This document shows positions 1 through 64,000 of a DNA stretch of 64,000 nt, one piece after another. The position numbers were made by a program, and so were the translations under genes. This DNA is from a virus. Position 1 is the stretch's first letter; every line of letters starts with the position of its first letter. The stretch lies in the IMG/VR virus record IMGVR_UViG_3300017991_000001, positions 1 through 64,000 of that record, one strand, 5' to 3'. Under the pieces are notes generated by a model that was not told the origin of the DNA, did no database searches, and worked only from the letters and a program-made list of their open reading frames with translations.

Positions 1-2
1 AC

Positions 3-794
3 CACTCCAACTGCCAGGCCATCATCAACTACATCAAGTCGCTCAACCCGAACACCAAGCTCTTCGGCTACGTGAGCACGAACCAGACCTACGCGAACTT
101 CACCTCCAAGACCGACGACTGGGACGACATGGGGGTGCACGGCATCTTCATGGACGAGAGCGGGTACGACTACGGCAAGAACCGCGGCGAGTTCAACGAC
201 CGGGTCGACTACGTGCATGGCAAGGGGCTGATCGCCTTCGCCAACGCCTGGAACACGGACCACATCCTGGGCACCGCCAACGACGCCAGCTACCCGAACA
301 GCACCTACAACTCGGGCGCCGTGGAGTCGAAGCTGAACACCAGCGACTGGATTCTGATGGAGAGCTTCCCCGTCAACACCACGGCCTACACGGACAGCAC
401 GCCGGACGGCTACGAGGCCAAGGCGGAGTGGGCGGCACGCGGATCGAAGCTCCTGTCCCTGCGAGCCACGTACGGCGTGAACTTCGCCGGCAGTTGCGTG
501 ATCGCCGACGGCGTGTCGGGCGAGCAGGACTTCTTCGACTTCGGGTTCATCTCGGCGCTCATGTGGAGTCTGGAGGCCTTCGGCAGCTCCGACACCAGTT
601 ACGGTTCCAGCTCGGCGAAGACCGCGTACCTGACGCGGCCGAACACCGAGGGCCTCAGAAGCTTGTGGAGCCTCAACCCGGCGATCCGCAACGACGTCAA
701 CGACAACGACATCTATCGCCGGTTCGTGGAGCACGCGCAGATGTACGTGGACTTCTCCACCAGCGCGCAGGCCTCGGGGCTGACGAAAGAGTAG
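3..794 (+). CDS. Tail-spike-like protein with TIM-barrel glycoside-hydrolase-like domain (5' truncated)
   Basis: The reading frame is open from the first codon of the window, so the N-terminus lies upstream. The visible 263 residues contain GIFMDESGYDYG followed by a VDYVHGKGLIAFANAW stretch. This resembles the strand-end acidic residues of GH114 / spherulin-4-like TIM barrels, where a D/E pair sits after a GIFFDE-type strand. The C-terminal part is rich in S, T, N and D, as in secreted or virion-surface proteins. A strong terminator follows 24 bp after the TAG stop. A receptor-binding or polysaccharide-degrading tail protein is inferred; the exact family is not certain. Confidence 0.6.
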   Translation, partial: HSNCQAIINYIKSLNPNTKLFGYVSTNQTYANFTSKTDDWDDMGVHGIFMDESGYDYGKNRGEFNDRVDYVHGKGLIAFANAWNTDHILGTANDASYPNSTYNSGAVESKLNTSDWILMESFPVNTTAYTDSTPDGYEAKAEWAARGSKLLSLRATYGVNFAGSCVIADGVSGEQDFFDFGFISALMWSLEAFGSSDTSYGSSSAKTAYLTRPNTEGLRSLWSLNPAIRNDVNDNDIYRRFVEHAQMYVDFSTSAQASGLTKE

Positions 795-817
795 ACGGAC
801 ACCCTGTCCAAACACCG

Positions 818-842
818 GGGCGGCCTTCGGGCCGCCCTTTTT
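818..842 (+). terminator. Rho-independent terminator
   Basis: A perfect 8-bp stem GGGCGGCC/GGCCGCCC closed by a TTCG tetraloop is followed by five T. It ends the tail-spike-like gene and insulates it from the array region. Confidence 0.9.
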
Positions 843-954
843 CATGCCCTCGAGCAATGAATTTCAGCGTCTAAATTACGCCTCAAAGCGCGTTACAATA
901 TACTACGCGTGACTGGCTTTCAGTCAGTTACTCTCCTGAACTACAACCTTCGGT

Positions 955-1060
955 AAATTCGCGTCAGGCCTGCGAGATACCCACCGCGCGCACAGGCGCG
1001 TTGGCAGGATAAGTGGCCGCGAAGGCATTGCCGTTACGCCGGAGCAATCTCCTGTACCTA
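955..1060 (+). ncRNA. Leader/tracrRNA-like element 1
   Basis: First of four copies of a conserved leader core (others begin near 4236, 5540 and 6165). The core starts AAATTCGCGTCAGGCCTGCG, contains a stem CGCGC/GCGCG with loop ACAG and continues with GTTGGCAGGATAAGTGGCC. Downstream, CTCCTGTAC (1049-1057) is the exact complement of GTACAGGAG inside the repeats of array 1, which starts 45 nt later. The order, structured 5' part, then 3' anti-repeat, then array, is that of type V tracrRNAs. Its UUCG-type hairpin is replaced by a weaker GGC-ATT-GCC element. Confidence 0.6.
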
Positions 1061-1102
1061 CTGAACGTTGTGTTCATTTTCTCAGTTGTCGCAAGACATA
1101 GG

Positions 1103-1253
1103 GGCGGCCCCACGCGTACAGGAGGGTTTGGAAACGGAGGCAGGACAGACATTGTGCCGATTCGGCGGCCCCACGCGTACAGGAGGGTTTGGTTCACCAC
1201 GGCCTGCCAGCCCGCGAAATGCGCGGCGGCCACACGCGTACAGGAGGCTTGTG
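1103..1253 (+). CRISPR. CRISPR-like array 1 (3 repeats, 2 spacers)
   Basis: Repeats of 29 nt start at 1103, 1164 and 1225; both spacers are 32 nt. The repeat begins GGCGGCCCCACGCG and ends AGGAGGGTTTGG; the third copy is degenerate. It shares the ACGCGTA centre and the TGG end with the other arrays but has its own GTACAGGAG segment, matched by the anti-repeat in leader 1. It is the shortest array and sits directly upstream of the effector gene. Confidence 0.85.
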
Positions 1254-1270
1254 GACTCCCGGTAGCCGTC

Positions 1271-1346
1271 AACCACGCGCGCAAGGAAGCTCGGAAACAC
1301 GTGTTTCCGGGCCGGACACGTCGAGTCCGTGTGTGCGTGGTTTTTC
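1271..1346 (+). terminator. Three-way-junction RNA / probable terminator after array 1
   Basis: Positions 1271-1283 pair with 1330-1342 in a 13-bp helix (two G-U pairs). It encloses two hairpins: the 18-nt palindrome around GGAAACACGTGTTTCC (1292-1307) and CGGAC/GTCCG (1313-1317/1325-1329). A T-rich run follows. It could terminate array 1 transcription or form a structured 5' UTR of the effector mRNA; the palindrome could also bind a dimeric regulator. Confidence 0.55.
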
Positions 1347-1373
1347 GTTTTACCATTCTTACAGGAGAGGAAC

Positions 1374-3362
1374 ATGGACGAGAAAAGCGCGATGGAAGAA
1401 GTGGCCAGGTTGGCCGAGGCAAACGCGGTGCGCATGGAAAAAACGGCGCGTTCTCCGCGCATCCAAGTGATGGAGTTCCGGTTTCCGACGCCGGAGGACT
1501 GGGTGAAGGGCATGCGTTATTTCAAAGCCTATGGGGCCAATATGAAGTGGTTGTTCGCCCAGGCGTCGATGTGTCTCAACCTTGCCGGCATACCCGGGTT
1601 CACGCCCAAGAAGAACCTCAACGCAACGGTCGACATGGCCCTGGCCGACGCGTTCATGAAGTTGCTGGGCGGTGAGGTGGTGAACGGAGACGGAAACGGG
1701 GACGGTAAGAAACGCGGTGCGGCTCTGTATGCCTTGCGCAAGGCCTGGATGGACCGGCAGGACGAGCTAGAGAAGGCCGAGAACGTCGGCTTCCGTTTCC
1801 CTTCCTGCATATGGGACGAGGCACGGATCTTCGTGTGGGGCCACTTGAAAAGGAAGGACCCCCGCATGAAACGACGCCACTGCGACCTGTCGGCGGCGGG
1901 CGAGCGCAAGGACGTCAACTACAACACGGAACTGTCACGCATCGTACTGCAGGCGTACGAGTGCCAAACGACCAAACGTGTGAAGTTCGCTGAGGAAACC
2001 GATCCCGTCTCGGGCGAGAAGATGCTGGTAGCCTACCTGGGCATCGTGAAGGGCGTGAGCACGCGGGTCATCCTCGACGGTTGGTTCGAGCGGCTGGTCA
2101 GGAAGGAGGTGATCGAGAACGGCAAACGCGTGATGAAGGTCGTGCGCGAGCGGGACCGCTTTGAGATGGAGCCGCGAGCCAAGGGCGTCGTGGAGAATAT
2201 CCTCTCCGGTGAATACACGCTGCGTCGGGGCGAGTTCTACTTCCGCAAGCGCCGCAGCAAGGGCGGGCCCCGCAAGCTACGTCCCTTCCTGGATCTTTGT
2301 TACGACCCTCATGCCAAACGCACTGCCCGCCAGCTTAAGAAGGAGGAAGAGGAGGGCGAGACCACCAAGCGTGGCATGCGCTACGCGGCGCTGTTCTTCC
2401 ACAAGACGGACGGCGTGGGTAAGGACGAAGGGCTTGTTTATTTCCCCCACCTGTCAACCGACATCACGACAAGCAAGGAGAAGTTGGACAAGTACCGGTT
2501 CTATTCCCCGCCCGTGAACAACATGATGGGTGTACTGCACGATATCCGGGCGCGGCGCAACGCCGTCGTCCACCGCAAGCGTTCGGCGCTCGGGGTTCGC
2601 GAGTTCCGCACCGCCATCAAGAAGAAGGAGAAGTTGTACACGTTGCGGCGGGAGAAGTTCATCACGAAGAACATGAACATCATGGCGAACGACTTCGTGC
2701 GCTGCCTGCGAAGCTGGAACGTGGGCAACGTGATCATGCCGTGCGTGCCCAAGAACATCGAGGTGATGGGCGAGTCGTTCCCGTGGGCCGCGTTCGTCGA
2801 TATCATGCACACCAAGTGTGACGACGCGGACATCATCTTCCTGACCGGCGACGCGCACCTGGAAGCGCTGCAGGCTGCGGCCAACGAGGAGACCGCCGCC
2901 ATCAGGGCACGTGATGATCTGGAGGACGAGGAGAAGGAACGGGCCATCAAGGTCATCAAGGAACGCACCAAGGCCCACAAGGAAATGCTCTCCGGCAACA
3001 TCTCGGAGCGCGCGGACACGCTCATCGAAACCATTGAGAAGAAACTCGAGGAGCGGGGTATGCGCAAGGAGGAGGACGAGGAGTCCCTTCTCGAAGAGGA
3101 AAGCAAGAGCAAGAAGAAGAGGAAACCCCGCAAGCGCGTGAAGCCGGTGCGGAAGGTCATGGTCAAGACGAAGGACGATGACGGCAGGACTGTGAAAAAA
3201 GACGCCAGCAAACTCCGCACGAAGACGCGCAAGCGTGCGGACCCCAAGGCGAAGCACGAGAAGTGCTGGGCTCGCCACAGGGGAGGACAGCAGGGCGAAG
3301 TCGAAATGAAGGTTTTCGAGCAGGAAGAGGCTAAGAGGAAAGACAGGAAATCAGGAGGATAA
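1374..3362 (+). CDS. Candidate nuclease-dead Cas12/TnpB-like RNA-guided effector
   Basis: 662 aa from ATG 1374, chosen because AGGAGAGGA precedes it; the frame is open further upstream. N-terminal IQVMEFRFPTPEDW (about 30-43) resembles the first strand of Cas12/TnpB proteins. MRYAALFFHKTDG (335-347) sits where a RuvC-I strand is expected. A basic helical stretch (about 385-445) looks like a bridge helix, then VGNVIMPCV (450-458) resembles RuvC-II and FPWAAFVDIMHTKC (469-482) the conserved W..F....K helix. The RuvC-I Asp and RuvC-II Glu are not where expected (F/H and P). The C-terminus from 500 on is highly charged and lysine-rich, with DPKAKHEKCWARHRG (623-637) as a possible RuvC-III remnant. 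It lies between arrays 1 and 2 and overlaps no other gene. Binding without cleavage, as for Cas12m or TldR proteins, is inferred; the homology is by eye only. Confidence 0.5.
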   Translation: MDEKSAMEEVARLAEANAVRMEKTARSPRIQVMEFRFPTPEDWVKGMRYFKAYGANMKWLFAQASMCLNLAGIPGFTPKKNLNATVDMALADAFMKLLGGEVVNGDGNGDGKKRGAALYALRKAWMDRQDELEKAENVGFRFPSCIWDEARIFVWGHLKRKDPRMKRRHCDLSAAGERKDVNYNTELSRIVLQAYECQTTKRVKFAEETDPVSGEKMLVAYLGIVKGVSTRVILDGWFERLVRKEVIENGKRVMKVVRERDRFEMEPRAKGVVENILSGEYTLRRGEFYFRKRRSKGGPRKLRPFLDLCYDPHAKRTARQLKKEEEEGETTKRGMRYAALFFHKTDGVGKDEGLVYFPHLSTDITTSKEKLDKYRFYSPPVNNMMGVLHDIRARRNAVVHRKRSALGVREFRTAIKKKEKLYTLRREKFITKNMNIMANDFVRCLRSWNVGNVIMPCVPKNIEVMGESFPWAAFVDIMHTKCDDADIIFLTGDAHLEALQAAANEETAAIRARDDLEDEEKERAIKVIKERTKAHKEMLSGNISERADTLIETIEKKLEERGMRKEEDEESLLEEESKSKKKRKPRKRVKPVRKVMVKTKDDDGRTVKKDASKLRTKTRKRADPKAKHEKCWARHRGGQQGEVEMKVFEQEEAKRKDRKSGG

Positions 3363-3364
3363 CT

Positions 3365-4207
3365 GTGAACAAAATCAGACCCGCTGTCGTTCCACCCCCC
3401 GCGATCATGTACACCCCGACGGGGGCGGGATTGCCGGACACGCAGTTTAAGAGCGTACTAGCAGCCGTAAGCTCTGCGATCTGCGGAAGCTACAAGCGAC
3501 ACAAGAAGTTGGTGAGAGACACACTACACAAGCATGGACCGCTATTGAGCTGCATGGACCAGGAGCAGCGAGACACGCTGATGGAGTCCATCGAAGGGCA
3601 GGGCGTTACGTACAGGGAAGTGGATCGCGTACTTTCCTGCTACAGCGTGGTGCCTCGTTACATAGGCTTGGCGCCGGCACTGGTGGACAACAGCGCGGTA
3701 AGCGTGTTGTGGTGGAACAACCTTCCAAAGCGCGTCAAGCAGGACGCGTTGGCTGACAAGCTGGTACGCGTGAAGCGTGCCAACAGTTGGGTGCAGAAGA
3801 AGTTTTCGGACCTCACCCCGAAAGACGTGCGGCAGGTGTTCGATGTGGGTGACGGAAGCAAAGGGTACCTGCCCGTACGCACGCAGCATACTGCGCCGCG
3901 TGCCCGCAAAAGCGTGTACATGCAACCCGCGGGGCCGGTGTCGGTCAACGAGGACGACCCCAACAAGTTCCTCATCGAGGTCACCAGCAAAGGCAAGCGA
4001 GAAGTGGTGGCCATGTCCGAGCACGAGATGAAGTACACGCTCGGACAGGCGCGCGTGCTGACGGGAAGGAACGCGGTGGATTGGGACGCGGTCGAGAAGG
4101 AGCTGCGCGATTTAATCGCGACGTGGCGCGCGTCCAGGTCCAAGCATAAGGCCGTGTTGGCGACCTGCGCCGACGAAGTCGAGAAAATATTGGACGGCAA
4201 CGTGTAG
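3365..4207 (+). CDS. Effector-operon partner protein, unknown function
   Basis: 280 aa from GTG 3365. AGGAGG (3353-3358) overlaps the end of the effector gene, whose TAA stop is 2 bp upstream, so the two are co-translated. The protein is basic and mostly helical by composition. A region near VLWWNNLPKRVKQDALADKL could be a nucleic-acid-binding helical segment. I recognise no Cas1, Cas2, Cas4, Cas5, Cas6 or anti-CRISPR motif. Leader 2 begins 28 bp after its TAG stop. A role as processing factor, silencing partner or adaptor of the effector is inferred from position alone. Confidence 0.75.
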   Translation: MNKIRPAVVPPPAIMYTPTGAGLPDTQFKSVLAAVSSAICGSYKRHKKLVRDTLHKHGPLLSCMDQEQRDTLMESIEGQGVTYREVDRVLSCYSVVPRYIGLAPALVDNSAVSVLWWNNLPKRVKQDALADKLVRVKRANSWVQKKFSDLTPKDVRQVFDVGDGSKGYLPVRTQHTAPRARKSVYMQPAGPVSVNEDDPNKFLIEVTSKGKREVVAMSEHEMKYTLGQARVLTGRNAVDWDAVEKELRDLIATWRASRSKHKAVLATCADEVEKILDGNV

Positions 4208-4235
4208 CTGAACGAAGCAGCGGTACGATGTGCGG

Positions 4236-4345
4236 AAATTCGCGTCAGGCCTGCGAGATGTCCGCCGCGCACACTGAGTGCGTTGGCAGGGTAAGTGGCC
4301 GTGAAGGCGCTTCGGCGCCGGATACGTCTTCCCTACACATCCGCA
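4236..4345 (+). ncRNA. Leader/tracrRNA-like element 2
   Basis: Contains hairpin CGCAC/GTGCG (4268-4272/4278-4282) extended by GCC/GGC, then a perfect GGCGC-TTCG-GCGCC hairpin (4306-4319), then the anti-repeat TCTTCCCTA (4327-4335). The anti-repeat is the exact complement of TAGGGAAGA in array 2 repeats. The first repeat begins 49 nt later. CCTGC and GCAGG in the core can pair to enclose the first hairpin. Confidence 0.65.
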
Positions 4346-4384
4346 TGTCGTACCGCTACTCTGTTTCTAACCCTACATGTTGGT

Positions 4385-5474
4385 GTCGCACCCACGCGTA
4401 TAGGGAAGATTGGACCCAATTTTAGATACTCGCTGCAGCGCCGTCGTCGCACCCACGCGTATAGGGAAGATTGGAGAAACGATTTGACTAGGCATGCGGA
4501 GTCGTCGTCGCACCCACGCGTATAGGGAAGATTGGGCGCCCAGCGCGTCCGCCACGTGTTCGCGCTCGTCGCACCCACGCGTATAGGGAAGATTGGAAAG
4601 CTCCCTCGAAGGCGTCGCCCAACAGGCCGTCGCACCCACGCGTATAGGGAAGATTGGGCTTACGCCGGCAAGCTCGGCATTGAGGGCCTGTCGCACCCAC
4701 GCGTATAGGGAAGATTGGCAGCGGCTGGACCGGCGACTCGGTCTGCCCCAGTCGCACCCACGCGTATAGGGAAGATTGGCGTATCATGAACAGGTCGCAC
4801 CCACGCGTATAGGGAAGATTGGCGGCTCGAGGTGTTCGCTACAGGAGCGTCGCACCCGCGCGTATAGGGAAGATTGGGCACCCTTCCCGCGAGTCGCGTG
4901 CTGCAGCACGTCGCACCCACACGTATAGGGAAGATTGGTCCTCCCTCAGCGTTTCCTCCGCTTTGCAGTCGTTGCACCCACGCAGATAGGGAAGATTGGA
5001 AGGGCCAACCAAAGGCACTGCCGGTCGCCAAGTCGCACCCACGCGTATAGGGAAGATTGGTTTTGGAGGCGAGCAACGCGGCGACGGGCAGCGTCGCGCC
5101 CACGCGTATAGGGAAGATTGGCTAAAGGATGTTGATCTCCTGTCGCACCCACGCGTATAGGGAAGATTGGATCGATAGGCGTAATTCCGGTTCAGGTGCC
5201 GTGTCGCACCCACGCGTATAGGGAAGATTGGGCCCCCGATCCCGAAATCGAAAAGACGGACCCGTCGCACCCACGCGTATAGGGAAGATTGGGCTTCGAT
5301 GTTCTGTGTCGTAGCCTTGAGCGGGTCGCACCCGCGCGTATAGGGAAGATTGGGTCCTTTTCCCGGACCGCCACGGGTTCGGGCGGTCGCACCCACGCGT
5401 ATAAGGAAGATTGGCCGTCAAGAATCGCCCCAACACCGCGTGTGCGTCGCACCCACGCACACGAGGAGGGTTGG
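4385..5474 (+). CRISPR. CRISPR-like array 2 (19 repeats, 18 spacers)
   Basis: 29-nt repeats beginning GTCGCACCC and ending AGGGAAGATTGG recur mostly every 61 bp (4385, 4446, 4507, 4568, 4629, 4690, 4751, 4794, 4849, 4910, 4971, 5032, 5093, 5142, 5203, 5264, 5325, 5386, 5446). Most spacers are 32 nt; those after 4751, 4794 and 5093 are only 14, 26 and 20 nt. The last repeat is degenerate and ends AGGAGGGTTGG, like arrays 1 and 4. Repeat and spacer sizes are those typical of type I-E arrays, but no Cascade gene is visible. Confidence 0.95.
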
Positions 5475-5539
5475 GTCCTGGGTTCGTTGTCGCGCTTACG
5501 TGCTGGGAATGCATACAGACTACAGCGGTGGACACATGT

Positions 5540-5645
5540 AAATTCGCGTCAGGCCTGCGAGATGTCCGCCGCGCACACTGAGTGCGTTGGCAGGGTAAGT
5601 GGCCGTGAAGGTGCTTGCACCGGATACGTCTTCCCTACCATGTGT
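5540..5645 (+). ncRNA. Leader/tracrRNA-like element 3
   Basis: Nearly identical to leader 2 in its first 70 nt. The distal hairpin is GGTG-CTTG-CACC (5610-5621) instead of the UUCG hairpin, a paired change that keeps the stem. The anti-repeat TCTTCCCTA (5629-5637) pairs with GGGGAAGG in array 3 using G-U pairs at its ends, and perfectly with array 2-type repeats. Confidence 0.6.
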
Positions 5646-5680
5646 CATGCCGTTGTTCTCTTTATGGTCCATATGTTGGT

Positions 5681-6133
5681 GTCGCGCCCACGCGTATGGG
5701 GAAGGTTGGGCTTATGCACGCATCAGGGAGATCAGCGCACCGTCGCGCCCACGCGTATGGGGAAGGTTGGTCGTGGAGACGAGCAAAGCCGCGACGGGCG
5801 CCGTCGCGCCCACGCGTATGGGGAAGGTTGGTACGCCGAGTGCCTCGGACAACTGCGGGACAAGCCGCGCCTGCGCTTATAGGGAAGATTGGCCATCCCG
5901 CCTGGGGACAAATGGAGATTGCGTCGCGCCCACGCGTGTAGGGAAGGCTGGAAACTGTATGACCGTGTGGCGATCGGCCATGTATCGCGCCTACGCGTGT
6001 AGGGAAAGCTGGCTGCATCTGGCGTCAGATTTCATGCTGCGTAGGTAGGACCCACGCGTGTAGGGAAGGCTGGGCGCAGCTCGCCGTTATCGGAGCACGA
6101 AACCTGTTGAACCCACCCGCGTAAGAAGGCTGG
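5681..6133 (+). CRISPR. CRISPR-like array 3 (8 repeats, 7 spacers)
   Basis: Repeats start at 5681, 5742, 5803, 5864, 5923, 5984, 6045 and 6105. Early copies begin GTCGCGCCCACGCG and end GGGGAAGGTTGG; later copies drift to GTGTAGGGAAGGCTGG and the last is degenerate. Spacers are 32 nt except one of 30. The copy at 5864 carries the array 2-type ending. Spacer 2 (5771-5802) is related to a spacer of array 2. Confidence 0.9.
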
Positions 6134-6164
6134 ATCACCGAATAAATAGCAGTGCGGTATGTGG

Positions 6165-6275
6165 AGAATCGCGTCAGGCCTGCGAGATGTCCGCCGCGCG
6201 CACAGGCGCGTTGGCAGGATAAGTGGCCGTGAAGGCGCTTCGGCGCCGGATACGCTCTCCTCACACATACGTCCG
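6165..6275 (+). ncRNA. Leader/tracrRNA-like element 4
   Basis: Core with stem CGCGC/GCGCG (6197-6201/6206-6210) and a GGCGC-TTCG-GCGCC hairpin (6234-6247). The anti-repeat GCTCTCCTC (6254-6262) is the exact complement of GAGGAGAGC in the repeat at 6500 and pairs with one G-U in most other array 4 repeats (GAGGAGGGC). The first repeat begins 54 nt downstream. Confidence 0.65.
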
Positions 6276-6316
6276 CATGTCGTGCTGCTGGTTAATCCAT
6301 ACCTCTGTATCTTGGC

Positions 6317-6772
6317 GTCAAACCTACGTACGCGAGGAGGACTGGCTAACGCGCCCAGAATGAGAGAATACCATGATGTCAAACCCATGTACGCGAGGAG
6401 GACTGGACGTTCACCGTCGCTATCTAAAGCGCCTTGCGGTCAAACTCACGTACGCGAGGAGGGTTGGGCTACCCTCAGCTACCGGCGGACGAGGACACGG
6501 TCAAACCCACATACGCGAGGAGAGCTGGGCCCACCTAGGACGGGCGGGCGGATTGCAACCGTCAAACCCACGTACGCGAGGAGGGCTGGTGATAAGCGAG
6601 GAGAACTAAGACCGAGGCAAGGTCAAACCCACGTATGCGAGGAGGGCTGGGCTGGCGTGGATGATGGTCGTTACCAGGATACGTCAAACCCACGTATGTG
6701 AGGAGGGCTGGCCTCGGCATGAACTGCTGCCTGCGTACTCGGCGTCGAACCCACGTACGCGAGGAGGGTTGG
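6317..6772 (+). CRISPR. CRISPR-like array 4 (8 repeats, 7 spacers)
   Basis: Repeats start at 6317, 6378, 6439, 6500, 6561, 6622, 6683 and 6744, all spacers 32 nt. The repeat begins GTCAAACCCACGTACGCG and ends GAGGAGGGCTGG, with one or two changes per copy. It is the most diverged family from array 2 but keeps 29-nt length and the CTGG/TTGG end. Confidence 0.92.
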
Positions 6773-6834
6773 CGTCGCTTGATTTCTTTCAGCGGGACCA
6801 TGCAATCGAATTAACAAGCGAACCCGCAAGGGGA

Positions 6835-6856
6835 GGTGCCAGCGGCGCCTTCTTTT
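6835..6856 (+). terminator. Rho-independent terminator after array 4
   Basis: GGTGCC-AGC-GGCGCC (one G-U pair) followed by TTCTTTT. It closes the array region before the convergent sulfotransferase gene. Confidence 0.6.
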
Positions 6857-6858
6857 AG

Positions 6859-7551
6859 CTATTCGGTCATGTAACCCGCGTCCAGCATCATCTCCCGATA
6901 CATCTTCAGCGTGTGAGCGATCTGCTCTTCGTCCAGCACGTCCTCCCAGGCGCCGGGCTCGCCCTTCGTCTCGGAGATGTGCTTGCCCCTGAGCTGGGTC
7001 TTCATGTCAGCGGTGTCCTCATGCAGCGAGTCGGTGAAGGCCTTCACCGTGACGGGGTCGACCTCGTGGGCGATGCGCTTCACGTCTTCCGGCATGGGAG
7101 GCAGCCCGAGGTACTCGCGGATGCGGTCCACCGCGGCGGGGAGGTCGTTGTAGACGTCCTCGTACTTGAGCATCAGGATGGCGGGGTGCTTCTTCATATA
7201 GAAGTACTCGGTGCTCATCTTCTTCGGGTAGCGCAGGCGCTTCTTGTAGGGCGTGCGTCCGAACTTGGGCAGGCGCTGCAGCGAGGCCATCACGTCCAGC
7301 GGGTTGCGGTAGGTGTAGATGATGAAGGCCCGGCGGACGATGTCGAAGGGCGGCTCGTAGTGGTGGACCTTGACAACCCGCCAGCGCGTGCTGTTGAGCT
7401 GCTGGCGAAGCTCCTCGTCGACCTGGGCGGCCGAGGTGCCGGCGTAGTCGTAGGGGTGGCCCCGGGCTTCCAGGAGCTTCTGGACCGTCATGTAGGACAG
7501 GGTTGATCCGGTTCGATACATTCCGTTGCAGATAACGAACTGCTTGTGCAC
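6859..7551 (-). CDS. Sulfotransferase-like protein 1
   Basis: 230 aa from GTG 7551, which has an AGGTGG ribosome site; the longer frame upstream reads through the neighbour's coding region. GMYRTGSTL near the N-terminus matches the PAPS 5'-phosphosulfate loop, and YTYRNPLDVMAS the 3'-phosphate-binding strand of P-loop sulfotransferases. It is a paralogue of the gene directly upstream (GMYRSGSTL, FTYRNPLDIAAS) and overlaps its 3' end by 64 bp. Acceptor substrate unknown; a glycan or small molecule is likely. Confidence 0.8.
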   Translation of the reverse strand: MHKQFVICNGMYRTGSTLSYMTVQKLLEARGHPYDYAGTSAAQVDEELRQQLNSTRWRVVKVHHYEPPFDIVRRAFIIYTYRNPLDVMASLQRLPKFGRTPYKKRLRYPKKMSTEYFYMKKHPAILMLKYEDVYNDLPAAVDRIREYLGLPPMPEDVKRIAHEVDPVTVKAFTDSLHEDTADMKTQLRGKHISETKGEPGAWEDVLDEEQIAHTLKMYREMMLDAGYMTE

Positions 7552-8270
7552 GGTTCCACCTCTGGGATCTCGTACCCGGCGTGCTTCATCATCCGACCAC
7601 ACTGCGCCACGCATGCCCTTATGGTAGCGGCTGATAGGTGTTTACGCCAGGTGTCAGGTTTGCCCAAATCGTCGGAAATGTGGTGGTCGCGCACGTTTGT
7701 GATGTTCTTGATGGTGTCGTTGGGCATCGTGTCGGCGTGGGCCTTGACCACCTCAGCCGAGTGCCGGCGGGCGATCTCCCTGGCTTCGGGCAGCGTCACG
7801 TGCAGGTCCAGGAAGTTGGAGACCATGCAGACGACGCGGGGCACGTCCAGGATCATCTCCTCGTACTTGATCATCAGGCAGGGCTTCCAGTGCAGCTGGT
7901 CGAAGTAGTCATCCTCGTAACGGTCCCAGCCGTCGGGGATGTACTCGCCCCACTCGCCGGTCTGGGCCGTGCAGCGCTTCTGGGCGGAGGCGGCTATGTC
8001 CAGGGGGTTGCGGTAGGTGAACAGGAACCTGGCCTCCCTCATGACGTCGACCTGCCGGCCGCGCAGCACGTAGAAGTGCACCTTGGCCAGCATGGGAGGA
8101 GGCGTCGGGTAGGTGATCACGAAGCGGCCATAGCTGTCGCGGAGGCAGTACGGGGTGGACTCAATCAGCTCCACGTCGCCGAAGTTCAGCTCCAAGAGCT
8201 CACGTGCGATGTTGTAGACCAGCGTGGACCCCGAGCGGTACATCCCGTTGCAGACCACGAATCGACTCAC
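7488..8270 (-). CDS. Sulfotransferase-like protein 2
   Basis: 260 aa from GTG 8270, which overlaps the stop of the upstream lipoprotein gene in a GTGA junction. CNGMYRSGSTL is the PAPS-binding P-loop and FLFTYRNPLDIAAS the 3'-phosphate site. A conserved tail MMKHAGYE matches MMLDAGYM of sulfotransferase 1, so the pair arose by duplication. PAPS would come from the host. Confidence 0.8.
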   Translation of the reverse strand: MSRFVVCNGMYRSGSTLVYNIARELLELNFGDVELIESTPYCLRDSYGRFVITYPTPPPMLAKVHFYVLRGRQVDVMREARFLFTYRNPLDIAASAQKRCTAQTGEWGEYIPDGWDRYEDDYFDQLHWKPCLMIKYEEMILDVPRVVCMVSNFLDLHVTLPEAREIARRHSAEVVKAHADTMPNDTIKNITNVRDHHISDDLGKPDTWRKHLSAATIRACVAQCGRMMKHAGYEIPEVEPCTSSSLSATECIEPDQPCPT

Positions 8271-9073
8271 AGCGCCCCCCTCTCTGTTTTGCTCATCAAC
8301 TCCTTGGCCCGATCCGGTTCCATCTCGCCCATGGCGACCATGAGCAGGCGCGCGTAGTTCTTCTGCCGTTCGCTGGCGTTCTCGTAGGCCCTCTTGCCAA
8401 TATAGACGGTCACGCCGTAGACCAGCAAGCCCATGATCAGGATGACCCCGATCACCGTGATCACCGCCGACATGGGCCACATGTTGACGTCGCGCCCGGC
8501 GCGCATCTCGGTCTGGAGCGTGGTTTGCATCTTCGTGAGCTTGTTCGACAAGCCCACTTGCCCCGAGGCTGTGGCGTCTGCCTGTCCCGACATGTGGCCG
8601 ACCTTGGTGTTGATATCGGACAGCGCCTTCATCGTGTTGTCCAGCTTCGCCTCCATCTTGTTGGTGACGTTGACGTTGGCCTCGAACTTGGCGTTGATCG
8701 TGTTCTCCAGGCTCGCCATGGCTGTCATGGTATTGGTCAGCTTCGTGTCGATGTCGGCTTGCATCTTATTGTCGATCTTGGCCTCCAAGTTAATCAGGCC
8801 CTTTAGCGCCACCTCCATCTTCTGGAGCTGCGCCACGATGTGGCCGGAGAGCTGGTTGCTGTTGGAGGACATGTCGGCCCGCACGCGGGCGGCGGTGTCC
8901 TCCACGATCTTGTCCGTGTCCACCTTCTCCACCGCTATTTCCGGTGCCGGCATCGAAATCTCAGGTTTGTGGTCGATGATCGTCGGGGCCATCTTGGTCT
9001 TGTTGTCGGCGATGCAGCCGGTCAGCCATATCAACAAAATCAACAACGGCATCAATGACTTGAGCTTGGGCAT
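8267..9073 (-). CDS. Predicted lipoprotein with long coiled coil and C-terminal TM segment
   Basis: 268 aa; N-terminal hydrophobic segment LLILLIWLTGC is a lipobox signal. Residues about 50-170 are a regular K/N/T/M heptad-like coiled coil with repeated N-K-M/L units. A hydrophobic segment AVITVIGVILIMGLLVYGV lies near residue 205, followed by a basic tail. The topology (outer lipid anchor, coiled coil, membrane segment) recalls a spanin-like or envelope-spanning protein; no sequence family is recognised. GGGAGA precedes the ATG. Confidence 0.7.
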   Translation of the reverse strand: MPKLKSLMPLLILLIWLTGCIADNKTKMAPTIIDHKPEISMPAPEIAVEKVDTDKIVEDTAARVRADMSSNSNQLSGHIVAQLQKMEVALKGLINLEAKIDNKMQADIDTKLTNTMTAMASLENTINAKFEANVNVTNKMEAKLDNTMKALSDINTKVGHMSGQADATASGQVGLSNKLTKMQTTLQTEMRAGRDVNMWPMSAVITVIGVILIMGLLVYGVTVYIGKRAYENASERQKNYARLLMVAMGEMEPDRAKELMSKTERGAL

Positions 9074-9270
9074 GGGTACTCTCCCTGGTGGGTTCCGGTG
9101 TGAATGGCATTCTACCTCGTAGTTCCTCTCCGCATATCGAAAATCTTGGTGCTTCCCGACAGCTAAAACAAACGCCCCGGCGCGTTAGTATTTCCTAATG
9201 CCGATTGGCCCGTGGCCAGCCGGTAAAAGCGTAGAGAACGTGGTTAACCGTGGTTTTCGTGGAGGTGAAC

Positions 9271-9369
9271 GTGGAGAAGAGACAGCGTCCCCTACCGATG
9301 AAGCGCCGGATGCAAATGCGCCGGAAGCTGTTTCGTGACATCGCTGAGTTCCTCAAGAAGCTTCGCTGA
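9271..9369 (+). CDS. Small basic protein (32 aa)
   Basis: GTG start with GGAGG 5 bp upstream; encodes a very basic peptide rich in R, K and M (MKRRMQMRRKL motif). Not overlapped by another gene. Function unknown; a phage nucleic-acid-binding or host-interaction peptide is possible. Confidence 0.45.
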   Translation: MEKRQRPLPMKRRMQMRRKLFRDIAEFLKKLR

Positions 9370-9540
9370 AGCTTGAGGGGCTTGCGGTGAGGGCACGCGG
9401 AAAGGAGGGCACTCGTTGAATCGTAGTTGCTCGAACCGGAGTCAGCCCGTCCCGGTTCGGGGCCGCAGACAAGGGCAAACCTGCCCCGCCGGGGCAGGTT
9501 ATACACTTTCTCGCTAACGAACGAACGGAAGGAGAAGGAG
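9370..9540 (+). other. Intergenic stretch with two hairpins
   Basis: Two inverted repeats: CGAACCGG/CCGGTTCG (9432-9459, 11-nt loop) and AACCTGCCCC-GCC-GGGGCAGGTT (9478-9500), the latter followed by ATACACTTTC. The second is terminator-like but has no clean T run. AAGGAGAAGGAG before 9541 is the ribosome site of the next gene. Confidence 0.5.
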
Positions 9541-9888
9541 ATGAAAAAGGTGAAGAAAAAGAAGGGCAAGGAGTTCGAGCTGATCGTGTTGGCGCTCCTC
9601 GGACACTTGGGCGAGTTCATGAAGGGGTTTCTGTCCTTCCAGAAGAAGGAGGACAAGCGCGCTCAGGAACGCCACCAACTCGAGATGCAGAACTGCGCTC
9701 GGGACATCAGGCTCAAGGACCTCGAGATCGAGCGCCTTGAGGCGGAGGTCAGCAAGACCCGCAAGTCCGCGTCCGTGAAGGGCAAGAAGGAAAAGAAGTC
9801 CAAGAAGGACAAGAAGGCCAAGAACAACGGCAAAACGCCTGAGGATATCACCGTCCCCGAGCGGGGCGGCGTTGCCACCACGGAATGA
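9541..9888 (+). CDS. Lysine-rich coiled-coil protein
   Basis: 115 aa from ATG 9541 with AAGGAGAAGGAG before it. Begins MKKVKKKKGKEFEL, has a coiled-coil middle (KDLEIERLEAEV) and a KKEKKSKKDKKAK tail. Very basic; could bind nucleic acid or membranes. Followed by a strong terminator. Unknown family. Confidence 0.65.
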   Translation: MKKVKKKKGKEFELIVLALLGHLGEFMKGFLSFQKKEDKRAQERHQLEMQNCARDIRLKDLEIERLEAEVSKTRKSASVKGKKEKKSKKDKKAKNNGKTPEDITVPERGGVATTE

Positions 9889-9903
9889 TCCTCGGAGGCG
9901 ATT

Positions 9904-9950
9904 GGCCCCCGGCGCGACGACTCGCGCCGGGGCCATCGCGCGTTTTCCTT
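9904..9950. terminator. Bidirectional terminator between convergent genes
   Basis: GGCCCCCGGCGCG/CGCGCCGGGGCC (12 bp with one bulged C, loop ACGACT), then TTTTCCTTTT on the plus strand. It lies between the lysine-rich gene (plus) and the terminase (minus). Confidence 0.75.
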
Positions 9951-9955
9951 TTCTA

Positions 9956-11779
9956 TCAGTAGGGGTCGCGGAACGCGTTGGGGGGTTCGGCCAGGTTGAG
10001 CTGCTCCTCGGTCAGCTTGATGCCCTGGACCTCGGACAGGTCGGGGTACCGCCGCGTGTAGTGCCAGATGGCGCAGGAGCCGTAGTTGAGCGCGTGGGCG
10101 AAGTCGTCCGGCATCTTGGGTCGCCGTATGATGGTGTAGACATCCTGGCGCCGGGCGACCTCCTTGCGCTCCTCGATGAGGTTGAGCAGGTCGGAGGTGA
10201 TGTTCTTGCTGGACTCGTACTCCGGGAGCAGGATCTTGCAGGCCTTGACACACACGGCCTGCAGGACCAGCGAGCGGGGTTTGTCCAGCTGGTAATAGCC
10301 CCTGAGCTCCCCTTCCGCCGGTTTCTTGTACACGACCACGTCCCGTGTGGGCAGGTACATGTACATGAAGGGCACGATCCGGTCGAGGGGCAGCCCGGCC
10401 TGTATCATCAGGGTTTCGCGCACGCCGCCGGCCCCGCCGTAGTCATGCGCGAAGAACATGCAGCCCGCTTCCCGATAGAGGTCCAGCAGGCGCCGGGCCT
10501 CCCAGTCGTGGGCCGCCGCCAGGGGGAAGCGCTCGCAGAAGTGGCATTCCAGCCCGCCGCCGATGGGGTTGAGACCGACAAGTGCAACGGACGTAAAGGA
10601 GGTGCCCTCCTCCTGACCGCCGCCGCCCCAGTCCACGCCCATGGCACGGATGGGGCAGCGGCGGAACTTGTCGATCATCCTGTCGAACTCGTTGGGCCCC
10701 AGGCGCGAGGCGCGCTTGATGTCGGTGACGGTGGTCAGGTTGACGCCCACGTCGGCCGACTCGCCGAGGACCTCGTTGAGGAACCTCGACTCGTTGTACC
10801 CGAACTTGCCGTCCCGCTTGGCGATCAGCTCGCCCCACTTCTCCTCGTCGCGGTAGTGCGAGGGGACGATGGGCTGCGGGACGTGGAAGCCCCAGAAGTC
10901 GGCGTGCTCGTCGGCGTCGGTGTGGTACCAGTGGCCGTTGGCGGCGTCGATGAGGTTCTTGCATTTGGCGCAGCACAGGCCCTTGCGCTCGATCATCTTC
11001 ATGAGGTCGGCCTGGAAGCAGGCCATGTTCCAGTAGCCGCAGTGGGTGCATTTGGTGACCCATTCGGCCTTGGAGGAGTCCTGCCACAGCGCCTCGATGG
11101 TGTTGTCGAGCGTCTTGGGCGTGCCGGAGTAGGAGGAGGCGCGGATCTTGGAATACGACATGCACTCCCGGATGATCGGGATGAAGTCGTAGTCCATGTC
11201 CTGGATCTCGTCGTGGTCGATGATGTCGCAGGCGATGCCGCGGATGCGGTCGCAGTCCAACAGCGCGAAGGAGAAGAACAGCATGCTCCCGTTCGCGAAG
11301 GACCGCTGCAGCACCGCGTTGGTGGCCGAGGTGTCGACCAGGAACCTGGAGATCGGGCTGTTCTTGATGAACGGCCGGACGTAGTTGTTGGAGAGGCGCC
11401 GGATCTGTTCGTATCGGGGGGTCACGAGCAGGGTCCGCAGGTAGGGGTGGCCGGCCGAACGCATGACGCAATTCGCCGAGAGCGTCGCGCTTTTGCCCAC
11501 CTGCCGCGCGCACTTGAGCAGCATGCGCCTGGGGATGCCCACCTTGAAGACCGGCTCCATGAAGAAGTGGTTCTCAAGGGTGTAGGGGCGCCCGTCCAGG
11601 GAGAGCAGGCCCAGCACGGGTACCAGCGTGTCGGGGTTGCGGTTACGCAGGATGTGCATCACCTGCATCACGTCGGCGAGCGAGACCTGCTCGCCGCTTT
11701 GGAAGGTATCGATGACGTTTTGTACGGACTCGGGCAGCTGGGTCTCTACCGACTCGGCAAGTGAGGAGGCTGTATCCAT
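9956..11779 (-). CDS. Terminase large subunit
   Basis: 607 aa if it starts at ATG 11779; the frame continues upstream but is then low-complexity S/R-rich and probably not coding. Packages DNA into proheads and cuts the concatemer. The ATPase has an ARQVGKS Walker A (about 91-97) and CDIIDHDE Walker B (184-191). A Cys4 cluster (CTHC...CAKC, 244-272) is inserted before the nuclease, which begins near GVDWGGGG (381-388), the first acidic residue of the RNase H fold. The start is uncertain because it overlaps a small plus-strand gene with a good ribosome site. Confidence 0.9.
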   Translation of the reverse strand: MDTASSLAESVETQLPESVQNVIDTFQSGEQVSLADVMQVMHILRNRNPDTLVPVLGLLSLDGRPYTLENHFFMEPVFKVGIPRRMLLKCARQVGKSATLSANCVMRSAGHPYLRTLLVTPRYEQIRRLSNNYVRPFIKNSPISRFLVDTSATNAVLQRSFANGSMLFFSFALLDCDRIRGIACDIIDHDEIQDMDYDFIPIIRECMSYSKIRASSYSGTPKTLDNTIEALWQDSSKAEWVTKCTHCGYWNMACFQADLMKMIERKGLCCAKCKNLIDAANGHWYHTDADEHADFWGFHVPQPIVPSHYRDEEKWGELIAKRDGKFGYNESRFLNEVLGESADVGVNLTTVTDIKRASRLGPNEFDRMIDKFRRCPIRAMGVDWGGGGQEEGTSFTSVALVGLNPIGGGLECHFCERFPLAAAHDWEARRLLDLYREAGCMFFAHDYGGAGGVRETLMIQAGLPLDRIVPFMYMYLPTRDVVVYKKPAEGELRGYYQLDKPRSLVLQAVCVKACKILLPEYESSKNITSDLLNLIEERKEVARRQDVYTIIRRPKMPDDFAHALNYGSCAIWHYTRRYPDLSEVQGIKLTEEQLNLAEPPNAFRDPY

Positions 11780-11912
11780 GAAGAAGTTGATCCAAGCGCT
11801 GGAATGGCTCGTTGACTCCCTGGTGTCGACCTTTGTCGACCTGATCGAGCTGCTTGGAAAGTCCCTCTGCAAGAAACTGATCAAGGAGCTGGGTCTGACC
11901 CTGCTCGTCTGA
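11778..11912 (+). CDS. Small hydrophobic/amphipathic protein antisense to terminase 5' end
   Basis: 44 aa; AGGAGG lies 9 bp before ATG. Alternating leucine-rich and charged residues (MKKLIQALEWLVDSL, then LIELLGKSL) suggest an amphipathic or membrane-associated helix. It starts within 2 bp of the assigned terminase start on the other strand, so one of the two starts may be wrong. Confidence 0.5.
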   Translation: MKKLIQALEWLVDSLVSTFVDLIELLGKSLCKKLIKELGLTLLV

Positions 11913-11931
11913 TACGATGGTACCGTGCCGG

Positions 11932-11960
11932 TTGACAATCCGGCGTCGCGAAGTTATTGA
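11932..11960 (+). promoter_or_regulatory. Sigma70-like promoter candidate
   Basis: TTGACA (11932-11937), 17 bp, TATTGA (11955-11960). The -35 is perfect, the -10 is weak. It precedes the long plus-strand operon starting at 11979. Confidence 0.45.
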
Positions 11961-11978
11961 GGAGTATGGGAGAATTCG

Positions 11979-12203
11979 ATGGCCACGTCAAGAAGCGGGA
12001 CCTACTATCTAGAGAGGAAGCGCATTCTGATGCCGCGGCGTCACCGGGCCAAGCACTGGTACGGCGCGTCGAGAAGCCATCGCAGGCCCATCTTCCACCT
12101 GCCCGAGTTGAAGGGCGACGATGGGCCGCAGGACCGTGTGTACACCGTGGCGGAAGAGGAGCGCATACCCTACGAGCGGGACTGTGAGGCATGCGAGGAC
12201 TAG
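11979..12203 (+). CDS. Hypothetical basic protein
   Basis: 74 aa from ATG 11979, GGGAG upstream. Basic N-half (YYLERKRILMPRRHRAKHW), acidic C-half ending CEACED. Overlaps the next gene by 13 bp. Unknown function; first gene of the operon that leads to the MoxR/VWA pair. Confidence 0.6.
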   Translation: MATSRSGTYYLERKRILMPRRHRAKHWYGASRSHRRPIFHLPELKGDDGPQDRVYTVAEEERIPYERDCEACED

Positions 12204-12613
12204 ACCTGCTGCTGTACACCGCCGTGTCCGCTTTGGCCTGCTGGCAGATCCTTGAGGTCTGGCGGCACGGCTCGATCTTTGATCGTCCGCGGGCGTGGCT
12301 GGAGGCCCACGAGGGTTTCTTCGTGGACCTGCTGATGTGCGTGTTCTGCCTCTCGAACTGGGTCGGCCCGCTGTGCGTGGCCGGCGTGTTCGCGCTGGCC
12401 TTCGGGCCGGACAACTTCGAGTGGCATTACCTGGCCGCGCTGCCCTTCCTGGGTTTCGCGGCCGCCAAGCTTGCCAATCTGTTCAACGACCTTTGCAGCG
12501 GATTCAGTCGCACACCGAACCGCGGCGATGGAGGGGTCGACGAGCTTCAACACATAGCGGGAGGGGTCGATGTCACAGAACCCCAAGGAGACGAGCCCGC
12601 CGCCCAGTTGTGA
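12191..12613 (+). CDS. Membrane protein, DUF1360-like
   Basis: 140 aa with three likely membrane segments (about 4-20, 45-72, 80-100). The pattern CVFCLSNWVGPLC resembles the CxxCxxxW motif of DUF1360 phage membrane proteins, whose role is unknown. The C-terminus is hydrophilic and overlaps the next gene by 44 bp. Confidence 0.6.
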   Translation: MRGLDLLLYTAVSALACWQILEVWRHGSIFDRPRAWLEAHEGFFVDLLMCVFCLSNWVGPLCVAGVFALAFGPDNFEWHYLAALPFLGFAAAKLANLFNDLCSGFSRTPNRGDGGVDELQHIAGGVDVTEPQGDEPAAQL

Positions 12614-12965
12614 CGAGAAAGCCCAACAACTGACCAGGCAGTTCATCGAGTCGCTCAAGGAGAGCGTGCCCGAGCTGGATGGCGTGGCGGTGGTCTATGA
12701 CTGGAAGTTCAAGTCGAAGGACCTGCCCATGGGCGGGGCCTACGGCATACCAGGACCGCTGGACGCGGACGGGATGCTCCGTCTGGCGCAGCGGATTTCA
12801 CTATTCAACGTACAGATCGTGGAGATCGTGAGGAGGGCGCTGGATGAAGGCACAAGACGTAGCGAAAATGACCAGAGTGTGGGAGCAGTCGGAAAGGTTC
12901 ACACTCGAGGAGGCGAAGGCGATACTGCGCAGTCAGATCATGCCGTGCAGAAGCGTGGACAATGA
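12570..12965 (+). CDS. Hypothetical protein
   Basis: 131 aa from ATG 12570, preceded by GGGAGGGG. The segment ELDGVAVVYDWKF and following GGAYGIPGPLDADGMLRL look globular. The last 40 residues overlap the start of the MoxR-like gene by 122 bp and are of low quality, so the functional part is probably residues 1-95. Confidence 0.6.
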   Translation: MSQNPKETSPPPSCDEKAQQLTRQFIESLKESVPELDGVAVVYDWKFKSKDLPMGGAYGIPGPLDADGMLRLAQRISLFNVQIVEIVRRALDEGTRRSENDQSVGAVGKVHTRGGEGDTAQSDHAVQKRGQ

Positions 12966-14100
12966 GTCACGCGACGCGTGCAAGTGTGTGCTGTTGGTGG
13001 GGGAACACTCCTCGGGCAAAACGAGGATCGTGGAGCAGTCGTGTGAAGAGTCCGGTGCCGAGATGATCAAGTTTCATTTTGGCGCCACGGAACAGGAAGA
13101 CCACGCGGGTCGCCAGTACACGGAGGACGAGACGAAGCTGACTCGTCGCGCCGTGCCTGAACACCTGCCGTGTTTCTATCGGAAGCCCAACTCCAAGACG
13201 GGCGTCGGCGTCATGTTCTTCGACGAGACCATGTCCGGGTACTCCGGGCACCAGGTCATCCTGAGAATGATGATCGACCGGAAGCTGGTGGACATCGACA
13301 TTCAACCGGGTTGGATCTTCGTGGGCTCGACCAATCCGCCCACCATCAACTATGCCTCCATCCAGGAGGCCGAGGAGTCGTTGTCCGGCCGGTTCATATA
13401 CGTCCCGGTCGAGGGCAAGCCGGAGGAGTACCTGTCGTACTGGGCGAAGTACATGCCGCCCAAGGTGTACGAGTTCCTGCTCCTGACCCACACCAACGGC
13501 CAGGGGTTCGTGATGGAGGCCGGCGCCCGCGAGTGGTTCAACTTCGCGGACACCGCCGAGCGCGTCCTGAACACGCGCAACGCCAGCGGCGAGCGGTTCG
13601 TCAGCGACGCGCTGCTGGCCAAGCTGTGCAGGGTGAACCACTCGAAGGAGATCGGGGTCGAGTTCTTCAACTTCCTGAAACACGGAGGGGATCTCGACCA
13701 CTACCCGATCCGCTTCGGGGTCTTCCTCAACTCGGACGACAAGACGTGGAAGGAAGCCGTCGGCCGCGTCAAGCGCTGGATCGACGGCAACGAGGTGCCG
13801 CTGCTGGGCGCCACGAAGTGGGATCTCGTCAACTTCCTGAGGGATTCCGAGCAGGCGAAGAACGTGGAGAAGGGCGGCGTGAAGCTGGCCAAGCGCGTGG
13901 CGGAGTTCGCCATGGTGCTGTCCGACGGCAAGAAGGCGGACATCGTCGGCAGTCTCATCCAGGGGTGCAGGGACACCCCGATCATGCAGAAGCTGATGCC
14001 CGAGATCCGGGGCACGCGACTGGCGAAGCGCTTTGTGGAAATCTACAAGGCCGACCAGACCGCCCGCAAGGCGGCCTCTACAGCGGGGAAGCCCATTTAA
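12844..14100 (+). CDS. MoxR-type AAA+ ATPase
   Basis: 418 aa from ATG 12844 (AGGAGG 7 bp upstream). Walker A GEHSSGKT (about 56-63), Walker B VGVMFFDE (about 122-129) and sensor-1 FVGSTNPP follow the MoxR order. MoxR ATPases act as chaperones that insert cofactors or remodel partners carrying a VWA domain, and such a partner is the next gene, 1 bp downstream. Target of the pair in this phage is unknown. Confidence 0.8.
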   Translation: MKAQDVAKMTRVWEQSERFTLEEAKAILRSQIMPCRSVDNESRDACKCVLLVGEHSSGKTRIVEQSCEESGAEMIKFHFGATEQEDHAGRQYTEDETKLTRRAVPEHLPCFYRKPNSKTGVGVMFFDETMSGYSGHQVILRMMIDRKLVDIDIQPGWIFVGSTNPPTINYASIQEAEESLSGRFIYVPVEGKPEEYLSYWAKYMPPKVYEFLLLTHTNGQGFVMEAGAREWFNFADTAERVLNTRNASGERFVSDALLAKLCRVNHSKEIGVEFFNFLKHGGDLDHYPIRFGVFLNSDDKTWKEAVGRVKRWIDGNEVPLLGATKWDLVNFLRDSEQAKNVEKGGVKLAKRVAEFAMVLSDGKKADIVGSLIQGCRDTPIMQKLMPEIRGTRLAKRFVEIYKADQTARKAASTAGKPI

Positions 14101-14101
14101 C

Positions 14102-15493
14102 ATGGCTGGACACGGCTTGGAGTTCAAACGGTGGATGGAGCAAGTCGGGTATCGCCTGATGTACGGCGAGCCCGGCGACCTCCACTACGCGCTCTTCATG
14201 CAGAACATCTACATGCAGGAGAGCGGCCAGTTCCCCTTCCCGGCGGCGATTGCCTGCACGGACGAGGGGAAGATCGTCATGATGTTCAACAGTGCCTTCG
14301 TGGAACAGCTTCCGCTGGAAGCCGGGGTGGAGCTCCTCAAGCACGAGGTGCTCCACCTGATCCACGGGCACATCGCCTCGTTCAGGCGGGACGCGCTCAA
14401 CCGGTTCGGCGACATGATCGTGGCCCTCGCCTGCGACATCGCCGTCAACCAGCACATCGACGTGGATGTGATGGAGCGCTGTGGCATGCACCCGGTCACC
14501 CACGAGAAGTTCGGGCTGCCGGAGGACAAGACCGTCGAGTGGTACTGCGACGCCCTCTCCAAGATGGTGCGCGAGGGCAAGAGCGACGGCGAGCAGAAGA
14601 AGTACATCGACGGCTACGCCATGGGCCAGAGCGGCGGCGAAGGTGACGAGGAAGGCGAAGGCAAAGGCAAGGGCAGCGGCGTGGGCCACGGCCCGTGGGA
14701 GAAGATCGTCGACGACAAGGACGTGCCTGCGGACGTGATCGAGGGCAAGCTCGTCGAGGTCATCGAGCGCACCAAGTCGGAGGCGCAGTCACAGCGTGAA
14801 GGTTCCAAGGCCAGGGGCTGGGACAGCCACGACGCCAAGGAGCTGATCGCGGCGACCAAGCGCAAGCCGACCGTGCCGTGGCATGCGTACCTGCGCAGGC
14901 TGGAGTCGCGCAAGCGCAGCGAGGAGAAGATCCCGACCATCCACAAGGTCTCGCGACGGGGGCCGACGCCCCCGTACATGGGCCGCGTGCGGAAGTTCGG
15001 GCTCAGCATCTGGTTCGCGATCGATACTTCGGGTTCAATGGGTGCGAACGAGCTGTGCCTGGTGGACGCGGAGTTGAAGGGGATCGTGCAGCGGGGGGCC
15101 GACATCATGATCGTGCATTGCGATGCCGGCATCTCCAAGATCGAGCCCTACCATCCGCGGCGGGGCCTGAGTCAGTTCCACGGACGCGGCGGCACGGACT
15201 TCTCGCCGCCGCTGATCGAGCTGTTCAAGCAGCCGCAACACCTGAAGCCGGCCATGATCGTCTACTACACCGACGGTTACGGCTGCGCCTCCGGGTACCA
15301 GAAGTTCCTGAGTGACAACGGGTTCGACTGGGCCTGGAGCAAGGCGAAGGGAAGCACCAAGACCCCGTGCGGGGTCGAGGCGCTGTGGCTGCTGCCCGAG
15401 GGCTCAACGAGCCCCAAGAACTTTCACGGTTCGGTGCCCTTCGGCCACGTCGAGGTGGTGCCCAAACCCAGAGGGAGGCGTAAAGCCGGTTGA
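14102..15493 (+). CDS. Metallopeptidase-like/VWA-domain protein (DUF2201 type)
   Basis: 463 aa from ATG 14102, directly after the MoxR stop. KHEVLHLIHGH (about 79-89) is an HExxH-type zinc motif and ACDIAVNQH follows, as in the DUF2201 metallopeptidase-like domain. A Gly/Glu/Lys-rich linker (about 178-200) leads to a VWA domain with the MIDAS motif DTSGSMG (308-314) and a threonine-containing GGTDFSPP loop. Partner of the upstream ATPase. Proteolytic activity is not proven by the motif. Confidence 0.75.
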   Translation: MAGHGLEFKRWMEQVGYRLMYGEPGDLHYALFMQNIYMQESGQFPFPAAIACTDEGKIVMMFNSAFVEQLPLEAGVELLKHEVLHLIHGHIASFRRDALNRFGDMIVALACDIAVNQHIDVDVMERCGMHPVTHEKFGLPEDKTVEWYCDALSKMVREGKSDGEQKKYIDGYAMGQSGGEGDEEGEGKGKGSGVGHGPWEKIVDDKDVPADVIEGKLVEVIERTKSEAQSQREGSKARGWDSHDAKELIAATKRKPTVPWHAYLRRLESRKRSEEKIPTIHKVSRRGPTPPYMGRVRKFGLSIWFAIDTSGSMGANELCLVDAELKGIVQRGADIMIVHCDAGISKIEPYHPRRGLSQFHGRGGTDFSPPLIELFKQPQHLKPAMIVYYTDGYGCASGYQKFLSDNGFDWAWSKAKGSTKTPCGVEALWLLPEGSTSPKNFHGSVPFGHVEVVPKPRGRRKAG

Positions 15494-17169
15494 GCAACTT
15501 CTGGACGACCCTTGAAGTGCTGCACGAGTACTCCGACCTGTACCTGCCGACAATGGGCAGGAAGGAGTACAACAAGGCCACGTTCCGCGCCGCGCACACC
15601 TACAAGCCCTGGCAGACCGGGGCGAATTCGTATGTCTTTGCGAACGAGTGGGACCACGGCTTCAAGTACCTGCAGATGCTGAAGACGTTGCCGCGCGTGT
15701 TCGTGGTGGCGTCCAGCATCGCGCAGGAGACGTTCGACCTTTTCGGCGAGCGGCTGGTCAACTGCGTGGCCATCCCCGGCAACAAGATCCACAAGGGATC
15801 GCCGAACCACGCCTACTTCTTCCCGCTGCATTTCCATGCGGCCGTGTCCGACTGGATGTCTACCAGTACGGACAAGAAGTGGGCGAAGCTGCCCCGCCAC
15901 GGACACATGGCCTGGGTCGAGGGCAAGAAGTGGGAGCAGGAGAAGGTTTGCCTGGCGTGCGAGCACAACCTGGACATGGCCGCGGACCTGTGCCGCCCCA
16001 TGACCGGGACGTGCATGGGCCTGAAGGAACTGCCTTTCACGGTCCTGCCCGGACACACGGGCGAGGGGTTGGAGGAGGCCAGGGCGTGGTACATAGACCA
16101 CCCCATGAAGCTGGAGTATCTGGACTGCGGCGAGATCAACAGGCAGTTCACGTACATGGAGACGAAGAATGTCTCCACGCACGACGCGTTCGAGAAGCCG
16201 CACATGCTGAGCATAACGAACAACGAGGCGATGCTCAGGGAGCAACGCGACAACCGCTCCGTGCGGTCCGAGGCCGCGGCCCGGACGAAGAAGGTGAGGA
16301 CCTACCTGTGCGACGGCTGCATGCGCGCGGGGGAATACTGTTCCCACGCCGGAGGCGAGCGTTGCGACGGACCCTGGTACGGGGTCGACTACATCCCCGT
16401 TGCCGAGCAGTGCGAACCGTGGATGGTGTGGGCGCTGGAAGCGTCGGCCCACAACCCCGTCGACCTGCGCCACCGCGTGAGCAGGTGGAGCAACAGGCAC
16501 GGCAAGGAGTACACGTTCGCCGGCCCGCGCGGTGAGCACAAGATCGCCGCGGTCAGGCAGACGTCCCGCGAGACGGACATCGAATGCATACCCCTGAACA
16601 CGGCCTGCTTCGCGTTGGGGGTGCCCTGCTGCAATACCTGGAGGAACATCGAGCGGCACTCCGTTTATCTGAAGGACTACTACGGGTGGCCGCTGCCAGA
16701 CTGGGTGAAGGCGCTGGCCGTCACGCTGGTAGAGGGGCGGGGGCTGCACACCTACCGGCAGGCCATGTACCACGGCAGCATATCATATGACCTGTCGGGT
16801 CTGGATTTCAGCCACGCCAGCATCTACATGGAGTACTCCAAGGGTCGCTCTTGCGGGCCCTCGCACCGCGTCACCGGACTGGAGGACCTGTATGAGCTGC
16901 AGGCGCGCAAGGTCCACACGCGCGAGCGGGAGGAGCAGAACAAGAACCTCCATCAGCTGATCCTCGACCTGGGCGTGCGCATCACGGCGCGCTGCCATCA
17001 GTACGTCATTGAGAAGCATCCGCGGGCCTGGAAGAAGATGACCGCGGGACAATGGAAGCGCAGGGCCAACAAGGCGCTGCGTGACATTGGAGGGGCGAAG
17101 ATGATCCGCAAGCGCGGGACCTGGAGAGAGGACCTGCTTCGGGCGATGAAGGAGAATCCAAAGGTATGA
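15490..17169 (+). CDS. Large hypothetical protein with Cys/His clusters
   Basis: 559 aa from TTG 15490, overlapping the VWA gene stop in a TTGA junction. Contains CLACEHNLDMAADLC and CDGCMRAGEYCSHAGGERC clusters likely to bind metal. A region PRVFVVASSIAQETFDLFGERL is followed by GNKIHKG, a possible nucleotide-binding or methyl/ glycosyl transfer fold that I cannot assign. No family recognised. It is followed in the operon by a sugar nucleotidyltransferase. Confidence 0.7.
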   Translation: MSNFWTTLEVLHEYSDLYLPTMGRKEYNKATFRAAHTYKPWQTGANSYVFANEWDHGFKYLQMLKTLPRVFVVASSIAQETFDLFGERLVNCVAIPGNKIHKGSPNHAYFFPLHFHAAVSDWMSTSTDKKWAKLPRHGHMAWVEGKKWEQEKVCLACEHNLDMAADLCRPMTGTCMGLKELPFTVLPGHTGEGLEEARAWYIDHPMKLEYLDCGEINRQFTYMETKNVSTHDAFEKPHMLSITNNEAMLREQRDNRSVRSEAAARTKKVRTYLCDGCMRAGEYCSHAGGERCDGPWYGVDYIPVAEQCEPWMVWALEASAHNPVDLRHRVSRWSNRHGKEYTFAGPRGEHKIAAVRQTSRETDIECIPLNTACFALGVPCCNTWRNIERHSVYLKDYYGWPLPDWVKALAVTLVEGRGLHTYRQAMYHGSISYDLSGLDFSHASIYMEYSKGRSCGPSHRVTGLEDLYELQARKVHTREREEQNKNLHQLILDLGVRITARCHQYVIEKHPRAWKKMTAGQWKRRANKALRDIGGAKMIRKRGTWREDLLRAMKENPKV

Positions 17170-17678
17170 ACGAGGCGATCGTGCTCCATTCAATCAGGGC
17201 CGTCAAGGCGTGGAGGAAGTTGATGGGCGCCACGCCGGTCATCTGGACCAACGGCTGCTTTGACCTTTTCCACCTGGGGCACGTATCGTTCCTCAACGAC
17301 GCCAAACAGGCTGACGAACACGGGGCGGGCGCGCTCATTGTCGGGGTCAACTCCGACGAGAGCGTGACCCGCCTGAAGGGGCCCGGCCGTCCCGTGCTGC
17401 CGCTGATCCATCGCGTGCACCTGGTGGCTTCCCACCGGGCCGTGGACGCGGTGGTGCCGTTCAGCGGGGACAAGCCGCTCAGCTACATCGAGGCGGCCGA
17501 GCCGGACTGGATCGTGAAGGACGAGTCCTACCGCGACAAGGTCGTGGTGGGCGGAGAGCTGGCACGCAAGGGCGTGCGGTACGCCCGGTTTCACAAGATA
17601 GCCGACATCGGCTCGACCACGGACATCGTCGAGCGCATCAGGGAGCTTGAGGGATGGAAGACGAAGACGCACCCGTAG
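17166..17678 (+). CDS. Heptose-1-phosphate adenylyltransferase-like nucleotidyltransferase
   Basis: 170 aa. TNGCFDLFHLGHVSFL holds the HxGH signature of the cytidylyltransferase-like superfamily. VGVNSDESVTRLKGPGRP and DAVVPFSGDKPLSYIEAAEPD follow the C-terminal domain of HldE/RfaE almost point by point; STTDIVERIR corresponds to its nucleotide-binding ISTT motif. That enzyme makes ADP-heptose from heptose-1-phosphate and ATP. The usual KGGDY is VKDESY here, so the sugar may differ. ATGA-type overlap with the preceding gene. Confidence 0.8.
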   Translation: MNEAIVLHSIRAVKAWRKLMGATPVIWTNGCFDLFHLGHVSFLNDAKQADEHGAGALIVGVNSDESVTRLKGPGRPVLPLIHRVHLVASHRAVDAVVPFSGDKPLSYIEAAEPDWIVKDESYRDKVVVGGELARKGVRYARFHKIADIGSTTDIVERIRELEGWKTKTHP

Positions 17679-18154
17679 TCACCCCGCAGACCTCCGAGCA
17701 GCTGCTCAACGACATCAGGGCGTTGCTCGACATCCTGAACCTGAACGTGCCGGACGAGGCCGGGCCGCTGATCACCAGCATGAGCGAGCGGATCGACAAG
17801 CACCTGGCCGTGCTGAAGGCCCGGCGCGAGGAGCGTGCGATATCAGAAGAGAAGCAAAGCGAGGCGATGGAGAAGATGAGGGCGCTGCTGCAGCAGGATC
17901 TCGTTTCCAAACAGACGGTCGCGGAGAAGTGGGCTACGCAGGGAACGATCTCGCGGGCCGAGGCCGAAGCCTCCAATATGCAGCCGCCCTCCAACGAGGA
18001 TGATGCCCGGATCGAAGCGCTGGCCGAAGCGTTGAACGAGGCCGGCGTGGACCCGGAGGAGCTCACGGAAGACCCTCTTGAAGACAACACAGCCAAAAAG
18101 GGGATAAGAAGCTTGGGAGACATACGCAGGGCGTTGGGAAGACTGATCACGTGA
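17654..18154 (+). CDS. Hypothetical coiled-coil protein
   Basis: 166 aa, acidic and helical, with a likely coiled coil around residues 50-100 (ERIDKHLAVLKARREERAI). No recognised family. Overlaps genes on both sides (25 bp and 4 bp), so it belongs to the same operon. Confidence 0.6.
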   Translation: MEDEDAPVVTPQTSEQLLNDIRALLDILNLNVPDEAGPLITSMSERIDKHLAVLKARREERAISEEKQSEAMEKMRALLQQDLVSKQTVAEKWATQGTISRAEAEASNMQPPSNEDDARIEALAEALNEAGVDPEELTEDPLEDNTAKKGIRSLGDIRRALGRLIT

Positions 18155-18468
18155 GCAGTAAACGTTGTGAGCTGTGCGTTGGACAGAGCTGGGTCATGGC
18201 CCTGATCGATGACGGACAGATTCGCATCGACGCCTGCTGGGACTGCAACCCCAACGGGAAGATCGACAGGGTGAAAGCCATGGAGAAGGTCAACATGATG
18301 ATCGACTTGTGGCCCCAGGTTATTGACACGCTGACGACCGCCCAGACGGCCTTCGAGGTGGCCGACATGAACATGGTCGAACCTGAAGTGGGTGAACTTC
18401 GCATCTGCGCGGAGCAGGCCGGCGTGCTTCGGGATCTTTTGAAGAAGATGCGGACGCTCGTACCGTGA
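18151..18468 (+). CDS. Small Cys4 zinc-ribbon protein, copy 1
   Basis: 105 aa from GTG 18151. CELC near the N-terminus and CWDC about 20 residues later form a Cys4 zinc site, followed by a helical domain. It is a tandem paralogue of the next gene (CKYC ... CRTCNPG), with a similar length and helix pattern. Overlap GTGA on both sides. Confidence 0.65.
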   Translation: MSSKRCELCVGQSWVMALIDDGQIRIDACWDCNPNGKIDRVKAMEKVNMMIDLWPQVIDTLTTAQTAFEVADMNMVEPEVGELRICAEQAGVLRDLLKKMRTLVP

Positions 18469-18818
18469 GCGAGGACGTGTGCAAGTACTGCCACGGACGC
18501 CAGTGGCTGATCCGAACCATAGCCAGGGGGCAGTTGGTCGTGGAGAACTGCCGCACCTGCAACCCGGGTAGCGCTCCCAGCCTGGCCAAAGCCGTCATAG
18601 ACATCCAGGAGATGAGCCAAATCTGGCCCGACCTGGTCGCCTTCATGAAGGACATCGTGCGGGTGATGGAGATGGCGGACTACTGCCTGAAGCCCGACGT
18701 GGAGTTCACCTTCGACCACCACATCGACAAGGCGCACGCGCTGCTCAAGCGCATACGGATTGCGGACTATCGGACAGATCCAACATCCCGTACATCTGGA
18801 GGTAGCGGGTCGCCTTGA
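18465..18818 (+). CDS. Small Cys4 zinc-ribbon protein, copy 2
   Basis: 117 aa from GTG 18465; CKYCHGRQW and CRTCNPG are the zinc ligands, shared with the preceding gene. The alignment with its paralogue ends near LLKRIR; the last 20 residues read over the 3' end of the convergent minus gene (74 bp overlap), which suggests that the original C-terminus was replaced when that gene arrived. Confidence 0.65.
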   Translation: MSEDVCKYCHGRQWLIRTIARGQLVVENCRTCNPGSAPSLAKAVIDIQEMSQIWPDLVAFMKDIVRVMEMADYCLKPDVEFTFDHHIDKAHALLKRIRIADYRTDPTSRTSGGSGSP

Positions 18819-19704
18819 TGAACTTGCGCACCCCGTCGACGTGCTCATCGTAGATCCACGCCGGGAACGGATAGAACCTGCGCAGGGCTTCGGCCACGGG
18901 CAGGCTCTCGTGGCGCTCGAGCACAATGGGGCCGCTGATGCGGTCCAGGCCCCTCATCTGCAGCCTGGGCGGCGTGTAGCAGGGCCCCTGGTGGAAGTAG
19001 GACGCCTGTAGGCGAAGCTCTTCCCCTGAGCGTACGGGTGTGGTTACCCGGATTCCCTTGGAAAACTCTCTCAGGCGGCTCCCTGGCGTGACTACGGCCC
19101 CATTCTCGCGGGGGACGTGCCGGATCGCCTTGTTGAGGCGTTGGACGAAGTCAGCTCGGTGTGGACGGCTGACGGCCGCATCCTCGGTGGTGCACATGTA
19201 GCGGGTGACGCACACCTTCTCACCCAGTCCAAGACCTTTGCGCACACCGCGCAGCTTCGAGCGTGGCTTGACCTCTTCCTCGGAGGAGAGCAGCTGCATG
19301 ATGTCGTCGAAGCGTCTCATCCAGCACCACACGCAAATAGGCTGGCCACAATGGTTTCCGGTCGGGTTGTCGGCGTAGTAGGTCTTGCTCGTCCACTTGC
19401 CACCGGACGGCCTGCAGTTCTGAATAAGCCAAGCCTTGTCGTAGCCTGCCTTTCGGAGAGCGACGGCAAGCTCTATCTGTTCGCGGCCGAGGGCGAACAA
19501 GCGTCTGGCCGTGTGTGCCTGCCAACGCGTACCGTGGTCGCGGTCGCGGCGTGAGAAGCGTTGGAGCTGTCCTTTGTAGTATCGCCAGCCACACTTGTAA
19601 GCTCGACGGAGGAAGGGGTGGTCGGCGAAGAGTTGGTCGAGGGTGGAGAGGAGGTCGGCGTAGCGGGGGTAGATGTCCTTGAGTTCCCAGGCGATGGCGT
19701 CCAA
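18745..19704 (-). CDS. Lone minus-strand gene, basic Cys-containing protein
   Basis: 319 aa from TTG 19704, chosen for AGGAGGAAAAACC directly upstream; the longer frame lacks a ribosome site. Strongly basic. HCGQPICVWCWMRRFDDIM has a CxxC and recalls the Cys/His-rich part of replication initiators, but I see no clear catalytic motif. It is the only minus gene among about 50 kb of plus genes and has its own promoter with operator-like palindrome. A moron or mobile cargo gene is inferred. Confidence 0.6.
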   Translation of the reverse strand: MDAIAWELKDIYPRYADLLSTLDQLFADHPFLRRAYKCGWRYYKGQLQRFSRRDRDHGTRWQAHTARRLFALGREQIELAVALRKAGYDKAWLIQNCRPSGGKWTSKTYYADNPTGNHCGQPICVWCWMRRFDDIMQLLSSEEEVKPRSKLRGVRKGLGLGEKVCVTRYMCTTEDAAVSRPHRADFVQRLNKAIRHVPRENGAVVTPGSRLREFSKGIRVTTPVRSGEELRLQASYFHQGPCYTPPRLQMRGLDRISGPIVLERHESLPVAEALRRFYPFPAWIYDEHVDGVRKFIKATRYLQMYGMLDLSDSPQSVCA

Positions 19705-19755
19705 GGTTTTTCCTCCTGAGGAAAGGGGGCGACGTTGCGCCCTTCCGGTAGGTGT

Positions 19756-19782
19756 TACTAGCATTATTATAAGACTAGTAAT
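19756..19782 (-). promoter_or_regulatory. Promoter with operator palindrome for the minus gene
   Basis: The inverted repeat TTACTAG-N13-CTAGTAA encloses a perfect TATAAT on the minus strand, in an AT-rich patch that stands out from the GC-rich surroundings. The position of the palindrome over the -10 suggests repression by a dimeric regulator. A hairpin GGAACCCC-GCAA-GGGGGTTTCC lies next to it (19796-19817). Confidence 0.6.
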
Positions 19783-19955
19783 AGCTACCGTACGGAACCC
19801 CGCAAGGGGGTTTCCGCAACTTTTAGAGAAAAAACCTACTGCACCATGGTATGGGACTGAAAAGGGATCGAATCGGTACTGAAACGGAACCTGCGTGCAC
19901 TCGTGATTAACACTGTGGGGTACGCGCCACATAGGAACCTGGACAAGGAGGGTTG

Positions 19956-20528
19956 ATGGCAGGGATCATCGACAAGTTGGTTGTGAAGGCCGAAGAGAAG
20001 AAGTTGCAGGAGAGCATCCTGTCCAAGCGGCAGGAGCGGCGACTCATTTACGCCGCGGAGATGTTGCAGCCGATCGGCGCGGCCTGGTTTGAGCGGCTGC
20101 GGGAAAGGCTGTCACCGCTAAATCCTTACAAGTGCGAGACCATCGAGGGTTTTGCCAGGCGGACTACCCTGGTGCTCGGCAGCATCCGCATCCACGCCCA
20201 GGAAAAGGATGACCCGTTTCCCATATCGTGGGGCGTCCTCTACAACAACGACGAACACGTGCTCAGTATGCACTACTACCACGGCCAGTGGGGCGACACG
20301 CACGACAGGAAGACCTTTCCGATCGAGCTGGCCGTCGTGGACGACGAGCGGTTTCACGCCTTCCTGGACGAGACGTGGGCGTTCATCGAGGCCAACCTGG
20401 AGGAGGCCTGCAAGAGCAAGGGTAACTGGGAGGGCGTGACGACGAAGGTCGGGGCCTACGCCATCTCCTACTGGGACCACTTCAAGTTTGAGCCCAAGGT
20501 CAGCCTGACAGCGGGGCTGGACCTGTGA
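19956..20528 (+). CDS. Hypothetical protein
   Basis: 190 aa from ATG 19956 with AAGGAG upstream. Contains a likely beta-rich core (FPISWGVLYNNDEHVLSMHYY) and an acidic helical C-terminus. First gene of the plus-strand run that resumes after the lone minus gene. No family recognised. Confidence 0.65.
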   Translation: MAGIIDKLVVKAEEKKLQESILSKRQERRLIYAAEMLQPIGAAWFERLRERLSPLNPYKCETIEGFARRTTLVLGSIRIHAQEKDDPFPISWGVLYNNDEHVLSMHYYHGQWGDTHDRKTFPIELAVVDDERFHAFLDETWAFIEANLEEACKSKGNWEGVTTKVGAYAISYWDHFKFEPKVSLTAGLDL

Positions 20529-21019
20529 TCGCGATGGCTGCAAGCACCGTGGACCCGGTGGTCGAGCATGAGGTGATCGAGCGTTTGTGGCGTATGGGGC
20601 AGCACGAGCAGTGGGATTACATGCGCTGGATATCCAACCCCAAGTGCGAGAGCGGGGAGGGGGAGTACTGTCTGGACTGCGTCGTTATCCAGTGTTACGT
20701 GAACCGCAACAAGGACCGGAGGCGCAAGCGCAGGCACCGGGAACGGATGACCCGCGTCTGTGGCTACAACGACTACATGGAGATGAACCATACGCCCTAC
20801 TGCGAACGATGCGGCGTGTTGCTCTACTTCTCCCCGACGTCCTGTTGGATCGAGGAGGAGATCCGTTACCTGAAGGAGATAGACACGAAGGACGGATTGG
20901 ACGTCAGGGAGGCCGCGGTCATCCATAACATGATGACCTGCGGCGGCGAATACGACTACAAAAAGGAAAAGTGGTGGCCTCTGCTGGGGCCCGAGCTTGT
21001 CCGTTTACTGGGGGTGTGA
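20525..21019 (+). CDS. Hypothetical Cys-rich protein
   Basis: 164 aa from GTG 20525, GTGA overlap. CESGEGEYCLDC and CERCGVLLYF are candidate zinc ligands around a basic RRRKRRHRERM stretch; this could be an RNA- or DNA-binding protein. Unknown family. Confidence 0.6.
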   Translation: MIAMAASTVDPVVEHEVIERLWRMGQHEQWDYMRWISNPKCESGEGEYCLDCVVIQCYVNRNKDRRRKRRHRERMTRVCGYNDYMEMNHTPYCERCGVLLYFSPTSCWIEEEIRYLKEIDTKDGLDVREAAVIHNMMTCGGEYDYKKEKWWPLLGPELVRLLGV

Positions 21020-21022
21020 CAC

Positions 21023-21205
21023 GTGAGCGAAGAGGCCGTCAAGGCCATTTCCGTCGTCGTAGGCATCCTGGCCGGCATACCGCTCGGCTTCTACCTGGCG
21101 ATGCTGCTGGTGTTCAAGGACTGGAACCCCAAGCGGGGTATCGAGCGCTGGATACACGAGGTCGTCCGCGAGGCGATCGAAAAAGTGAACAGGGATCTCA
21201 AGTGA
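21023..21205 (+). CDS. Small single-pass membrane protein
   Basis: 60 aa from GTG 21023. A hydrophobic segment (about 8-31, VVVGILAGIPLGFYLAMLLVF) is followed by a basic cytoplasmic-type helix. Overlaps the next start by a GTGA junction. Confidence 0.6.
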   Translation: MSEEAVKAISVVVGILAGIPLGFYLAMLLVFKDWNPKRGIERWIHEVVREAIEKVNRDLK

Positions 21206-21594
21206 AGGACCCCAAGCACCCGCTGGGCAAGATCCAGCGAGGCGTGCGGCCGGCGCAGGGCGTCAGGCCCAAGCACATCAGCGAGCTGGTCGTACCGGAC
21301 ATGTGGCATGTCGCCATGTACCTCAAGCGAAAGCCAAAGCCCATCAACGAGACGTGGGGCGACCTGGTCCTGGAATGCTGGCACATGTGCCACGACCTGT
21401 ACAACCATGTCAAGGACCACATGATCGACGATGACGCCCAGCTCAACCACGGGCGGAGGAGAAGGGAGAAATGGCAAGAACGGACAAGCTCGGCACGACG
21501 GCGACGACGGTCTACACCGAGGACGACTGGACGGTCGTCCGGTACCACCAGACGGATGTCGTGCGCTTCAGGGAAGGCGGACCGATCATCCTGA
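21202..21594 (+). CDS. Hypothetical protein
   Basis: 130 aa from GTG 21202. The N-terminal 90 residues (PKHISELVVPDMWHVAMYL, WGDLVLECWHMCHDLY) look like a folded helical domain. The last 40 residues are R/S/T-rich and overlap the next gene by 124 bp, so the effective protein may be shorter. Confidence 0.5.
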   Translation: MKDPKHPLGKIQRGVRPAQGVRPKHISELVVPDMWHVAMYLKRKPKPINETWGDLVLECWHMCHDLYNHVKDHMIDDDAQLNHGRRRREKWQERTSSARRRRRSTPRTTGRSSGTTRRMSCASGKADRSS

Positions 21595-21812
21595 ACACGG
21601 GCGGTTACCGCACGGTGACCACCAAGCTGCGCATGAACCAGGCGTCCAGCCAGTTCGGGCTGGGCTATCGTGTGTCCCAGAACAACTTCACGTGGTACGT
21701 GGACTTCGAGGACAAGTGCCACGTGTTCGCGGAGGACACGCTGGTGCTGGGCGAGGAAAAGATGCCCACTCAATTCAGCAGGAGGGAAAGGGAGAAACGT
21801 GACCGTAGATGA
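21471..21812 (+). CDS. Hypothetical beta-rich protein
   Basis: 113 aa from ATG 21471 (GGGAGAA upstream). Reads like a small beta-barrel: YHQTDVVRFREGGPIILNTGGY, then YRVSQNNFTWYVDFEDKCHVF. Unknown phage family. Confidence 0.65.
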   Translation: MARTDKLGTTATTVYTEDDWTVVRYHQTDVVRFREGGPIILNTGGYRTVTTKLRMNQASSQFGLGYRVSQNNFTWYVDFEDKCHVFAEDTLVLGEEKMPTQFSRREREKRDRR

Positions 21813-22215
21813 GATCATGAAGGTCGTGGACAGCGGGTACCCGGACGGCGCCGTTGGGTTGCACTACAAGGCGTTGCGTAAGGGGCACCAGCACGGTTCG
21901 CGACAGGCGGGGGACACGCTGGCGCTGGCGGTGGCCACGGAGTTGAAGGAGACGCAGGACGAGCTGGACAAGGATGCCGACGGTGGCGAGGTGTCCAGCG
22001 GCGAGCGGCTGTACGACGCCATCCAGAAGATGGAGGTGTTCGTGCAGGACATCGAGGGCGTGCTCAGGGCGCTGAGGACGAAGCTGACGGGCACGGGCGA
22101 GGCGATCACCTGCAAGCTGTGCGGCAACGAGGCGCTGTCCAAGACGGCGCACGCCCACCAGGGCGGCCACGTGGGGGAGTGTTGTTGGGACGAGAGGCTT
22201 AAGAACACGGAATGA
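21799..22215 (+). CDS. Hypothetical protein with C-terminal CxxC site
   Basis: 138 aa from GTG 21799 with GGGAGAAAC before it. Helical middle (LYDAIQKMEVFVQDIEGVL) and a C-terminal CKLC...ECCW cluster with intervening His residues, a likely zinc site. Overlaps neighbours by 14 and 4 bp. Confidence 0.6.
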   Translation: MTVDEIMKVVDSGYPDGAVGLHYKALRKGHQHGSRQAGDTLALAVATELKETQDELDKDADGGEVSSGERLYDAIQKMEVFVQDIEGVLRALRTKLTGTGEAITCKLCGNEALSKTAHAHQGGHVGECCWDERLKNTE

Positions 22216-22496
22216 CGAACGTAACGAAACTGCTCGAGGCCCTCCACGCGGAGTGGCCGACGTTAGCCGGCGCCCACCACGGGATCACCATCCGTGACGA
22301 GGCGCTGCAGGGGATGAAGCTCAGGGAGCCGCTGGTGCTGACACTGGCGGTGGGCCCGAACCGTTCGCCGCGGACGTTCTTCATGTCCGACGAGGACCTG
22401 ACCCGTCCGCCGGGCGAGATCATCGAGACCTTCTACATGCTGCTCAAGGACGAGCCGCGCAAGCCCAAGAAACGGGGCAGGAGCAAGAGGAAATGA
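22212..22496 (+). CDS. Hypothetical protein with basic tail
   Basis: 94 aa, ATGA overlaps at both ends. Alpha-beta core, then a KPKKRGRSKRK tail suited to nucleic-acid contact. No family recognised. Confidence 0.6.
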   Translation: MTNVTKLLEALHAEWPTLAGAHHGITIRDEALQGMKLREPLVLTLAVGPNRSPRTFFMSDEDLTRPPGEIIETFYMLLKDEPRKPKKRGRSKRK

Positions 22497-23089
22497 TTGA
22501 TAATCCTGGTGTTCCCATGGAGGTGATACGGGAGCAGAGGGGTCGTTACAGTTCGCGTTGGATGAAGGTGCTGCATGCTGCAGGTTTGCCTCTTTCTATC
22601 ATGTTTGCAGCGGACAAGTTGGGCATACCCAAGCGCACGCTTGTGAGCCGCCTCCGTCGCGGAGACACGGGGGAAGCTTTGCGGCGTCCGCTACAAGACA
22701 GGCCTTGGCACGCTTCGGACGAGCTTGCTGCTATAAAAGACAAGCTTTCCAGTCGTGCCAGGACGAGCACCGCCTTCAAGCGTTCGCAGAGTTATGCTCA
22801 TGTTTTGGAGCAGTTGGGACTACCGCCCAACATTCCTCAAGCTGCCCTGCAGTTGGGGGTTTCCGAGAATACGTTCAAGAAGCGACTGAACAGGTGCCAG
22901 GAGGCGTATGACGCCTCTTGGGCGTTGGAGAGTCTGGAGTTCGTACGGAAGAGGCACGACAACGGCAAATGCGACAAGGACGAGCTGTCCGAGTCAGAGC
23001 GTAAGGCTGTCAGGGCAATGAGGCGGCTTCGCCCGTGCGTGCCCAGGTTGCTGCGGCCGGCGAGGGCGTACAACACGGCGCCTACGTGA
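22493..23089 (+). CDS. Putative DNA-binding protein with two HTH segments
   Basis: 198 aa from ATG 22493. Two similar helix-turn-helix stretches: MFAADKLGIPKRTLVSRLRR and IPQAALQLGVSENTFKKRL. Basic overall. Codon use is a little less GC-biased than its neighbours, which may mark later acquisition. A strong terminator follows 27 bp after the stop. Confidence 0.65.
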   Translation: MIDNPGVPMEVIREQRGRYSSRWMKVLHAAGLPLSIMFAADKLGIPKRTLVSRLRRGDTGEALRRPLQDRPWHASDELAAIKDKLSSRARTSTAFKRSQSYAHVLEQLGLPPNIPQAALQLGVSENTFKKRLNRCQEAYDASWALESLEFVRKRHDNGKCDKDELSESERKAVRAMRRLRPCVPRLLRPARAYNTAPT

Positions 23090-23116
23090 AGCAGGGCCAA
23101 AAAGAAAAAAGAGATT

Positions 23117-23150
23117 AAAGGCCGGCGAGTTACCGCCGGCCTTTCTTGTT
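23117..23150 (+). terminator. Rho-independent terminator
   Basis: AAAGGCCGGCG/CGCCGGCCTTT, an 11-bp perfect stem with a 6-nt loop, followed by CTTGTTTT. It ends the operon from 19956. Confidence 0.85.
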
Positions 23151-23176
23151 TTCCACCCAAGGATCGCGAGGAAGCC

Positions 23177-23884
23177 ATGCTTGGCGAACTACTGAAGGTG
23201 CTGCAAATGCCCGAGGTCGTGAAGATCACGCTCCAACAGCGCGACGAGACGACGGGCGAGGCGAGTTACTACTCCCTCTCAAAGGACGACCTACCCGAGG
23301 TTGCGGTGGACACGACGATGGACAAGTTCGTGGAGCCGATAAAGCCCGAGGAACTCGGAGCGCCGGAGTGTTCCGCGCCCAACAGCAACGAGGGCAACGG
23401 GGACGGCAAGATCAACTGGGTCGTTCGGGCAGATGGTACGCGGGTTATCCCCCGCGAGGTTCGTAATGACATTATAGCGCGTCGTCTGCAGGGCGAGATG
23501 CCGAGCGAAATCGCGAAGCATTACGGCCTGAGCAGGCGCAAGGTCGGCGACGTGTTGTACAAGGAGGCGCGTCACAACCCTGAGTTGAAAGCCCTCCACG
23601 AAGAGAGCACAAGACGTTTGAAGTTGCGCGGGAAGGCGTCCTCCGACTCTTCCAGCAACCGTTGCGGTCCGCTGAACATCGAATGGATCGTGCTGTCCAA
23701 CGGGAAGAGGGTCTTACCCCCGGCGGCGAAGCTGGACATCGTCGAGCGCCGCATCCGCGGCGAAAAGCCCGGAAAGATCGCCGAACTCTACGGCGTTCAA
23801 GCTTCACGCATTTCACAGCTGCTCTACCACGAGAGCAAGGACAACAAACGGCTCAAGACCGTGTTGAAAGGGAGGGCAAAGTAA
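23177..23884 (+). CDS. HTH protein with duplicated domain
   Basis: 235 aa. Two copies of one domain: RNDIIARRLQGEMPSEIAKHYG (split here: about 97-118) and KLDIVERRIRGEKPGKIAELYG (about 181-202), each preceded by G-T/K-RV-P-P/R and followed by a recognition-helix-like segment and YKEA/YHES. Transposase-type HTH folds are inferred, without a catalytic domain, so it is probably a regulator. Confidence 0.7.
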   Translation: MLGELLKVLQMPEVVKITLQQRDETTGEASYYSLSKDDLPEVAVDTTMDKFVEPIKPEELGAPECSAPNSNEGNGDGKINWVVRADGTRVIPREVRNDIIARRLQGEMPSEIAKHYGLSRRKVGDVLYKEARHNPELKALHEESTRRLKLRGKASSDSSSNRCGPLNIEWIVLSNGKRVLPPAAKLDIVERRIRGEKPGKIAELYGVQASRISQLLYHESKDNKRLKTVLKGRAK

Positions 23885-24282
23885 TGGCTAAGCGCCCCAG
23901 AAAGCTCGTTAATCCGAAAGGGTTTCCGGCGCAGTCGATTTTGCAGTATGCCAAAGGTAGCGCGGTCAAGAAGAAACTGAAGGCTGCGTTGGTGGCACGC
24001 AGGCAGGACATCGTTGACTATTTCCATGCCCGCCGCGCGCGCAATCCCAACCTTAGGGAGATGCATTTCGTTGTTTACGAGGACGCGAAGGGGGTAGGTC
24101 ATTACATGGCGCCTGGTGGTACGGTCTCCAGGAACGCTATTTTGGCCGTTGTGCGTGTTTCCCTCGTGTCTATGCCTCAGGTGATCATACCGGCGCACAC
24201 GCGGACGGTTGTGGAGACAAGGTTTGACATTACGGCTGCAACAATCGCCAATCTGAGGAAGGTGAGGTTCAACGTCTTATGA
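23884..24282 (+). CDS. Hypothetical basic protein
   Basis: 132 aa from ATG 23884, overlapping the previous stop by 1 bp. Basic N-half, then a beta-rich C-half (EMHFVVYEDAKGVGHYM). No family recognised. Confidence 0.6.
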   Translation: MAKRPRKLVNPKGFPAQSILQYAKGSAVKKKLKAALVARRQDIVDYFHARRARNPNLREMHFVVYEDAKGVGHYMAPGGTVSRNAILAVVRVSLVSMPQVIIPAHTRTVVETRFDITAATIANLRKVRFNVL

Positions 24283-24950
24283 TCGAATACGAGGAGATCC
24301 CGCAGCCGACCATCAAGCGGTGGAAGGTCGACACGAAGAACAAGATGATCTGGGCCGTGGCCAGGAAGGACAAGGCCGTAAGAAAGGCCGAGAAGGACCG
24401 ACGGATAGCGATAGCCAAGCTGAAGGACGAGCTCAAGGAGATCGTGGGCCCGCTGGGCCCGGAGGAGTTCTGGAAGGAGATGGAGCTCTTTCAGAAGCAC
24501 ATCAAGATGTTCCGGGACGAGCTGAAACGGAGCGACTGGTCCGAGGATGCGACCAACGAGTACTTCCGCGACAAGTGCGTGTTGGTGGGCCCGAATTCCG
24601 GTTTCATCGAGGGCGACAACGACAACGCGAACCAGTTCGGTGTCTGCGTGCAGTGCTGCCGGTTCGTGTGGCGGTACGACGAGATGGTCGCGTTGATCTC
24701 GAGCAAGGCGCGCGGGGCGGAGTGGTCCGACGGCTGCGGCCCGGACAGCTTCGGTGACATCTGCGACAGCTTCCTGCTGCGCGGTGAGGAGGCATACAAC
24801 AAGGCCTTGCTGCAAGGCAAGTGGCCGAAGGATGTTTTTGACGGGGAGAACGAGAACTACATCTCCTCGAACCTGGGCAAAGCGATGGACTTCTGGCTGG
24901 CCGTCTGCTGCCGGGACCTTTTAATACACGAACTTGGAGACGATGAGTGA
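24279..24950 (+). CDS. Hypothetical protein
   Basis: 223 aa. Coiled-coil N-third rich in K, E and R, then a mixed region with CVQCCRFVWRYDEM that could hold a metal. Unknown family. ATGA overlap with the preceding gene. Confidence 0.6.
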   Translation: MIEYEEIPQPTIKRWKVDTKNKMIWAVARKDKAVRKAEKDRRIAIAKLKDELKEIVGPLGPEEFWKEMELFQKHIKMFRDELKRSDWSEDATNEYFRDKCVLVGPNSGFIEGDNDNANQFGVCVQCCRFVWRYDEMVALISSKARGAEWSDGCGPDSFGDICDSFLLRGEEAYNKALLQGKWPKDVFDGENENYISSNLGKAMDFWLAVCCRDLLIHELGDDE

Positions 24951-25393
24951 TGTTCGGTTTACCGGTACCTGAGTATCTTTGCACCAAGATGGACAATCCG
25001 GGGGACGTGCTGCGCGAGCTGCTCGCGAACGCGGAGATTGCCAAGTCCACACCGAAGGCGCTTGTGGGCTACGCGTTCGCCGTTGCCAGGGAGTACCGGA
25101 AGCAACGCGCCGTGTGGGAGAAGGAGAAGGAAGACGAGAGGTTCTTGAAGGTTGCCGTTGAAAGTGGCGCGCTCATGAAGAAGAGGCGCGTGGAGCGGAA
25201 GATGTCGATCGCGGACATGGCGGCTGCCGTGGAGTCCACGTCGATGGCGATTGCCCGGTACGAGAAGGGTAAGGTGATCCCGGCCAGCAAGACGGCGCAG
25301 AGTATCAGGACAAAGCTGCAGTTCAACGGCCTGTGGAGCGAGCTCTACTATCGCGATGAAGATCTTGTCGTGGAAGGAGCGAAACGAAAGTGA
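24950..25393 (+). CDS. XRE-family HTH regulator
   Basis: 147 aa from ATG 24950 (a GTG is one codon upstream). C-terminal MKKRRVERKMSIADMAAAVE and STSMAIARYEKGKVIP fit the Cro/CI helix-turn-helix, with the usual RYEKG after the recognition helix. A regulator of phage genes is likely; target unknown. Confidence 0.7.
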   Translation: MFGLPVPEYLCTKMDNPGDVLRELLANAEIAKSTPKALVGYAFAVAREYRKQRAVWEKEKEDERFLKVAVESGALMKKRRVERKMSIADMAAAVESTSMAIARYEKGKVIPASKTAQSIRTKLQFNGLWSELYYRDEDLVVEGAKRK

Positions 25394-25860
25394 GCGTACC
25401 CAACCGGACCGACCTTGCGATCGACAAACACGCGGTCAGCGTAACCGCATTCGGCAGGAAGTTTACGGTAAGCACCGTTTGCCCGTCGCTGGACGGCAAG
25501 ACGACCGAAGTGCTCGTGGCCTGCGCGGAGAAGGACGGGAAAAGGGAAAGGTTGGCCACTTCCAACTTGACGGAGGTGTCCCACTTCCTGCAGGCGTACG
25601 GGATACCCAAGCACACGGTCGACGACCTCATCAACGAGGCTCGGGGCATCGAATTCCAGATGCTGGACTTCGCCAACTGCAGCGCGTCACAGATGGTGGC
25701 GCGTTGCACCGACATGCTGGACCACATGGTCAAGCTGGTGACCATCCTGGAGCAACAGCGTTCCCTTATCGATTCGATGGACCTGCCTGAGAGGTGTCGC
25801 AAGAAGGTTGATCAGGACCGGTTGCTGGTGCGCCATGTCAGGAAGGTCTGGAAGATATAG
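25390..25860 (+). CDS. Hypothetical protein
   Basis: 156 aa from GTG 25390. Beta-rich N-half and helical C-half with a likely coiled coil (MLDHMVKLVTILEQQRSLI). Ends with TAG, 2 bp before the next start. Unknown. Confidence 0.6.
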   Translation: MSVPNRTDLAIDKHAVSVTAFGRKFTVSTVCPSLDGKTTEVLVACAEKDGKRERLATSNLTEVSHFLQAYGIPKHTVDDLINEARGIEFQMLDFANCSASQMVARCTDMLDHMVKLVTILEQQRSLIDSMDLPERCRKKVDQDRLLVRHVRKVWKI

Positions 25861-25862
25861 GC

Positions 25863-26417
25863 GTGCCGCGTACGAGCCCCAAGAGCGTGCCGTGGGAGCT
25901 ATACCAGTGCCCGACCGAGCCTCGCTTCAAGGGCGATGTGCTCGGTTGCGGCTACGACGAGATCGTTGCCAGGGACGACACCAAGCGTTGTGAGTGTCCC
26001 GCCTGCGGGTTGACGTTCGACCCCATCGAGACGCCCGTGTCGGTGCGCAAGATCAAGGAGCCGGAGCTATACGACGTCACCTTGTACCTTACGGTGCGGG
26101 TGAAGCTGAAGGACATCTCGGCGCTCTCGCACATCAAGGCCATCGAGCGCGCGAACAAGGTCTTCGACCCGTGGTCGGACCTGCACCTGGACGTGACCAA
26201 GCCTCACAACCACGCCTCCTACGCCGAGTTTTCGGAGGAGTGGACCGGCGCGCTGGTGGATGAGGCGAAGGAGCGCGACGAGTTCCACCACTCCGACTCG
26301 TTCAGGCCCTCGGACCCATACATGACCGGGGGCACGAACTGGGCGCGGGACTACTACGTCTGCGCCGGCGTCAACTTCGGCCGGAGGGCCAGGGAGAAGA
26401 GGGATCGCGATGGCTAA
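25863..26417 (+). CDS. Hypothetical protein with Cys zinc site
   Basis: 184 aa from GTG 25863. CPTEP...GCGYDE and CECPACGLTF give a Cys4-type zinc ribbon in the first 60 residues, followed by a beta-alpha domain. Overlaps the next gene by 8 bp. Confidence 0.6.
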   Translation: MPRTSPKSVPWELYQCPTEPRFKGDVLGCGYDEIVARDDTKRCECPACGLTFDPIETPVSVRKIKEPELYDVTLYLTVRVKLKDISALSHIKAIERANKVFDPWSDLHLDVTKPHNHASYAEFSEEWTGALVDEAKERDEFHHSDSFRPSDPYMTGGTNWARDYYVCAGVNFGRRAREKRDRDG

Positions 26418-26712
26418 GTTCAAATTGTGGTGCACGTGGCACTGCGGCACCTGGGTGGAGATCGAGGCGGACTCCTTCGACGAGGCTGTGAACACGGCGG
26501 TGAACGTGAACGACGTGCCGAAGGGGGAGTACATTGACCACACGTTCAGCGTGGACAGGTACGCGTCCCACAGCGGGGGCGAGCAGAAGTCGGTGTGGGA
26601 CGAGGACGCCGAGTACCCGATGAAGGATTGGCGTTACGAGGTGTCCAACGGGGACACCGTGCTGGGTTACCAGGACTGGGTGAAGCATCAACGCGAGGCC
26701 AACAGGGAATGA
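26410..26712 (+). CDS. Hypothetical protein
   Basis: 100 aa. Begins MAKFKLWCTWHCGTWVEIEA, a compact beta hairpin with Cys and His, followed by acidic helix and loop. Unknown small phage protein. Confidence 0.6.
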   Translation: MAKFKLWCTWHCGTWVEIEADSFDEAVNTAVNVNDVPKGEYIDHTFSVDRYASHSGGEQKSVWDEDAEYPMKDWRYEVSNGDTVLGYQDWVKHQREANRE

Positions 26713-26954
26713 GCATATATCTGATGTGGACCATCGTGCTCGTGCTGGTCGGATACTGGGGCGCGCATCTGATGGGTTGGGCGTTTGCCCGTGAGATGAT
26801 CAAGGACGAGCTGACGGGCAGGCCGCAGGAGGAAGTCGACAAGGCGATGAAATGCATCTTCGGGCTGTTCGTCAAGAAGATGACGTTCGGGGTGCTCGAG
26901 CTCCCGGACCCGTACGGAGGAGAGGCCGACACCCATGGCGATCTATCTGGATAA
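26709..26954 (+). CDS. Small membrane protein
   Basis: 81 aa from ATG 26709 (ATGA overlap). N-terminal hydrophobic segment IYLMWTIVLVLVGYWGAHLMG is a membrane anchor; the rest is a soluble helical domain. Confidence 0.6.
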   Translation: MSIYLMWTIVLVLVGYWGAHLMGWAFAREMIKDELTGRPQEEVDKAMKCIFGLFVKKMTFGVLELPDPYGGEADTHGDLSG

Positions 26955-27468
26955 GGAAAAGGGTGTCAACCCGCGGCTAACGTCCTGCCGGCGCTGCGGC
27001 GAGGCCGTGGGCGTGGCCCTGATGGGCAACAAGGGCTACAAGGAAATCTGTCAGGCGTGCGGCATGGTCTACTACGGCGGCCGTGACGTGGGCGTGCGCA
27101 GCTGCGTCGCCAAGCGCCTGAACGAGCACGACAAGGAGGTGGCCTGCGGCGGGACCTTATTCAACCGCGAGCCGCTCGAGGACATGGAGAGCATCCCGTG
27201 CGAGCTGTGCGACACGTGTGCGAAGGAGATCGAGGAGCACCGCAAGGTGGTTGAGGAAGGGGGCATCTACTGGCAGTGCAGTGACTGCCGCGCGAGCGGG
27301 GTGATCAAGTCCAACTCGCCCATTTGTGCAGCCGTGCGCAAGCAAACCGGCATTGAACCGCCGGGCCCCGTCGGGGTCGAGTTCCAGAAGGAACCGGTGG
27401 GCGGTTTGTCTTGTCCGGCGTGCGGACCTGATGCGGACGAACTCAAGGAGAGCGATGAGCAAAGCTGA
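26935..27468 (+). CDS. Multi-zinc-ribbon protein
   Basis: 177 aa with at least three CxxC pairs: CRRCGE/CQACGM, CELCDTC and CSDCRA, plus CPACG near the end. Such arrays of zinc ribbons bind nucleic acid or act as scaffolds. No enzyme motif is seen. Confidence 0.65.
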   Translation: MAIYLDKEKGVNPRLTSCRRCGEAVGVALMGNKGYKEICQACGMVYYGGRDVGVRSCVAKRLNEHDKEVACGGTLFNREPLEDMESIPCELCDTCAKEIEEHRKVVEEGGIYWQCSDCRASGVIKSNSPICAAVRKQTGIEPPGPVGVEFQKEPVGGLSCPACGPDADELKESDEQS

Positions 27469-27664
27469 CGACGTAGGGAAGAAACCGGCGTTTCCGAAAG
27501 CGGGTGTGTATGAGCGAGAAGGGCTGACGAAGCTGGAGTTCATGGCGCTCGTCCTGACGGCCGCCAAGGCCAGCAGTGAACCCGGGCTGTCCGTGACGTT
27601 CTGCACGAAGATCGGCGCGGAGAGCGCTCGGGACCTGCTGAAGGAGCTGTATCCCGATGAATGA
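27455..27664 (+). CDS. Small hypothetical protein
   Basis: 69 aa from ATG 27455, overlapping neighbours on both sides. Mixed helix-strand composition (LTKLEFMALVLTAAKA). Unknown. Confidence 0.55.
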   Translation: MSKADDVGKKPAFPKAGVYEREGLTKLEFMALVLTAAKASSEPGLSVTFCTKIGAESARDLLKELYPDE

Positions 27665-28298
27665 TTCCGATGCCGGCACCGAAAAGTTTACGGAGTGGGT
27701 GACGGAACCGGTCCAGGCCGCCGTGGCGTGCCGCTACAGGCCTGACTGCGGAGACCTGGCGTGGTCTTACGACCTGCCCGTGTTGAAGTATCTGAAGCCC
27801 GCCCTGATCGACATCGTCACGGCGGGCGAGCTGTACAAGCCGTTGACGTTCGTCTCGGGCAACCCGTGGCGGGCGCTCAAGCACATGCGGATTCGTTTCG
27901 AGCATCTGCGACATCAACATGAGGACCCGGAGACGGACAGGAAGGAAGACGCGTGGATGCCCTGCGGCATCTTTTCGGCGGAGGGCTTCACGCGGTATTT
28001 GCCGGATGAGCCCAGGTGGCACATGGCCAGGGACGCCGGGTTTGTGGAGTGGACCTGCGAGCAGGACCGCGAGGAACACAGGCACAGGCGCAAGGAGCGG
28101 TACGCCCGTACGCATCAGGTGCGGATTAAGGACGAGTGGGATTTCTACCTGAGCGAAACCGGGAAGTTGCTGATGGGTTCGGGGTATTCCAAGATGTGCT
28201 ACCCGCACGACGGCAGCCGCGGGTTGGTGCTTTGCCAAATGGACCTGGCCAACGGCGATGAGCTGTTGGTCGCGATCTGGGAGTGGTACAACAAATGA
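27657..28298 (+). CDS. Hypothetical protein
   Basis: 213 aa. Central region of alternating E, R and H (CEQDREEHRHRRKERYARTH) suggests an exposed charged helix; globular on both sides. No recognised family. ATGA overlap with the next gene. Confidence 0.6.
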   Translation: MNDSDAGTEKFTEWVTEPVQAAVACRYRPDCGDLAWSYDLPVLKYLKPALIDIVTAGELYKPLTFVSGNPWRALKHMRIRFEHLRHQHEDPETDRKEDAWMPCGIFSAEGFTRYLPDEPRWHMARDAGFVEWTCEQDREEHRHRRKERYARTHQVRIKDEWDFYLSETGKLLMGSGYSKMCYPHDGSRGLVLCQMDLANGDELLVAIWEWYNK

Positions 28299-28630
28299 GA
28301 ATACTGAGAGTGGGCAAGCGGGCCACGGCCAACATACTGGCGGCCCTGCGGTTCTGGCAGGAGGAACTGGTGCAGGACTGCGGCGCCTACGCGGCGCGCA
28401 GCCGGTTCCCCGATCACTTCCACGACGTGGAGCCGTACGACAGCGACGAGATCGACCAGCTGTGCGAGGCCATCAACGCGGCCGAAGACAAGCTGACGGC
28501 CTTCGTGGAGATGATCGCCCGCCTGAAGCTGACGCGGGAGATCGAGAACCCGAACCTCGAGAACGACGAGGCCATGAACAGGCTCATCACCGAGGCGCGC
28601 CAGCTGCTCACGGAAGTGAACAGCACGTGA
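28295..28630 (+). CDS. Hypothetical helical protein
   Basis: 111 aa from ATG 28295. Mostly helical and acidic, with regularly spaced E and L residues (DEIDQLCEAINAAEDKLTAF). Unknown. Confidence 0.6.
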   Translation: MRILRVGKRATANILAALRFWQEELVQDCGAYAARSRFPDHFHDVEPYDSDEIDQLCEAINAAEDKLTAFVEMIARLKLTREIENPNLENDEAMNRLITEARQLLTEVNST

Positions 28631-28646
28631 AGGAAAGTTTGTAGTT

Positions 28647-28730
28647 GTGTATCGGGAAATTCGATATACATTTCACCCGTTGATACCCCTCCAAAGTGGC
28701 GCGGCTTGAAGGGGGTCATTGGGACCCCCT
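28647..28730 (+). promoter_or_regulatory. Inverted repeat and terminator-like hairpin
   Basis: TGTATCG...CGATATACA forms an imperfect palindrome around AT-rich sequence (28647-28670), and GGGGGTC-ATTGG-GACCCCC (28711-28729) a strong hairpin without T run. Together they suggest a promoter/operator or attenuator ahead of the gene at 28748. Confidence 0.4.
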
Positions 28731-28747
28731 CCGCGCCCGGAGTACCC

Positions 28748-29059
28748 ATGCTCATCTACGGCAAGGCCAGCGGCAACACGACGACGCCGCTCGAGGACCC
28801 GCAGCTCAATCGCGACGCGGAGGGACGGCGGGTCGTGCCGCTTTACCTGATGCTGTTGACGAAGCAGGAGGCGGTACCCTGGTGCGTGCACATGCATCTG
28901 TACAAGTACACGCTCAAGGGAAAAACGGGGGCGTACGAGAAGCTGTTCACGGTGTCCACGCCGGAGAGCGTTGCGCTGGACTTGCACGCTGATCTTGAGA
29001 AGCTGGACGCGCTGACGCTGCCGGACGATATCATCGACAGGAGCAACCTGTTCGCGTGA
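28748..29059 (+). CDS. Hypothetical protein
   Basis: 103 aa from ATG 28748 (GGAG 6 bp upstream); a TTG at 28706 is an alternative. Beta-rich (LYLMLLTKQEAVPWCVHMHLY). Unknown. Overlaps the next GTG start. Confidence 0.55.
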   Translation: MLIYGKASGNTTTPLEDPQLNRDAEGRRVVPLYLMLLTKQEAVPWCVHMHLYKYTLKGKTGAYEKLFTVSTPESVALDLHADLEKLDALTLPDDIIDRSNLFA

Positions 29060-29406
29060 CCTTTGACGAGAAGTGGGAGCGATTGGGCGAGGAGAACCCC
29101 GACGCCAAGCTGGCCGACGGGTTCGAGGACGCGTTCATAGGTGTAGCCAGACGGTTCCACACGTCCCTGGCGCTGTACAGTCGGCGCCAGTGCATCCAGA
29201 TACTCATGGATCGAGACGGTATGACGGAGGAGGAGGCCGAGGAGTTCTTCTCCTTCAACACGCAAGGCGCATGGGTGGGTGAAGACACGCCCGTGTTCGC
29301 GGATTTCTTTGAGGACTTTTATGGGGAAGCGTCAACGCAGTTCGGCAGGCGAGCAAGAGATCACGTGGGACGAAGTACAAAAAGCCATCCGCAAGCTGAA
29401 GCCTGA
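29056..29406 (+). CDS. Hypothetical acidic protein
   Basis: 116 aa from GTG 29056. Helical, acidic middle with DRDGMTEEEAEEFFSFNTQG, a common phage segment seen in small helical proteins; no function known. The last 29 residues overlap the next gene. Confidence 0.55.
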   Translation: MTFDEKWERLGEENPDAKLADGFEDAFIGVARRFHTSLALYSRRQCIQILMDRDGMTEEEAEEFFSFNTQGAWVGEDTPVFADFFEDFYGEASTQFGRRARDHVGRSTKSHPQAEA

Positions 29407-29734
29407 AGTCATTCTGGCGGCGGCGCGCATCTGCGACGGCCACACCATCTTCAACCAGAAGTGTTTTCTGGATGCCGGCCTCCCGCCGGCGGTCGTGTCG
29501 TTTTACACGGAACGCCAGGAGTCCGACCCGAGCGGGCACCCCAAGGGGCAGATCTTCAGCAACGAGGGTTACCACCTGGCCAGCCTCCGTGGCATCTACG
29601 GTTTGCGACTGATTCAGGGGCTGTGTCGGGCGTTGGGCGTTGAGTACGAAAGCAAACTCGGCCGCGGGTTCCAGGCGCAAGCCTGCATGTACGCGTTGGA
29701 GCAGCATTTCAAGGAGAACAAGGTTGCCGAATGA
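29321..29734 (+). CDS. Hypothetical protein
   Basis: 137 aa from ATG 29321 (GAGGA upstream). Contains FSNEGYHLASLRGIYGLRLI and helix-rich ends. No family recognised; overlaps both neighbours. Confidence 0.55.
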   Translation: MGKRQRSSAGEQEITWDEVQKAIRKLKPEVILAAARICDGHTIFNQKCFLDAGLPPAVVSFYTERQESDPSGHPKGQIFSNEGYHLASLRGIYGLRLIQGLCRALGVEYESKLGRGFQAQACMYALEQHFKENKVAE

Positions 29735-30110
29735 GCGACACGCCAGGCTCGCTGAGCTTGCAGGTAGTGCCAGGGAGGAATGCTACCGAGGGCTGGACAG
29801 ACAGTGGGATGCCTATAACGAGTATGTACATGTTCTGGCGGAGAAGGTGTTCCTGGAGGTTGTGAAGCCTTTCCTGCGTAGACGGGACTGGACGCTCGTA
29901 ACCGGCATGGGCGAGTGGACCATGCGCAACACCAGCGGCGACATCGTGATGGATCACCCCATCCAGGATGAGGAAGTCCGCCGTGTGATGGAACTGATGG
30001 AGCAAGGCGTGCCGGGGCTGCCTGCCAACGACTTGGGCTCGCTGATGCCAGACTATCCCCCATCGAGAAAGGAAGAGGGAATTGCCAAAGAAAATCCTGT
30101 TCGCGAGTGA
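29724..30110 (+). CDS. Hypothetical protein
   Basis: 128 aa from TTG 29724. Helical N-half and a C-terminal acidic segment. Overlaps the start of the SbcD-like gene by 29 bp, so it is translated with the recombination genes. Unknown function. Confidence 0.5.
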   Translation: MPNERHARLAELAGSAREECYRGLDRQWDAYNEYVHVLAEKVFLEVVKPFLRRRDWTLVTGMGEWTMRNTSGDIVMDHPIQDEEVRRVMELMEQGVPGLPANDLGSLMPDYPPSRKEEGIAKENPVRE

Positions 30111-31158
30111 CACGCATCTGCACCCCACCATCTGGGACGACCTGCCCCAGGTGTGGGGCGATGCGTACAGAGCGTTCGACCAGCTGTGCCTGCGGGCGGT
30201 GGAGGACGAGGACATCACTTCCGTCTTCCTGGGCGGCGACGTCTTCGACCGCCAGCCGGAGTCCTGCGCGATGGAGTGTTTCCTGCGCAACATGGACCGG
30301 CTGCAGGACGTGAACAAGCCCGTCTTCGCGATCCAGGGCCAGCACGGCAAGGTGCGCACCCGGGGACGCGACGACGTGGTGCCGTGGCCGTCGGTGCACG
30401 GCTGGGTGAAGCAGATGAGCCACAAGCCCTTCGGGTTGCTGCCCAAGGTCAAGGCGGTGGGCATCGATCACTGCGGGCCGGACGACCTGCAGAAGAAGCT
30501 CTCCCGCATCTCGAAGCAGGCCGCGGTGGTCTTCATGCACCAGATGATCAAGGGCGGCGTGCCCCTGATCAAGGACGTGCAGAACTGGGACTTCGATCCC
30601 GAGTGGCTGCCGGAAAGCGTGAAGCTGGTGCTGGCCGGCGACCTGCACGTGCCGGCCGAGTTCAACATCCCCGGCGGCAAGCTGGTCTACAACGGGGCCA
30701 CGGTGCTGCGGAGCATCGACGAGCCCGAGGAGAAGTACTTCACCGTGGTGAGCGAGGAGCTGACCTTCGAGCGGGTGCGCATCAACAGCCGCGTCTTCAA
30801 GCGCGCCTCGGTGTTCGCGGAGAAGGCGCTGCAGCAGGCCATGGAGGCCACGAGCAAGATGCCGCCCGAGTCCGTGTTGGAGGTGAAGTACGACCCGCGC
30901 ATCGACGGGGTGGAGCAGAAGCTGAGGGACGCCAATGAGGCCATCCACTTCCGGTTCGTGCCGGTGCCCACGGTGGGCGTGGTGGTGGGCGAGGGCGAGC
31001 TGGAGCTGCCCGACAACGTGAGTCCCGAAGGGTTCCTGGACGAGTTCGTGGACCGGGAACAGCGTCCCGTGCTGCATTCGTTCCTGTTTCAGATGATCAC
31101 GGCGCAGAACGAACGGGACGAGCTGGAACGTCAACGCATGGAGATCCTCGGGGAATGA
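30082..31158 (+). CDS. SbcD/Mre11/gp47-like nuclease subunit
   Basis: 358 aa from TTG 30082, chosen for AAGGAAGAGGGAA directly upstream. Metallophosphoesterase motifs in order: SDTH (about 9-12), GGDVFD (about 53-58), GQHG (about 89-92), FMHQM and AGDLH. Two differ from the usual GNHD (Q for N) and GHxH (D for the first H). The partner ATPase follows with a 4-bp overlap. In T4 the pair gp46/gp47 makes 3' ends for recombination-dependent replication and degrades host DNA. Confidence 0.85.
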   Translation: MPKKILFASDTHLHPTIWDDLPQVWGDAYRAFDQLCLRAVEDEDITSVFLGGDVFDRQPESCAMECFLRNMDRLQDVNKPVFAIQGQHGKVRTRGRDDVVPWPSVHGWVKQMSHKPFGLLPKVKAVGIDHCGPDDLQKKLSRISKQAAVVFMHQMIKGGVPLIKDVQNWDFDPEWLPESVKLVLAGDLHVPAEFNIPGGKLVYNGATVLRSIDEPEEKYFTVVSEELTFERVRINSRVFKRASVFAEKALQQAMEATSKMPPESVLEVKYDPRIDGVEQKLRDANEAIHFRFVPVPTVGVVVGEGELELPDNVSPEGFLDEFVDREQRPVLHSFLFQMITAQNERDELERQRMEILGE

Positions 31159-33263
31159 TCATTAACCGCGTAACAATGCAAAACTTCTGTCAGCACAAGG
31201 ACAGGAAGGAGGACCTCGGTCCCGGCATGATCGGGATCGTGGGCAAGAACGGCAACGGCAAGAGCAACCTGGTGAGGTCCATGCTGTTCGGCCTCAGCGG
31301 TGATTCGGGCGGGGCCGGCACGAAGGCGGACGACATCACCAACGGCGAGAAGGGCGGCCACGTGCGTGTCGACTTCACGGTGGGGGACGAGAGCGGCTTC
31401 ATCAAGCGCGACCTGAAGACGTCCCGCACGCAGCTGAAGTTCGGGGAGGAGGACCATCGCTCCGCCCGCGAGGCGGACAAGGTCATCTACAACCTGATGC
31501 AGATCAGCCCCAAGCTGTTGCGCGAGGTGGTCTTCGTGGGGCAGGGGCGGATCGAGAGCATGCTGTTCGAGAAGCCTGCCGAGCGGGGCAAGGCCTTCGC
31601 GGCGCTCTTTGGCACCGACCGCATGGAGCGCATCCGGGACCTGCTTCAGCAGGACCTGACGAAGGTGCAGGCCGTCTCCAACGCCGAGGCGATCGAGCTG
31701 GCCCGCAACGAGAAGCAGAGCCTGGAGAAGCAGCTGGCGGATCATCAGAGCACGCTGACGCTGCTGGGACACAAGACGCTCACCCTGGAGGAGGTCAGGC
31801 GGGCGGAGGGCCTGATCGACGTCTACAAGGAGCGCAACCGGGCACAGGCCACGCTGAACGAAGCCGAGCAGCAACTGGCCGGCCTGAAGCGTACGCGCGA
31901 GGAGTTGCAGAAGACTTCCGCGGCCAAGGCGGAGAAGCGCCGCAAGGGCGGCGAGGTGCTGCAGGAACTGCAGGGCGAGTACGACGCGGCCAAGGCGCGC
32001 ATCCAGAACGCGGACAAACTGCAATCGGTGCAAGAGCGGAGGGTCTTCCTGCAGCACGAGATCGACCGCTGCGTGAAGCGTCTCGAGGCGCCGCTGCCCA
32101 AGAAGTGGTCGGAGGAGGACGAAGAGAAGCTCAAGCAGCACAAGGCGGACATCGACAGACTGAACGAGCCGGTGGCCAACGCGCGCAAGGTGGTCGCTTC
32201 ACTGGACCAGGGCGCGGCCACGTGTCCGACCTGCACGCAGCCCGTGCCGCCGGACTTCGTCGAGCAGCAGATGGCCGTCCTGCAGCACGACGGCAACCTT
32301 CTGCAAAACGCCGAGCAGCTCCACGCCGCGCTGAACGACCGGAGGATCGAGCAGGACCAGGCGGTGATGGCCGACACCAGCGAGCGCACGGAGGCGAAGA
32401 TCAAGCTCGACGCCGCGCGCGGTGAGCTGGCGCAGCTGGGCGAGGCGTCGGAGCCGGCATCGTCGGAGACGGACAAGGCGGTGGTGGCCGAGTACGAGGC
32501 GCTGCGGAAGGAGACTTCCGGTCACGAGCTGGAACTGGCCACGACGATGGGACAGCTCAAGCAGCTCGACGACAACATCCGCAACGCCGGGCAGAACGTG
32601 GAAGCCATGCGCAAGGCCCTGTGGCAGATGGACGAGGTTTCCCAGCAGGCCGCCATGGACGCCGACACCAGGTTGAAGGACCACTACGACGCGCAGTTGA
32701 GCGTCTCCGACGTGCAAGGCCAGACCAAGACGTTGGAGGAGCGGCTGCAGTCCACCAGCGAACGGCTGGAGCGCATGGAAGGGGACGAGGCGAAGATCGC
32801 CAAGCGGCTGGAGTGGCGCAAGCTGTGCGAAGAGGCGCGGATGGTGCTGCACCGCAACCACCTGCCCAACCGCGTGGCCCAGGCCTACTTGGGTTCGATC
32901 AACGCCAAGATGAACGAGTATCTGGAGGTGTTCCAGGCCCGGTACACCTGCGCGATCAGGCCGGACTTGAGCGTCAAGTGCCATTTCGGCGAGTACGAGC
33001 TGCCGGCTGAGCGGTTGTCGGGCGGCCAGCGCGTCGAGCTGGGCCTGTCGTTCCGCTTCGCGCTGTACGATCTGTTCGTGGGCCATTTGGGCCTGCTCGT
33101 CATTGACGAGCCCACGGCCTGGCTGGATGATGACCACATCGAGGCGGTGGCGCGGGTGCTGGAGCGCGTGAAGGCGCACTCCAAGTCAAAGGGGATGCAG
33201 GTGATCGTGGTCACCCACGAGCCCAGGCTGATCCCCATCTTCGACAACTTCATACAGGTGTAG
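31155..33263 (+). CDS. SbcC/Rad50/gp46-like SMC ATPase
   Basis: 702 aa. Walker A VGKNGNGKSN (about 30-39), long coiled coils (about 170-560) with a zinc hook CPTCTQP near 358, signature motif LSGGQRVELGL (about 621) and Walker B LLVIDEPTAWLD (about 648). Complete order of a Rad50-type ATPase. Translated with the upstream SbcD-like gene (overlap ATGA). Confidence 0.92.
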   Translation: MIINRVTMQNFCQHKDRKEDLGPGMIGIVGKNGNGKSNLVRSMLFGLSGDSGGAGTKADDITNGEKGGHVRVDFTVGDESGFIKRDLKTSRTQLKFGEEDHRSAREADKVIYNLMQISPKLLREVVFVGQGRIESMLFEKPAERGKAFAALFGTDRMERIRDLLQQDLTKVQAVSNAEAIELARNEKQSLEKQLADHQSTLTLLGHKTLTLEEVRRAEGLIDVYKERNRAQATLNEAEQQLAGLKRTREELQKTSAAKAEKRRKGGEVLQELQGEYDAAKARIQNADKLQSVQERRVFLQHEIDRCVKRLEAPLPKKWSEEDEEKLKQHKADIDRLNEPVANARKVVASLDQGAATCPTCTQPVPPDFVEQQMAVLQHDGNLLQNAEQLHAALNDRRIEQDQAVMADTSERTEAKIKLDAARGELAQLGEASEPASSETDKAVVAEYEALRKETSGHELELATTMGQLKQLDDNIRNAGQNVEAMRKALWQMDEVSQQAAMDADTRLKDHYDAQLSVSDVQGQTKTLEERLQSTSERLERMEGDEAKIAKRLEWRKLCEEARMVLHRNHLPNRVAQAYLGSINAKMNEYLEVFQARYTCAIRPDLSVKCHFGEYELPAERLSGGQRVELGLSFRFALYDLFVGHLGLLVIDEPTAWLDDDHIEAVARVLERVKAHSKSKGMQVIVVTHEPRLIPIFDNFIQV

Positions 33264-33264
33264 C

Positions 33265-34182
33265 ATGAACTACGTCTACGCGGTTGACGAGCACAAGTAC
33301 TTCCTGAGCGACGGGCCGGGCGACACGTGCAGGCTGATGGCCCACCCGTCGCAGTCGCCGTATATCGAGGCGCTGCGCAAGCAGACGCCGACCGAGGTCG
33401 TCTCCGTCAGCGCGGTTCATCCCGAGGACAAGGACGACCCGCAAGCCGTATTGCAGGCCATGCGCGAGGCGGAGGAGGTGCCGCCCGAGCGCGGTGGTTG
33501 GCGTCCCATCAAGGATGCCGAGCTGGCGGCGCTCACCTTCTCCCGGCTGGCCGTGGACTGTACGCCTCCGATGATCAGTATGGAGCTGCAGCAGGCGATG
33601 GACACCCACCCCGTGGTGCGGGGCGGATGGATGTACGCGACGGGCGGTTTGTTGACGATGCCGGCCATGGGCCTCCTGTCCGAGATCTACGACATCCGCC
33701 GGTTCGCCCGCAAGCGGGACCCGTGGAGGGTCGACAAGCTGCCGCCCAAGAGGCTGCTCAAGTTTCTGCGGCTGCACACGCCCGTCTACATTTCGATGTA
33801 CCTGTCCGGGCAGAAGCTGGAGGACAAGGACATGCGGGCGCGCGTATCGCACCAGGCCTGGCATATGGTGTGCAGCAGGTCGGACCGTCCCTGCGATTTC
33901 CTGATGCGCGAATGCGTCATGTTCGCGGGCAAGAAGGCCACCAAGGCCGTCTTCGGCAGTCCGAGCCCGGAGGAGTACCAGGAGGCCGCCGACGTGGCCT
34001 TCGCGGCGCACTGGATGGTCACCAAGCGGTATGTCGAGTTCATGCGCCGGCTGTGGATTGCCGGCGTCTCCGAGGAGACGGAATTCACGCCGGAGACCTT
34101 CTTCTATCAGGAAGAGGAGATCGAAGGTTATAGCAGGTACATTAAGGAACTCGATAAGAGTCTTGACAACTTACATCCCTGA
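33265..34182 (+). CDS. Hypothetical protein in recombination block
   Basis: 305 aa, ATG 1 bp after the Rad50-like stop. Helical and Met/Trp-rich in the middle (GGWMYATGGLLTMPAMGLL) and a long C-terminal helical part. No motif recognised. Context suggests a role in DNA metabolism. Confidence 0.65.
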   Translation: MNYVYAVDEHKYFLSDGPGDTCRLMAHPSQSPYIEALRKQTPTEVVSVSAVHPEDKDDPQAVLQAMREAEEVPPERGGWRPIKDAELAALTFSRLAVDCTPPMISMELQQAMDTHPVVRGGWMYATGGLLTMPAMGLLSEIYDIRRFARKRDPWRVDKLPPKRLLKFLRLHTPVYISMYLSGQKLEDKDMRARVSHQAWHMVCSRSDRPCDFLMRECVMFAGKKATKAVFGSPSPEEYQEAADVAFAAHWMVTKRYVEFMRRLWIAGVSEETEFTPETFFYQEEEIEGYSRYIKELDKSLDNLHP

Positions 34183-34191
34183 AGCTAACTT
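34163..34191 (+). promoter_or_regulatory. Sigma70-like promoter candidate
   Basis: TTGACA (34163-34168), 17 bp, TAACTT (34186-34191); overlaps the end of the upstream gene and precedes the lipoprotein, glycosylase and tRNA. Confidence 0.4.
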
Positions 34192-34217
34192 CCCCGTCAC
34201 AAACCAGGAGAGAACCG

Positions 34218-34535
34218 ATGAGGAAACTGAGCTGGTTGGTCCCGGTCGCACTGGTCCTGGTGTTCTCGGGGTGTGCGAAGGACGCGCGGATCAAGCGGGC
34301 CGCCTCGCTGTCGAACACCAAGATGAAGGTGGAGGCGGCGGAGTACTGGGCGGCGACCACGCCGGAGAAGAAGCTGGAGATCGCCGACCACCACTTCCGT
34401 ACGATGCCGAAGTTCACCCAGGTGGTGGACGACTACATGCACGGGCGGGAGCCCAGCGGGCCGACCCCCGACGAGGTGAAGGCGGAAGTGAAGAGGCGGA
34501 AGACCAAAGCCGAGCTGATACGGGTCAACGAATGA
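34218..34535 (+). CDS. Small predicted lipoprotein
   Basis: 105 aa. Signal segment LVPVALVLVFSGC ends in a lipobox cysteine; the mature part is charged and helical. Ribosome site AGGAGAG. Overlaps the glycosylase start (ATGA). Could act at the envelope, for example in lysis or exclusion; not assignable. Confidence 0.7.
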   Translation: MRKLSWLVPVALVLVFSGCAKDARIKRAASLSNTKMKVEAAEYWAATTPEKKLEIADHHFRTMPKFTQVVDDYMHGREPSGPTPDEVKAEVKRRKTKAELIRVNE

Positions 34536-35116
34536 TCAACTTCGAGCGGTGCTACGACCGTTCGGACGAGGACCTCCAGCGGTTCCTGATCTTCTGCATC
34601 TGCGTTGCCGGCAAGAACGCCAAGACCGTCGACGCGAAGGTGTGCGAGTTTCTGGAGCCGTGCGAACACCGCAGGGAGACACCCTTCGAGTTCCTGCGGT
34701 ACCTGGTCAACATCGAGCGCTTGGACTTCGCGCTCGCGAAGGTCAAGATGGGGAAGTACAGGCTGCTCGAGCGGTCGTTTACGTACCTGGTCGAGAAAGA
34801 GTTGGACCTCCGGTCTTGTACGGTCGATCAGCTGGAAATGGTGCCCGGCATCGGTCCCAAGACCGCGAGGTTCTTTCTGCTGTACACGCGGGAGTACTTC
34901 CGGGGGGCGGTACTCGACACGCACGTGCTCCAGCACCTGGTGGCTTGCGGATGCAAGAAGGTGCCGAAGCAGACACCGCAGGACCCGAAGGTGTACCGGA
35001 AGTGGGAGGCGGTCGTGCTGGAGCTGGCCGCGGCCAACGGAATGGACCCGGCCGAGTACGACAACGAGATCTGGAAGAGCCGGAGCCCCTCAGCGGAGTT
35101 GGGGGTGTCTCCGTAG
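34532..35116 (+). CDS. HhH-GPD DNA glycosylase (endonuclease III-like)
   Basis: 194 aa from ATG 34532. Helix-hairpin-helix VPGIGPKTARFF (about 104-115) keeps the lysine used by bifunctional glycosylases, and VLDTHVLQHL (about 130-139) the catalytic aspartate. Shorter than EndoIII and without its C-terminal iron-sulfur cysteines. Removes damaged or modified bases. Its TAG stop lies inside the downstream tRNA gene. Confidence 0.75.
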   Translation: MINFERCYDRSDEDLQRFLIFCICVAGKNAKTVDAKVCEFLEPCEHRRETPFEFLRYLVNIERLDFALAKVKMGKYRLLERSFTYLVEKELDLRSCTVDQLEMVPGIGPKTARFFLLYTREYFRGAVLDTHVLQHLVACGCKKVPKQTPQDPKVYRKWEAVVLELAAANGMDPAEYDNEIWKSRSPSAELGVSP

Positions 35117-35179
35117 CTCAACAGGCAGAGCGACGCTCTCTAAAAGCGGTGGTTCCGGGTTCGAGTCCCGGCGGAGGCA
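35107..35179 (+). tRNA. tRNA with anticodon CUA (amber suppressor)
   Basis: Cloverleaf by eye: acceptor GTCTCCG/CGGAGGC (one U-G), D-stem GCTC/GAGC, anticodon stem CGCT/AGCG with loop CTCTAAA, T-arm CCGGG-TTCGAGT-CCCGG, discriminator A, no encoded CCA. Counting from the loop, positions 34-36 are CTA, which reads UAG. Ten 5' nucleotides overlap the end of the glycosylase gene. Charging identity cannot be told by eye. Confidence 0.85.
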
Positions 35180-35182
35180 TTT

Positions 35183-35326
35183 ATCGTCGATTATTGGTGT
35201 AGTCAGTGCGGAAAGCCGATTTACAGCGGCAGTCGATTAGTCTGTGATGATTGCAAAGATGCCAGGTACTTCGGGGATAAAACTCCGCAGGGGGAAGATC
35301 TCCAAACCATGAAAGGAAGGGGCGAC
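35183..35326 (+). other. Open zinc-ribbon frame without a standard start codon
   Basis: In frame with the next gene, codons from 35198 encode CSQCGKPIYSG followed by VCDDC, a convincing Cys4 ribbon. No ATG, GTG or TTG occurs in this frame between the stop at 35141 and the ribbon. GGAGG, in the tRNA acceptor strand, lies 5 bp before an ATC. It may be translated from a rare start, or be a decayed gene end fused to its neighbour. Confidence 0.4.
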
Positions 35327-35971
35327 GTGAGCGATCCATTACCCTACGTTCGCATTGGCGACGAGAAGACGAGGAACGGGGTGGAAGTGACCGTGTTGGA
35401 GGCGAACGTGGGGGGCCTGTTCGCGCTCAAGCAGATCATCGACGAACACATTCGCCGCCGTAGCAAACTCAAGCAGGACGGGCACGACCCCGCGAAAATG
35501 CCCGTTCGGTACGCCACACCGATCGTCTCCAGGGGCGCTCGCGGCGCGCGGACGTTCGAGCTGGTGCTGGACAACGACGGCGATTTCCCGAAAGAGGAGG
35601 AAGCACGCGTGGTGGATCAGGAGAAGTTGACAGCCGAAGACGGCGTCGTGAAAGCGAACGCGGTGACGACGGGCAGGACGGATTGCAGCAGCGAGAACGA
35701 GGCCAACAAGCCCAAGACGCTGGTTCCTTTTGCCAGTCTGCCGATAGGCGGACAGCGCGAGGAGATGCACCGGAAAGTGGACAACTGGTTCATGCATCAC
35801 CCGCCCAAGAATGACCAGGAAGCACGCTACCAGAAGCTGCGCTGCAAGTTCCGGGCGCTGGCGCACGATATCGTCGATATGACGCCGCCGTGTGCCGACC
35901 AGACCGTCGCGCTCAGGAAGCTGCAGGCGGCCAACATGGCGGTCAACGTAACGATCGCCTGCAACGAATAA
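35327..35971 (+). CDS. Hypothetical protein
   Basis: 214 aa from GTG 35327, preferred because AAGGAAGGGG precedes it; ATG 35309 is an alternative, and the frame is open to a Cys4 ribbon further upstream. Beta-rich N-half, helical C-half (RKLQAANMAVNVTIACNE). Followed by a terminator. Unknown function. Confidence 0.65.
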   Translation: MSDPLPYVRIGDEKTRNGVEVTVLEANVGGLFALKQIIDEHIRRRSKLKQDGHDPAKMPVRYATPIVSRGARGARTFELVLDNDGDFPKEEEARVVDQEKLTAEDGVVKANAVTTGRTDCSSENEANKPKTLVPFASLPIGGQREEMHRKVDNWFMHHPPKNDQEARYQKLRCKFRALAHDIVDMTPPCADQTVALRKLQAANMAVNVTIACNE

Positions 35972-35980
35972 CGTCCGGGG

Positions 35981-36006
35981 GGTGGGGTTACGTGCCCCCA
36001 CCTTTT
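35981..36006 (+). terminator. Rho-independent terminator
   Basis: GGTGGGG/CCCC(C)ACC with loop TTACGTG, then TTTT. Ends the preceding gene. Confidence 0.75.
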
Positions 36007-36064
36007 GCGCGCACGTAAGGGTGACAGGTCGTGCTGACCCCCCGGTCCACTTTAGGAGGCAGAG

Positions 36065-36568
36065 ATGCCCGAAGAGACCAAACAGGACCAGGCTCCCGAG
36101 GTGGGAGCGGACAGCGATCCCGGCGATCCGCTGGCGCAGCTGAGACAGCACATGAACGCCGGCAAGGGCAAGGAGGCTTCGCCGCCGGCGCCCCTCTCGG
36201 CCGCCGCGGCATACGACCGGCTGGTGAGCGAGGGTGACCGTTCGGCGCCTCCGCCTGTCGAAGAGGCGCCGCCCGAACCGCCCGTGGCACAGCTATACGA
36301 CGCGGCCGTGGCGGCAGCGCCCAAGGGCAGTCCCCCGAGTTTCAAGGACTGGGCCGGCAACCTGGACGAGGCCGAGCTGTCGTCCATGGAGGGCAACGTC
36401 CAGGACTTCCTCCGCGTGGTGCGAGCGGACAACAAGTTCCCGGGGCAGCCCACCAAGCCCGGACCCATCGTCATGTACCTGCAGCAGGCGCGCGTGCAAC
36501 AGCGCGTGATCGACGTGGCGCTGGAGGCGTTCCAGGTTTACAAGCGCGACATGGATTTGAGGCAGTAA
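36065..36568 (+). CDS. Hypothetical Pro/Ala-rich protein
   Basis: 167 aa; TAGGAGGCAGAG precedes the ATG. N-terminal 95 residues are disordered, rich in P, A and E; the C-terminal 70 are helical (VQDFLRVVRADNKF). The plan resembles small phage adaptor or scaffold proteins. No family recognised. Confidence 0.65.
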   Translation: MPEETKQDQAPEVGADSDPGDPLAQLRQHMNAGKGKEASPPAPLSAAAAYDRLVSEGDRSAPPPVEEAPPEPPVAQLYDAAVAAAPKGSPPSFKDWAGNLDEAELSSMEGNVQDFLRVVRADNKFPGQPTKPGPIVMYLQQARVQQRVIDVALEAFQVYKRDMDLRQ

Positions 36569-36839
36569 GCAGCCGGGGTGCCGCCGCGGGGGATCGTGGC
36601 CGCGGGAGGGGGAAGCGCCTACATGGGGCCTCCTCGGGCGTAAGGCCAGGACTTGTCAGACTGCAGACCGGATCGGCCGTACGGTCTGCACGAGATGGAG
36701 TCACCGCCGAAAGGGTTTCGCTCCAATGCGCAGGCGCTTAGGACCAACAGGCCCGAACGAGTCACTTAGCGTAAGTGCGGAGGTTTGGGTCGCCCACGAG
36801 TCGGGTCGGAAACCGACCCCCCGGTTTTAGGAGAGACCC
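36569..36839 (+). other. Hairpin-rich intergenic region, possible structured RNA
   Basis: 271 bp without a gene but with at least five stems: 36627-31/36643-47, the perfect 9-bp TGCAGACCG/CGGTCTGCA (36662-70/36682-90), CGAAA/TTTCG (36708-12/36716-20), CACTTA/TAAGTG (36763-68/36772-77) and GGGTCGG-AAA-CCGACCC (36803-36819). A TTTT and ribosome site follow. Could be a long regulatory 5' leader or a ncRNA. Confidence 0.45.
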
Positions 36840-37181
36840 ATGGCGAACATCGACTGGAAGCAGATCTGGGACTGGGCCGATGACACGGGCAAGGATGTCT
36901 TGAAGATCATCAAGCCCTACCTGCCGGCACTGGCCAAGCAGGGGCCCGAGATCTGGGAAGGCTTTATCAAGCACCTCAACGATAAGGACTTCACCAAGAT
37001 CGACCAGATGATGTACCAGAAGATGTCGCCTGACGAACGCGCCGAGCTCGAAGCACAGGTTTACGAGGGTGGCTACCAGGCGGCCATGGCGCGCTTCAAG
37101 CGCAAGGAACTGTACAAGGAGGTGGCGCAGAAGATTCTGCTGCGCATCCTGCTGAAACTCGCGACGGGAGGTTTGGGATGA
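36840..37181 (+). CDS. Hypothetical helical protein
   Basis: 113 aa, AGGAGAG before ATG. Amphipathic helices (MYQKMSPDERAELEAQVYEG) with a basic C-terminus. ATGA overlap with the next gene. Unknown. Confidence 0.65.
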   Translation: MANIDWKQIWDWADDTGKDVLKIIKPYLPALAKQGPEIWEGFIKHLNDKDFTKIDQMMYQKMSPDERAELEAQVYEGGYQAAMARFKRKELYKEVAQKILLRILLKLATGGLG

Positions 37182-37462
37182 AAACGGTCAAGCTTACGGA
37201 CGCCACGCACGGCACGCCGGTCCTTATCAACCAGGAACTCTTCGGCCACGCCGTGGTGGACCCATCTCCCAACCGGGACCCGGCCGCGCCTCCGCCGACC
37301 CTGATCCGCACCAAGACGGGCGGAACGTTCAAGGTCAGGGAAAACATCGATGACGTGGAACTTCGGTTCAACGCGCCTCCGGGCGTGGTTACGCTGAACG
37401 TGCCTGCCAACGCGGAGGCTCCTCCGGGCGGCAGCGAGGGTGTTGTCGGTCCGGGTGCGTAA
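37178..37462 (+). CDS. Hypothetical beta-rich protein
   Basis: 94 aa. Short strands and a P/G-rich C-terminus (RFNAPPGVVTLNVPANAEA). Possibly a small virion decoration or adaptor protein; not recognised. Confidence 0.6.
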   Translation: MKTVKLTDATHGTPVLINQELFGHAVVDPSPNRDPAAPPPTLIRTKTGGTFKVRENIDDVELRFNAPPGVVTLNVPANAEAPPGGSEGVVGPGA

Positions 37463-37464
37463 CG

Positions 37465-37983
37465 ATGGAAGTGGTCGCAACGATACGGTTCACGACGCCC
37501 TGCCTCGGAAACATCCGCGGTGACGGGCCGAACCGGATGCTCCGAAACGCCGAGGGCAAGGTCATTCTTCTGCAGACCTGGTGGCGCTCGGGCTTGGGGT
37601 TTGCCGCCCAGGCACTGTGCCGATACCAGAAAGAGGTATCCGAGGTCCAGACCGACCCTGTCGTCGATGGCGAGCTGAGCGTTTACCGGCGGTATTGGGC
37701 ACCTGACAAGTACACGGAGCACGAGGCGTTCGACGCCGGCAGCGAGCTCCGGGTGCGTTTCATGCTGCCCCGCAAGATGGACGTGAAAGGATTCCAGGAG
37801 CTGCTCGAGATGTCGGGACGATACGTGGGAATATCGCCGCATGGTTATCGACAGGACTTCGGGCGTTTTTCCGTGGTGAGCGTGGATGTAACCAAAGCGA
37901 GGAGAGCGAGAGCGCGTGGCAGAAGAAAGGAACAACAAGGCCCTGATACGGAGGTGCGGATTCCACATCCAGGTCATCCCTGA
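37465..37983 (+). CDS. Hypothetical protein
   Basis: 172 aa. Beta strands in the N-half and RVRFMLPRKMDVKGFQELLEM in the C-half. The last 22 residues overlap the helicase start by 68 bp. Unknown. Confidence 0.6.
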   Translation: MEVVATIRFTTPCLGNIRGDGPNRMLRNAEGKVILLQTWWRSGLGFAAQALCRYQKEVSEVQTDPVVDGELSVYRRYWAPDKYTEHEAFDAGSELRVRFMLPRKMDVKGFQELLEMSGRYVGISPHGYRQDFGRFSVVSVDVTKARRARARGRRKEQQGPDTEVRIPHPGHP

Positions 37984-39376
37984 CTATGCGATGTACCTGG
38001 CGGGGCCTTTGACATACAAGCGCAGGATCGTGAAGGGTGCTTCGTCAAAGAACGCGGAGTACCGCACGATCGAGTGCTTCAAGCTGCACACGGGGAGCAT
38101 GCTGGTGCCCGCGGGTCTGACCCAGCGGGTGGTCAAGGTGCTCCGCTCCAGCGGCCTTGAAGTTTCGTTCCAGGACCTGAGGTCACAGGTGCTCCCGGAG
38201 CCGGTCCTGGACACCCTGCCCCCGCTCAGGCCGGGGCAGGACGAGCTGCTGGCCAGCATCGTCGCTTCGGACCACGGCGTCATCGAGGGCCCCACCGGTA
38301 GCGGCAAAAGCTGGATCATCCGCCAGATATGCAGGATGTGGCCGACGGCCAACGTCATCATCTGCATTCCCGCCGCCGTGGGCGGGTCGCTGTTGGAGCA
38401 AACGTACAAGGACCTGTTGGAGGACCTTCCCGAAGACAAGGTCGGGATGGTTGGTCTGGCGCGTTGCGACAACAAGCAGGTCACGTGCGTGATGGACCGC
38501 TCGCTGCACAGAGCCAACCTGGAGCAGTGTCAGATATTCATATTTGACGAGGTCCATCACGCCGCGGCCCCGAAGACCGCCGAAGCGCTGGGCAAGGTTT
38601 GGGAGGCCAGGAGGTTTGGCTTCTCCGCTTCTCCCGTGGGGCGCAGCGACCTGGCCGACCTCGAGACCGAGGCCATGTTCGGCCCGGTGATCCACCGCAG
38701 CACCTACCAGGACATCCAGAAGACGGGCGCGATCGTGCCCATAGAGGTGCTGGTCTTCTCCATGTGCATGGCGCGCAAGACGGTGGCCAGCACCGACACG
38801 GCCAGGGAGCGCCACGGCATTTGGCGCAACCAGGACCGCAACGGCCTGATCGCGGCGGCCATCCAGTGGGTGCGCAGGACGTACGGGGTGGACATGCAGA
38901 TCCTGATCTCCGTGAAGACCGTGGAGCACGCCGTCTACCTCAACGCCCACCTGCCCGACTTCACCCTCGTCTACGGCGACATGCAGCCCAAGAAGCGCGA
39001 GCGCTGGGAGCGTGCGGGCTTGCTCATACCGGGCGAACACCCCATCACATCGGGGGAGCGGGCGACCCTGCAGGATGACTTTCGCGACGGCAAACTGAAG
39101 CGCGCCATCGCCACCCAGATATGGGGCACGGGCGTGGATTTCCCGGGCCTGGAAGTGCTTGTGCGCGCGGACGCGCAGTCCTCTTCCATACGCAATACGC
39201 AGCTTCCCGGAAGGGTGACAAGAAAGGCCGAGGGCAAGGATTTCGGGCTGGTCATCGACTTCGATGACTGCCATAATGAAGCGCTTCAGCGCCGTGCGCG
39301 GAAGCGTCTTTCCATCTACAGGAAGAAGGGATGGAAAATCACCCACGTAGATCTGATGAACCAGACAGCGCCTTGA
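37916..39376 (+). CDS. SF2 DNA helicase, UvsW-like
   Basis: 486 aa from GTG 37916. Motif I GPTGSGKS (about 125-132), motif II DEVH (about 211-214), motif III FSASP, motif V GTGVDFPGLE and motif VI LPGRVTRK. The N-terminal 100 residues are a small accessory domain. UvsW-type helicases unwind branched recombination and R-loop intermediates and switch replication from origin- to recombination-dependent mode. Confidence 0.9.
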   Translation: MAEERNNKALIRRCGFHIQVIPDYAMYLAGPLTYKRRIVKGASSKNAEYRTIECFKLHTGSMLVPAGLTQRVVKVLRSSGLEVSFQDLRSQVLPEPVLDTLPPLRPGQDELLASIVASDHGVIEGPTGSGKSWIIRQICRMWPTANVIICIPAAVGGSLLEQTYKDLLEDLPEDKVGMVGLARCDNKQVTCVMDRSLHRANLEQCQIFIFDEVHHAAAPKTAEALGKVWEARRFGFSASPVGRSDLADLETEAMFGPVIHRSTYQDIQKTGAIVPIEVLVFSMCMARKTVASTDTARERHGIWRNQDRNGLIAAAIQWVRRTYGVDMQILISVKTVEHAVYLNAHLPDFTLVYGDMQPKKRERWERAGLLIPGEHPITSGERATLQDDFRDGKLKRAIATQIWGTGVDFPGLEVLVRADAQSSSIRNTQLPGRVTRKAEGKDFGLVIDFDDCHNEALQRRARKRLSIYRKKGWKITHVDLMNQTAP

Positions 39377-39960
39377 TCGAGCAGCAGCTCGAGCATGTGC
39401 AGCGGGCCTACTTATGGCTGCGGCAGAAGATCAAGCCCAACATCAGGCGTGTCTCCGGCAACGAGACCGACTGGTACCGGCTGGCCGAGGCCCTGGCCCG
39501 GCAGCGATTAGACCCCTATGGCTACGTGCAGTTCTGCTACGACATGTTCGTCACCAAGTTCGACGACCTGTACCCCCACCTGGTCACGGACTTGAAGAAC
39601 GTGTATCGGTTCGCGTCGTCGTCCAACCGGACGGGCAGCGCGGACAGGCTGCGGGTGATCCTGCGGCTGCAGTTCCTCGAGCTGGAGCATCAGCTCGGGC
39701 GTGGCAGGGAACTGCCTGACGTGCTCATGGATGAGGACGTGTCCATGAGCGCCCTGTTCAGGTACGCGGTGTGCAAGCTCTTCGGACTGCGGCGCCTGGC
39801 CGTCGTGTTCGAGGAGGAGGCGCAGCGCATGCTTACATTCAAACCAGCTTACCGCGCCCTGTTGCGCGGGCTCTTGGAGGGGCACCATGGCTCAGGAGGG
39901 CAACCCGCACCGGATCACAAGGCATCAGTTGGACTTGCTTCTGGCACACCTCATACGTGA
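39331..39960 (+). CDS. Hypothetical protein between helicases
   Basis: 209 aa, overlapping the helicase genes on both sides (46 and 74 bp). Strongly helical; KLFGLRRLAVVFEEEAQRML in the C-half. Possibly a helicase loader or assembly factor by position; no motif to support it. Confidence 0.6.
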   Translation: MENHPRRSDEPDSALIEQQLEHVQRAYLWLRQKIKPNIRRVSGNETDWYRLAEALARQRLDPYGYVQFCYDMFVTKFDDLYPHLVTDLKNVYRFASSSNRTGSADRLRVILRLQFLELEHQLGRGRELPDVLMDEDVSMSALFRYAVCKLFGLRRLAVVFEEEAQRMLTFKPAYRALLRGLLEGHHGSGGQPAPDHKASVGLASGTPHT

Positions 39961-41392
39961 ACCGCGTGTGCTGCTGCAGGGAAAGCAGCGCCTGCGTGAC
40001 GAGGACTTCGACGACGACTACGAACGGAGTCACCGGATCATCTGGCAGGTGACGCGCGCCTACCACGAGCGCCACAAGGAAATGATCCAGTGCGGACAGC
40101 TGTACGCCGAACTCGAGAAGCGCATGCTCGGCATGCCCGAGTTCGAGGACGTGCAGGTGCAGCAGGCGGTGTACAACCTGGCGCACGCGTGTTTCAAGAC
40201 CAAGGGTCTGATGCCGGAGCACGCGATCGAGATCCTGCAGGACTTCCTCAAGCAGCGGCGCGTGCGCACGCACCTGATGGAGGCCGCGGAGCGCGAGCGC
40301 CGTGACATGGACAAGGTGGTGGACGAGCTGGTGGACCGCCGGCGCGAGGCCACCATCACCATTGCCGAGCCGATCCAGCCGTTCAAGAAGGGCAACGCCT
40401 TCTTTGGCGTGCCCGAGCGCAAGCCGATCGGGGTGATGTTCGTCGACGCGCTGTTGGGGGGAGGGCCTCGCGCGGGTGAGGCCTACGGCTTTCTGGCGCC
40501 CACCGGGGGCGGCAAGACGACGCTCGTCAACCAGATGGGCACCGAGGCAGCACGCCGCAAGAACGTCTTCGTCATCTTCCACTACGAGCAGCGCCTGCAG
40601 GGCACGAAGGACGATCCGCACAATGAGTTCTGGATGGGCCCGTACGCCTACGCGCTGGGCATGACCAAGGAGCGGGTGGAGCAGATCCGCGACCCGAGGG
40701 ACTTCACGCCGGAGGAGATGGCGAAATACGAGAAGGTGACCGAGGAGATCGGCGACTACCTCTACTTCTACGACTTCTCGGGGGCCCGTGACACGGCCGG
40801 CGAGGGCGGCGTGGCGGAGGTGGATTCCTATCTGCTGGACCTGAAGAGCAGGGGCATCAAGGTGGCGGGCTTCGCCATCGACTGGTTCTGGCTGATGATG
40901 ATGCGCTCCATGCATCTGCACGAGTCGCAGCGGGATAACGCCGAGCGGCGTTACGCCCAGCAGCTGCTGGACCAGATCAAGAAGGTGGGCGAACGCCACG
41001 GCTGCTGGTGCTGGATCAACCACCAGTTGCAGGCGGCCAAGGGCGCCCAGTCACGCCAGCCCGTGAAGTGGAACGAGGCGGCCGAACTGAAGAGCTTCGC
41101 CTGGACGCTGGACTGTTGTTTCGGCCTCAACGGTTTCGACCACAAGGGCCGCGCGCGGCTGGAGATCTCCAAGGGCCGCAACCAGAAGTTGATGGGCGCG
41201 ACCGTGCAGTTGGACGGCGCCCGTGCCACGTTCAAGGGCCTTGAGGGCGATTGGGGGTGGGACGGAAGGAAGAAGGAATATACGCTCAAGGGCCAGGAAA
41301 ACGCGGTGCCTGTGGAACAACTGGGCGGCCCTGTCGCGAGGCAAGTTGAAAACTACTCGGGCGAAGGTGACATGCCCGTGGTTGACACCTAA
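39887..41392 (+). CDS. Replicative DNA helicase, DnaB-type
   Basis: 501 aa, GGAGGGG before ATG. RecA-like C-terminal domain with Walker A APTGGGKTT (about 204-212) and HYEQRLQG glutamate region; Walker B strand VAGFAIDWFW. N-terminal helical domain as in DnaB. Unwinds the fork 5' to 3' and would interact with the primase that follows at 0 bp. Confidence 0.85.
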   Translation: MAQEGNPHRITRHQLDLLLAHLIREPRVLLQGKQRLRDEDFDDDYERSHRIIWQVTRAYHERHKEMIQCGQLYAELEKRMLGMPEFEDVQVQQAVYNLAHACFKTKGLMPEHAIEILQDFLKQRRVRTHLMEAAERERRDMDKVVDELVDRRREATITIAEPIQPFKKGNAFFGVPERKPIGVMFVDALLGGGPRAGEAYGFLAPTGGGKTTLVNQMGTEAARRKNVFVIFHYEQRLQGTKDDPHNEFWMGPYAYALGMTKERVEQIRDPRDFTPEEMAKYEKVTEEIGDYLYFYDFSGARDTAGEGGVAEVDSYLLDLKSRGIKVAGFAIDWFWLMMMRSMHLHESQRDNAERRYAQQLLDQIKKVGERHGCWCWINHQLQAAKGAQSRQPVKWNEAAELKSFAWTLDCCFGLNGFDHKGRARLEISKGRNQKLMGATVQLDGARATFKGLEGDWGWDGRKKEYTLKGQENAVPVEQLGGPVARQVENYSGEGDMPVVDT

Positions 41393-42451
41393 ATGCTGAA
41401 TCCACGACTTTTCAAGTCGTTGGCCGATCGCTTCGGGAAGGTGAGGATCGCCAACGAAGGGGAGCGCATGCTCGTCAAGGAGGTGCCCGACGCCAAGCGT
41501 GAGGGCAGGACGCGCGAGATCCCCGAGACGTCCGGTGAGTACTACCGGGTCAACTGCCCCTACTGTCAGGACACCAAGGGTCGGCTGTGGATCAACCACC
41601 GCTGGAACACAAAGACGGCCGACGGCCGTCCGTGGGGCTGGTGGCTGGCGGTGTGCTACAACGAGAACTGCAACCTGAGCAGGCTGCGGGACGAGCTGGA
41701 GCTGTACCTGGTGGACAAGCCCACGATCAAGCGGGCCCACAAGGAGGCGTTCCAGAAGACGGTGCGGTTCAAGGAGGTGGCGTTGCCGGGGCGGTGCGTG
41801 CCGGTCTCGGGGCTGGAACCGGGACATCCGGCGAGGGCCTACCTCGCCAGGCGCAACTTCGACCCCTACGAGCTGGTGAAGCTTTTTGCCGTCCATTATT
41901 GCGTGGACGTGCCGGAGGACCCCGACGGGTTCGTGCCCGACACCAAGTGGCACGCGCGCATGGTGCGGGGGCGGCTGGTCATACCCATCTACCGGCTGGG
42001 CAAGCTGGTGGGCTGGCAGACCCGGGCCATCGACGACGAGTCGCATCCGAAGTACTACACGATGCCGGGCCTGAAGAAGCAGCACCTCATCTACAACGGC
42101 GACATGTGCCGCACCTACGACTTCGGCGTGGTGGTCGAGGGCGCCACCGACGTGTGGCGCGTGGGACCGCGCGGCGGCGGGGTGCTGGGCAAGGAGATCA
42201 GCTACTACCAGCGCCAGCTCATCTCGGCGTACTGGGGGGACGGGGCCATGTGCCTGCTGTTGGACCCCGAGGCGCTCGAGGACATCGACAAGGTCAACAA
42301 GATGATCAACCTCCGCGACGGCTTCAAGTGGGGCGCGTTCGCGTTGAGGCTCGCGCCGGGCCAGGACCCCGGCGGTATGGATCGATCCGATTTGTGGAGA
42401 CTCATATCAAGCTATGCTCGCACCAGGGGCATCCAACTCCTCTCTGTGTGA
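41393..42451 (+). CDS. DnaG-type primase
   Basis: 352 aa. N-terminal CPYCQD...CYNENC zinc-binding motif (about 54-97), then a TOPRIM-like core: VVEGATDVWR (about 244-253) supplies the catalytic glutamate, LLLDPEA the acidic DxD-like strand. Smaller than host DnaG, as is common in phages. Directly follows the helicase and overlaps the polymerase by 38 bp. Confidence 0.85.
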   Translation: MLNPRLFKSLADRFGKVRIANEGERMLVKEVPDAKREGRTREIPETSGEYYRVNCPYCQDTKGRLWINHRWNTKTADGRPWGWWLAVCYNENCNLSRLRDELELYLVDKPTIKRAHKEAFQKTVRFKEVALPGRCVPVSGLEPGHPARAYLARRNFDPYELVKLFAVHYCVDVPEDPDGFVPDTKWHARMVRGRLVIPIYRLGKLVGWQTRAIDDESHPKYYTMPGLKKQHLIYNGDMCRTYDFGVVVEGATDVWRVGPRGGGVLGKEISYYQRQLISAYWGDGAMCLLLDPEALEDIDKVNKMINLRDGFKWGAFALRLAPGQDPGGMDRSDLWRLISSYARTRGIQLLSV

Positions 42452-45400
42452 TCTGGACCACGTGGCGCTTGACCGGTTTCCGCTGACGGAGACCTACGAG
42501 CGCGCGAAGACGGAGTGGGGCTGTTTGAAAGAGGAGGAGGTGGCACGCACGCTCTTGTGGGGCGGCGGGATGGCGTCGTGGCTCTCCGTGGCCGACGGCA
42601 AGGACCGCGTCTCGCCGGTGCGCTGGGTGACGGGCACCCACATCGGCAACGGCACGCCGGGGCCCTATCCCCATTACGACGTGATGGTGGTGGGCAAGAT
42701 GCCCGGCGCCGAGGAGATCATGAAGGGCCGGGTGCTGTGCGGCAAGTCGGGGCAGCTGTTGTTGAAGGCCGCCATGGCGCGGGGCTGCCACTACCTGATC
42801 AGCAACGCCTACGGCACCAACGTGTGCCGCTTCGCGCCGCCCGACGGGAGCAGCAACCTCAAGCCCGCCCATGTCAAGGACTGCATGCCCATGCTCGCCC
42901 AGGAGCTGGCGATCAACAATCCCAAGTACGTGTTGCTATTGGGTACCGACGCGGTGAAGGCCTTCTTCGGCAACAAGTTCAACCTGTCGAAGGTGCGCAG
43001 CCACTGTTTCGTGCTGCCCACCCCGTACGCGCTGGGCGAGGAGCCGACCGACGCCGACATCCTGACCAACGAGGCCTACGACGCCGGCGTCAAGATCTAC
43101 GCCACCATCCACCCCGCGGCCGTGCTGCGCGAGATCGGGTTGCAGGCGGGCCTGGAGCGGGACCTGGAGCGGTTCGCCGGCCTGGTGTCCGGCGCGTTCC
43201 GCGGCAACAGCACCATCCAGCAGGACACGTACTACCACTACGTCCACCAGCACGCGCCCCTGAAGCACATCATCGACCAGATCCTCGCCGCCGGCATACG
43301 CGAGATCGCGGTCGACTGCGAGTGGGGCGGCACCTTCCCCACGGGTTCCCTGCGCACCATCCAGTTCTGCTGGGCGCCGAGGGAGGTGTGCGTCGTGATC
43401 CTGCGGCGCCAGCACATGCACGACGCCCAGCAACCGGGCGAGCGGGCGAAGATGATGATGGAGCTCAAGCGGCTCTTCCACCATCCCGGTATGAAGATCG
43501 TGGGCCACAACATCCGCGCTGACGCCAAGTGGCTGGCGCTGGAGGACCTGCCGATCATGGATCGGGTCAGCTTCGATACGATGCTGGCCGACCACATCCT
43601 GAACGAGAACGCCGAGCACGGGTTGGAGGAGTGCGCGGTCCGCATGACGGACATGGGCCGGTACGACCTGCCGCTGAAGAAGTGGCTCTCGGCCAACCCG
43701 CAGCCCAAGCACGCCGGCTTCGCCGAGGTGCCGGACGACATCCTGCACCCCTACTGCGCCTGCGACCCCGACGCGACCTTCCGGCTGATCGAGCCGCTGC
43801 GCAAGCGCCTGGCCCAGCCCGACCTGTCGAGGGTGCGCCACTGCTACGAGAAGATCGTGCTGCCTTGCATGCAGCCCGTGCACGAGATCGAGATGAACGG
43901 GTTGGCCGTGGACCAGGACCGCATGGAGGGCCTGGTATGGACCTACGACACCAAGAAGCGCGAGCTGATCGATCACCTGCGCGACCTCATCGGCGACCCG
44001 TACTTCAACTTCCGCTCCTACCCCCAAGTCTCCCGCCTGCTGTTCGGTAAGATCCACGAGGGTGGGCTGGAGCTGGTCCCGTTGAAGACCACGGAGAAGC
44101 CGGCCCGCATGTGGGACGACGTGCGCCACGTGCCGGAGCACGAGCTGGAGCGCCTCAACCCGTCCACGGACTCCGAGACGCTGAAGCATCTTGCCGCCGA
44201 GTACCCGGACGTGCCCATCGTCACGGCGCTGGCGGACCTGCGGCTGGTGGACCAGGTGTCCAAGAGTTTCATGCGGACGCCCGAGGTCGATCCCTACACG
44301 GGCGACGAGATCTACGAGTCGGGCCTGGTCGGCCACGTCGACCCGGACGGGCGCGTGCGGACATCCATCAATCAGATGTCCGAGACGGGCAGGTGGAAGA
44401 GTTCAGACCCCAACCTACAGAATCTTCCGAACCGGCAGGACGCCGAGCTGAAGCGGGTGATGGGGGAGGGTGTCCACAAGATACGCAGTTGCTTCATCGC
44501 CGACGAGACGGTGGAGGCCGTCGAGCGGTTGGAGCAGGGCTGGGTGCTGGTGGAGGCCGACTTCTCGTCCGCCGAAATCTTCACGCTCGGTTACCTGTCC
44601 GACTGCCCGAAGCTGTTGATGGACGCGAAGAGCGACCTGCACGGTCGCGGCGCGGTGAACTACTTCGGGGCGCCCAGGTGGGACGGGTTCGAGCAGGGCA
44701 TCAAGCCCCCGGAGGAGTGGTTGAAGGAGCACAAGCACCTTAGGGTGGGCGCCAAGTCGGTGAACTTCGGCATCCCCTATCAGCGTGGCGCCAAGGCCGT
44801 GGCGCGCGAGGTCACCAAGGCCACCAACGGCAAGGTGTCCTGCGACACGATGCAGGCGCAGGGGTACATCAACGGGTTCTACGAGACGTACCCCGAAGTC
44901 GACAACTTCGTGGAGATGGCGAAGGCTTCCGTGATCTTCCCGGGCTATCTGGACCAGCCCTTCGGCAGACGCAGGCGCTTCTCCTCCTTCGCGGACGATT
45001 CCGCCATCGCGGCACAGCAGCGCGAGGCGGTGAACTTCCCCATTCAGAGCACGGTGGCGGACCTGCTCAACACCGCCGTCTACAACCTCTGGATGTGGCG
45101 CAACGCCTACCCGGGCGAGGCCGAGTACCGGATCGTGCTGTGCATCCATGACTCGGTCTTCCTGGAAGTGCGCGGGCCGCACGTGCCCGTGGTCGTCGAC
45201 ACCATACTCCCGGCCTGCATGCGGCACGGGGCCGTGGCTCCCATGTGGAAGCCCGAGTGTTACAAGCTGTCGAACCGTGGAAAACCGAAACGTGGAGAAC
45301 CGTTTTACACGAAACCGACGCGACCATTCTCGTTGGACATCGACGTGGAGTTGATGACGAGATGGGGATCGGAACCGGACCCGGACGAGCTGGTGCGCAG

Positions 45401-45452
45401 GGGCGTGCCGGTGAACTGGGTCGAGGCAAACGTGAAGAAAGGTGCACAGTAA
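42414..45452 (+). CDS. Family A DNA polymerase with N-terminal UDG-like domain
   Basis: 1012 aa. N-terminal domain resembles family-4 uracil-DNA glycosylases: VGKMPGAEEIMKGRVLCGKSG (about 90-110), NAYGTNVCRF, PKYVLLLGTDAV and IHPAAVLRE. Then a 3'-5' exonuclease: VDCEWGG (about 301), GHNIRADAKW, YCACDPDAT. Polymerase motif A DFSSAE (about 716), motif B KSVNFGIPY (about 782), motif C HDS (about 911). SPO1-like phage polymerases also carry such a domain. Whether it still excises uracil or only senses it is unknown. Confidence 0.92.
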   Translation: MLAPGASNSSLCDLDHVALDRFPLTETYERAKTEWGCLKEEEVARTLLWGGGMASWLSVADGKDRVSPVRWVTGTHIGNGTPGPYPHYDVMVVGKMPGAEEIMKGRVLCGKSGQLLLKAAMARGCHYLISNAYGTNVCRFAPPDGSSNLKPAHVKDCMPMLAQELAINNPKYVLLLGTDAVKAFFGNKFNLSKVRSHCFVLPTPYALGEEPTDADILTNEAYDAGVKIYATIHPAAVLREIGLQAGLERDLERFAGLVSGAFRGNSTIQQDTYYHYVHQHAPLKHIIDQILAAGIREIAVDCEWGGTFPTGSLRTIQFCWAPREVCVVILRRQHMHDAQQPGERAKMMMELKRLFHHPGMKIVGHNIRADAKWLALEDLPIMDRVSFDTMLADHILNENAEHGLEECAVRMTDMGRYDLPLKKWLSANPQPKHAGFAEVPDDILHPYCACDPDATFRLIEPLRKRLAQPDLSRVRHCYEKIVLPCMQPVHEIEMNGLAVDQDRMEGLVWTYDTKKRELIDHLRDLIGDPYFNFRSYPQVSRLLFGKIHEGGLELVPLKTTEKPARMWDDVRHVPEHELERLNPSTDSETLKHLAAEYPDVPIVTALADLRLVDQVSKSFMRTPEVDPYTGDEIYESGLVGHVDPDGRVRTSINQMSETGRWKSSDPNLQNLPNRQDAELKRVMGEGVHKIRSCFIADETVEAVERLEQGWVLVEADFSSAEIFTLGYLSDCPKLLMDAKSDLHGRGAVNYFGAPRWDGFEQGIKPPEEWLKEHKHLRVGAKSVNFGIPYQRGAKAVAREVTKATNGKVSCDTMQAQGYINGFYETYPEVDNFVEMAKASVIFPGYLDQPFGRRRRFSSFADDSAIAAQQREAVNFPIQSTVADLLNTAVYNLWMWRNAYPGEAEYRIVLCIHDSVFLEVRGPHVPVVVDTILPACMRHGAVAPMWKPECYKLSNRGKPKRGEPFYTKPTRPFSLDIDVELMTRWGSEPDPDELVRRGVPVNWVEANVKKGAQ

Positions 45453-47081
45453 ATGGGTTACAACGACGAAGTGCCGTCCGGCCAGGGGCTGGATGGTCTG
45501 CCCGGCTTTTTCATCAAGAAGTCAGGCGCCCCGCACACGACGCAGTTCCTGAACTTCGGCAATCCGACCGTCTTCAGGATACTGCCGGAGATCAACGTCA
45601 ACGGGCATGAGGTGCCCTGGCGGCTGGGTCCGGGGCAGGGCGAGTTCTCGAACTGGATCAAGGGTTTGAGGGTCGCCACCAAGATGGGGGTGAACGGCAA
45701 GTTCACCTGCATCGCCAACGTGAAGGGCAAGCCCCCTCGGGAGCTTGGCCCCATCGACGTCTTTGCCAATGCCGTACACAAGGCCGTCGAGCGCAACAAG
45801 CGCGCCTTCCCGGAGGAGTGGGAGGACTGGGTGACGTATCTCCCCAAAACCGGCATCAAGCTGGGCATCCCGGACTATCACGCCGGCGTGCAGGGCCTCC
45901 TGTTCGAGCACGGAGGCAAGCAGTTCATGGACGAGAAGGGTAATCCGCAGCCCAGGCACCCGGTCATCCTGTTGATGAAGACCAGTGCCCGGTTCAAGCT
46001 GCAGGACATGTGCAACGTGGAGGTGCCGGGCTACTCGGGCGCCCCCGAGGATTACAACCGGCGCTATCCGATCGGGGACGCCTTCTCCCTCGGGGGTGGC
46101 CACCTGCTCAAGATCTTCCCGGTGCCGGACGACGGCTCCACGCGGGCCCACTACGACATCGAGGTGTTGCAGGAGGTGGTGCCCATTCCGAAGTCGGTGT
46201 CCATGGAATGGCGTCCTTGGGACGAGATCCTGGACTACCTGGACGAGGCCCAGCAGGTTAACCTCGTCGTCAACCACTTCCCGCCGGAGGTGGTGGACTT
46301 CGCGCTCAGCCAGGGACAGTACGGACATCTCGTGCCGCCCCACGTGAAGGGCGCGTTCGAGCAGATGCGTTTGCGGATGCAGGGTGGCGGCGGCGTGGCC
46401 GTGCAGCCGTACGGCACGCAGGGGTATCAGCAACCTCAGCAGCCCCAGCAGCCCCAGCAGCCCCAGCAGCCGCAGGGGCAGATCCAGGCGGCTCCGGTAC
46501 CCGCCGAGGTACCCGCCGTGGACTCCCCCGAGTTGAGGCAGAGCGTGGGCACGCAGGCAACTCAGCCGGCTGCCACGCCTCCCGCCACCGGACCCATCGT
46601 CAACTTCGGGGAGCAGAACTATACGCAGCCCTCGCCCACGGCGAGTCCTGCGCAGCCCGCCCAGCCCGCCCAGCCGGCGCAGCCCGCACAACCCGTGCAG
46701 CCTGCCCAACCGGCGCAACCGGCGCAGCCCGCTCAGCCCACCCAACCGGTCAGGGCTGTAAACTTCGGTGGTGCGGAGGCACAGACTCCGATGCCGGCAC
46801 CGGAATCTCAGGCCACTACGGCTGCACCACCGCCTCCGCAGCCGCCCAACGACCCGGACGTGCCGCCGCCTCCACAGGTGGCGCCCGCGCCCAACGCCGC
46901 ACCCGCGGCGGCAGCAGCCACGCCTGAGCAGTTCAACCAGCCTGTGGCCGGGGGTCAGGCTCCGCAGCAACCCATCGGCGATCCCGCGCAGACGCAGAAC
47001 GCGCAGGCCGATACGCTCGCCCGTCTCCGGGCGGCGCGTGAGCAGGTCGACGGACAGGCTCCGCAGCAACCGCAGCAGTAG
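45453..47081 (+). CDS. Putative ssDNA-binding protein with long Pro/Gln tail
   Basis: 542 aa. The N-terminal 300 residues have a start (KKSGAPHTTQFLNF, then VFRILPEI) like phage ssDNA-binding proteins of the gp32 type, and no enzymatic motif. Residues about 325-540 are low-complexity P, Q, A repeats, unusual in length. Lies between polymerase and RecA, as expected for a replisome SSB. Function is inferred from context. Confidence 0.6.
   Translation: MGYNDEVPSGQGLDGLPGFFIKKSGAPHTTQFLNFGNPTVFRILPEINVNGHEVPWRLGPGQGEFSNWIKGLRVATKMGVNGKFTCIANVKGKPPRELGPIDVFANAVHKAVERNKRAFPEEWEDWVTYLPKTGIKLGIPDYHAGVQGLLFEHGGKQFMDEKGNPQPRHPVILLMKTSARFKLQDMCNVEVPGYSGAPEDYNRRYPIGDAFSLGGGHLLKIFPVPDDGSTRAHYDIEVLQEVVPIPKSVSMEWRPWDEILDYLDEAQQVNLVVNHFPPEVVDFALSQGQYGHLVPPHVKGAFEQMRLRMQGGGGVAVQPYGTQGYQQPQQPQQPQQPQQPQGQIQAAPVPAEVPAVDSPELRQSVGTQATQPAATPPATGPIVNFGEQNYTQPSPTASPAQPAQPAQPAQPAQPVQPAQPAQPAQPAQPTQPVRAVNFGGAEAQTPMPAPESQATTAAPPPPQPPNDPDVPPPPQVAPAPNAAPAAAAATPEQFNQPVAGGQAPQQPIGDPAQTQNAQADTLARLRAAREQVDGQAPQQPQQ
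46431..46476 (+). repeat. 9-bp tandem repeat CAGCAGCCC inside the putative SSB gene
   Basis: About five copies encode repeated P-Q-Q units. Slippage here would change tail length by three residues per copy. Confidence 0.8.
46650..46742 (+). repeat. 9-bp tandem repeat CAGCCCGCC inside the putative SSB gene
   Basis: About ten imperfect copies encode P-A-Q units in the disordered tail. Confidence 0.8.
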
Positions 47082-47091
47082 GAGGTGACCT

Positions 47092-48426
47092 TTGGCGAAA
47101 GCTAAGAAAAAGGCCGCCAAGAAGGGGGGAAAGGTGACCCAGCGTCACCTTTCCCCCACGATGCAGTCCCTGCTTGGTGAGGCCAAGACAAAGTTTCCCG
47201 ACGGCAGCTACATGGGCAAGAAGGCCGACGAGCAGTACTTCGGCGTGCCCATCCCGTGCCTGGCGCTGCAGTGGGTGATCAAGAACACCTGCCTGCCGCT
47301 GGGCAGCATGATCGGGTTGGCGGGGCCGTCGCAGTCCCATAAGAGCACCCTCGGGTTCGAGTTTGCCCGATGGGTGATGACCCACAACGGGTACACCCAC
47401 CTGATCGAGAACGAGGGCGGCAAGTACGACACCGTGCTCATCCGTTCCCTGCTGGGGGACGAGAACTTCGAGAACAGGTTCCTGATCTCGGAGGTGGAGA
47501 ACGCCACCGAGGCCCAGAAGAAGCTCACGGCCACGGCGAAGGCGATCAGGGAGAACAAGCAGCGCGACGAGATGTGGCTGATCGACCTGGACTCCATGGC
47601 CGGCTCCGAGACCGAGGACCAGACCAAGGAGATCGACAAGGACGGGTTCGCCGGCCGGGCGCACGCGGTCACGGCGCTGTCGTGGACGCGCTACCTCAAG
47701 CGCCTGGTGGCGCTGCTCAACACCTTCCCGGCGATCTTCCTGTCCGTGAACCACCTCAAGGAGAAGCCCAGCACCATGCCGGGCCGGCCGGCCAAGAAGA
47801 CCACGCCGGGCGGCGCGGCCCAGCGTTTCCACAGCGCGATCTACTTCTGGGTGACACGTGTCAGCGCCTCCGACCGAAAGGAGTGGGAGGTGGACGGAGA
47901 GACCATCGTGCGGCCGACCCTCGTGCGCACCATCCAGCTGGAGTGCGAGAAGTCCTCGATCGGGCCGGACAAGCGCCGCATCTACGTGGACCTGTGCTTC
48001 TACGACGGGCTGGACGGCAAGCCCCACGCCTACGTGGACTGGGACGCGGCCACGGCCGTCTTCCTGGCGGAGCAGCAGAAGGAGTACGGGGTCCTGCGGG
48101 AGGGCGACAAGGCCAGTTACGTGCGCCTGCGGGAGGTGCTGCACGTCGACGTGAACAGCAACCGCTACACCTGCCCGGCGCTGGACCTGGAGGGGGTGGA
48201 GGCCCAGACGCTGGGCCATGCGGTCCACACCGACCCCGCCCTGATGGACCGGCTGGTCCACTTCTTCGGCATCAAGCGCAACCTGGTCTGGGCGGGCGCG
48301 CTGCCCGTGCCGGAGTTCGAGCCGCCCGAACCCGACGAGAACGGGGACACGGAGAAGCCCGAGGGCAGCATCGACGAGGCGGAGCGCGGGGGCCTGATCA
48401 ACGAGGATGTGGCTTTAGAAGGTTGA
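47092..48426 (+). CDS. RecA/UvsX-type recombinase
   Basis: 444 aa from TTG 47092, GGAGGTGACC upstream. Basic N-terminus, Walker A AGPSQSHKSTLG (about 76-87), Walker B MWLIDLDSM (about 160-168), L1/L2-like region SVNHLKEKP...TPGGAAQRFHSAIYFWVTRV (shown in parts). The Walker A has His where Gly precedes the Lys, which is rare. Acts in strand exchange; clusters with polymerase and SSB. Confidence 0.85.
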   Translation: MAKAKKKAAKKGGKVTQRHLSPTMQSLLGEAKTKFPDGSYMGKKADEQYFGVPIPCLALQWVIKNTCLPLGSMIGLAGPSQSHKSTLGFEFARWVMTHNGYTHLIENEGGKYDTVLIRSLLGDENFENRFLISEVENATEAQKKLTATAKAIRENKQRDEMWLIDLDSMAGSETEDQTKEIDKDGFAGRAHAVTALSWTRYLKRLVALLNTFPAIFLSVNHLKEKPSTMPGRPAKKTTPGGAAQRFHSAIYFWVTRVSASDRKEWEVDGETIVRPTLVRTIQLECEKSSIGPDKRRIYVDLCFYDGLDGKPHAYVDWDAATAVFLAEQQKEYGVLREGDKASYVRLREVLHVDVNSNRYTCPALDLEGVEAQTLGHAVHTDPALMDRLVHFFGIKRNLVWAGALPVPEFEPPEPDENGDTEKPEGSIDEAERGGLINEDVALEG

Positions 48427-48470
48427 CGTAGTTTGTTGGCGGGGTATGCTCCGGTTTGATTGACCCGGAG
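48423..48470 (+). promoter_or_regulatory. Promoter with hairpin ahead of XRE regulator
   Basis: TTGACG (48423-48428), 16 bp, TATGCT (48445-48450). CTCCGG/CCGGAG (48449-48454/48465-48470) forms a stem that covers the GGAG ribosome site of the next gene. Suggests autoregulation or translational control. Confidence 0.45.
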
Positions 48471-48479
48471 AACTTTGCC

Positions 48480-49058
48480 ATGGCAAGAGTACTTGCGACA
48501 ACCGAGATACGCACCCGCAGGGGGATGCTCATCGCCCAGGTGGGCGAGGAGGGCAAGGCCGAACGCAACGTCCGGCCGGCTGACCACGACAACTACGGCA
48601 AGGTCTTCGTGCGGTGGAGGGGCCTGCGCCACGGCTACTGGGTGAGGCCCGACGACATCCGTTTCGCCGGGGCCGCCAGGCCCGAATCCTTCATCGCCGT
48701 GCGGGTCGCACACGCCAGGGCGGAGGACAACGGAGGGGAGCTCCCGGCGCTGCCGCGGGGCTCCTTCTCGTTTGATTACGACTTTGGCAGCAACCTCAAG
48801 CTGATACGCCGTGCCCGCTCCCTGTCACAAGGCGAGCTGGGTGCCCAGATGGGCAAGCACGGCCTGCCGCTGGCGCAGTCCACCATCTCCTATCGGGAGT
48901 CGTCTCCCGAGGCCCCGGGCCGCGAGTTCCTGCGAGCCGCCGCCCGCGCCCTGGAGGTACCGCCCTTCGTCTTCCTGTTTCCCCTCGCCAAGCTCGGGGA
49001 GTACGCGGCGGCGAAGCGCTTTCTGCTCAACATGTCGAGTGCCATGGCCGAGGCCTGA
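48480..49058 (+). CDS. XRE-family regulator with N-terminal extra domain
   Basis: 192 aa from ATG 48480. The C-half (about 108-175) has the Cro/CI pattern: NLKLIRRARSLSQGELGAQM, then STISYRESSPEAPG and ALEVPPFVF. The N-half is a small beta domain. Preceded by its own promoter candidate and a stem over its ribosome site. Probably controls phage gene expression. Confidence 0.75.
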   Translation: MARVLATTEIRTRRGMLIAQVGEEGKAERNVRPADHDNYGKVFVRWRGLRHGYWVRPDDIRFAGAARPESFIAVRVAHARAEDNGGELPALPRGSFSFDYDFGSNLKLIRRARSLSQGELGAQMGKHGLPLAQSTISYRESSPEAPGREFLRAAARALEVPPFVFLFPLAKLGEYAAAKRFLLNMSSAMAEA

Positions 49059-49534
49059 TGGATTCAGCACTGGAACGCATGAAGGACAATCTGCGTGACG
49101 CGGAGGGCGAGAGCCGCAAGGCTTTCGAGGTCCGGGTCGCGAAGGTCCTTTGCAGGTACTACGAGATACGCGCCGCGCCCAAGCACCCGCTCTTCGGGCT
49201 GCAGTGGTTCAGGGATCATTGCGATTCGTTTCCCATGAACCTGGACGCCCAGCGCATCAACGTGAACATAGACAGCATGTTCCGCGCGATCACCAGGACC
49301 CCCGCGTGGAAGGCCTACATGCACATGCTGATCGAGTACGACTTCGAGCCCTGCGCCCTGGTGGTCACCTACAAGGGGCAGGGCCTTTACGTCTTGCACA
49401 ACAACTGGTCGCTGACGCCCATCGCCGGGCACACGCGGCTGGTCAGGCGGGCGAAGTCCTCCAACTACAAGGGGGCGATCTTCGAGCCGCTGGAAGCCTT
49501 TCTGACCGCCCTGACGGGAAGGAACCCCATATGA
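49058..49534 (+). CDS. Hypothetical protein
   Basis: 158 aa, 1-bp overlap with the regulator. Helical N-half with charged residues, beta C-half (EPCALVVTYKGQGLYVLHNN). Unknown. Confidence 0.6.
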   Translation: MDSALERMKDNLRDAEGESRKAFEVRVAKVLCRYYEIRAAPKHPLFGLQWFRDHCDSFPMNLDAQRINVNIDSMFRAITRTPAWKAYMHMLIEYDFEPCALVVTYKGQGLYVLHNNWSLTPIAGHTRLVRRAKSSNYKGAIFEPLEAFLTALTGRNPI

Positions 49535-49965
49535 GCCAAATCCCGGACAGGGAGTTCGCTCGCTCATGGCCCACGCCGACGGAGGTGCAGGAGCTGCTGG
49601 ACGCCCTGCGCGCGCTGGGGGTGCGGGACGAGACGGTGCAGTTGTACAAGCGGCTGGGCGAGTATCCGCCCTCCGCGCGTCTCGCGGTCAACGTACGCAA
49701 CTTCCTGGGGCGCACCATCACCCGGGAGGTGAGCGACGTGCTGGCTCAGGGGCTGAAGCCCAATGAGATGACCGCGCTGGTCGACATACAACGGGTGGGA
49801 CTGAGCACCCACCTCCGCGAGATCGCACATGGGCTCCTGAACATCCACGAGCGGTGGATCGTGAAGCGGGCCCTCGCCAAGTCCTTCCGGCAGGCGAAGG
49901 AGTGCGAGCGCGGCTGGTACCAACCCAAGAAACCGCTCGACGACATACTCACAACAGAGGAATGA
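49531..49965 (+). CDS. Hypothetical helical protein
   Basis: 144 aa from ATG 49531, ATGA overlap. Helical; LSTHLREIAHGLLNIHERWI and basic end. No family recognised. Confidence 0.6.
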   Translation: MSQIPDREFARSWPTPTEVQELLDALRALGVRDETVQLYKRLGEYPPSARLAVNVRNFLGRTITREVSDVLAQGLKPNEMTALVDIQRVGLSTHLREIAHGLLNIHERWIVKRALAKSFRQAKECERGWYQPKKPLDDILTTEE

Positions 49966-49966
49966 A

Positions 49967-51256
49967 ATGGCCATCGAAGAACACGTGTTCGCCGGCATTG
50001 TCTTTCCGGGCCGGCATGAAGTGAAGAAGGTCGCGCAGGAGCTGCAGCGCCAGAAGCTGGCGCGCAAGGACGTCATCGTGCGTTCCGACCGCATGGAAGT
50101 GCGGGTGCTGGACAATCAGATGTTGCTGGAGGTCCCCTACAAGGGCGAGCAGCTGCTCGTCCCCATGACCAACAACAGCTGGAATCAGCTGCTGGGCTGG
50201 ATGGGACTCGAGAAGCGTTCCGGGTATTACAAGTGGCTGATGCACGGCCGCCGTTCGATCCCGAAGCGCGTGAGCGACCGCCGCAAGATCGACGTGCGCA
50301 AACACTGGGAAAACGCCAGGCTGGTCTTCAACGACTTCCTGAAGACGGAGAAGGCGCACCGGCTGGTGCGCATGATGGACACCAAGGAGGGGGATACTTA
50401 TGTCAGAGCTTTCCTCTCCGACAAGTTCCGCATCGTGCCCAATGATTCGTTCTTCGAGGCGATCGTGGACAGGTTGCTGGACGCGAAGGCCGAGATCTGG
50501 CACGCGCGCCTGAGCGAGGACCGCTTCATGGTCTACGCCGTGGCCCCGGGCCTGGCCGCGCAGATCAACACCGACCGCACCTTCGATCCCGGCGACGGGT
50601 TCAAGGCCAGGTGGTACGGCGAGAAGGGCGACAGCTACAACGCGGCCCTGACGGCATGGAACTCGGAGACGGGCTGCGGGGGCTACGGCATCTCGCAGGC
50701 CGTGGTGCGCAGGGCCGACGCCAGCTATCACATCTGGCGCGACATCGTGGCCAAGTCCCACGTGGGCAAGCGCCGCAAGGACGAGGAGCTGCTCTCCGAC
50801 GACACGATCAAGAAGGAGAACGAGGTGTTCTTCCTCAAGATCCGTGACTACGTGGAGAACACGTTCGATCCCGACGAGTTCCAGAAGATCATCGACGCGG
50901 TCAACGGGGCGACCCGTGACCCCGTGCCTCCCGAGAAGGCCGAGGAGGTGGCCAACGCCATGCAGGTGACCTACGAGTTGCCCGAGGACCGGGCGGCGCG
51001 CATCAAGCAGCTGTTCTACAGCAACGGCGACTACTCCCGTCACGGGCTGGCCGACGCGGTGGCACGCGCCGCCGTGGACGACAAGGTCAACCCCGACACG
51101 GGTTCGGACATGGAGCGCACGGCGGCTGAGATCATGCAGACGCCGGTGCTGTCGATCCTCGCCAAAGGCGAGAAGCTGAAGAAGGCCAGGGAGGCCAAGA
51201 AGGAGGCTGAGGCCTTCGCTGCTGCCACGGACCAGAGCGGGTTCTTCGAGGGATGA
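49967..51256 (+). CDS. DUF932-like phage protein
   Basis: 429 aa. RAFLSDKFRIVPNDSFFEAI and GYGISQAVVRR match the conserved blocks of DUF932 (phage/plasmid-like proteins near TIGR03299), whose function is unknown though often near replication genes. C-terminus is a lysine-rich coiled coil. ATGA overlap with the next gene. Confidence 0.7.
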   Translation: MAIEEHVFAGIVFPGRHEVKKVAQELQRQKLARKDVIVRSDRMEVRVLDNQMLLEVPYKGEQLLVPMTNNSWNQLLGWMGLEKRSGYYKWLMHGRRSIPKRVSDRRKIDVRKHWENARLVFNDFLKTEKAHRLVRMMDTKEGDTYVRAFLSDKFRIVPNDSFFEAIVDRLLDAKAEIWHARLSEDRFMVYAVAPGLAAQINTDRTFDPGDGFKARWYGEKGDSYNAALTAWNSETGCGGYGISQAVVRRADASYHIWRDIVAKSHVGKRRKDEELLSDDTIKKENEVFFLKIRDYVENTFDPDEFQKIIDAVNGATRDPVPPEKAEEVANAMQVTYELPEDRAARIKQLFYSNGDYSRHGLADAVARAAVDDKVNPDTGSDMERTAAEIMQTPVLSILAKGEKLKKAREAKKEAEAFAAATDQSGFFEG

Positions 51257-51531
51257 TCGGCAACGAACTGAGGGAGGACGAGCTTTTCCACCTCAACCTG
51301 GGCGACGCCTGGGTTGAGGTGAAGCTCCCTTGCAGGAAGTGCAGGGGCAAGGGGCACGTATCGGACACGCGGAAGGGGCTGGTGACTATGCGCCTGTCCA
51401 TTCCTGTCCACGGGGGCAAGAACATGGACGTGGTGGGCTGCGACGAGTGCGGCGGCAACGACACGAAGTTTGGCAAGGGTTACGTGATACGCCCGATTCG
51501 CTTGAGCCAGCTGAAGAGGGTTCTGACTTGA
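51253..51531 (+). CDS. Small zinc-finger protein, DnaJ-type CxxCxGxG
   Basis: 92 aa. CRKCRGKGHV and CDECGGND form two CxxCxG halves of a zinc centre as in the DnaJ Cys-rich domain, without a J domain. May bind protein or nucleic acid. Confidence 0.65.
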   Translation: MIGNELREDELFHLNLGDAWVEVKLPCRKCRGKGHVSDTRKGLVTMRLSIPVHGGKNMDVVGCDECGGNDTKFGKGYVIRPIRLSQLKRVLT

Positions 51532-51554
51532 ACGATCGAACGGTGGAGGAGCAG

Positions 51555-51974
51555 GTGAGTGACAATGAGAACAAGGCCGTGCAGCGCTTTCTGGCCCTGC
51601 AGACGTCGTTCAAGCGTTTCGGCATGACGATCGAGTTCTTGGCCGGCCGGAGTGGCAACTACATCATCAGGAGCAAGGAAGGCCGGGAGGTGCTGAAGTT
51701 CGACAGCATCGGCGAGCTGGAGCACGCGTTCAACGTGATGCTGGCGTTCGGCGCGGCGACCTCCGTGAAGATCGAAACGATGATGAGCATCGCCGAGGGG
51801 CTGGTCAACGCGGCGCTGGCAAGAGACAAGACGAAGACGGCCAGGGTGTCGTACGTGCAGGGCGTCTGCGAGCTGATGGCGGAGTGTTCGAGTTACCACA
51901 AGGCTACGGACGTGCCTTTGAAAGAGCGGGCCACCAACGTGGCCAAGCACATGGGGTTGGAGAACATTTACTAG
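51555..51974 (+). CDS. Hypothetical protein
   Basis: 139 aa from GTG 51555 (GGAGGA 5 bp upstream); TTG 51528, overlapping the previous stop, is an alternative. Alpha-beta core (YIIRSKEGREVLKFDSIG) and helical C-half. Unknown. Confidence 0.55.
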   Translation: MSDNENKAVQRFLALQTSFKRFGMTIEFLAGRSGNYIIRSKEGREVLKFDSIGELEHAFNVMLAFGAATSVKIETMMSIAEGLVNAALARDKTKTARVSYVQGVCELMAECSSYHKATDVPLKERATNVAKHMGLENIY

Positions 51975-51983
51975 GGAGGGCAC

Positions 51984-52796
51984 ATGGCCAAGAAGAAAAA
52001 GAAGAAGTCGGGTGGCAAGCGGGCCACCTTTGCGGGGGTCAAGCGGACCTCCAAGCCGGTGGTGGCACCGTCAGCGAACATGCTGCCGTCGCCCAAGGGC
52101 GCCATCACCAAGGCGGAGGACAAGCCCGAGGAGCTGACGCCGGAGGATCGCAAGGTGGCCAACAAGCTCTTCAAGGCGAAGGCCAAGGAGCTGATCGCGC
52201 GGGCAACGGAAAACAACAAGCACGACCTGCTGCTGAAGTACGACGTCGGCGAGTTCGCCGCAAAGGTGTTCACCACCAAGACCTACGGTGACCACTCGGC
52301 GGAGGAGATCGCCAAGGAGCTGGACGTGCATCAGGACACCGTGCGCATGTATCATCGCTTCTACTGTCGGTACAGCCGCGAGAAGGTGGAGAAGTTCGCG
52401 GAGCTGAAGATGTCCTGGTCGTTGATCTATCCCATGATCTCCGTCGAGGACGACGCCAAGCGCGCCGAGCTGGAAGATAAAGCCAGCAAGGGTATGACAC
52501 GCGACGAGATGCGCGAGGAGGCCAAAGCAGCCAACAAGGAAGCCAACGAGGCTGCCGACGCTGACGGCAAGAAGCGCGACAAGCGCGGCGGGCTGCAGGA
52601 TGCCCAGGCGTTCCGCAACTGCAAGAAGGCGGCGGATGACATGTGCAGCAAGATCGATCAGTATCTCGATGCCTGCACGAATTTGAAGAACATCACCAGC
52701 CCTGACAAGCTGGAGAACCTGGCCAACAAGCGCGAGGAGGTGCGCGAGGGGCTGGTCGAGCTGCGCAACCGTATCGATAAGGCCTTGGAGGCCTAG
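51984..52796 (+). CDS. Putative DNA-binding protein with HTH
   Basis: 270 aa, GGGAGGGC before ATG. Very basic N-terminus (MAKKKKKKSGGKR), then an HTH-like SAEEIAKELDVHQDTVRMYH (about 110-129), as in ParB-like or sigma-like proteins. C-terminal helical region with two Cys. Ends with TAG. Confidence 0.6.
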   Translation: MAKKKKKKSGGKRATFAGVKRTSKPVVAPSANMLPSPKGAITKAEDKPEELTPEDRKVANKLFKAKAKELIARATENNKHDLLLKYDVGEFAAKVFTTKTYGDHSAEEIAKELDVHQDTVRMYHRFYCRYSREKVEKFAELKMSWSLIYPMISVEDDAKRAELEDKASKGMTRDEMREEAKAANKEANEAADADGKKRDKRGGLQDAQAFRNCKKAADDMCSKIDQYLDACTNLKNITSPDKLENLANKREEVREGLVELRNRIDKALEA

Positions 52797-53085
52797 GGAT
52801 TGCATGCAGGCCGCGGGGGACACCCGGCGGCTTAACAAGCAGCGCCCCGATCATGTCGGGGAGGCGGTGGAGGTGGGGTCTTCACCACGCCTGTGCGGCA
52901 CTCGCCCGTCTTGGTAACCATTCCAGCGGGATCGGTCCAATGCCGGCACGAATGGCGTTGCTGCGGATGAGTCCCATGCGTGCATAGGGGGCGGGCCGGA
53001 GCAGGATGACGATTGGACCGGCCCTCGCGGGAGGGAGGCAATCACACCCCCTCCCGACCCCGCCAACCTTTGACTGGAGTGCACG
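52797..53085 (+). other. Hairpin-rich intergenic region
   Basis: 289 bp without a gene. Stems: GCCGC-G-GGG/CCC-G-GCGGC (52810-52831), CCCCGA/TCGGGG (52845-50/52856-61), GGGCCGG/CCGGCCC (52993-99/53018-24) and GGGAGGG/CCCTCCC (53029-35/53049-55). Similar density of stems to the region at 36569. Structured 5' leader or ncRNA is possible. Confidence 0.4.
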
Positions 53086-53385
53086 ATGGCAACAAACAGG
53101 AAGCGGGTACCGGATGAACCGAAGGACCGCCCGGCAGGCAGTGTGGGCACCAGGTTGGGTTCCATGAGCATGGCGATGGACAACCTGGAGAGGGCAGGCA
53201 GGGAGCTGCAAGGCCGCCTGGAGGTGGTGCTCAAGGGTAGCAGACCCAAGGCGGAGGAGGAGCCAGCCATCGACAAAGAGGATGATCACATCTGTGGTCT
53301 GAGCTCCGAGCTGGGTGTGATGGACAGGCGCTTGCGCAACGTGACGGAGCTGCTCGACGACATCGTCGATCGCATCGATTTGTGA
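53086..53385 (+). CDS. Hypothetical protein
   Basis: 99 aa from ATG 53086. Basic N-terminus, helical middle, acidic C-terminus (GVMDRRLRNVTELLDDIV). Lies between two hairpin-rich noncoding stretches. Unknown. Confidence 0.55.
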   Translation: MATNRKRVPDEPKDRPAGSVGTRLGSMSMAMDNLERAGRELQGRLEVVLKGSRPKAEEEPAIDKEDDHICGLSSELGVMDRRLRNVTELLDDIVDRIDL

Positions 53386-53398
53386 GTAGTGATTGTGT

Positions 53399-53557
53399 GT
53401 CCCTGACCGTCCACGGGGGTCCTGGATAACCGTGGGGACGGGTTGATCACCCGTAGTTGCGGAAGGACGGCAGGTCTCTGGCTCTGTCTGCAGCCGTAGC
53501 GAGAGAGCGACAGTCTCCGATATCCGAGCGTGGTTCAAATCCATGACTGGGACACCA
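53399..53557 (+). ncRNA. tRNA-like structured RNA, 159 nt, with encoded CCA
   Basis: 5' GTCCCTG pairs with 3' CTGGGAC (one U-U mismatch), then ACCA. T-arm CGTGG-TTCAAAT-CCATG just upstream. The interior, 123 nt, holds stems ACGGG-TTGATCA-CCCGT (7-nt loop), CCGTCC/GGACGG and TCTCT/AGAGA with GGCT/AGCC. A normal cloverleaf cannot be drawn. A tmRNA-like or inserted tRNA is possible. Confidence 0.45.
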
Positions 53558-53993
53558 ACACAATGTTCACTGCACACACGTGCAAACGCCGTAGGAGAAG
53601 CTGAAGGGGCATGTCGACGTATCGGGCCGACAGACAGGAGAACGGCTCACAGGCGGCAGGTACGCCTGCATGGCGGTCTCGTGAGAGGCAACGCCGAGGT
53701 TTCGTGAAGAACGACTGAACGTGGAGAAGGTGCACGTAGTAGATCGACCTGAAATCCATGACGAAAATGCCCTTTGAGGGGGTGTTGTGTGTGCAGGGCG
53801 TGGTAAGTGCGTGGTCGATCTCTTGTGCACAGCGCGAACGAGGAGCACCAGATGTGGAGAACGTGGAGGCCGTGGATGACGGCTAATCTTGTAAACCTAG
53901 TAAACACGGAGGCGGATGGCGGGGGAGGACGCGTAAACAGGGCGTTCTGCCGGAAGCTTTAGAGACGAGTAAGCACGCAATCCGTTAAACGAC
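53558..53993 (+). other. Intergenic region without a clear gene
   Basis: 436 bp. Only short frames occur: 53611-53718 (35 aa, GAAGGGG upstream) and 53758-53886 (42 aa, no ribosome site). GAACGTGGAG or close variants recur. No terminator or promoter is obvious. Confidence 0.5.
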
Positions 53994-54914
53994 ATGAAAC
54001 TAGAAGACGTGAAGCTGATCAAGAAGGGCACACCTATTGTTGTGACTCAGTGGCGGCCACCCATCATTGGCTACTTCGTGGGCCGCGAGCGAGTCAGCAA
54101 GCAGAAGAAAGACGGCGACCTGGTGGTCTTCTCGAGGAAGCGCCTGATAGGTGCGATCCCGGGGGACGCCGAGCTGTGCACGACGCCGCGCCGAAGTGTG
54201 CGCTTGTGGGATGGAATCACAGGGAGTCATTCCGCGTGGCCGGGCAAGGTCTACAAGGACGACACTCGCAACCTGTCCCTCATACCCGGGCTGTGGCACG
54301 ACTTGCTGTATCGCCTGCAGCTCAACGGGGTCTACACGCTGAAGGACCTCAAAGCCAAGACGATCTACCAGGTGCAGCAGTTCGGCATGCCCTGGGTCGA
54401 TGCCCACTTCATCCGCATTTGGATCGAGGACACGGGCAACCGTCTGCGCATCGGCTCCAAGCAGGCACCGCCTCTGACCGGCAAGGATAAGGAAAAGCTT
54501 GCCAAGCGACTCGCCCACAGGAACAGGGACAGTTGCACGCGTTACGAGAAGCTCAATGGTGCGCCTGTCAGCGCTGGGCCCAAGGGCAGGACGCAGTCCG
54601 AGCGGGTCAGCGAGAAGCTGTCCAAGGACATGCAGGCGCTGGACGACTACGAAGCCAGGCGCCAGGCCGAGATCTCCAGTCGCATCGCCAAAGGGGACCT
54701 GCCCGTGTGGGACACACCCAGCGGGTTCAAGGACGACTCGTGCGACGACACTCTTCTGCTGATGGTCATGAAGAGCAACCGTACCGTGCTGCGGTATGAG
54801 CCAGGTAAACCTATCTCTTGTGACTTCAATGAGTTGACGAACGACCCGAAGTTCACGGAGAAGGTGCGCGCTCTTGTCGAGGACGCCTTGTCGAAGGTGC
54901 CTCAGTCTCTTTGA
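53994..54914 (+). CDS. Hypothetical protein with helix-hairpin-helix-like region
   Basis: 306 aa. The segment LYRLQLNGVYTLKDLKAKTI (about 101-120) resembles the HhH of RNA polymerase alpha C-terminal domain-like folds, and the same kind of segment is in the next gene. N-terminal beta domain. Possibly a DNA-binding pair; no catalytic motif. Confidence 0.6.
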   Translation: MKLEDVKLIKKGTPIVVTQWRPPIIGYFVGRERVSKQKKDGDLVVFSRKRLIGAIPGDAELCTTPRRSVRLWDGITGSHSAWPGKVYKDDTRNLSLIPGLWHDLLYRLQLNGVYTLKDLKAKTIYQVQQFGMPWVDAHFIRIWIEDTGNRLRIGSKQAPPLTGKDKEKLAKRLAHRNRDSCTRYEKLNGAPVSAGPKGRTQSERVSEKLSKDMQALDDYEARRQAEISSRIAKGDLPVWDTPSGFKDDSCDDTLLLMVMKSNRTVLRYEPGKPISCDFNELTNDPKFTEKVRALVEDALSKVPQSL

Positions 54915-54956
54915 TTCAGATGCCGGCATCGAAAACCGCCAAGCGAGGATCATCTA

Positions 54957-56051
54957 ATGGATTGCATCGAAGTAAGGACCCTCAAAGAGTTTGACACCGT
55001 GCTTGTGGATGGTCGGCTGCGATACTTCAGGGGAGTGAAGGAGGAGAAGGTGTCCGATCAAAATAAGATCACAGGTGTTTGTGTGTCCACTGGAGCCAAG
55101 AATAGCAACAAGGTCGTCGAACTCAGCGACGTGCATTGCCAGGCAGCTTATGCTTCGTTTCCCGGCAAGAAGGACAAGAACAAGAAGAGGAAGATGCGCA
55201 CCTGGCCAACGAGCACGCACAAGCACACTACTTCTCTGCGTGAAGTACCAGGCATCGAGCTTCAGTTGCTAAACAATCTCAAAGCGTTGGGTATAGAGAC
55301 TTTGGGCAAGCTGAGGAGCACCAACTTCGATGACCTGTGCAAACTGGATCGTACGAGTCTGTTGCTGTTGGTCACGTTGACGCTGGACGCCGGCATATCC
55401 CTGGGATTCAAGGGAGCCGAGACGTTCCTAGAGAAGGTGAAAGGGTATTGGCCTTTCGATAAGTCCGGTCATAAAGAGTGGTTTGTCAAAAACTTGCGTG
55501 CTCCGGCGTTCGAGGCGAAGAAGGCGCGGTTTGAGGGTAAGAATCTACAGGACCCTGACGTGCAGCTGATGAAGGCGCTGAAGAGGAGCCTTAACCATCC
55601 TCCCTACGAAGCGGATGTGGAACCAATCGTGGCAAACGGGGTGAAGGACGACAGCAAGCCCACCAAAGAAGAGCCCGAAGCACACGCTGACGACAAGCGA
55701 CACAAGGAAACCAAAACCACCAAAACCACTGAGGAGACAAGGCGTAAGAGCTCCGACGAGGTGGAGGTGATCTCGGAGGACGGCTCCACCGAAATAAAGG
55801 ACCCGTCCAGCTGTACTCGAGTGAACGGTTTTAAGCTGATTATGGTGGAGCGCCATCTGCGACTGGTGGCTTTGATCCACTCGCGGGGGTGTGAGTTGCC
55901 CGCGGCGATCAGGGAGAACTGGGGTGACGGCAGCATTCGCACATGGCCCAAGAACTTGGGCATTGTCAGGAGGTTGGGCTACGACAACGACAAGATACGG
56001 TGTTGGCTGCTCGCTGCTGCCGAAGCTGCTGCTCCGGAGGAGGAGTGGTGA
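54957..56051 (+). CDS. Hypothetical protein, paralogue-like of the upstream gene
   Basis: 364 aa. VPGIELQLLNNLKALGIETL followed by KLRSTNFDDLCKL (about 97-130) is an HhH-like segment like that of the preceding gene. An acidic/lysine-rich linker (about 230-275) precedes a C-terminal domain. Codon use is slightly less GC-rich than average here. Confidence 0.6.
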   Translation: MDCIEVRTLKEFDTVLVDGRLRYFRGVKEEKVSDQNKITGVCVSTGAKNSNKVVELSDVHCQAAYASFPGKKDKNKKRKMRTWPTSTHKHTTSLREVPGIELQLLNNLKALGIETLGKLRSTNFDDLCKLDRTSLLLLVTLTLDAGISLGFKGAETFLEKVKGYWPFDKSGHKEWFVKNLRAPAFEAKKARFEGKNLQDPDVQLMKALKRSLNHPPYEADVEPIVANGVKDDSKPTKEEPEAHADDKRHKETKTTKTTEETRRKSSDEVEVISEDGSTEIKDPSSCTRVNGFKLIMVERHLRLVALIHSRGCELPAAIRENWGDGSIRTWPKNLGIVRRLGYDNDKIRCWLLAAAEAAAPEEEW

Positions 56052-56728
56052 AGAAGGTCATCTGCGAAGTCCACAGGAAGCTGCCTCCCTGCCCGCTGCA
56101 TGGTGCGGAGTTGCAACGCAGGGATGGAAGGTACGGCGAGTTCTGGGGTTGCGCGGAGTACCCGAAATGCGACGTTACGGCCTCGTACTCCAAGTTCGAT
56201 GAGCGCTACCACGTGTCCAACCAGATCGTGCGGGACTCGCGCAAGCTGGCGCATGCCCTGTTCGATCGGCTGTGGCAGGAGGGGCACGCGCCCAGAGGGG
56301 CAACCTATCGCTGGCTGGCCGAGAAGCTGAAGATCAGGGACTGGCAGCGCAACTGCCACATCCAGCACTTCGGCTTCGACACGTGCTGCGAGGTGGTGGG
56401 GCTGTGCGCCGACATGCTGATGCGCAGCCGCTGCAGGGCGGAGGAGTGGAAGCTGTCCATGGACCAGGCGCTGTACCTGAACCTGTGCCGGCGCCGGTAC
56501 CGGGAGTATGCCAAGAAGGGCAAGGTGAGCCTGGCGGTGGAGAAGGTGATCGAGGAGGTGTGGAGCCGCATGTCCGCGGGCGAGCACCAGGGACTGACCC
56601 ACATGTCCCATGAGGCTTACCAGGAGCCGATCAAGGAACTCATGCGTTTGCGGAGGAACGGTGATGGGAGACCAGCAGCAAAGCAACATGATGAAGCTCG
56701 TAAGGGAGAAGCACGCCAAGGCGGCTGA
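56048..56728 (+). CDS. Topoisomerase-type zinc-ribbon protein
   Basis: 226 aa from GTG 56048 (GTGA overlap). CPLHGAELQRRDGRYGEFWG followed by CAEYPKC (about 16-42) fits the topoisomerase I C-terminal zinc ribbon, with one Cys replaced by His. The rest, with CRAEEWKLSMDQALYL, matches the layout of phage zinc-finger-containing proteins. No topoisomerase catalytic part. Confidence 0.65.
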   Translation: MKKVICEVHRKLPPCPLHGAELQRRDGRYGEFWGCAEYPKCDVTASYSKFDERYHVSNQIVRDSRKLAHALFDRLWQEGHAPRGATYRWLAEKLKIRDWQRNCHIQHFGFDTCCEVVGLCADMLMRSRCRAEEWKLSMDQALYLNLCRRRYREYAKKGKVSLAVEKVIEEVWSRMSAGEHQGLTHMSHEAYQEPIKELMRLRRNGDGRPAAKQHDEARKGEARQGG

Positions 56729-57143
56729 GCAGTCAAAGGCTGAGACGGCCATGATCGAGGGCCACAAGGAGGCCCTGATCAGTATCATGCGGTTGCTGGG
56801 CTACGGGCTCAAGGGTTGCCCAACCGACGGCGAGTACCACAAGCGGACGTACGCGGAGGCCTACGAGATCGCCAAGCAGGCGCTGGGTGCCGAAGATTCC
56901 GATGCCTGCATCGCTTTTCCGATGTGTACGGGCTATGAGGAGCTGCGCGAGCAGCTGAAGACGTTGCCGGACACCTGGTACCCGGATCTTCTGGCCGCTA
57001 TGGCCGAGGCGATCTGGAAGCGGCCGATCTTCAAGGAGCCGGATGGTTTGTTCGAGTTCCTGCAGGCGAAGAGAAAGGGGCTCGAGGTCACGGAGGACTT
57101 CCTGAAAGCGATGGAGAAGCGTGATGCCCCACAAACCGACTGA
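56664..57143 (+). CDS. Hypothetical protein
   Basis: 159 aa from ATG 56664 (GGAGGAAC upstream). Helical; CPTDGEYHKRTYAEAYEIAK region then acidic helices. The start lies inside the previous gene. Unknown. Confidence 0.55.
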   Translation: MGDQQQSNMMKLVREKHAKAAEQSKAETAMIEGHKEALISIMRLLGYGLKGCPTDGEYHKRTYAEAYEIAKQALGAEDSDACIAFPMCTGYEELREQLKTLPDTWYPDLLAAMAEAIWKRPIFKEPDGLFEFLQAKRKGLEVTEDFLKAMEKRDAPQTD

Positions 57144-57768
57144 CCCGATATCGTACAGGCTGGGCAGCAGGGCGCTGCGGGCGATCGTGAAGGTGATCGG
57201 AAGTGACAGGTTGAGGATGGCCAAGAAGCGCACCTTCGAGGAAGTGTGGCGGGTTGGTCTGGACAGGCTGACGCTGACCGACCTGGCGCTGCAGCGGGGC
57301 GTGGGCGGCAGGACCCTGTTCGACATCGACCGTGAGTTCTACATGCGCGACTACGTGATCCCGGTGGGCGACCACAAGGAACACAAGGACCACTTCAACC
57401 TGATTGAGCGCGTGGTGGAATCACGCCTGAACATGGACGCGGTGCCCGGCGACAAGGACCGCCAGATGACAGCGCATGTGATGGAGGAGATGAAGCGGCT
57501 GTGCCGCAGCGCGCACAGCCACCTCCACGACCTGGAGTCCATGAAGCGGGTGGTGGCCTCGATGATGAACGCCTGTGAGTCGGGCAACCTGGTCCACTTC
57601 AAGCGGGAACGCGCGCTGGGCGACGCGCTGCTGGACCTGTTCGAGGGGGTGCCGGCAAGCGTGATGTTGCGGGCCACGAACGTCTCCACGGAGCGCTTCG
57701 ACGAGATTTGCGACATGGTGATGGGCCTGCGGGAGGAGAGGGAGGCCGATGGCAAAGAAGGGGTTTGA
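57124..57768 (+). CDS. Hypothetical helical protein
   Basis: 214 aa from ATG 57124. Rich in charged helices (VMEEMKRLCRSAHSHLHDLE). The N-half GLDRLTLTDLALQRGVGGRT could be an HTH-like turn. Unknown. Confidence 0.55.
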   Translation: MPHKPTDPISYRLGSRALRAIVKVIGSDRLRMAKKRTFEEVWRVGLDRLTLTDLALQRGVGGRTLFDIDREFYMRDYVIPVGDHKEHKDHFNLIERVVESRLNMDAVPGDKDRQMTAHVMEEMKRLCRSAHSHLHDLESMKRVVASMMNACESGNLVHFKRERALGDALLDLFEGVPASVMLRATNVSTERFDEICDMVMGLREEREADGKEGV

Positions 57769-58306
57769 CGACGCCTGGGCCGAGTGCGAGGCCGACATCG
57801 TCCTCGAGTATACGGCGGGCAAGCCGGGCAATAAGCCCAATTACAACCACCATGTGGCCCTGAGCGTGCTGGTGGGGGCGGTGGTCGGGGGCGTGGAACT
57901 CCTGTCCGACCGCCTGCACCGCCTGTGCGGGTGGAGGTTTCGCCTGCGCGGGGAGGTGCTGTCCGACGACATCATGAACATCCTGCGCCTCCTGGTGGTG
58001 GACGAGGACAACCGCATCATCGACGAGGTGGCCAAGATCCACGTGGAGCCGGAGGGGCGCATCAGGCTGTTCAAGGTCGGCGATCCCGACGGGTATCACG
58101 TGGGGGAGGACGAGTTCAGGGACCGGCTCGCGCAGGCCACGATCGGCCCGAGCGGCGCGATCAAGGAGCTGGTCCTGTGGCGTCTCAACAGGATCAAGGA
58201 GATGCAGCAGGCACAGGAGGTCGCCGCGAAGGGGCATGGGCTGGCGGTGACCATGGACAGGACGCCCTGGCAAGACAATATCCAGATCATACCGAAGACA
58301 TGGTGA
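57749..58306 (+). CDS. Hypothetical protein
   Basis: 185 aa from ATG 57749, GGGAGG upstream. Mixed fold; VVDEDNRIIDEVAKIHVEPE beta-rich centre. No family recognised. Confidence 0.55.
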   Translation: MAKKGFDDAWAECEADIVLEYTAGKPGNKPNYNHHVALSVLVGAVVGGVELLSDRLHRLCGWRFRLRGEVLSDDIMNILRLLVVDEDNRIIDEVAKIHVEPEGRIRLFKVGDPDGYHVGEDEFRDRLAQATIGPSGAIKELVLWRLNRIKEMQQAQEVAAKGHGLAVTMDRTPWQDNIQIIPKTW

Positions 58307-58311
58307 GGACA

Positions 58312-58683
58312 ATGTCCAATAAAAAGAAAAAGAAGGCGAAACCCTACCGGGCGCTGGTCGCCCTGGAGACTGATACGGGCTGGACGGCCGCCATTTGCGA
58401 GTACGCGTCCCAGGAGGCGTTCGAGGCCAACCTGGGCGACTGCGAGCCGCTCAGGACGGTTGTCACGTGCGGGCACAACCACGAGGTCAACTCGGACCGC
58501 ATCAATCGCTGCCTGAAGCGGCTGGGGAACGACTCCAGGTTGCTGCGCGACTTCCAGGAGCACGCGCGGGCGTGTGCGTACAGGGAGCCGTGCGACTGTG
58601 GCATGGGCCACCTCTGCGAGCACGAGAAGGGCTGCGAAGTGTGCGACAAGAACGAGTGTCCCCTGTGGAAGGAGGTCGTGTAG
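58312..58683 (+). CDS. Hypothetical Cys-rich protein
   Basis: 123 aa from ATG 58312; ATG 58300 is an alternative. Begins MSNKKKKKAK and ends with CDCGMGHLCEHEKGCEVC plus DKNEC, a likely zinc-binding cluster. Confidence 0.6.
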   Translation: MSNKKKKKAKPYRALVALETDTGWTAAICEYASQEAFEANLGDCEPLRTVVTCGHNHEVNSDRINRCLKRLGNDSRLLRDFQEHARACAYREPCDCGMGHLCEHEKGCEVCDKNECPLWKEVV

Positions 58684-58880
58684 TGCCCGACTTCGACGAG
58701 TGGAAGAGGCAGGTTGATGAGTGGTACCGGAAGATCTACGGCATCACGCTGGCCGACGCCGGCGACAGTGACGAGGACTTGCGGCGCCACTTCCCGGACA
58801 TGGAGCCCAAGGAGTATGTCCAGTGGATCGGCGACAAGCGCGATCTTGATCCGGTTGGCAAGTGGTCGGGCGGCTACTAA
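58683..58880 (+). CDS. Small hypothetical protein
   Basis: 65 aa from GTG 58683, overlapping the previous TAG by 1 bp. Acidic and aromatic-rich (FDEWKRQVDEWYRKIYG). Unknown. Confidence 0.5.
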   Translation: MPDFDEWKRQVDEWYRKIYGITLADAGDSDEDLRRHFPDMEPKEYVQWIGDKRDLDPVGKWSGGY

Positions 58881-58893
58881 GCAAGGAGAGACT

Positions 58894-59238
58894 ATGGGAT
58901 CTGAAGACACGATGAACCCGGCGTTGGAGGAGACGCTGGACAACTTCACGGACGCGCAGCTCAACAACGAGCTGGCGCGCAGACGCAAGGCGAGGCTGGA
59001 CGAGGAGAGGCAAGAGCGCCTCGAGTTGACTGCGCTGTGGGAGCGGAACCTGGACGCTTTGCTCCCGCTCACGCTTCACAAGGACGGGTGCAAGGGTACG
59101 GGCACACATCATCCCGGAGCAGACGATGATCCTCCGTGCGCGCGCTGTTTCCTGCTGCACTCGAAGGAAATGACGTGGTGGGACCCGGAATACCGCCTGA
59201 AGATCGGCGTGGAGCACGCGCCCATACCGGAGGAGTGA
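58894..59238 (+). CDS. Hypothetical protein with Cys-His site
   Basis: 114 aa, AAGGAGAG before ATG. Helical N-half; C-half GCKGTGTHHPGADDDPPCARC is a possible metal site. Unknown. Confidence 0.55.
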   Translation: MGSEDTMNPALEETLDNFTDAQLNNELARRRKARLDEERQERLELTALWERNLDALLPLTLHKDGCKGTGTHHPGADDDPPCARCFLLHSKEMTWWDPEYRLKIGVEHAPIPEE

Positions 59239-59543
59239 TGGCTAGAGAACATAGTGACAGGCCACCGGCCGTCCCGATGTGTGAGAAGTTGGCCGCCCGC
59301 GACAGGGAGGTGGGCACGGTCATGGAGTTCCTGAACTTCCTGGAGGTGGGCGACCTTCACGTCTGTACAAGGCGGGAGGTGGATTCTATCGGTGGCGGGT
59401 GGGAGCAGTTCAAGCCCACGCTGAGGAAGCACCTCGAACTGGCCTACGCCTTCGTAGGCATCGACGCCAAGCAGCTGGAAGAGGAGCGCAGGGCGCTTCT
59501 CGAGTGGGAGCGCAGGAGGTTGAGCTCTGATGGACGGTTGTAA
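59238..59543 (+). CDS. Hypothetical helical protein
   Basis: 101 aa from ATG 59238 (1-bp overlap). Helical with basic C-terminus (EERRALLEWERRRL). Unknown. Confidence 0.55.
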   Translation: MAREHSDRPPAVPMCEKLAARDREVGTVMEFLNFLEVGDLHVCTRREVDSIGGGWEQFKPTLRKHLELAYAFVGIDAKQLEEERRALLEWERRRLSSDGRL

Positions 59544-59691
59544 GCGCAGATGCCGCGGCTGCGGACGGGCGGACAACCTGGAACGCCAGCTGTGCGGGTT
59601 CTGGTTCTGCTTCTGGTGCCTGCCGCGTGCCCTCGAGAAGGGCGCAAGTTACTGGCGCCGTCTATACCACGCGCTGTACCCGTGGAGGTGA
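59530..59691 (+). CDS. Small Cys-rich protein (53 aa)
   Basis: From ATG 59530. CKRRCRGCGRADN and CGFWFCFWC provide a Cys cluster, then a basic amphipathic helix. Overlaps the previous gene by 14 bp. Likely a small zinc finger. Confidence 0.55.
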   Translation: MDGCKRRCRGCGRADNLERQLCGFWFCFWCLPRALEKGASYWRRLYHALYPWR

Positions 59692-59694
59692 CGA

Positions 59695-60024
59695 TTGAAA
59701 ACGCTCGAAGAGCTTGACCGCCTGCGCAAGCGCATGGAGGCCTGGGAGAACGAGGTCCTGTGGCCTGCGATCAAGCGTACACTGGGCATGAAGGAGAAGG
59801 AGGAGGAAGAGCCCGGGGTCGAGAGCAAGCGACCCCTGTGCATCACGTGTCGCTTCTACGTGGCCGACAGCGCGCCCACGTTCAGCAAGTGCGGGCGCAC
59901 CATCGACCCTGTGGCCGGAGGTCCGAAGGAGTTCTGCGACAGGGAGCGGAGCGGTTCTGATCTGTATGACAGGTGCGGTCCAACGGGCAAGTACTGGGAA
60001 CCGAAGGAGAGCGATGGACGCTGA
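59695..60024 (+). CDS. Hypothetical Cys-containing protein
   Basis: 109 aa from TTG 59695, with GGAGGTGA upstream. Coiled-coil N-half, C-half CITCRFYVADSAPTFSKCG and FCDRE, a treble-clef-like metal site of small phage proteins. Confidence 0.6.
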   Translation: MKTLEELDRLRKRMEAWENEVLWPAIKRTLGMKEKEEEEPGVESKRPLCITCRFYVADSAPTFSKCGRTIDPVAGGPKEFCDRERSGSDLYDRCGPTGKYWEPKESDGR

Positions 60025-60586
60025 ATTCAAGATGAAGATCACGGGCCGCTCCTACGCCGGCCATGCGGGTGGCAAGAACTCCGTGACGCTGGAAGGCACG
60101 GCGGATGAGATAAGCCTCTTGGAAGCAATGATGCGGGGGCTTTACTGGATCACGACCAAGGGCGGCAAGCTCGTGAAGTGGCGCCATTACCTGTCGGACA
60201 ACAAGCCGCCCTCGATGCCCGATCCGATCCTGGAGCGGTACTGGCCCGACGAGCGGATGGAGTACGCTCATCTGAAGGAAGGGGAGGGGCCCGACGGGCA
60301 TAGCGACCCGGCGATCTACGTGCACCACATCTACGGCTACGCCGGTCATGAGGAATACGAATACCGGGCCGAGCTACTGGAGCAGGTGGGCTTCGTCTGT
60401 CTGCGCTCACAGCGGATGGAGGACGGGCAGTACTGGGAGATCTGGTACCTGCCCGGGTGTTGGGTTGCCAAGCGGGAGCTGAAGAACAAGACGACGCAGG
60501 AGATCGTGGAGTGGCTGCGCAAGAACATCCGCCCAGGCAACATCGAGGTGGTGGGCGAGAAGTGGGACCTGTGTCACCCGGACTAG
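60014..60586 (+). CDS. Hypothetical protein
   Basis: 190 aa from ATG 60014. Beta-rich N-half (KMKITGRSYAGHAGGKNSVT), then an alpha-beta C-half. No family recognised. Overlaps the previous gene by 11 bp. Confidence 0.6.
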   Translation: MDAEFKMKITGRSYAGHAGGKNSVTLEGTADEISLLEAMMRGLYWITTKGGKLVKWRHYLSDNKPPSMPDPILERYWPDERMEYAHLKEGEGPDGHSDPAIYVHHIYGYAGHEEYEYRAELLEQVGFVCLRSQRMEDGQYWEIWYLPGCWVAKRELKNKTTQEIVEWLRKNIRPGNIEVVGEKWDLCHPD

Positions 60587-60609
60587 TTGAAAGCGGAGGA
60601 GGGCGCGTC

Positions 60610-60714
60610 ATGCGACGCTTGTTCGTGCTGGCCGTGCTGGTTGTGGTGATGGTGTTCATGGGGGGCTGCTGCCAGTCCCCGAGGGAGCGCTTCGGCAACC
60701 TGCACAATTTCTAG
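60610..60714 (+). CDS. Very small lipoprotein (34 aa)
   Basis: From ATG 60610. Signal LFVLAVLVVVMVFMGGCC ends in a lipobox; the mature part is about 15 residues. Size and type recall outer-membrane spanin subunits (Rz1) or entry/exclusion peptides; no partner with an Rz-like layout is adjacent. Confidence 0.55.
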   Translation: MRRLFVLAVLVVVMVFMGGCCQSPRERFGNLHNF

Positions 60715-60722
60715 GAGATATC

Positions 60723-61274
60723 ATGCCTTTTGTGGAAGAGGAAGTGATCAGGTCGTATAGCCTGTGCAAGCCGGGCGCTCCGCTGTTCGTGGCGGAGGTC
60801 AACCACGTCACCGGAGGACCGCACGGCGAGGAGATCGTCGCTGAGTTTCTTCCAGTGGTAGCCATCAAATCTGTGATCAAGGACATCTACCAGCGCGCGT
60901 GCGGGGATGTGGAGGTCGTGCGCAGGCAAGTTCCCGCTTGTCCTTCCGCCGAGGTGCTGGAGAAGTTGGGTTTTTCACGAGTAAGGCGGCTCGACGATAT
61001 TTTTCCCGTGGTTGCCGATGAACATCTCCGCGACATAGGCGAAGGGTGCGACGGCGCGGAATACACGCTTTTCACGTCCTGGTGGGGGGATTCCCCGAAG
61101 GATCACATGAATCATATTGGGGAGCTGGTTTTCGGGATGGCGGACAGGGTGGCTGCCCAAACGATTAAAGGGGCTGACAAGTACCGTTTCAGGGCGGCAC
61201 TCGTGAACATGCTGTGTTCCAAGGACGATCTGATCGTAGAGCGGAGTATCGGGAAGGAGCAGACTGCCTCATGA
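60723..61274 (+). CDS. Hypothetical protein
   Basis: 183 aa, AGGAGA before ATG. Alpha-beta; LFTSWWGDSPKDHMNHIGEL in the centre. ATGA overlap with the next gene. Unknown. Confidence 0.55.
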   Translation: MPFVEEEVIRSYSLCKPGAPLFVAEVNHVTGGPHGEEIVAEFLPVVAIKSVIKDIYQRACGDVEVVRRQVPACPSAEVLEKLGFSRVRRLDDIFPVVADEHLRDIGEGCDGAEYTLFTSWWGDSPKDHMNHIGELVFGMADRVAAQTIKGADKYRFRAALVNMLCSKDDLIVERSIGKEQTAS

Positions 61275-61540
61275 GCCTGTGGCATCTCGTCTGGGCGATC
61301 CCGGTGGGCATCGGGCTTACGGTGTTCCTCGTCGGGCTCGCCATCGTTGGGCTGTGCCTGCTGAGCGGTACGTCGCTGTTGAAGTTCATTGACTACGGCG
61401 ACAAGAAGTTCATGGAGCCGCGTCGCAACGTCACGCTCAAGTGTAGCCGCTGCGGCGGACCGGCGATCACCGGCTTCGACGTGAAGGCGCCTTACATCTG
61501 TGCCAAGTGTTTGGCGGAATGGGAGAAGCAGAAGACATGA
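61271..61540 (+). CDS. Membrane protein with C-terminal zinc ribbon
   Basis: 89 aa. N-terminal hydrophobic segment (about 5-35), then CSRCGGPAITG and CAKC at the C-terminus, a membrane-anchored zinc ribbon. Unknown role. Confidence 0.6.
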   Translation: MSLWHLVWAIPVGIGLTVFLVGLAIVGLCLLSGTSLLKFIDYGDKKFMEPRRNVTLKCSRCGGPAITGFDVKAPYICAKCLAEWEKQKT

Positions 61541-61797
61541 GCGAACCCATAAAGACGCAGGACCCGGTGGCGTCGCTGCTGTACGACCTGATGCGCGACC
61601 ACCTGCCGGTGGGTACGGTCTACGAGCTGGTGAGGGAGAACAAGGCCAGCAGGCTGGAGAACGGTGCGGTGTTCTGTAACACGCACCTGGGCGAGATGGC
61701 CATGAAGTTCGCGGACATCTTGCGGGACAAGACGCCCACGCTCGAGGAAGAGCGCGAGAACTGGGCCAAGTCGCACGGACCGAGTCCGGGGTGGTGA
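61537..61797 (+). CDS. Small hypothetical protein
   Basis: 86 aa from ATG 61537 (ATGA overlap). Helical; VFCNTHLGEMAMKFADIL in the middle. Unknown. Confidence 0.55.
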   Translation: MSEPIKTQDPVASLLYDLMRDHLPVGTVYELVRENKASRLENGAVFCNTHLGEMAMKFADILRDKTPTLEEERENWAKSHGPSPGW

Positions 61798-61798
61798 G

Positions 61799-62011
61799 AT
61801 GAAGATACTGTGTATGGTTGGTCTGCATCGTTGGAAAGAGCCCGTCGTGAAACTTCTAAGGCCAGTGGAGAAGTTCCAGTTGGGCTCGGTCTACGATGTT
61901 GAGAAGGTCAAGGAGTGCAGGCGTTGCGGCAAGAAGAGAGTCAGGTACGGGCGCGCCTTCATCGGTGTTGGCGAGGACGGCTCCGGCCACTACTCGCACT
62001 TCAACGTCTAG
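61799..62011 (+). CDS. Small hypothetical protein
   Basis: 70 aa. MKILCMVGLHRWKEP followed by CRRCGKKRVRYGR resembles small phage zinc-ribbon proteins that start CxxGxHxW. Unknown function. Confidence 0.6.
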   Translation: MKILCMVGLHRWKEPVVKLLRPVEKFQLGSVYDVEKVKECRRCGKKRVRYGRAFIGVGEDGSGHYSHFNV

Positions 62012-62020
62012 GAGAAACAA

Positions 62021-62598
62021 TGATCGACAACTGGCTGATGATCTGCGTGCCCAGGACGGCGAGCACCTCGCTGTCCAAGATGCTGGGCCTGCGCGTGGAC
62101 GGAGGGGCCGGCGAGTATGCCGAGAACCGCTACTTCGGGCACATGCCCGCGTCCATGCTGCGGCCCCGCTTCGGTGAGAAGTGGGACGAGATGTTCACGT
62201 TCGGGTTTGTGCGCAACCCGTGGGACCGGCTGGTCAGCATCGCCGCGCGGGTCAACCCGCAGGCGCTGGCGAACAAGGACACGTTCTACGCGTGGATGAC
62301 CACGGGCTGCCAGGGGCAGGGCGGCGATACGCCGTTCGCCACCGGCGGCACGCCGATCACGCGGCCGTGCAGCGAGTTCCTGCTGCCGTGCAAGTACGTG
62401 GGGAAGTACGAGACGCTGGCCTATGACACGACGGTCATCTGCCGCGCGCTGGGGCTGGAGAAGGTGCCGCAGTGGCGCCACGACGAGCAGTGTGAGCATA
62501 AGCCCTATGTGGATTACTACCACCAGGACGCCCGTGAATGGGTGAGGTGGTACTACCACGCGGACATCGTGAACTTCGGGTACCGGTACGGAGGCTGA
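62021..62598 (+). CDS. Sulfotransferase-like protein 3
   Basis: 192 aa, AGGAGAAAC before ATG. CVPRTASTSLSKML (about 7-20) is a P-loop of the sulfotransferase-2 type and GFVRNPWDRLVSIAA (about 62-76) the 3'-phosphate site. Different subfamily from the pair at 6859-8270. Sits among small hypotheticals; acceptor unknown. Confidence 0.7.
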
Positions 62599-62599
62599 A

Positions 62600-62944
62600 A
62601 TGGGGAAGAAGATCGAGCAAGCGACCTGTTGCGGGAGAACCGTTGAGTTCCGGTTTTGTCCCGTGTGCGGCAAGCTGCACAAGGATCAAGACCCTTTGGT
62701 GACACTGCACGCGCATTGCCTGAAGTCTTTGCGCGCTCTCGAGACCAGCAAAGAGACCAACCTTGAGACAATCGCGCGAATAGAGGCGCGCGAGAAGGAA
62801 GGAAAAGCGTACCCCCAAGATGGTGAAGAGTTGAAGTGGAGGCGAGAACACACGAAGGGCAGTGACCCCATGATAGCCAAGTGGAAGGGATGGGTTGACG
62901 CCCTTTCCGAGGTCATCGCGGTCCGTGAGAAGGAGAACGACTAA
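62600..62944 (+). CDS. Hypothetical zinc-ribbon protein
   Basis: 114 aa. CCGRTVEFRFCPVCGKL at the N-terminus is a zinc ribbon, followed by a coiled coil. Unknown. Confidence 0.6.
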   Translation: MGKKIEQATCCGRTVEFRFCPVCGKLHKDQDPLVTLHAHCLKSLRALETSKETNLETIARIEAREKEGKAYPQDGEELKWRREHTKGSDPMIAKWKGWVDALSEVIAVREKEND

Positions 62945-63504
62945 TGGCGGGAGTCAAATACACGGTCACTGAGGAGTACGACATGCTCACCATCGAGGGT
63001 GAGCCATATTGCGGTAGGCGCAGGATCGTGGCCAACATCCACGAGCCGAACTCCGACAACCCCGTCGTCGAGCTGAAGCACGCGCTCGGGCTCGACGGGG
63101 TCAAGGAGATCCTCAAGCTCGCCCAGCAGCACAAGCACGGCGGCAAGTTCGAGACCCACATCCTGTGGGGCGACAAGATCAAGGGCGGCCCGAACAAGTA
63201 CGAGTTCAACACGCCCGAGGAGCGCGAGGCGTTCCTGGCGGCGATCTCCGAGGGGGACGGCTGGTTGTCCGGGGAGGAGGTCAACCCCGGCGACTACATC
63301 AACTGCGAGTGCGGCGAGGACAGCGAGCCCTTTCACCGTGAAGAGGGCCAGTGCGACCATTGCGGCCAGTTCTACTGCACGGAATGCGGCGCGAAGACGG
63401 AGATGGCCGGCGACGGCTGGGACGGACTGTGCGGCAACTGTGCGGACAGGGCCGATGACGAGGTGGCGGAGACGGACATATTGGAAGGGAGGGACGTGTC
63501 TTGA
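62944..63504 (+). CDS. Hypothetical multi-Cys protein
   Basis: 186 aa from ATG 62944 (1-bp overlap). N-terminal alpha-beta domain; C-terminal CECGED, CDHCGQFYCTECG and CGNC form two zinc sites. TTGA overlap with the NADAR-like gene. Confidence 0.6.
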   Translation: MAGVKYTVTEEYDMLTIEGEPYCGRRRIVANIHEPNSDNPVVELKHALGLDGVKEILKLAQQHKHGGKFETHILWGDKIKGGPNKYEFNTPEEREAFLAAISEGDGWLSGEEVNPGDYINCECGEDSEPFHREEGQCDHCGQFYCTECGAKTEMAGDGWDGLCGNCADRADDEVAETDILEGRDVS

Positions 63505-64000
63505 GCGAACCCAGAGCCGACCTGGACGAGTCCCAGCGCCAGATCACGCTGCTGGCGCTGGCCCGGCTGAAGCGTGAGCGCCCGGGCTGGGCTTACGCCA
63601 TCGGCGAGATCGAAGAGAAGCTGGGCGGCCAGCTGAAGTGGCCGCCCTACGAGCCTCACGGGCTCGACACGCAGTCGCAGGTGTTCTTCTACGAGCAGGA
63701 GTTCTACCCCCTGTCGAACTTCTCGGCCTTCTCGGTCAAGTGGCGGGGTGTCCGGTTCGACACTTCCGAGGCCGCGTATCACTACGAGAAGTTCTGCGGA
63801 CCCGGGATGGGGAAGGCGGAGGTTGCCTTGCAGATCGAGGCGGCGTGTTCGGCGCATGAGGCGCTCAAGATCGCGCAGCACTACAAAGCGCGACGCCGTT
63901 CTGACTGGGACGAGGTCAAGGTCGACAAGATGCGCGCGATCCTGCGGGCCAAGTTAGAGCAGCACGAATATGTCCGTCGCAAGCTGCTTGAGACGGGCGA
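63501..64000 (+). CDS. NADAR/YbiA-like N-glycosidase (3' truncated)
   Basis: Starts at TTG 63501, runs off the window after 166 codons. VFFYEQEFYPLSNFSAFSV (about 55-73) and TSEAAYHYEKF, then DWDEVKVDKMRAIL and HEYVRRKLLETG fit the conserved order of the NADAR (YbiA, DUF1768) family. Members cleave N-glycosidic bonds, including removal of ADP-ribose from guanine, and of riboflavin intermediates. A role in countering ADP-ribosylation-based defence is inferred. An N-terminal helical extension precedes the domain. Confidence 0.8.
   Translation, partial: MSEPRADLDESQRQITLLALARLKRERPGWAYAIGEIEEKLGGQLKWPPYEPHGLDTQSQVFFYEQEFYPLSNFSAFSVKWRGVRFDTSEAAYHYEKFCGPGMGKAEVALQIEAACSAHEALKIAQHYKARRRSDWDEVKVDKMRAILRAKLEQHEYVRRKLLETG

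Follow-up and report, generated by a model that had tools for sequence, protein, structure and literature searches.

Does the genome of a large phage, in which four repeat arrays are grouped around a pair of genes, contain an RNA-guided system that belongs to the phage itself, and which of its products could be the effector? The window (the whole stretch of DNA analysed, 64,000 nucleotides) corresponds to bases 1–64000 of a virus record of 211,084 bases, and the locus with the four arrays occupies 0.9–6.8 kb of it. Because 123 bases are common to both ends of the record, it is probably a complete genome, either circular or terminally redundant. It encodes a large terminase (28% identity to that of Salmonella phage Arash), a family A DNA polymerase and further phage functions. 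A related phage (G001) has 207,857 bases, and its terminase is 48% identical to that of the phage studied here.

Several other features of the genome deserve mention. An alternative genetic code was ruled out, since 17 of 80 long genes end in TAG; this ordinary stop coexists with a tRNA gene (window 35106–35180, Rfam tRNA 61 bits) whose CTA anticodon is amber suppressor-like and which was called tRNA-Pyl. The phage also encodes a tmRNA, at about 104.4 kb of the genome, with the tag AKTKVVAGDFGASRVALAA. Among the Pfam and PADLOC matches of its first ~115 kb are Caspase-domain (Peptidase_C14), NADAR and SMC/LmuB-like proteins. Sulfotransferase families are also among the phage's Pfam matches, and beside array 4 (6859–8270, minus strand) there are two neighbouring, similar genes that appear sulfotransferase-like on reading.

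Four arrays and their spacers

The locus contains four arrays with 3 + 19 + 7 + 8 = 37 repeats, each of 29 nt:

1103..1253, + strand: array 1 (A1), 3 repeats, the third degenerate
4385..5474, + strand: array 2 (A2), 19 repeats, perfect near the leader and degenerate at the far end
5681..6073, + strand: array 3 (A3), 7 repeats and perhaps an eighth, degenerate, at 6106–6134
6317..6772, + strand: array 4 (A4), 8 repeats

Exactly 32 nt separate the repeats in 28 of the 33 inter-repeat intervals, the remaining five spacers being 14, 20, 26, 30 and 31 nt long. The original prediction of four arrays with a common 29/32 architecture is therefore upheld; its count of 34 spacers is reached only if the degenerate A3 repeat at 6106 is included, and is otherwise 33. 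The constant lengths, the differing spacers and the adjoining leader are the features by which CRISPR arrays are recognized. Repeat decay grows with the distance from the leader (pooled permutation p 0.003; A4 alone has no such trend), and in A2 the first eight repeats are perfect and the last has 7 mismatches. Such leader-distal degeneration is the pattern expected of arrays that grow at their leader end.

The repeats of all the arrays retain CCCACG and a terminal TGG, and they vary where the anti-repeat described below pairs with them. They contain no notable hairpin and fold no better than their shuffles, which makes a Cas6-type route unlikely. One scan of GTDB genomes with the repeat pattern gave no convincing match; its five single matches, one per stretch, were judged to be chance. 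Array-like signals in G001 and at 208 kb of the phage proved to be low-complexity coding repeats. Immediately ahead of the locus (about 208–210 kb) the phage has tail fibre genes whose collagen-like GVTGVTG repeats mimic arrays in a k-mer scan.

Comparison of the spacers with the phage itself gave at most 14 contiguous bases or dispersed 21-mers of ~90% identity, and comparison with phages and plasmids yielded no convincing protospacer. The weak matches of spacer A2s12, to a minor tail protein of a Curtobacterium phage and to an IMG/VR contig, were no better than the expectation for GC-rich 25-mers. Two spacers of different arrays, A2s12 (5061–5092) and A3s2 (5771–5802), are identical, in register, at 25 of 32 positions (uncorrected p about 2.5e-9, the comparisons numbering some tens of thousands). 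They represent either the same site in two related targets or a copy that has subsequently drifted.

A common leader RNA with array-specific anti-repeats

One RNA core of ~90 nt precedes every array, its four copies being 88% identical, and an outer stem (P1), which begins 2–4 nt before the core, closes each copy:

955..1044, + strand: leader core copy 1; P1 arms 922–956 and 1058–1098, the least regular P1 (7+5+5 bp)
4236..4326, + strand: leader core copy 2; P1 arms 4205–4237 and 4339–4370; fold z -3.35
5540..5628, + strand: leader core copy 3; P1 arms 5511–5539 and 5638–5667, P1 8+8
6165..6254, + strand: leader core copy 4; P1 arms 6140–6166 and 6271–6298

P1 has 18 contiguous pairs in leader 2 and 19 in leader 4, and in leaders 1 to 4, respectively, 25, 0, 1 and 0 of 300 shuffles were as good. 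The sequences of its arms vary among the copies yet pair in each of them; hence it is the pairing, and not the sequence, that is kept. RNAalifold analysis of the four cores gave 30 pairs; in three of them, situated in two hairpins, some copy has both bases replaced. Folded as single sequences, leader 2 is far better than its shuffles and the other leaders have z values of -1.0 to -1.9; leader 1, the P1 of which is weak, folds no better than its shuffles. A covariance model of the core, applied to 440 kb of the phage and its 208-kb relative G001, found exactly these four copies, in agreement with the prediction of one structured leader present four times. The same model gave no convincing match in a sample of 399 Pseudomonadota genomes, and the leader RNA is unmatched in Rfam. 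Three matches to the core motif in IMG/VR were judged to be chance, two of them having no arrays and the third being an 18-mer within coding sequence.

At an identical site in all copies, after the core and before the 3' arm of P1, there is an anti-repeat; it forms 10–14 bp with the repeats of its own array, in their 3' half:

1049..1057, + strand: anti-repeat 1, CTCCTGTAC, a 9-nt exact complement of the A1 repeats (other arrays at most 8)
4327..4335, + strand: anti-repeat 2, TCTTCCCTA, pairs with the A2 repeats
5629..5638, + strand: anti-repeat 3, TCTTCCCTAC, pairs with the A3 repeats
6257..6265, + strand: anti-repeat 4, CTCCTCACA, pairs with the A4 repeats; best duplex -25.6 kcal/mol

The exact complement is 9 nt long with the array's own repeats and 6–8 nt with those of foreign arrays, save for A2 and A3, which have a common sequence; by sequence the anti-repeats form three families (A1; A2 and A3; A4). 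The anti-repeat changes along with the repeat from array to array. The pairing covers repeat positions ~13–27 and stops about 2 nt short of the spacer. Duplex energies with the own repeats of A1 to A4 are -17.7, -16.1, -15.4 and -19.1 kcal/mol, and 0, 2, 14 and 5 of 1000 shuffles, respectively, were as good, a comparison that is somewhat generous because the complement was already known when the segments were chosen. Of the 24 ways in which the leaders can be assigned to the arrays, the actual one comes second, beside the exchange of A2 and A3. When whole leaders were submitted to RNAduplex, other pairings dominated and the own arrays were not singled out; in contrast, the test confined to the anti-repeat segment does single them out.

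The order of scaffold and anti-repeat followed by repeat and spacer is that of type V tracrRNAs, type II having the reverse. This order, a structured RNA and then an anti-repeat adjoining the array, had been proposed for the locus, and the pairing with the own array, better than that of shuffles, bears it out. The further claim that each leader ends in an anti-repeat needs amendment: the anti-repeat is present in all four, inside the closing stem and not at the very end.

The operon and its two proteins

Between A1 and leader 2 lies an operon of two genes, preceded by a terminator-like element:

1269..1342, + strand: terminator-like hairpin and T-run, after array 1 and before the operon; fold z-score -3.6; terminator scan 1327–1340
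1374..3362, + strand: gene of the 662-aa protein, the candidate effector; ATG after GGAGAGG; pI 9.7
3365..4207, + strand: gene of the 280-aa protein, second in the operon; GTG after AGGAGG; pI 9.5

The Shine-Dalgarno-like sequence before each gene and the codon use of both, which is coding-like and phage-like, confirm the operon in the predicted position. Since the left P1 arm of leader 2 starts within the stop codon that ends the 280-aa gene, the operon transcript probably includes this leader. A scan of the locus for sigma-70-like promoters gave none, a negative of little weight in a phage that may have promoters of its own.

Searches of Pfam, PADLOC, NCBIfam, PHROGs, the PDB and 50,697 phages gave no significant match for either protein, and a search of 72,556 plasmids gave none for the 662-aa protein. 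Pattern scans of IMG/VR and GTDB, which reach close relatives only, found no relative of the proteins, and G001 has no detectable relative of either the 662-aa protein or the leader core. Matches of the 662-aa protein in the 399 Pseudomonadota genomes (E 0.002–0.008 per genome) were attributed to chance, two of them falling in a predicted coiled-coil region. As the phage, plasmid, IMG/VR, GTDB and Pseudomonadota scans revealed no second genome with the system, no argument can be drawn from conservation across species.

The original prediction had envisaged the 662-aa protein as a divergent Cas12/TnpB, and this found no support: besides the lack of a match in Pfam, PADLOC, NCBIfam, PHROGs and the PDB, a profile of 21 TnpB proteins places the protein 168th of 221, at the level of ordinary phage proteins and of shuffled versions of itself. 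None of the tests tied either protein to Cas12, TnpB, Cas9, Cas13 or any other family. AlphaFold on a single sequence gave no usable model (pLDDT 39 and 36), and at such values the Foldseek matches of the models are meaningless. There are two weak hints, neither of which establishes membership of a family and which are mutually exclusive as they concern the same residues. The predicted order of elements in residues 335–515 (strand-strand-helix-helix-strand-helix-strand-helix) is RuvC-like; if this region is so folded, its motif II strand NVIMPCV has no glutamate, and binding without cleavage would be expected of the protein. Such a dead-RuvC reading found no support in the TnpB profile or in AlphaFold and Foldseek. 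The other hint is a single canonical HEPN motif RNxxxH, RNAVVH at residues 395–400 (context LHDIRARRNAVVH); the motif was counted 5 times in phage proteins totalling 63,012 aa, so about 0.05 occurrences would be expected in a protein of 662 aa. The HEPN families of Pfam leave the protein unmatched even at weak thresholds.

Elsewhere in the phage, a PADLOC scan of 192 proteins revealed no cas1, cas2, cas6 or Cascade gene among the families listed (25 of the 95 matching families for one of two protein sets). It is likely that these genes are absent from the phage. More broadly, the matches listed for the ~190 proteins scanned include no Cas gene.

A probable guide system of the phage and its alternatives

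On balance we think it probable, if by no means assured, that the phage owns a tracr-dependent, CRISPR-like guide system. The 29/32 arrays, the cores with paired changes, P1, the array-specific anti-repeats, the polarity and the non-self spacers suggest it, as do the resemblance of A2s12 to A3s2 and the start of leader 2 in the operon's stop codon, and the predicted basic character of both proteins also seems to point that way. Against it are the missing effector homology, protospacer and second genome, the weak leader 1 and the lack of a sigma-70-like promoter. The basic 662-aa protein is the probable effector, and it is possible that one effector serves four guide families, as the original prediction had it. 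A more specific version we consider rather doubtful: the effector would be neither Cas9, Cas12 nor Cas13 but a member of a new protein family, and the anti-repeats of the four paralogous scaffold RNAs would distribute this one effector among the different arrays.

The arrays, their polarity, the leader fold, the array-specific anti-repeats and the operon, all shown by the sequence analysis, would fit together as follows. Each module would give rise to a scaffold RNA, consisting of the conserved core closed by P1, and to a repeat-spacer transcript, perhaps on one or two long transcripts that include the genes. The anti-repeat, single-stranded between core and P1, would couple the scaffold to a guide through the repeats of its own array. 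Host RNase III would be likely to cut P1 and the repeat:anti-repeat duplex, producing a scaffold of ~100 nt and unit crRNAs. The scaffold-guide pair would then be bound by the 662-aa protein, probably aided by the 280-aa protein, and the 32-nt guide would direct the complex to foreign nucleic acid, perhaps that of rival phages, which it would block or cut. New spacers would be added at the leader end by adaptation proteins acting in trans and supplied by the host, as no adaptation gene was recognised in the phage.

With the tracr-dependent type V systems (Cas12b, Cas12c, Cas12e, Cas12f and Cas12k) the locus shares a scaffold whose 3'-side anti-repeat pairs with the repeat ahead of the spacer, in the 3' half of that repeat, and a single large gene beside an array. 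It differs from them in its 29-nt repeats, in the lack of detectable RuvC/Cas12 homology and of recognised adaptation genes, in having four paralogous scaffolds with differing anti-repeats at one locus, and in the long outer stem around the anti-repeat. Type V systems also have a single effector with a RuvC-like domain (Cas12) and RNA-guided DNA targeting beside a PAM, and the adaptation genes cas1 and cas2 are optional in them. Only the RNA geometry of the locus warrants the type V label. Cas12c exemplifies the type V order (PMC9522604); in types II and V tracrRNA has had several independent origins, and RuvC was repeatedly inactivated within type V (PMC12669027). Were the phage protein RuvC-like, it would, without the motif II glutamate, act by binding as do the inactivated V-M Cas12m and V-C Cas12c, the RuvC fold in the phage protein being putative. 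V-M differs further in that, to our knowledge, it uses no tracrRNA.

Other known systems resemble the locus less closely. In type II the anti-repeat is at the 5' end of the tracrRNA and pairs with the repeat 3' of the spacer, whereas in the phage it is 3' of the core and pairs beside the following spacer; nor was there a match to Cas9 (HNH and RuvC). Types I-E and I-F have a 29/32-like unit, but the phage repeats have no palindromic hairpin and the families listed include no Cascade genes. The systems of huge phages (CasPhi/Cas12j and Cas14-like; PMC7162821) have in common with the locus a genome above 200 kb, the lack of cas1 and cas2, compact arrays and a proposed anti-phage use; however, CasPhi works with crRNA alone, and their effectors are recognisable by HMMs, unlike the 662-aa protein. 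Phages that have arrays and no adaptation genes are known, some with an effector missing a catalytic residue (PMC7162821; PMC11656645). TIGR-Tas (PMC12045711) likewise has a tandem guide array in a phage beside an unusual protein, but with paired short spacers, two alternating repeats (edge and loop), 36-nt RNAs and a Nop-domain protein, whereas the phage has a single repeat type, 32-nt spacers and no Nop match in Pfam.

That the arrays and scaffolds serve a tracr-using type V effector encoded by the host, the two phage genes acting otherwise or adjusting the host system, appears unlikely to us. The lack of cas genes among the matches listed for the phage proteins would agree with it, as would the leader-end polarity without adaptation genes, which suggests the use of host machinery, and phages with arrays and without interference genes have been described (PMC7162821). 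It is opposed by the two basic, otherwise unmatched proteins between A1 and A2, in whose stop codon leader 2 starts, and by the outcome of the GTDB repeat scan and of the search for the core in the sampled Pseudomonadota. A Cas13-like, RNA-guided RNase working with a tracr-like RNA is improbable: the HEPN-like motif of the 662-aa protein is in excess of expectation and its predicted helical context fits, but a lone motif can arise by chance and no HEPN family is matched. Type VI effectors, furthermore, have two HEPN motifs and are not known to use a tracrRNA.

Highly improbable is a third alternative, in which the RNAs would be RNA anti-CRISPRs, tying up a CRISPR effector of the host as decoys or inhibitors. 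Some phages do carry repeat mimics by which host systems are blocked (PMC10651486), but the known mimics (Racr) are solitary, host-like repeat units, whereas here there are 37 repeats in four arrays, with different spacers, for which a decoy has no need, and array-specific anti-repeats. Scarcely credible, finally, is the idea that the repeats are structural DNA or RNA, such as signals for packaging, replication or recombination, and only array-like; the lack of a convincing protospacer in phages or plasmids would agree with it, but it gives no reason for non-repeating 32-nt spacers, leader polarity or anti-repeats that follow the repeats.

The observation on which the phage-owned guide system is based is real, and it is stronger than the original prediction could show. 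In the tracrRNA systems known to us there is one tracrRNA per repeat family. Here, in a phage, one locus has four scaffolds that share a core and differ in their anti-repeats, each matched to its own array: natural guide channels grouped around a single operon. Should the 662-aa protein prove to be the effector, it would be either a Cas12 too diverged to be detected or a guide-using protein of a new kind.

What the first reader, a model, noticed from the sequence alone, without database searches (positions are those of the whole stretch)
4236..6247. Compensatory changes in the leader core show a conserved RNA structure
Apical stem is CGCAC/GTGCG in leaders 2 and 3 but CGCGC/GCGCG in 1 and 4. 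The distal hairpin is GGCGC-TTCG-GCGCC in 2 and 4 and GGTG-CTTG-CACC in 3. Paired changes keep the helices and stable tetraloops.
Basis: seen in the sequence. Interest (0 to 1): 0.8.

Follow-up and report, generated by a model that had tools for sequence, protein, structure and literature searches.

The report
Phage CRISPR arrays with matched tracrRNA-like leaders
A large phage carries four CRISPR-like repeat arrays, each preceded by a folded RNA element whose tail has changed in step with that array's repeats, so these 'leaders' look like built-in tracrRNAs of a phage CRISPR system whose effector protein is not recognisable.

Summary
In detail: the apical and distal stems differ between leaders as stated and stay paired. 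By itself it is thin. The core has two compensatory pairs, no more than shuffles give (274/500).

(1) Each leader is closed by an outer helix P0 of 15-19 bp. Its sequence differs between leaders, yet 69 of 72 cells pair, every column with a change on both sides.

(2) The segment just inside P0's 3' arm is an anti-repeat. It pairs with positions 14-26 of the repeat of the array 24-27 nt downstream; 8 of 13 pairs show double-sided changes (0/500 shuffles).

So the 'leaders' are most likely tracrRNA-like RNAs, one per CRISPR array (29-nt repeats, mostly 32-nt spacers), in a 211-kb phage. The same repeat motif occurs in four other virus contigs; three have a TnpB/Cas12-family gene beside the array, one with substituted RuvC residues. 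This phage has no detectable TnpB/Cas12 or Cas1. Two orphan genes between arrays 1 and 2 (662 and 280 aa) are candidate effectors by position only. No spacer target was found. Conclusion: a new variant of a known kind (phage type V-like CRISPR) with four paralogous tracr-array cassettes and an unidentified effector.

The parts
937..1076 (+). Leader/tracr-like RNA element 1: P0 5' arm 937-955, core 955-1040, anti-repeat 1048-1057, P0 3' arm 1059-1076
   Evidence: anti-repeat TCTCCTGTAC vs repeat 1 GTACAGGAGG
1103..1253 (+). CRISPR-like array 1: 3 repeats (GGCGGCCCCACGCGTACAGGAGGGTTTGG), 2 spacers of 32 nt; third repeat degenerate
1374..3362 (+). Orphan ORF, 662 aa, ATG at 1374 after AGGAGAGG; candidate effector, identity unproven
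   Evidence: no hit in Pfam, PADLOC, NCBIfam, PHROGs, PDB, phages, plasmids, IMG/VR, GTDB contigs; coding-like GC by codon position
3365..4207 (+). Orphan ORF, 280 aa, GTG start after AGGAGG, 2 bases after the stop of ORF662; candidate partner protein
   Evidence: no homologue; coding-like GC by codon position
4219..4357 (+). Leader/tracr-like RNA element 2: P0 arms 4219-4236/4340-4357 (18 bp uninterrupted), anti-repeat 4326-4338
4385..5474 (+). CRISPR-like array 2: 19 repeats (GTCGCACCCACGCGTATAGGGAAGATTGG), 18 spacers; first 8 repeats perfect, last one with 7 mismatches
5522..5656 (+). Leader/tracr-like RNA element 3: P0 arms 5522-5538/5639-5656 (two helices of about 8 bp with a small internal loop), anti-repeat 5628-5638
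5681..6135 (+). CRISPR-like array 3: 7 repeats plus a degenerate eighth at about 6107
6148..6289 (+). Leader/tracr-like RNA element 4: P0 arms 6148-6165/6272-6289 (18-19 bp with G-U), anti-repeat 6254-6262
6317..6772 (+). CRISPR-like array 4: 8 repeats (GTCAAACCCACGTACGCGAGGAGGGCTGG consensus), 7 spacers of 32 nt

Best explanation
The four 'leaders' are tracrRNA-like RNAs, each tied to its own CRISPR array in a phage-encoded, type V-like (TnpB/Cas12-related) CRISPR system. Anatomy of each cassette: P0 5' arm, folded core (P1, P2, apical P3), distal hairpin P4, anti-repeat of 9-13 nt, P0 3' arm, 24-27 nt, first repeat, then repeat-spacer units. Proposed mechanism: the RNA element and the array are transcribed in the same direction, perhaps together. 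The anti-repeat pairs with repeat positions 14-26, next to the 3' spacer, giving a dual guide that the core presents to an effector. P0 gives the RNA defined ends or a processing site for a double-strand-specific RNase. The cassette was duplicated within the phage, and anti-repeat and repeat then changed together. Shown here: the array anatomy, the pairing and its covariation, and P0. Inferred: expression, processing, binding by an effector and DNA targeting. The effector is probably ORF662 (with ORF280), but that part rests only on position.
For: Anti-repeat/repeat pairing covaries: 8/13 pairs with changes on both sides, 83% of cells paired, 0/500 shuffles as high, at most 2 such pairs when slid. 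Each tail pairs best with its own repeat except tail 2, which prefers repeat 3b. P0 covaries in all 18 columns. The layout is constant in all four: anti-repeat directly inside P0, first repeat 24-27 nt after P0. The arrays look like CRISPR: 29-nt repeats, mostly 32-nt spacers, perfect repeats at the leader end and degenerate ones at the far end. The same repeat motif CCCACGYRYRYRNGRRRGNNTGG in tandem was found in only two other IMG/VR contigs, and a relaxed form in four; three of the four have a TnpB-family gene beside the array. Pairing at the 3' half of the repeat with the spacer 3' of it fits type V orientation (established knowledge of Cas12 guides).
Against: Only four paralogues from one genome support it; no homologue of the leader core was found elsewhere, so covariation cannot be tested on independent lineages. 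Leaders 2 and 3 share the anti-repeat and tail 2 pairs better with repeat 3b than with repeat 2 (-24.7 vs -17.0 kcal/mol), so the matching is not fully private. Shuffles of single tails are only moderately extreme (p 0.05, 0.04, 0.008, 0.02). ORF662 has no detectable relation to TnpB/Cas12, and no effector family hit was found in the 211-kb record. No tracr-like anti-repeat was seen in the related virus loci. No spacer target was found.
Confidence: 0.7

Rival explanations
1. The phage supplies tracr-like RNAs and arrays but no effector. It borrows, or jams, a type V effector of its host, as a phage-encoded tracrRNA with a perfect anti-repeat to host repeats is proposed to do for Cas9.
For: No Cas12/TnpB or Cas1 family in the 211-kb record. 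Precedents: a phage Cas9 with a tracrRNA matching host repeats (PMC10910872) and phage arrays without cas genes (cyanophage N1, cited in PMC6293099).
Against: Four paralogous cassettes and two uncharacterised genes between them look like a self-contained locus. No bacterial genome in the GTDB collection shows the repeat motif in tandem except one weak two-repeat match inside overlapping reading frames (L022).
Confidence: 0.17
2. The elements act in cis as structured CRISPR leaders or processing signals: the anti-repeat pairs with the first repeat of the same transcript to set processing or spacer insertion, and no tracr-guide complex forms.
For: Constant 24-27 nt distance from P0 to the first repeat; one element per array; leader-end repeats are the best preserved.
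Against: The anti-repeat covaries with the repeat itself, which all units share, and a 100-nt conserved core with several hairpins is more than a cis pairing signal needs. No adaptation gene was found.
Confidence: 0.12
3. The conserved core is only inherited sequence similarity after recent duplication; the apparent structure is a by-product.
For: Core folds are not better than shuffles and core covariation is not above shuffles; leaders 2 and 3 are 99% identical over 77 nt.
Against: P0 and the anti-repeat helix, where the sequences really differ, keep pairing far beyond controls.
Confidence: 0.03

Closest known systems
Phage-encoded type V-U CRISPR (cyanophage vB_AphaS-CL131, V-U2; PMC6293099)
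   Same: Phage genome, compact CRISPR locus without adaptation genes, TnpB-type context in the related contigs L015, L018, L021
   Different: CL131 has one array, 36-nt repeats, an identifiable TnpB and no tracrRNA; here four arrays, 29-nt repeats, a tracr-like RNA per array and no identifiable TnpB
Subtype V-M (Cas12m), nuclease-inactive DNA-binding effectors (PMC11013384)
   Same: The relative L018 has an effector with an H in place of the first RuvC aspartate, like the H-D-D Cas12m set; short repeats with two stems
   Different: Cas12m uses no tracrRNA and is about 600 aa with a recognisable RuvC; ORF662 is not recognisable and the window has anti-repeats
Phage Cas9 (II-C2) with its own tracrRNA (PMC10910872, PMC12669027)
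   Same: A phage codes for a tracrRNA with an anti-repeat
   Different: That locus has Cas9, no array, and pairs with host repeats; here the RNA pairs with the phage's own arrays
TIGR-Tas arrays of phages (PMC12045711)
   Same: Interspaced guide arrays in phage genomes
   Different: TIGR has 8-12-nt alternating repeats with 9-nt spacers and Nop-domain proteins; here 29-nt repeats and 32-nt spacers

Membership tests
CRISPR array | Direct repeats of about 25-36 nt separated by unique spacers of similar length | tested here: met
   Repeats of 29 nt; most spacers 32 nt, a few of 14, 20, 26, 30, 31 and 33 nt; 38 repeats and 34 spacers in all
CRISPR array | Spacers match mobile elements | tested here: inconclusive
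   No match in own genome, G003, or GenBank phages; one spacer pair shared between arrays 2 and 3 (25/32) also has no IMG/VR match
tracrRNA | Anti-repeat complementary to the CRISPR repeat, near the array | tested here: met
   9-13 nt anti-repeat in all four, covarying with the repeat
tracrRNA | Expressed, co-processed with crRNA, bound by the effector | not testable with these tools
   Needs RNA sequencing and pull-down
Type V CRISPR-Cas | Cas12/TnpB effector with RuvC domain encoded in the locus | tested here: not met
   No PF07282 or PF01385 match in the 211-kb record; ORF662 unrelated to TnpB by BLASTP, hhalign and a region profile; models of low confidence. Hence 'type V-like', not 'type V'
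Type V CRISPR-Cas | Repeats of the same family as arrays next to TnpB/Cas12 genes (supporting, not defining by itself) | tested here: met
   Shared tandem motif; TnpB-family gene beside three of four other arrays
CRISPR adaptation module | Cas1 | tested here: not met
   No PF01867 match
TIGR-Tas | Alternating 8-12-nt repeats with about 9-nt spacers | tested here: not met
   29-nt repeats, 32-nt spacers against the definition in PMC12045711

The most novel reading that the evidence does not exclude
ORF662 (with ORF280) is a guide-RNA effector too diverged from known Cas12/TnpB to be recognised, or not derived from them, which works with several sets of paralogous tracrRNA-array cassettes in one phage: a new class 2 effector type.
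Probability: 0.3. Interest if true: 0.87.

Novelty: new variant of a known kind. Interest (0 to 1): 0.68.

Why it matters
It shows anti-repeat and repeat changing together between four cassettes of one genome, a natural record of how a tracrRNA tracks its repeat. The related virus loci have TnpB-type effectors and no visible tracrRNA, so the set may show how a tracrRNA arises or is split off in TnpB-derived CRISPR systems. If the orphan gene is the effector, it is a compact, unrecognised RNA-guided protein carried by a phage.

Tried and rejected
ORF662 as Cas12: by eye residues 380-500 resemble the RuvC-II to RuvC-III stretch of TnpB without the zinc finger, and the low-confidence partial model has the same order of helices and strands with AsCas12f among sub-threshold fold matches (E 5.1). 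But hhalign against TnpB scored like shuffled sequence, the region profile gave -0.2 bits with 73/300 shuffles as good, and the model has pLDDT 37. Not accepted as evidence. TIGR-Tas rejected on array geometry. Known Rfam families: only a tRNA in the window. Self-targeting or targeting of the related phage G003: no more than chance. The P0 test by longest uninterrupted run fails for leaders 1 and 3 (p 0.70, 0.38) because their helices have small loops; the energy test passes for all. MAFFT could not align the P0 arms, so they were put in register by hand, leaving out one bulged base in leader 1 and adding one N in leader 3. Searches for relatives of the leader or the ORFs in IMG/VR, GTDB contigs, phages and plasmids found none.

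Full report
WHERE IT IS. The window is the start of a 211,084-base virus record. A GpA-type terminase lies at 9956-11938. Against a related phage record, G003 (207,857 bases, terminase 48% identical, largely colinear), the CRISPR region lies in an extra segment: in G003 the terminase (37483-39303) is about 0.7 kb from the gene matching our 204063-206726, whereas here roughly 14 kb, counted across the contig ends, lies between them. G003 has no such arrays. The locus is therefore an accessory part of a real phage genome.

THE ARRAYS. There are four arrays of 29-nt repeats with mostly 32-nt spacers: array 1 (1103-1253, 3 repeats), array 2 (4385-5474, 19), array 3 (5681-6135, 7 plus one degenerate) and array 4 (6317-6772, 8). 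In array 2 the first eight repeats are perfect and the far end decays; its last repeat has 7 mismatches and a 3' half like array 4. This polarity is typical of CRISPR arrays growing at the leader end. A few spacers are short (14, 20, 26 nt).

THE OBSERVATION. In the core they amount to two compensatory pairs, which four-sequence shuffles reach more often than not (274/500), and the cores alone are no more stable than shuffles. So the core changes alone do not prove a structure.

WHAT WAS MISSED, 1: OUTER HELIX P0. Folding each leader with its flanks shows a closing helix of 15-19 bp: 937-955/1059-1076, 4219-4236/4340-4357, 5522-5538/5639-5656 and 6148-6165/6272-6289. Leaders 2 and 4 pair without interruption over 18-19 positions (p<0.001); leaders 1 and 3 have small loops. 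In leader 4 the minimum-energy fold uses a partly different register. In register, 69 of 72 cells are standard pairs and all 18 columns have at least one double-sided change; the energy of each cognate pair of arms beats 1000 shuffles. Arms of leaders 2 and 4 are interchangeable (68/72), those of 1 and 3 are not. G-U pairs are used, which argues for RNA rather than a DNA inverted repeat.

WHAT WAS MISSED, 2: ANTI-REPEAT. Just inside P0's 3' arm each leader has a stretch complementary to the 3' half (positions 14-26) of its own array's repeat: CTCCTGTAC/GTACAGGAG, TCTTCCCTA/TAGGGAAGA, CTTCCCTAC/GTAGGGAAG, GCTCTCCTC/GAGGAGGGC. Counted as a helix in trans, 8 of 13 pairs show double-sided changes, 0/500 shuffles reach this, and sliding by 1-3 columns leaves at most 2. 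The register was chosen to fit, and leader 1 needs a 2-nt shift. The cognate sum of energies ranks second of 24 permutations, because tails 2 and 3 are nearly the same and both prefer repeat 3b. There are thus three anti-repeat types for four arrays, tracking the repeats.

LAYOUT. Core, distal hairpin, anti-repeat, P0 3' arm and then 24-27 nt to the first repeat are constant in all four cassettes. The 3'-half pairing with the spacer downstream is the arrangement of type V dual guides rather than Cas9 (established knowledge).

RELATIVES. The repeat motif searched in tandem in IMG/VR gives two other contigs, and relaxed, four; in GTDB genome contigs one weak two-repeat match. Three of the four viral contigs have a TnpB-family gene beside the array: L015 (447 aa, intact RuvC residues), L021 (399 aa, intact) and L018 (428 aa). 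In L018 the first RuvC aspartate is H and the third is E (alignment). The fourth, L020, has its array at the contig end, so its neighbour is unknown. No leader-like RNA and no convincing anti-repeat was found in these. The L018 repeat folds well by itself (z -2.6), the window repeats do not, so the window system may have moved from a self-folding repeat to a tracr-dependent one (inference).

THE EFFECTOR. No TnpB/Cas12 or Cas1 family is found in the record. ORF662 and ORF280, a two-gene operon between arrays 1 and 2, are the only positional candidates. Every test of homology was negative and the models are of low confidence, so the effector is unidentified.

TARGETS AND ROLE. No protospacer was found. 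By analogy with other phage CRISPR loci, targets could be competing phages, plasmids or host defence genes; this is inference only. Whether the effector cuts or only blocks is open; the inactive relative in L018 makes silencing plausible.

VERDICT. It is a new variant of a known kind, with a real chance of a new effector.

Noticed in passing
window 5061-5092 and 5771-5802: One spacer of array 2 and one of array 3 agree at 25 of 32 positions: two related protospacers taken separately or one spacer diverged after duplication.
   Followed up: partly
window 4780-4793, 4823-4848, 5122-5141: Three unusually short spacers (14, 26, 20 nt) in array 2.
   Followed up: no
window 5446-5474: The last repeat of array 2 has a 3' half like array 4 (ACACGAGGAGGGTTGG), suggesting recombination between arrays or a shared ancestor.
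   Followed up: no
L018:3259-4545 (-): A TnpB-family gene with first RuvC aspartate changed to H and third to E beside a 61-nt-period array in a 120.9-kb virus contig; a natural inactive phage effector candidate.
   Followed up: partly
window just before 4385, 5681, 6317; L018 before its first repeat: The sequence TTGG(T/C) directly precedes the first repeat in arrays 2-4 and in L018, mirroring the repeat's own 3' end.
   Followed up: no
window 6859-8480 (-): A sulfotransferase gene (Pfam hit for 6862-7614) and a neighbouring ORF similar in sequence by eye, next to the CRISPR locus in the segment that the related phage G003 lacks.
   Followed up: no
G000 124.8-125.8 kb, 207-210 kb: Collagen-like repeat genes (tandem GTGACCGGC-type units), likely tail fibres, beside the CRISPR insertion across the contig ends.
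   Followed up: no
L022:1346-1464: Two repeats of a similar motif in a Proteobacteria MAG, overlapping open frames on both strands; no TnpB seen nearby, may be chance.
   Followed up: partly
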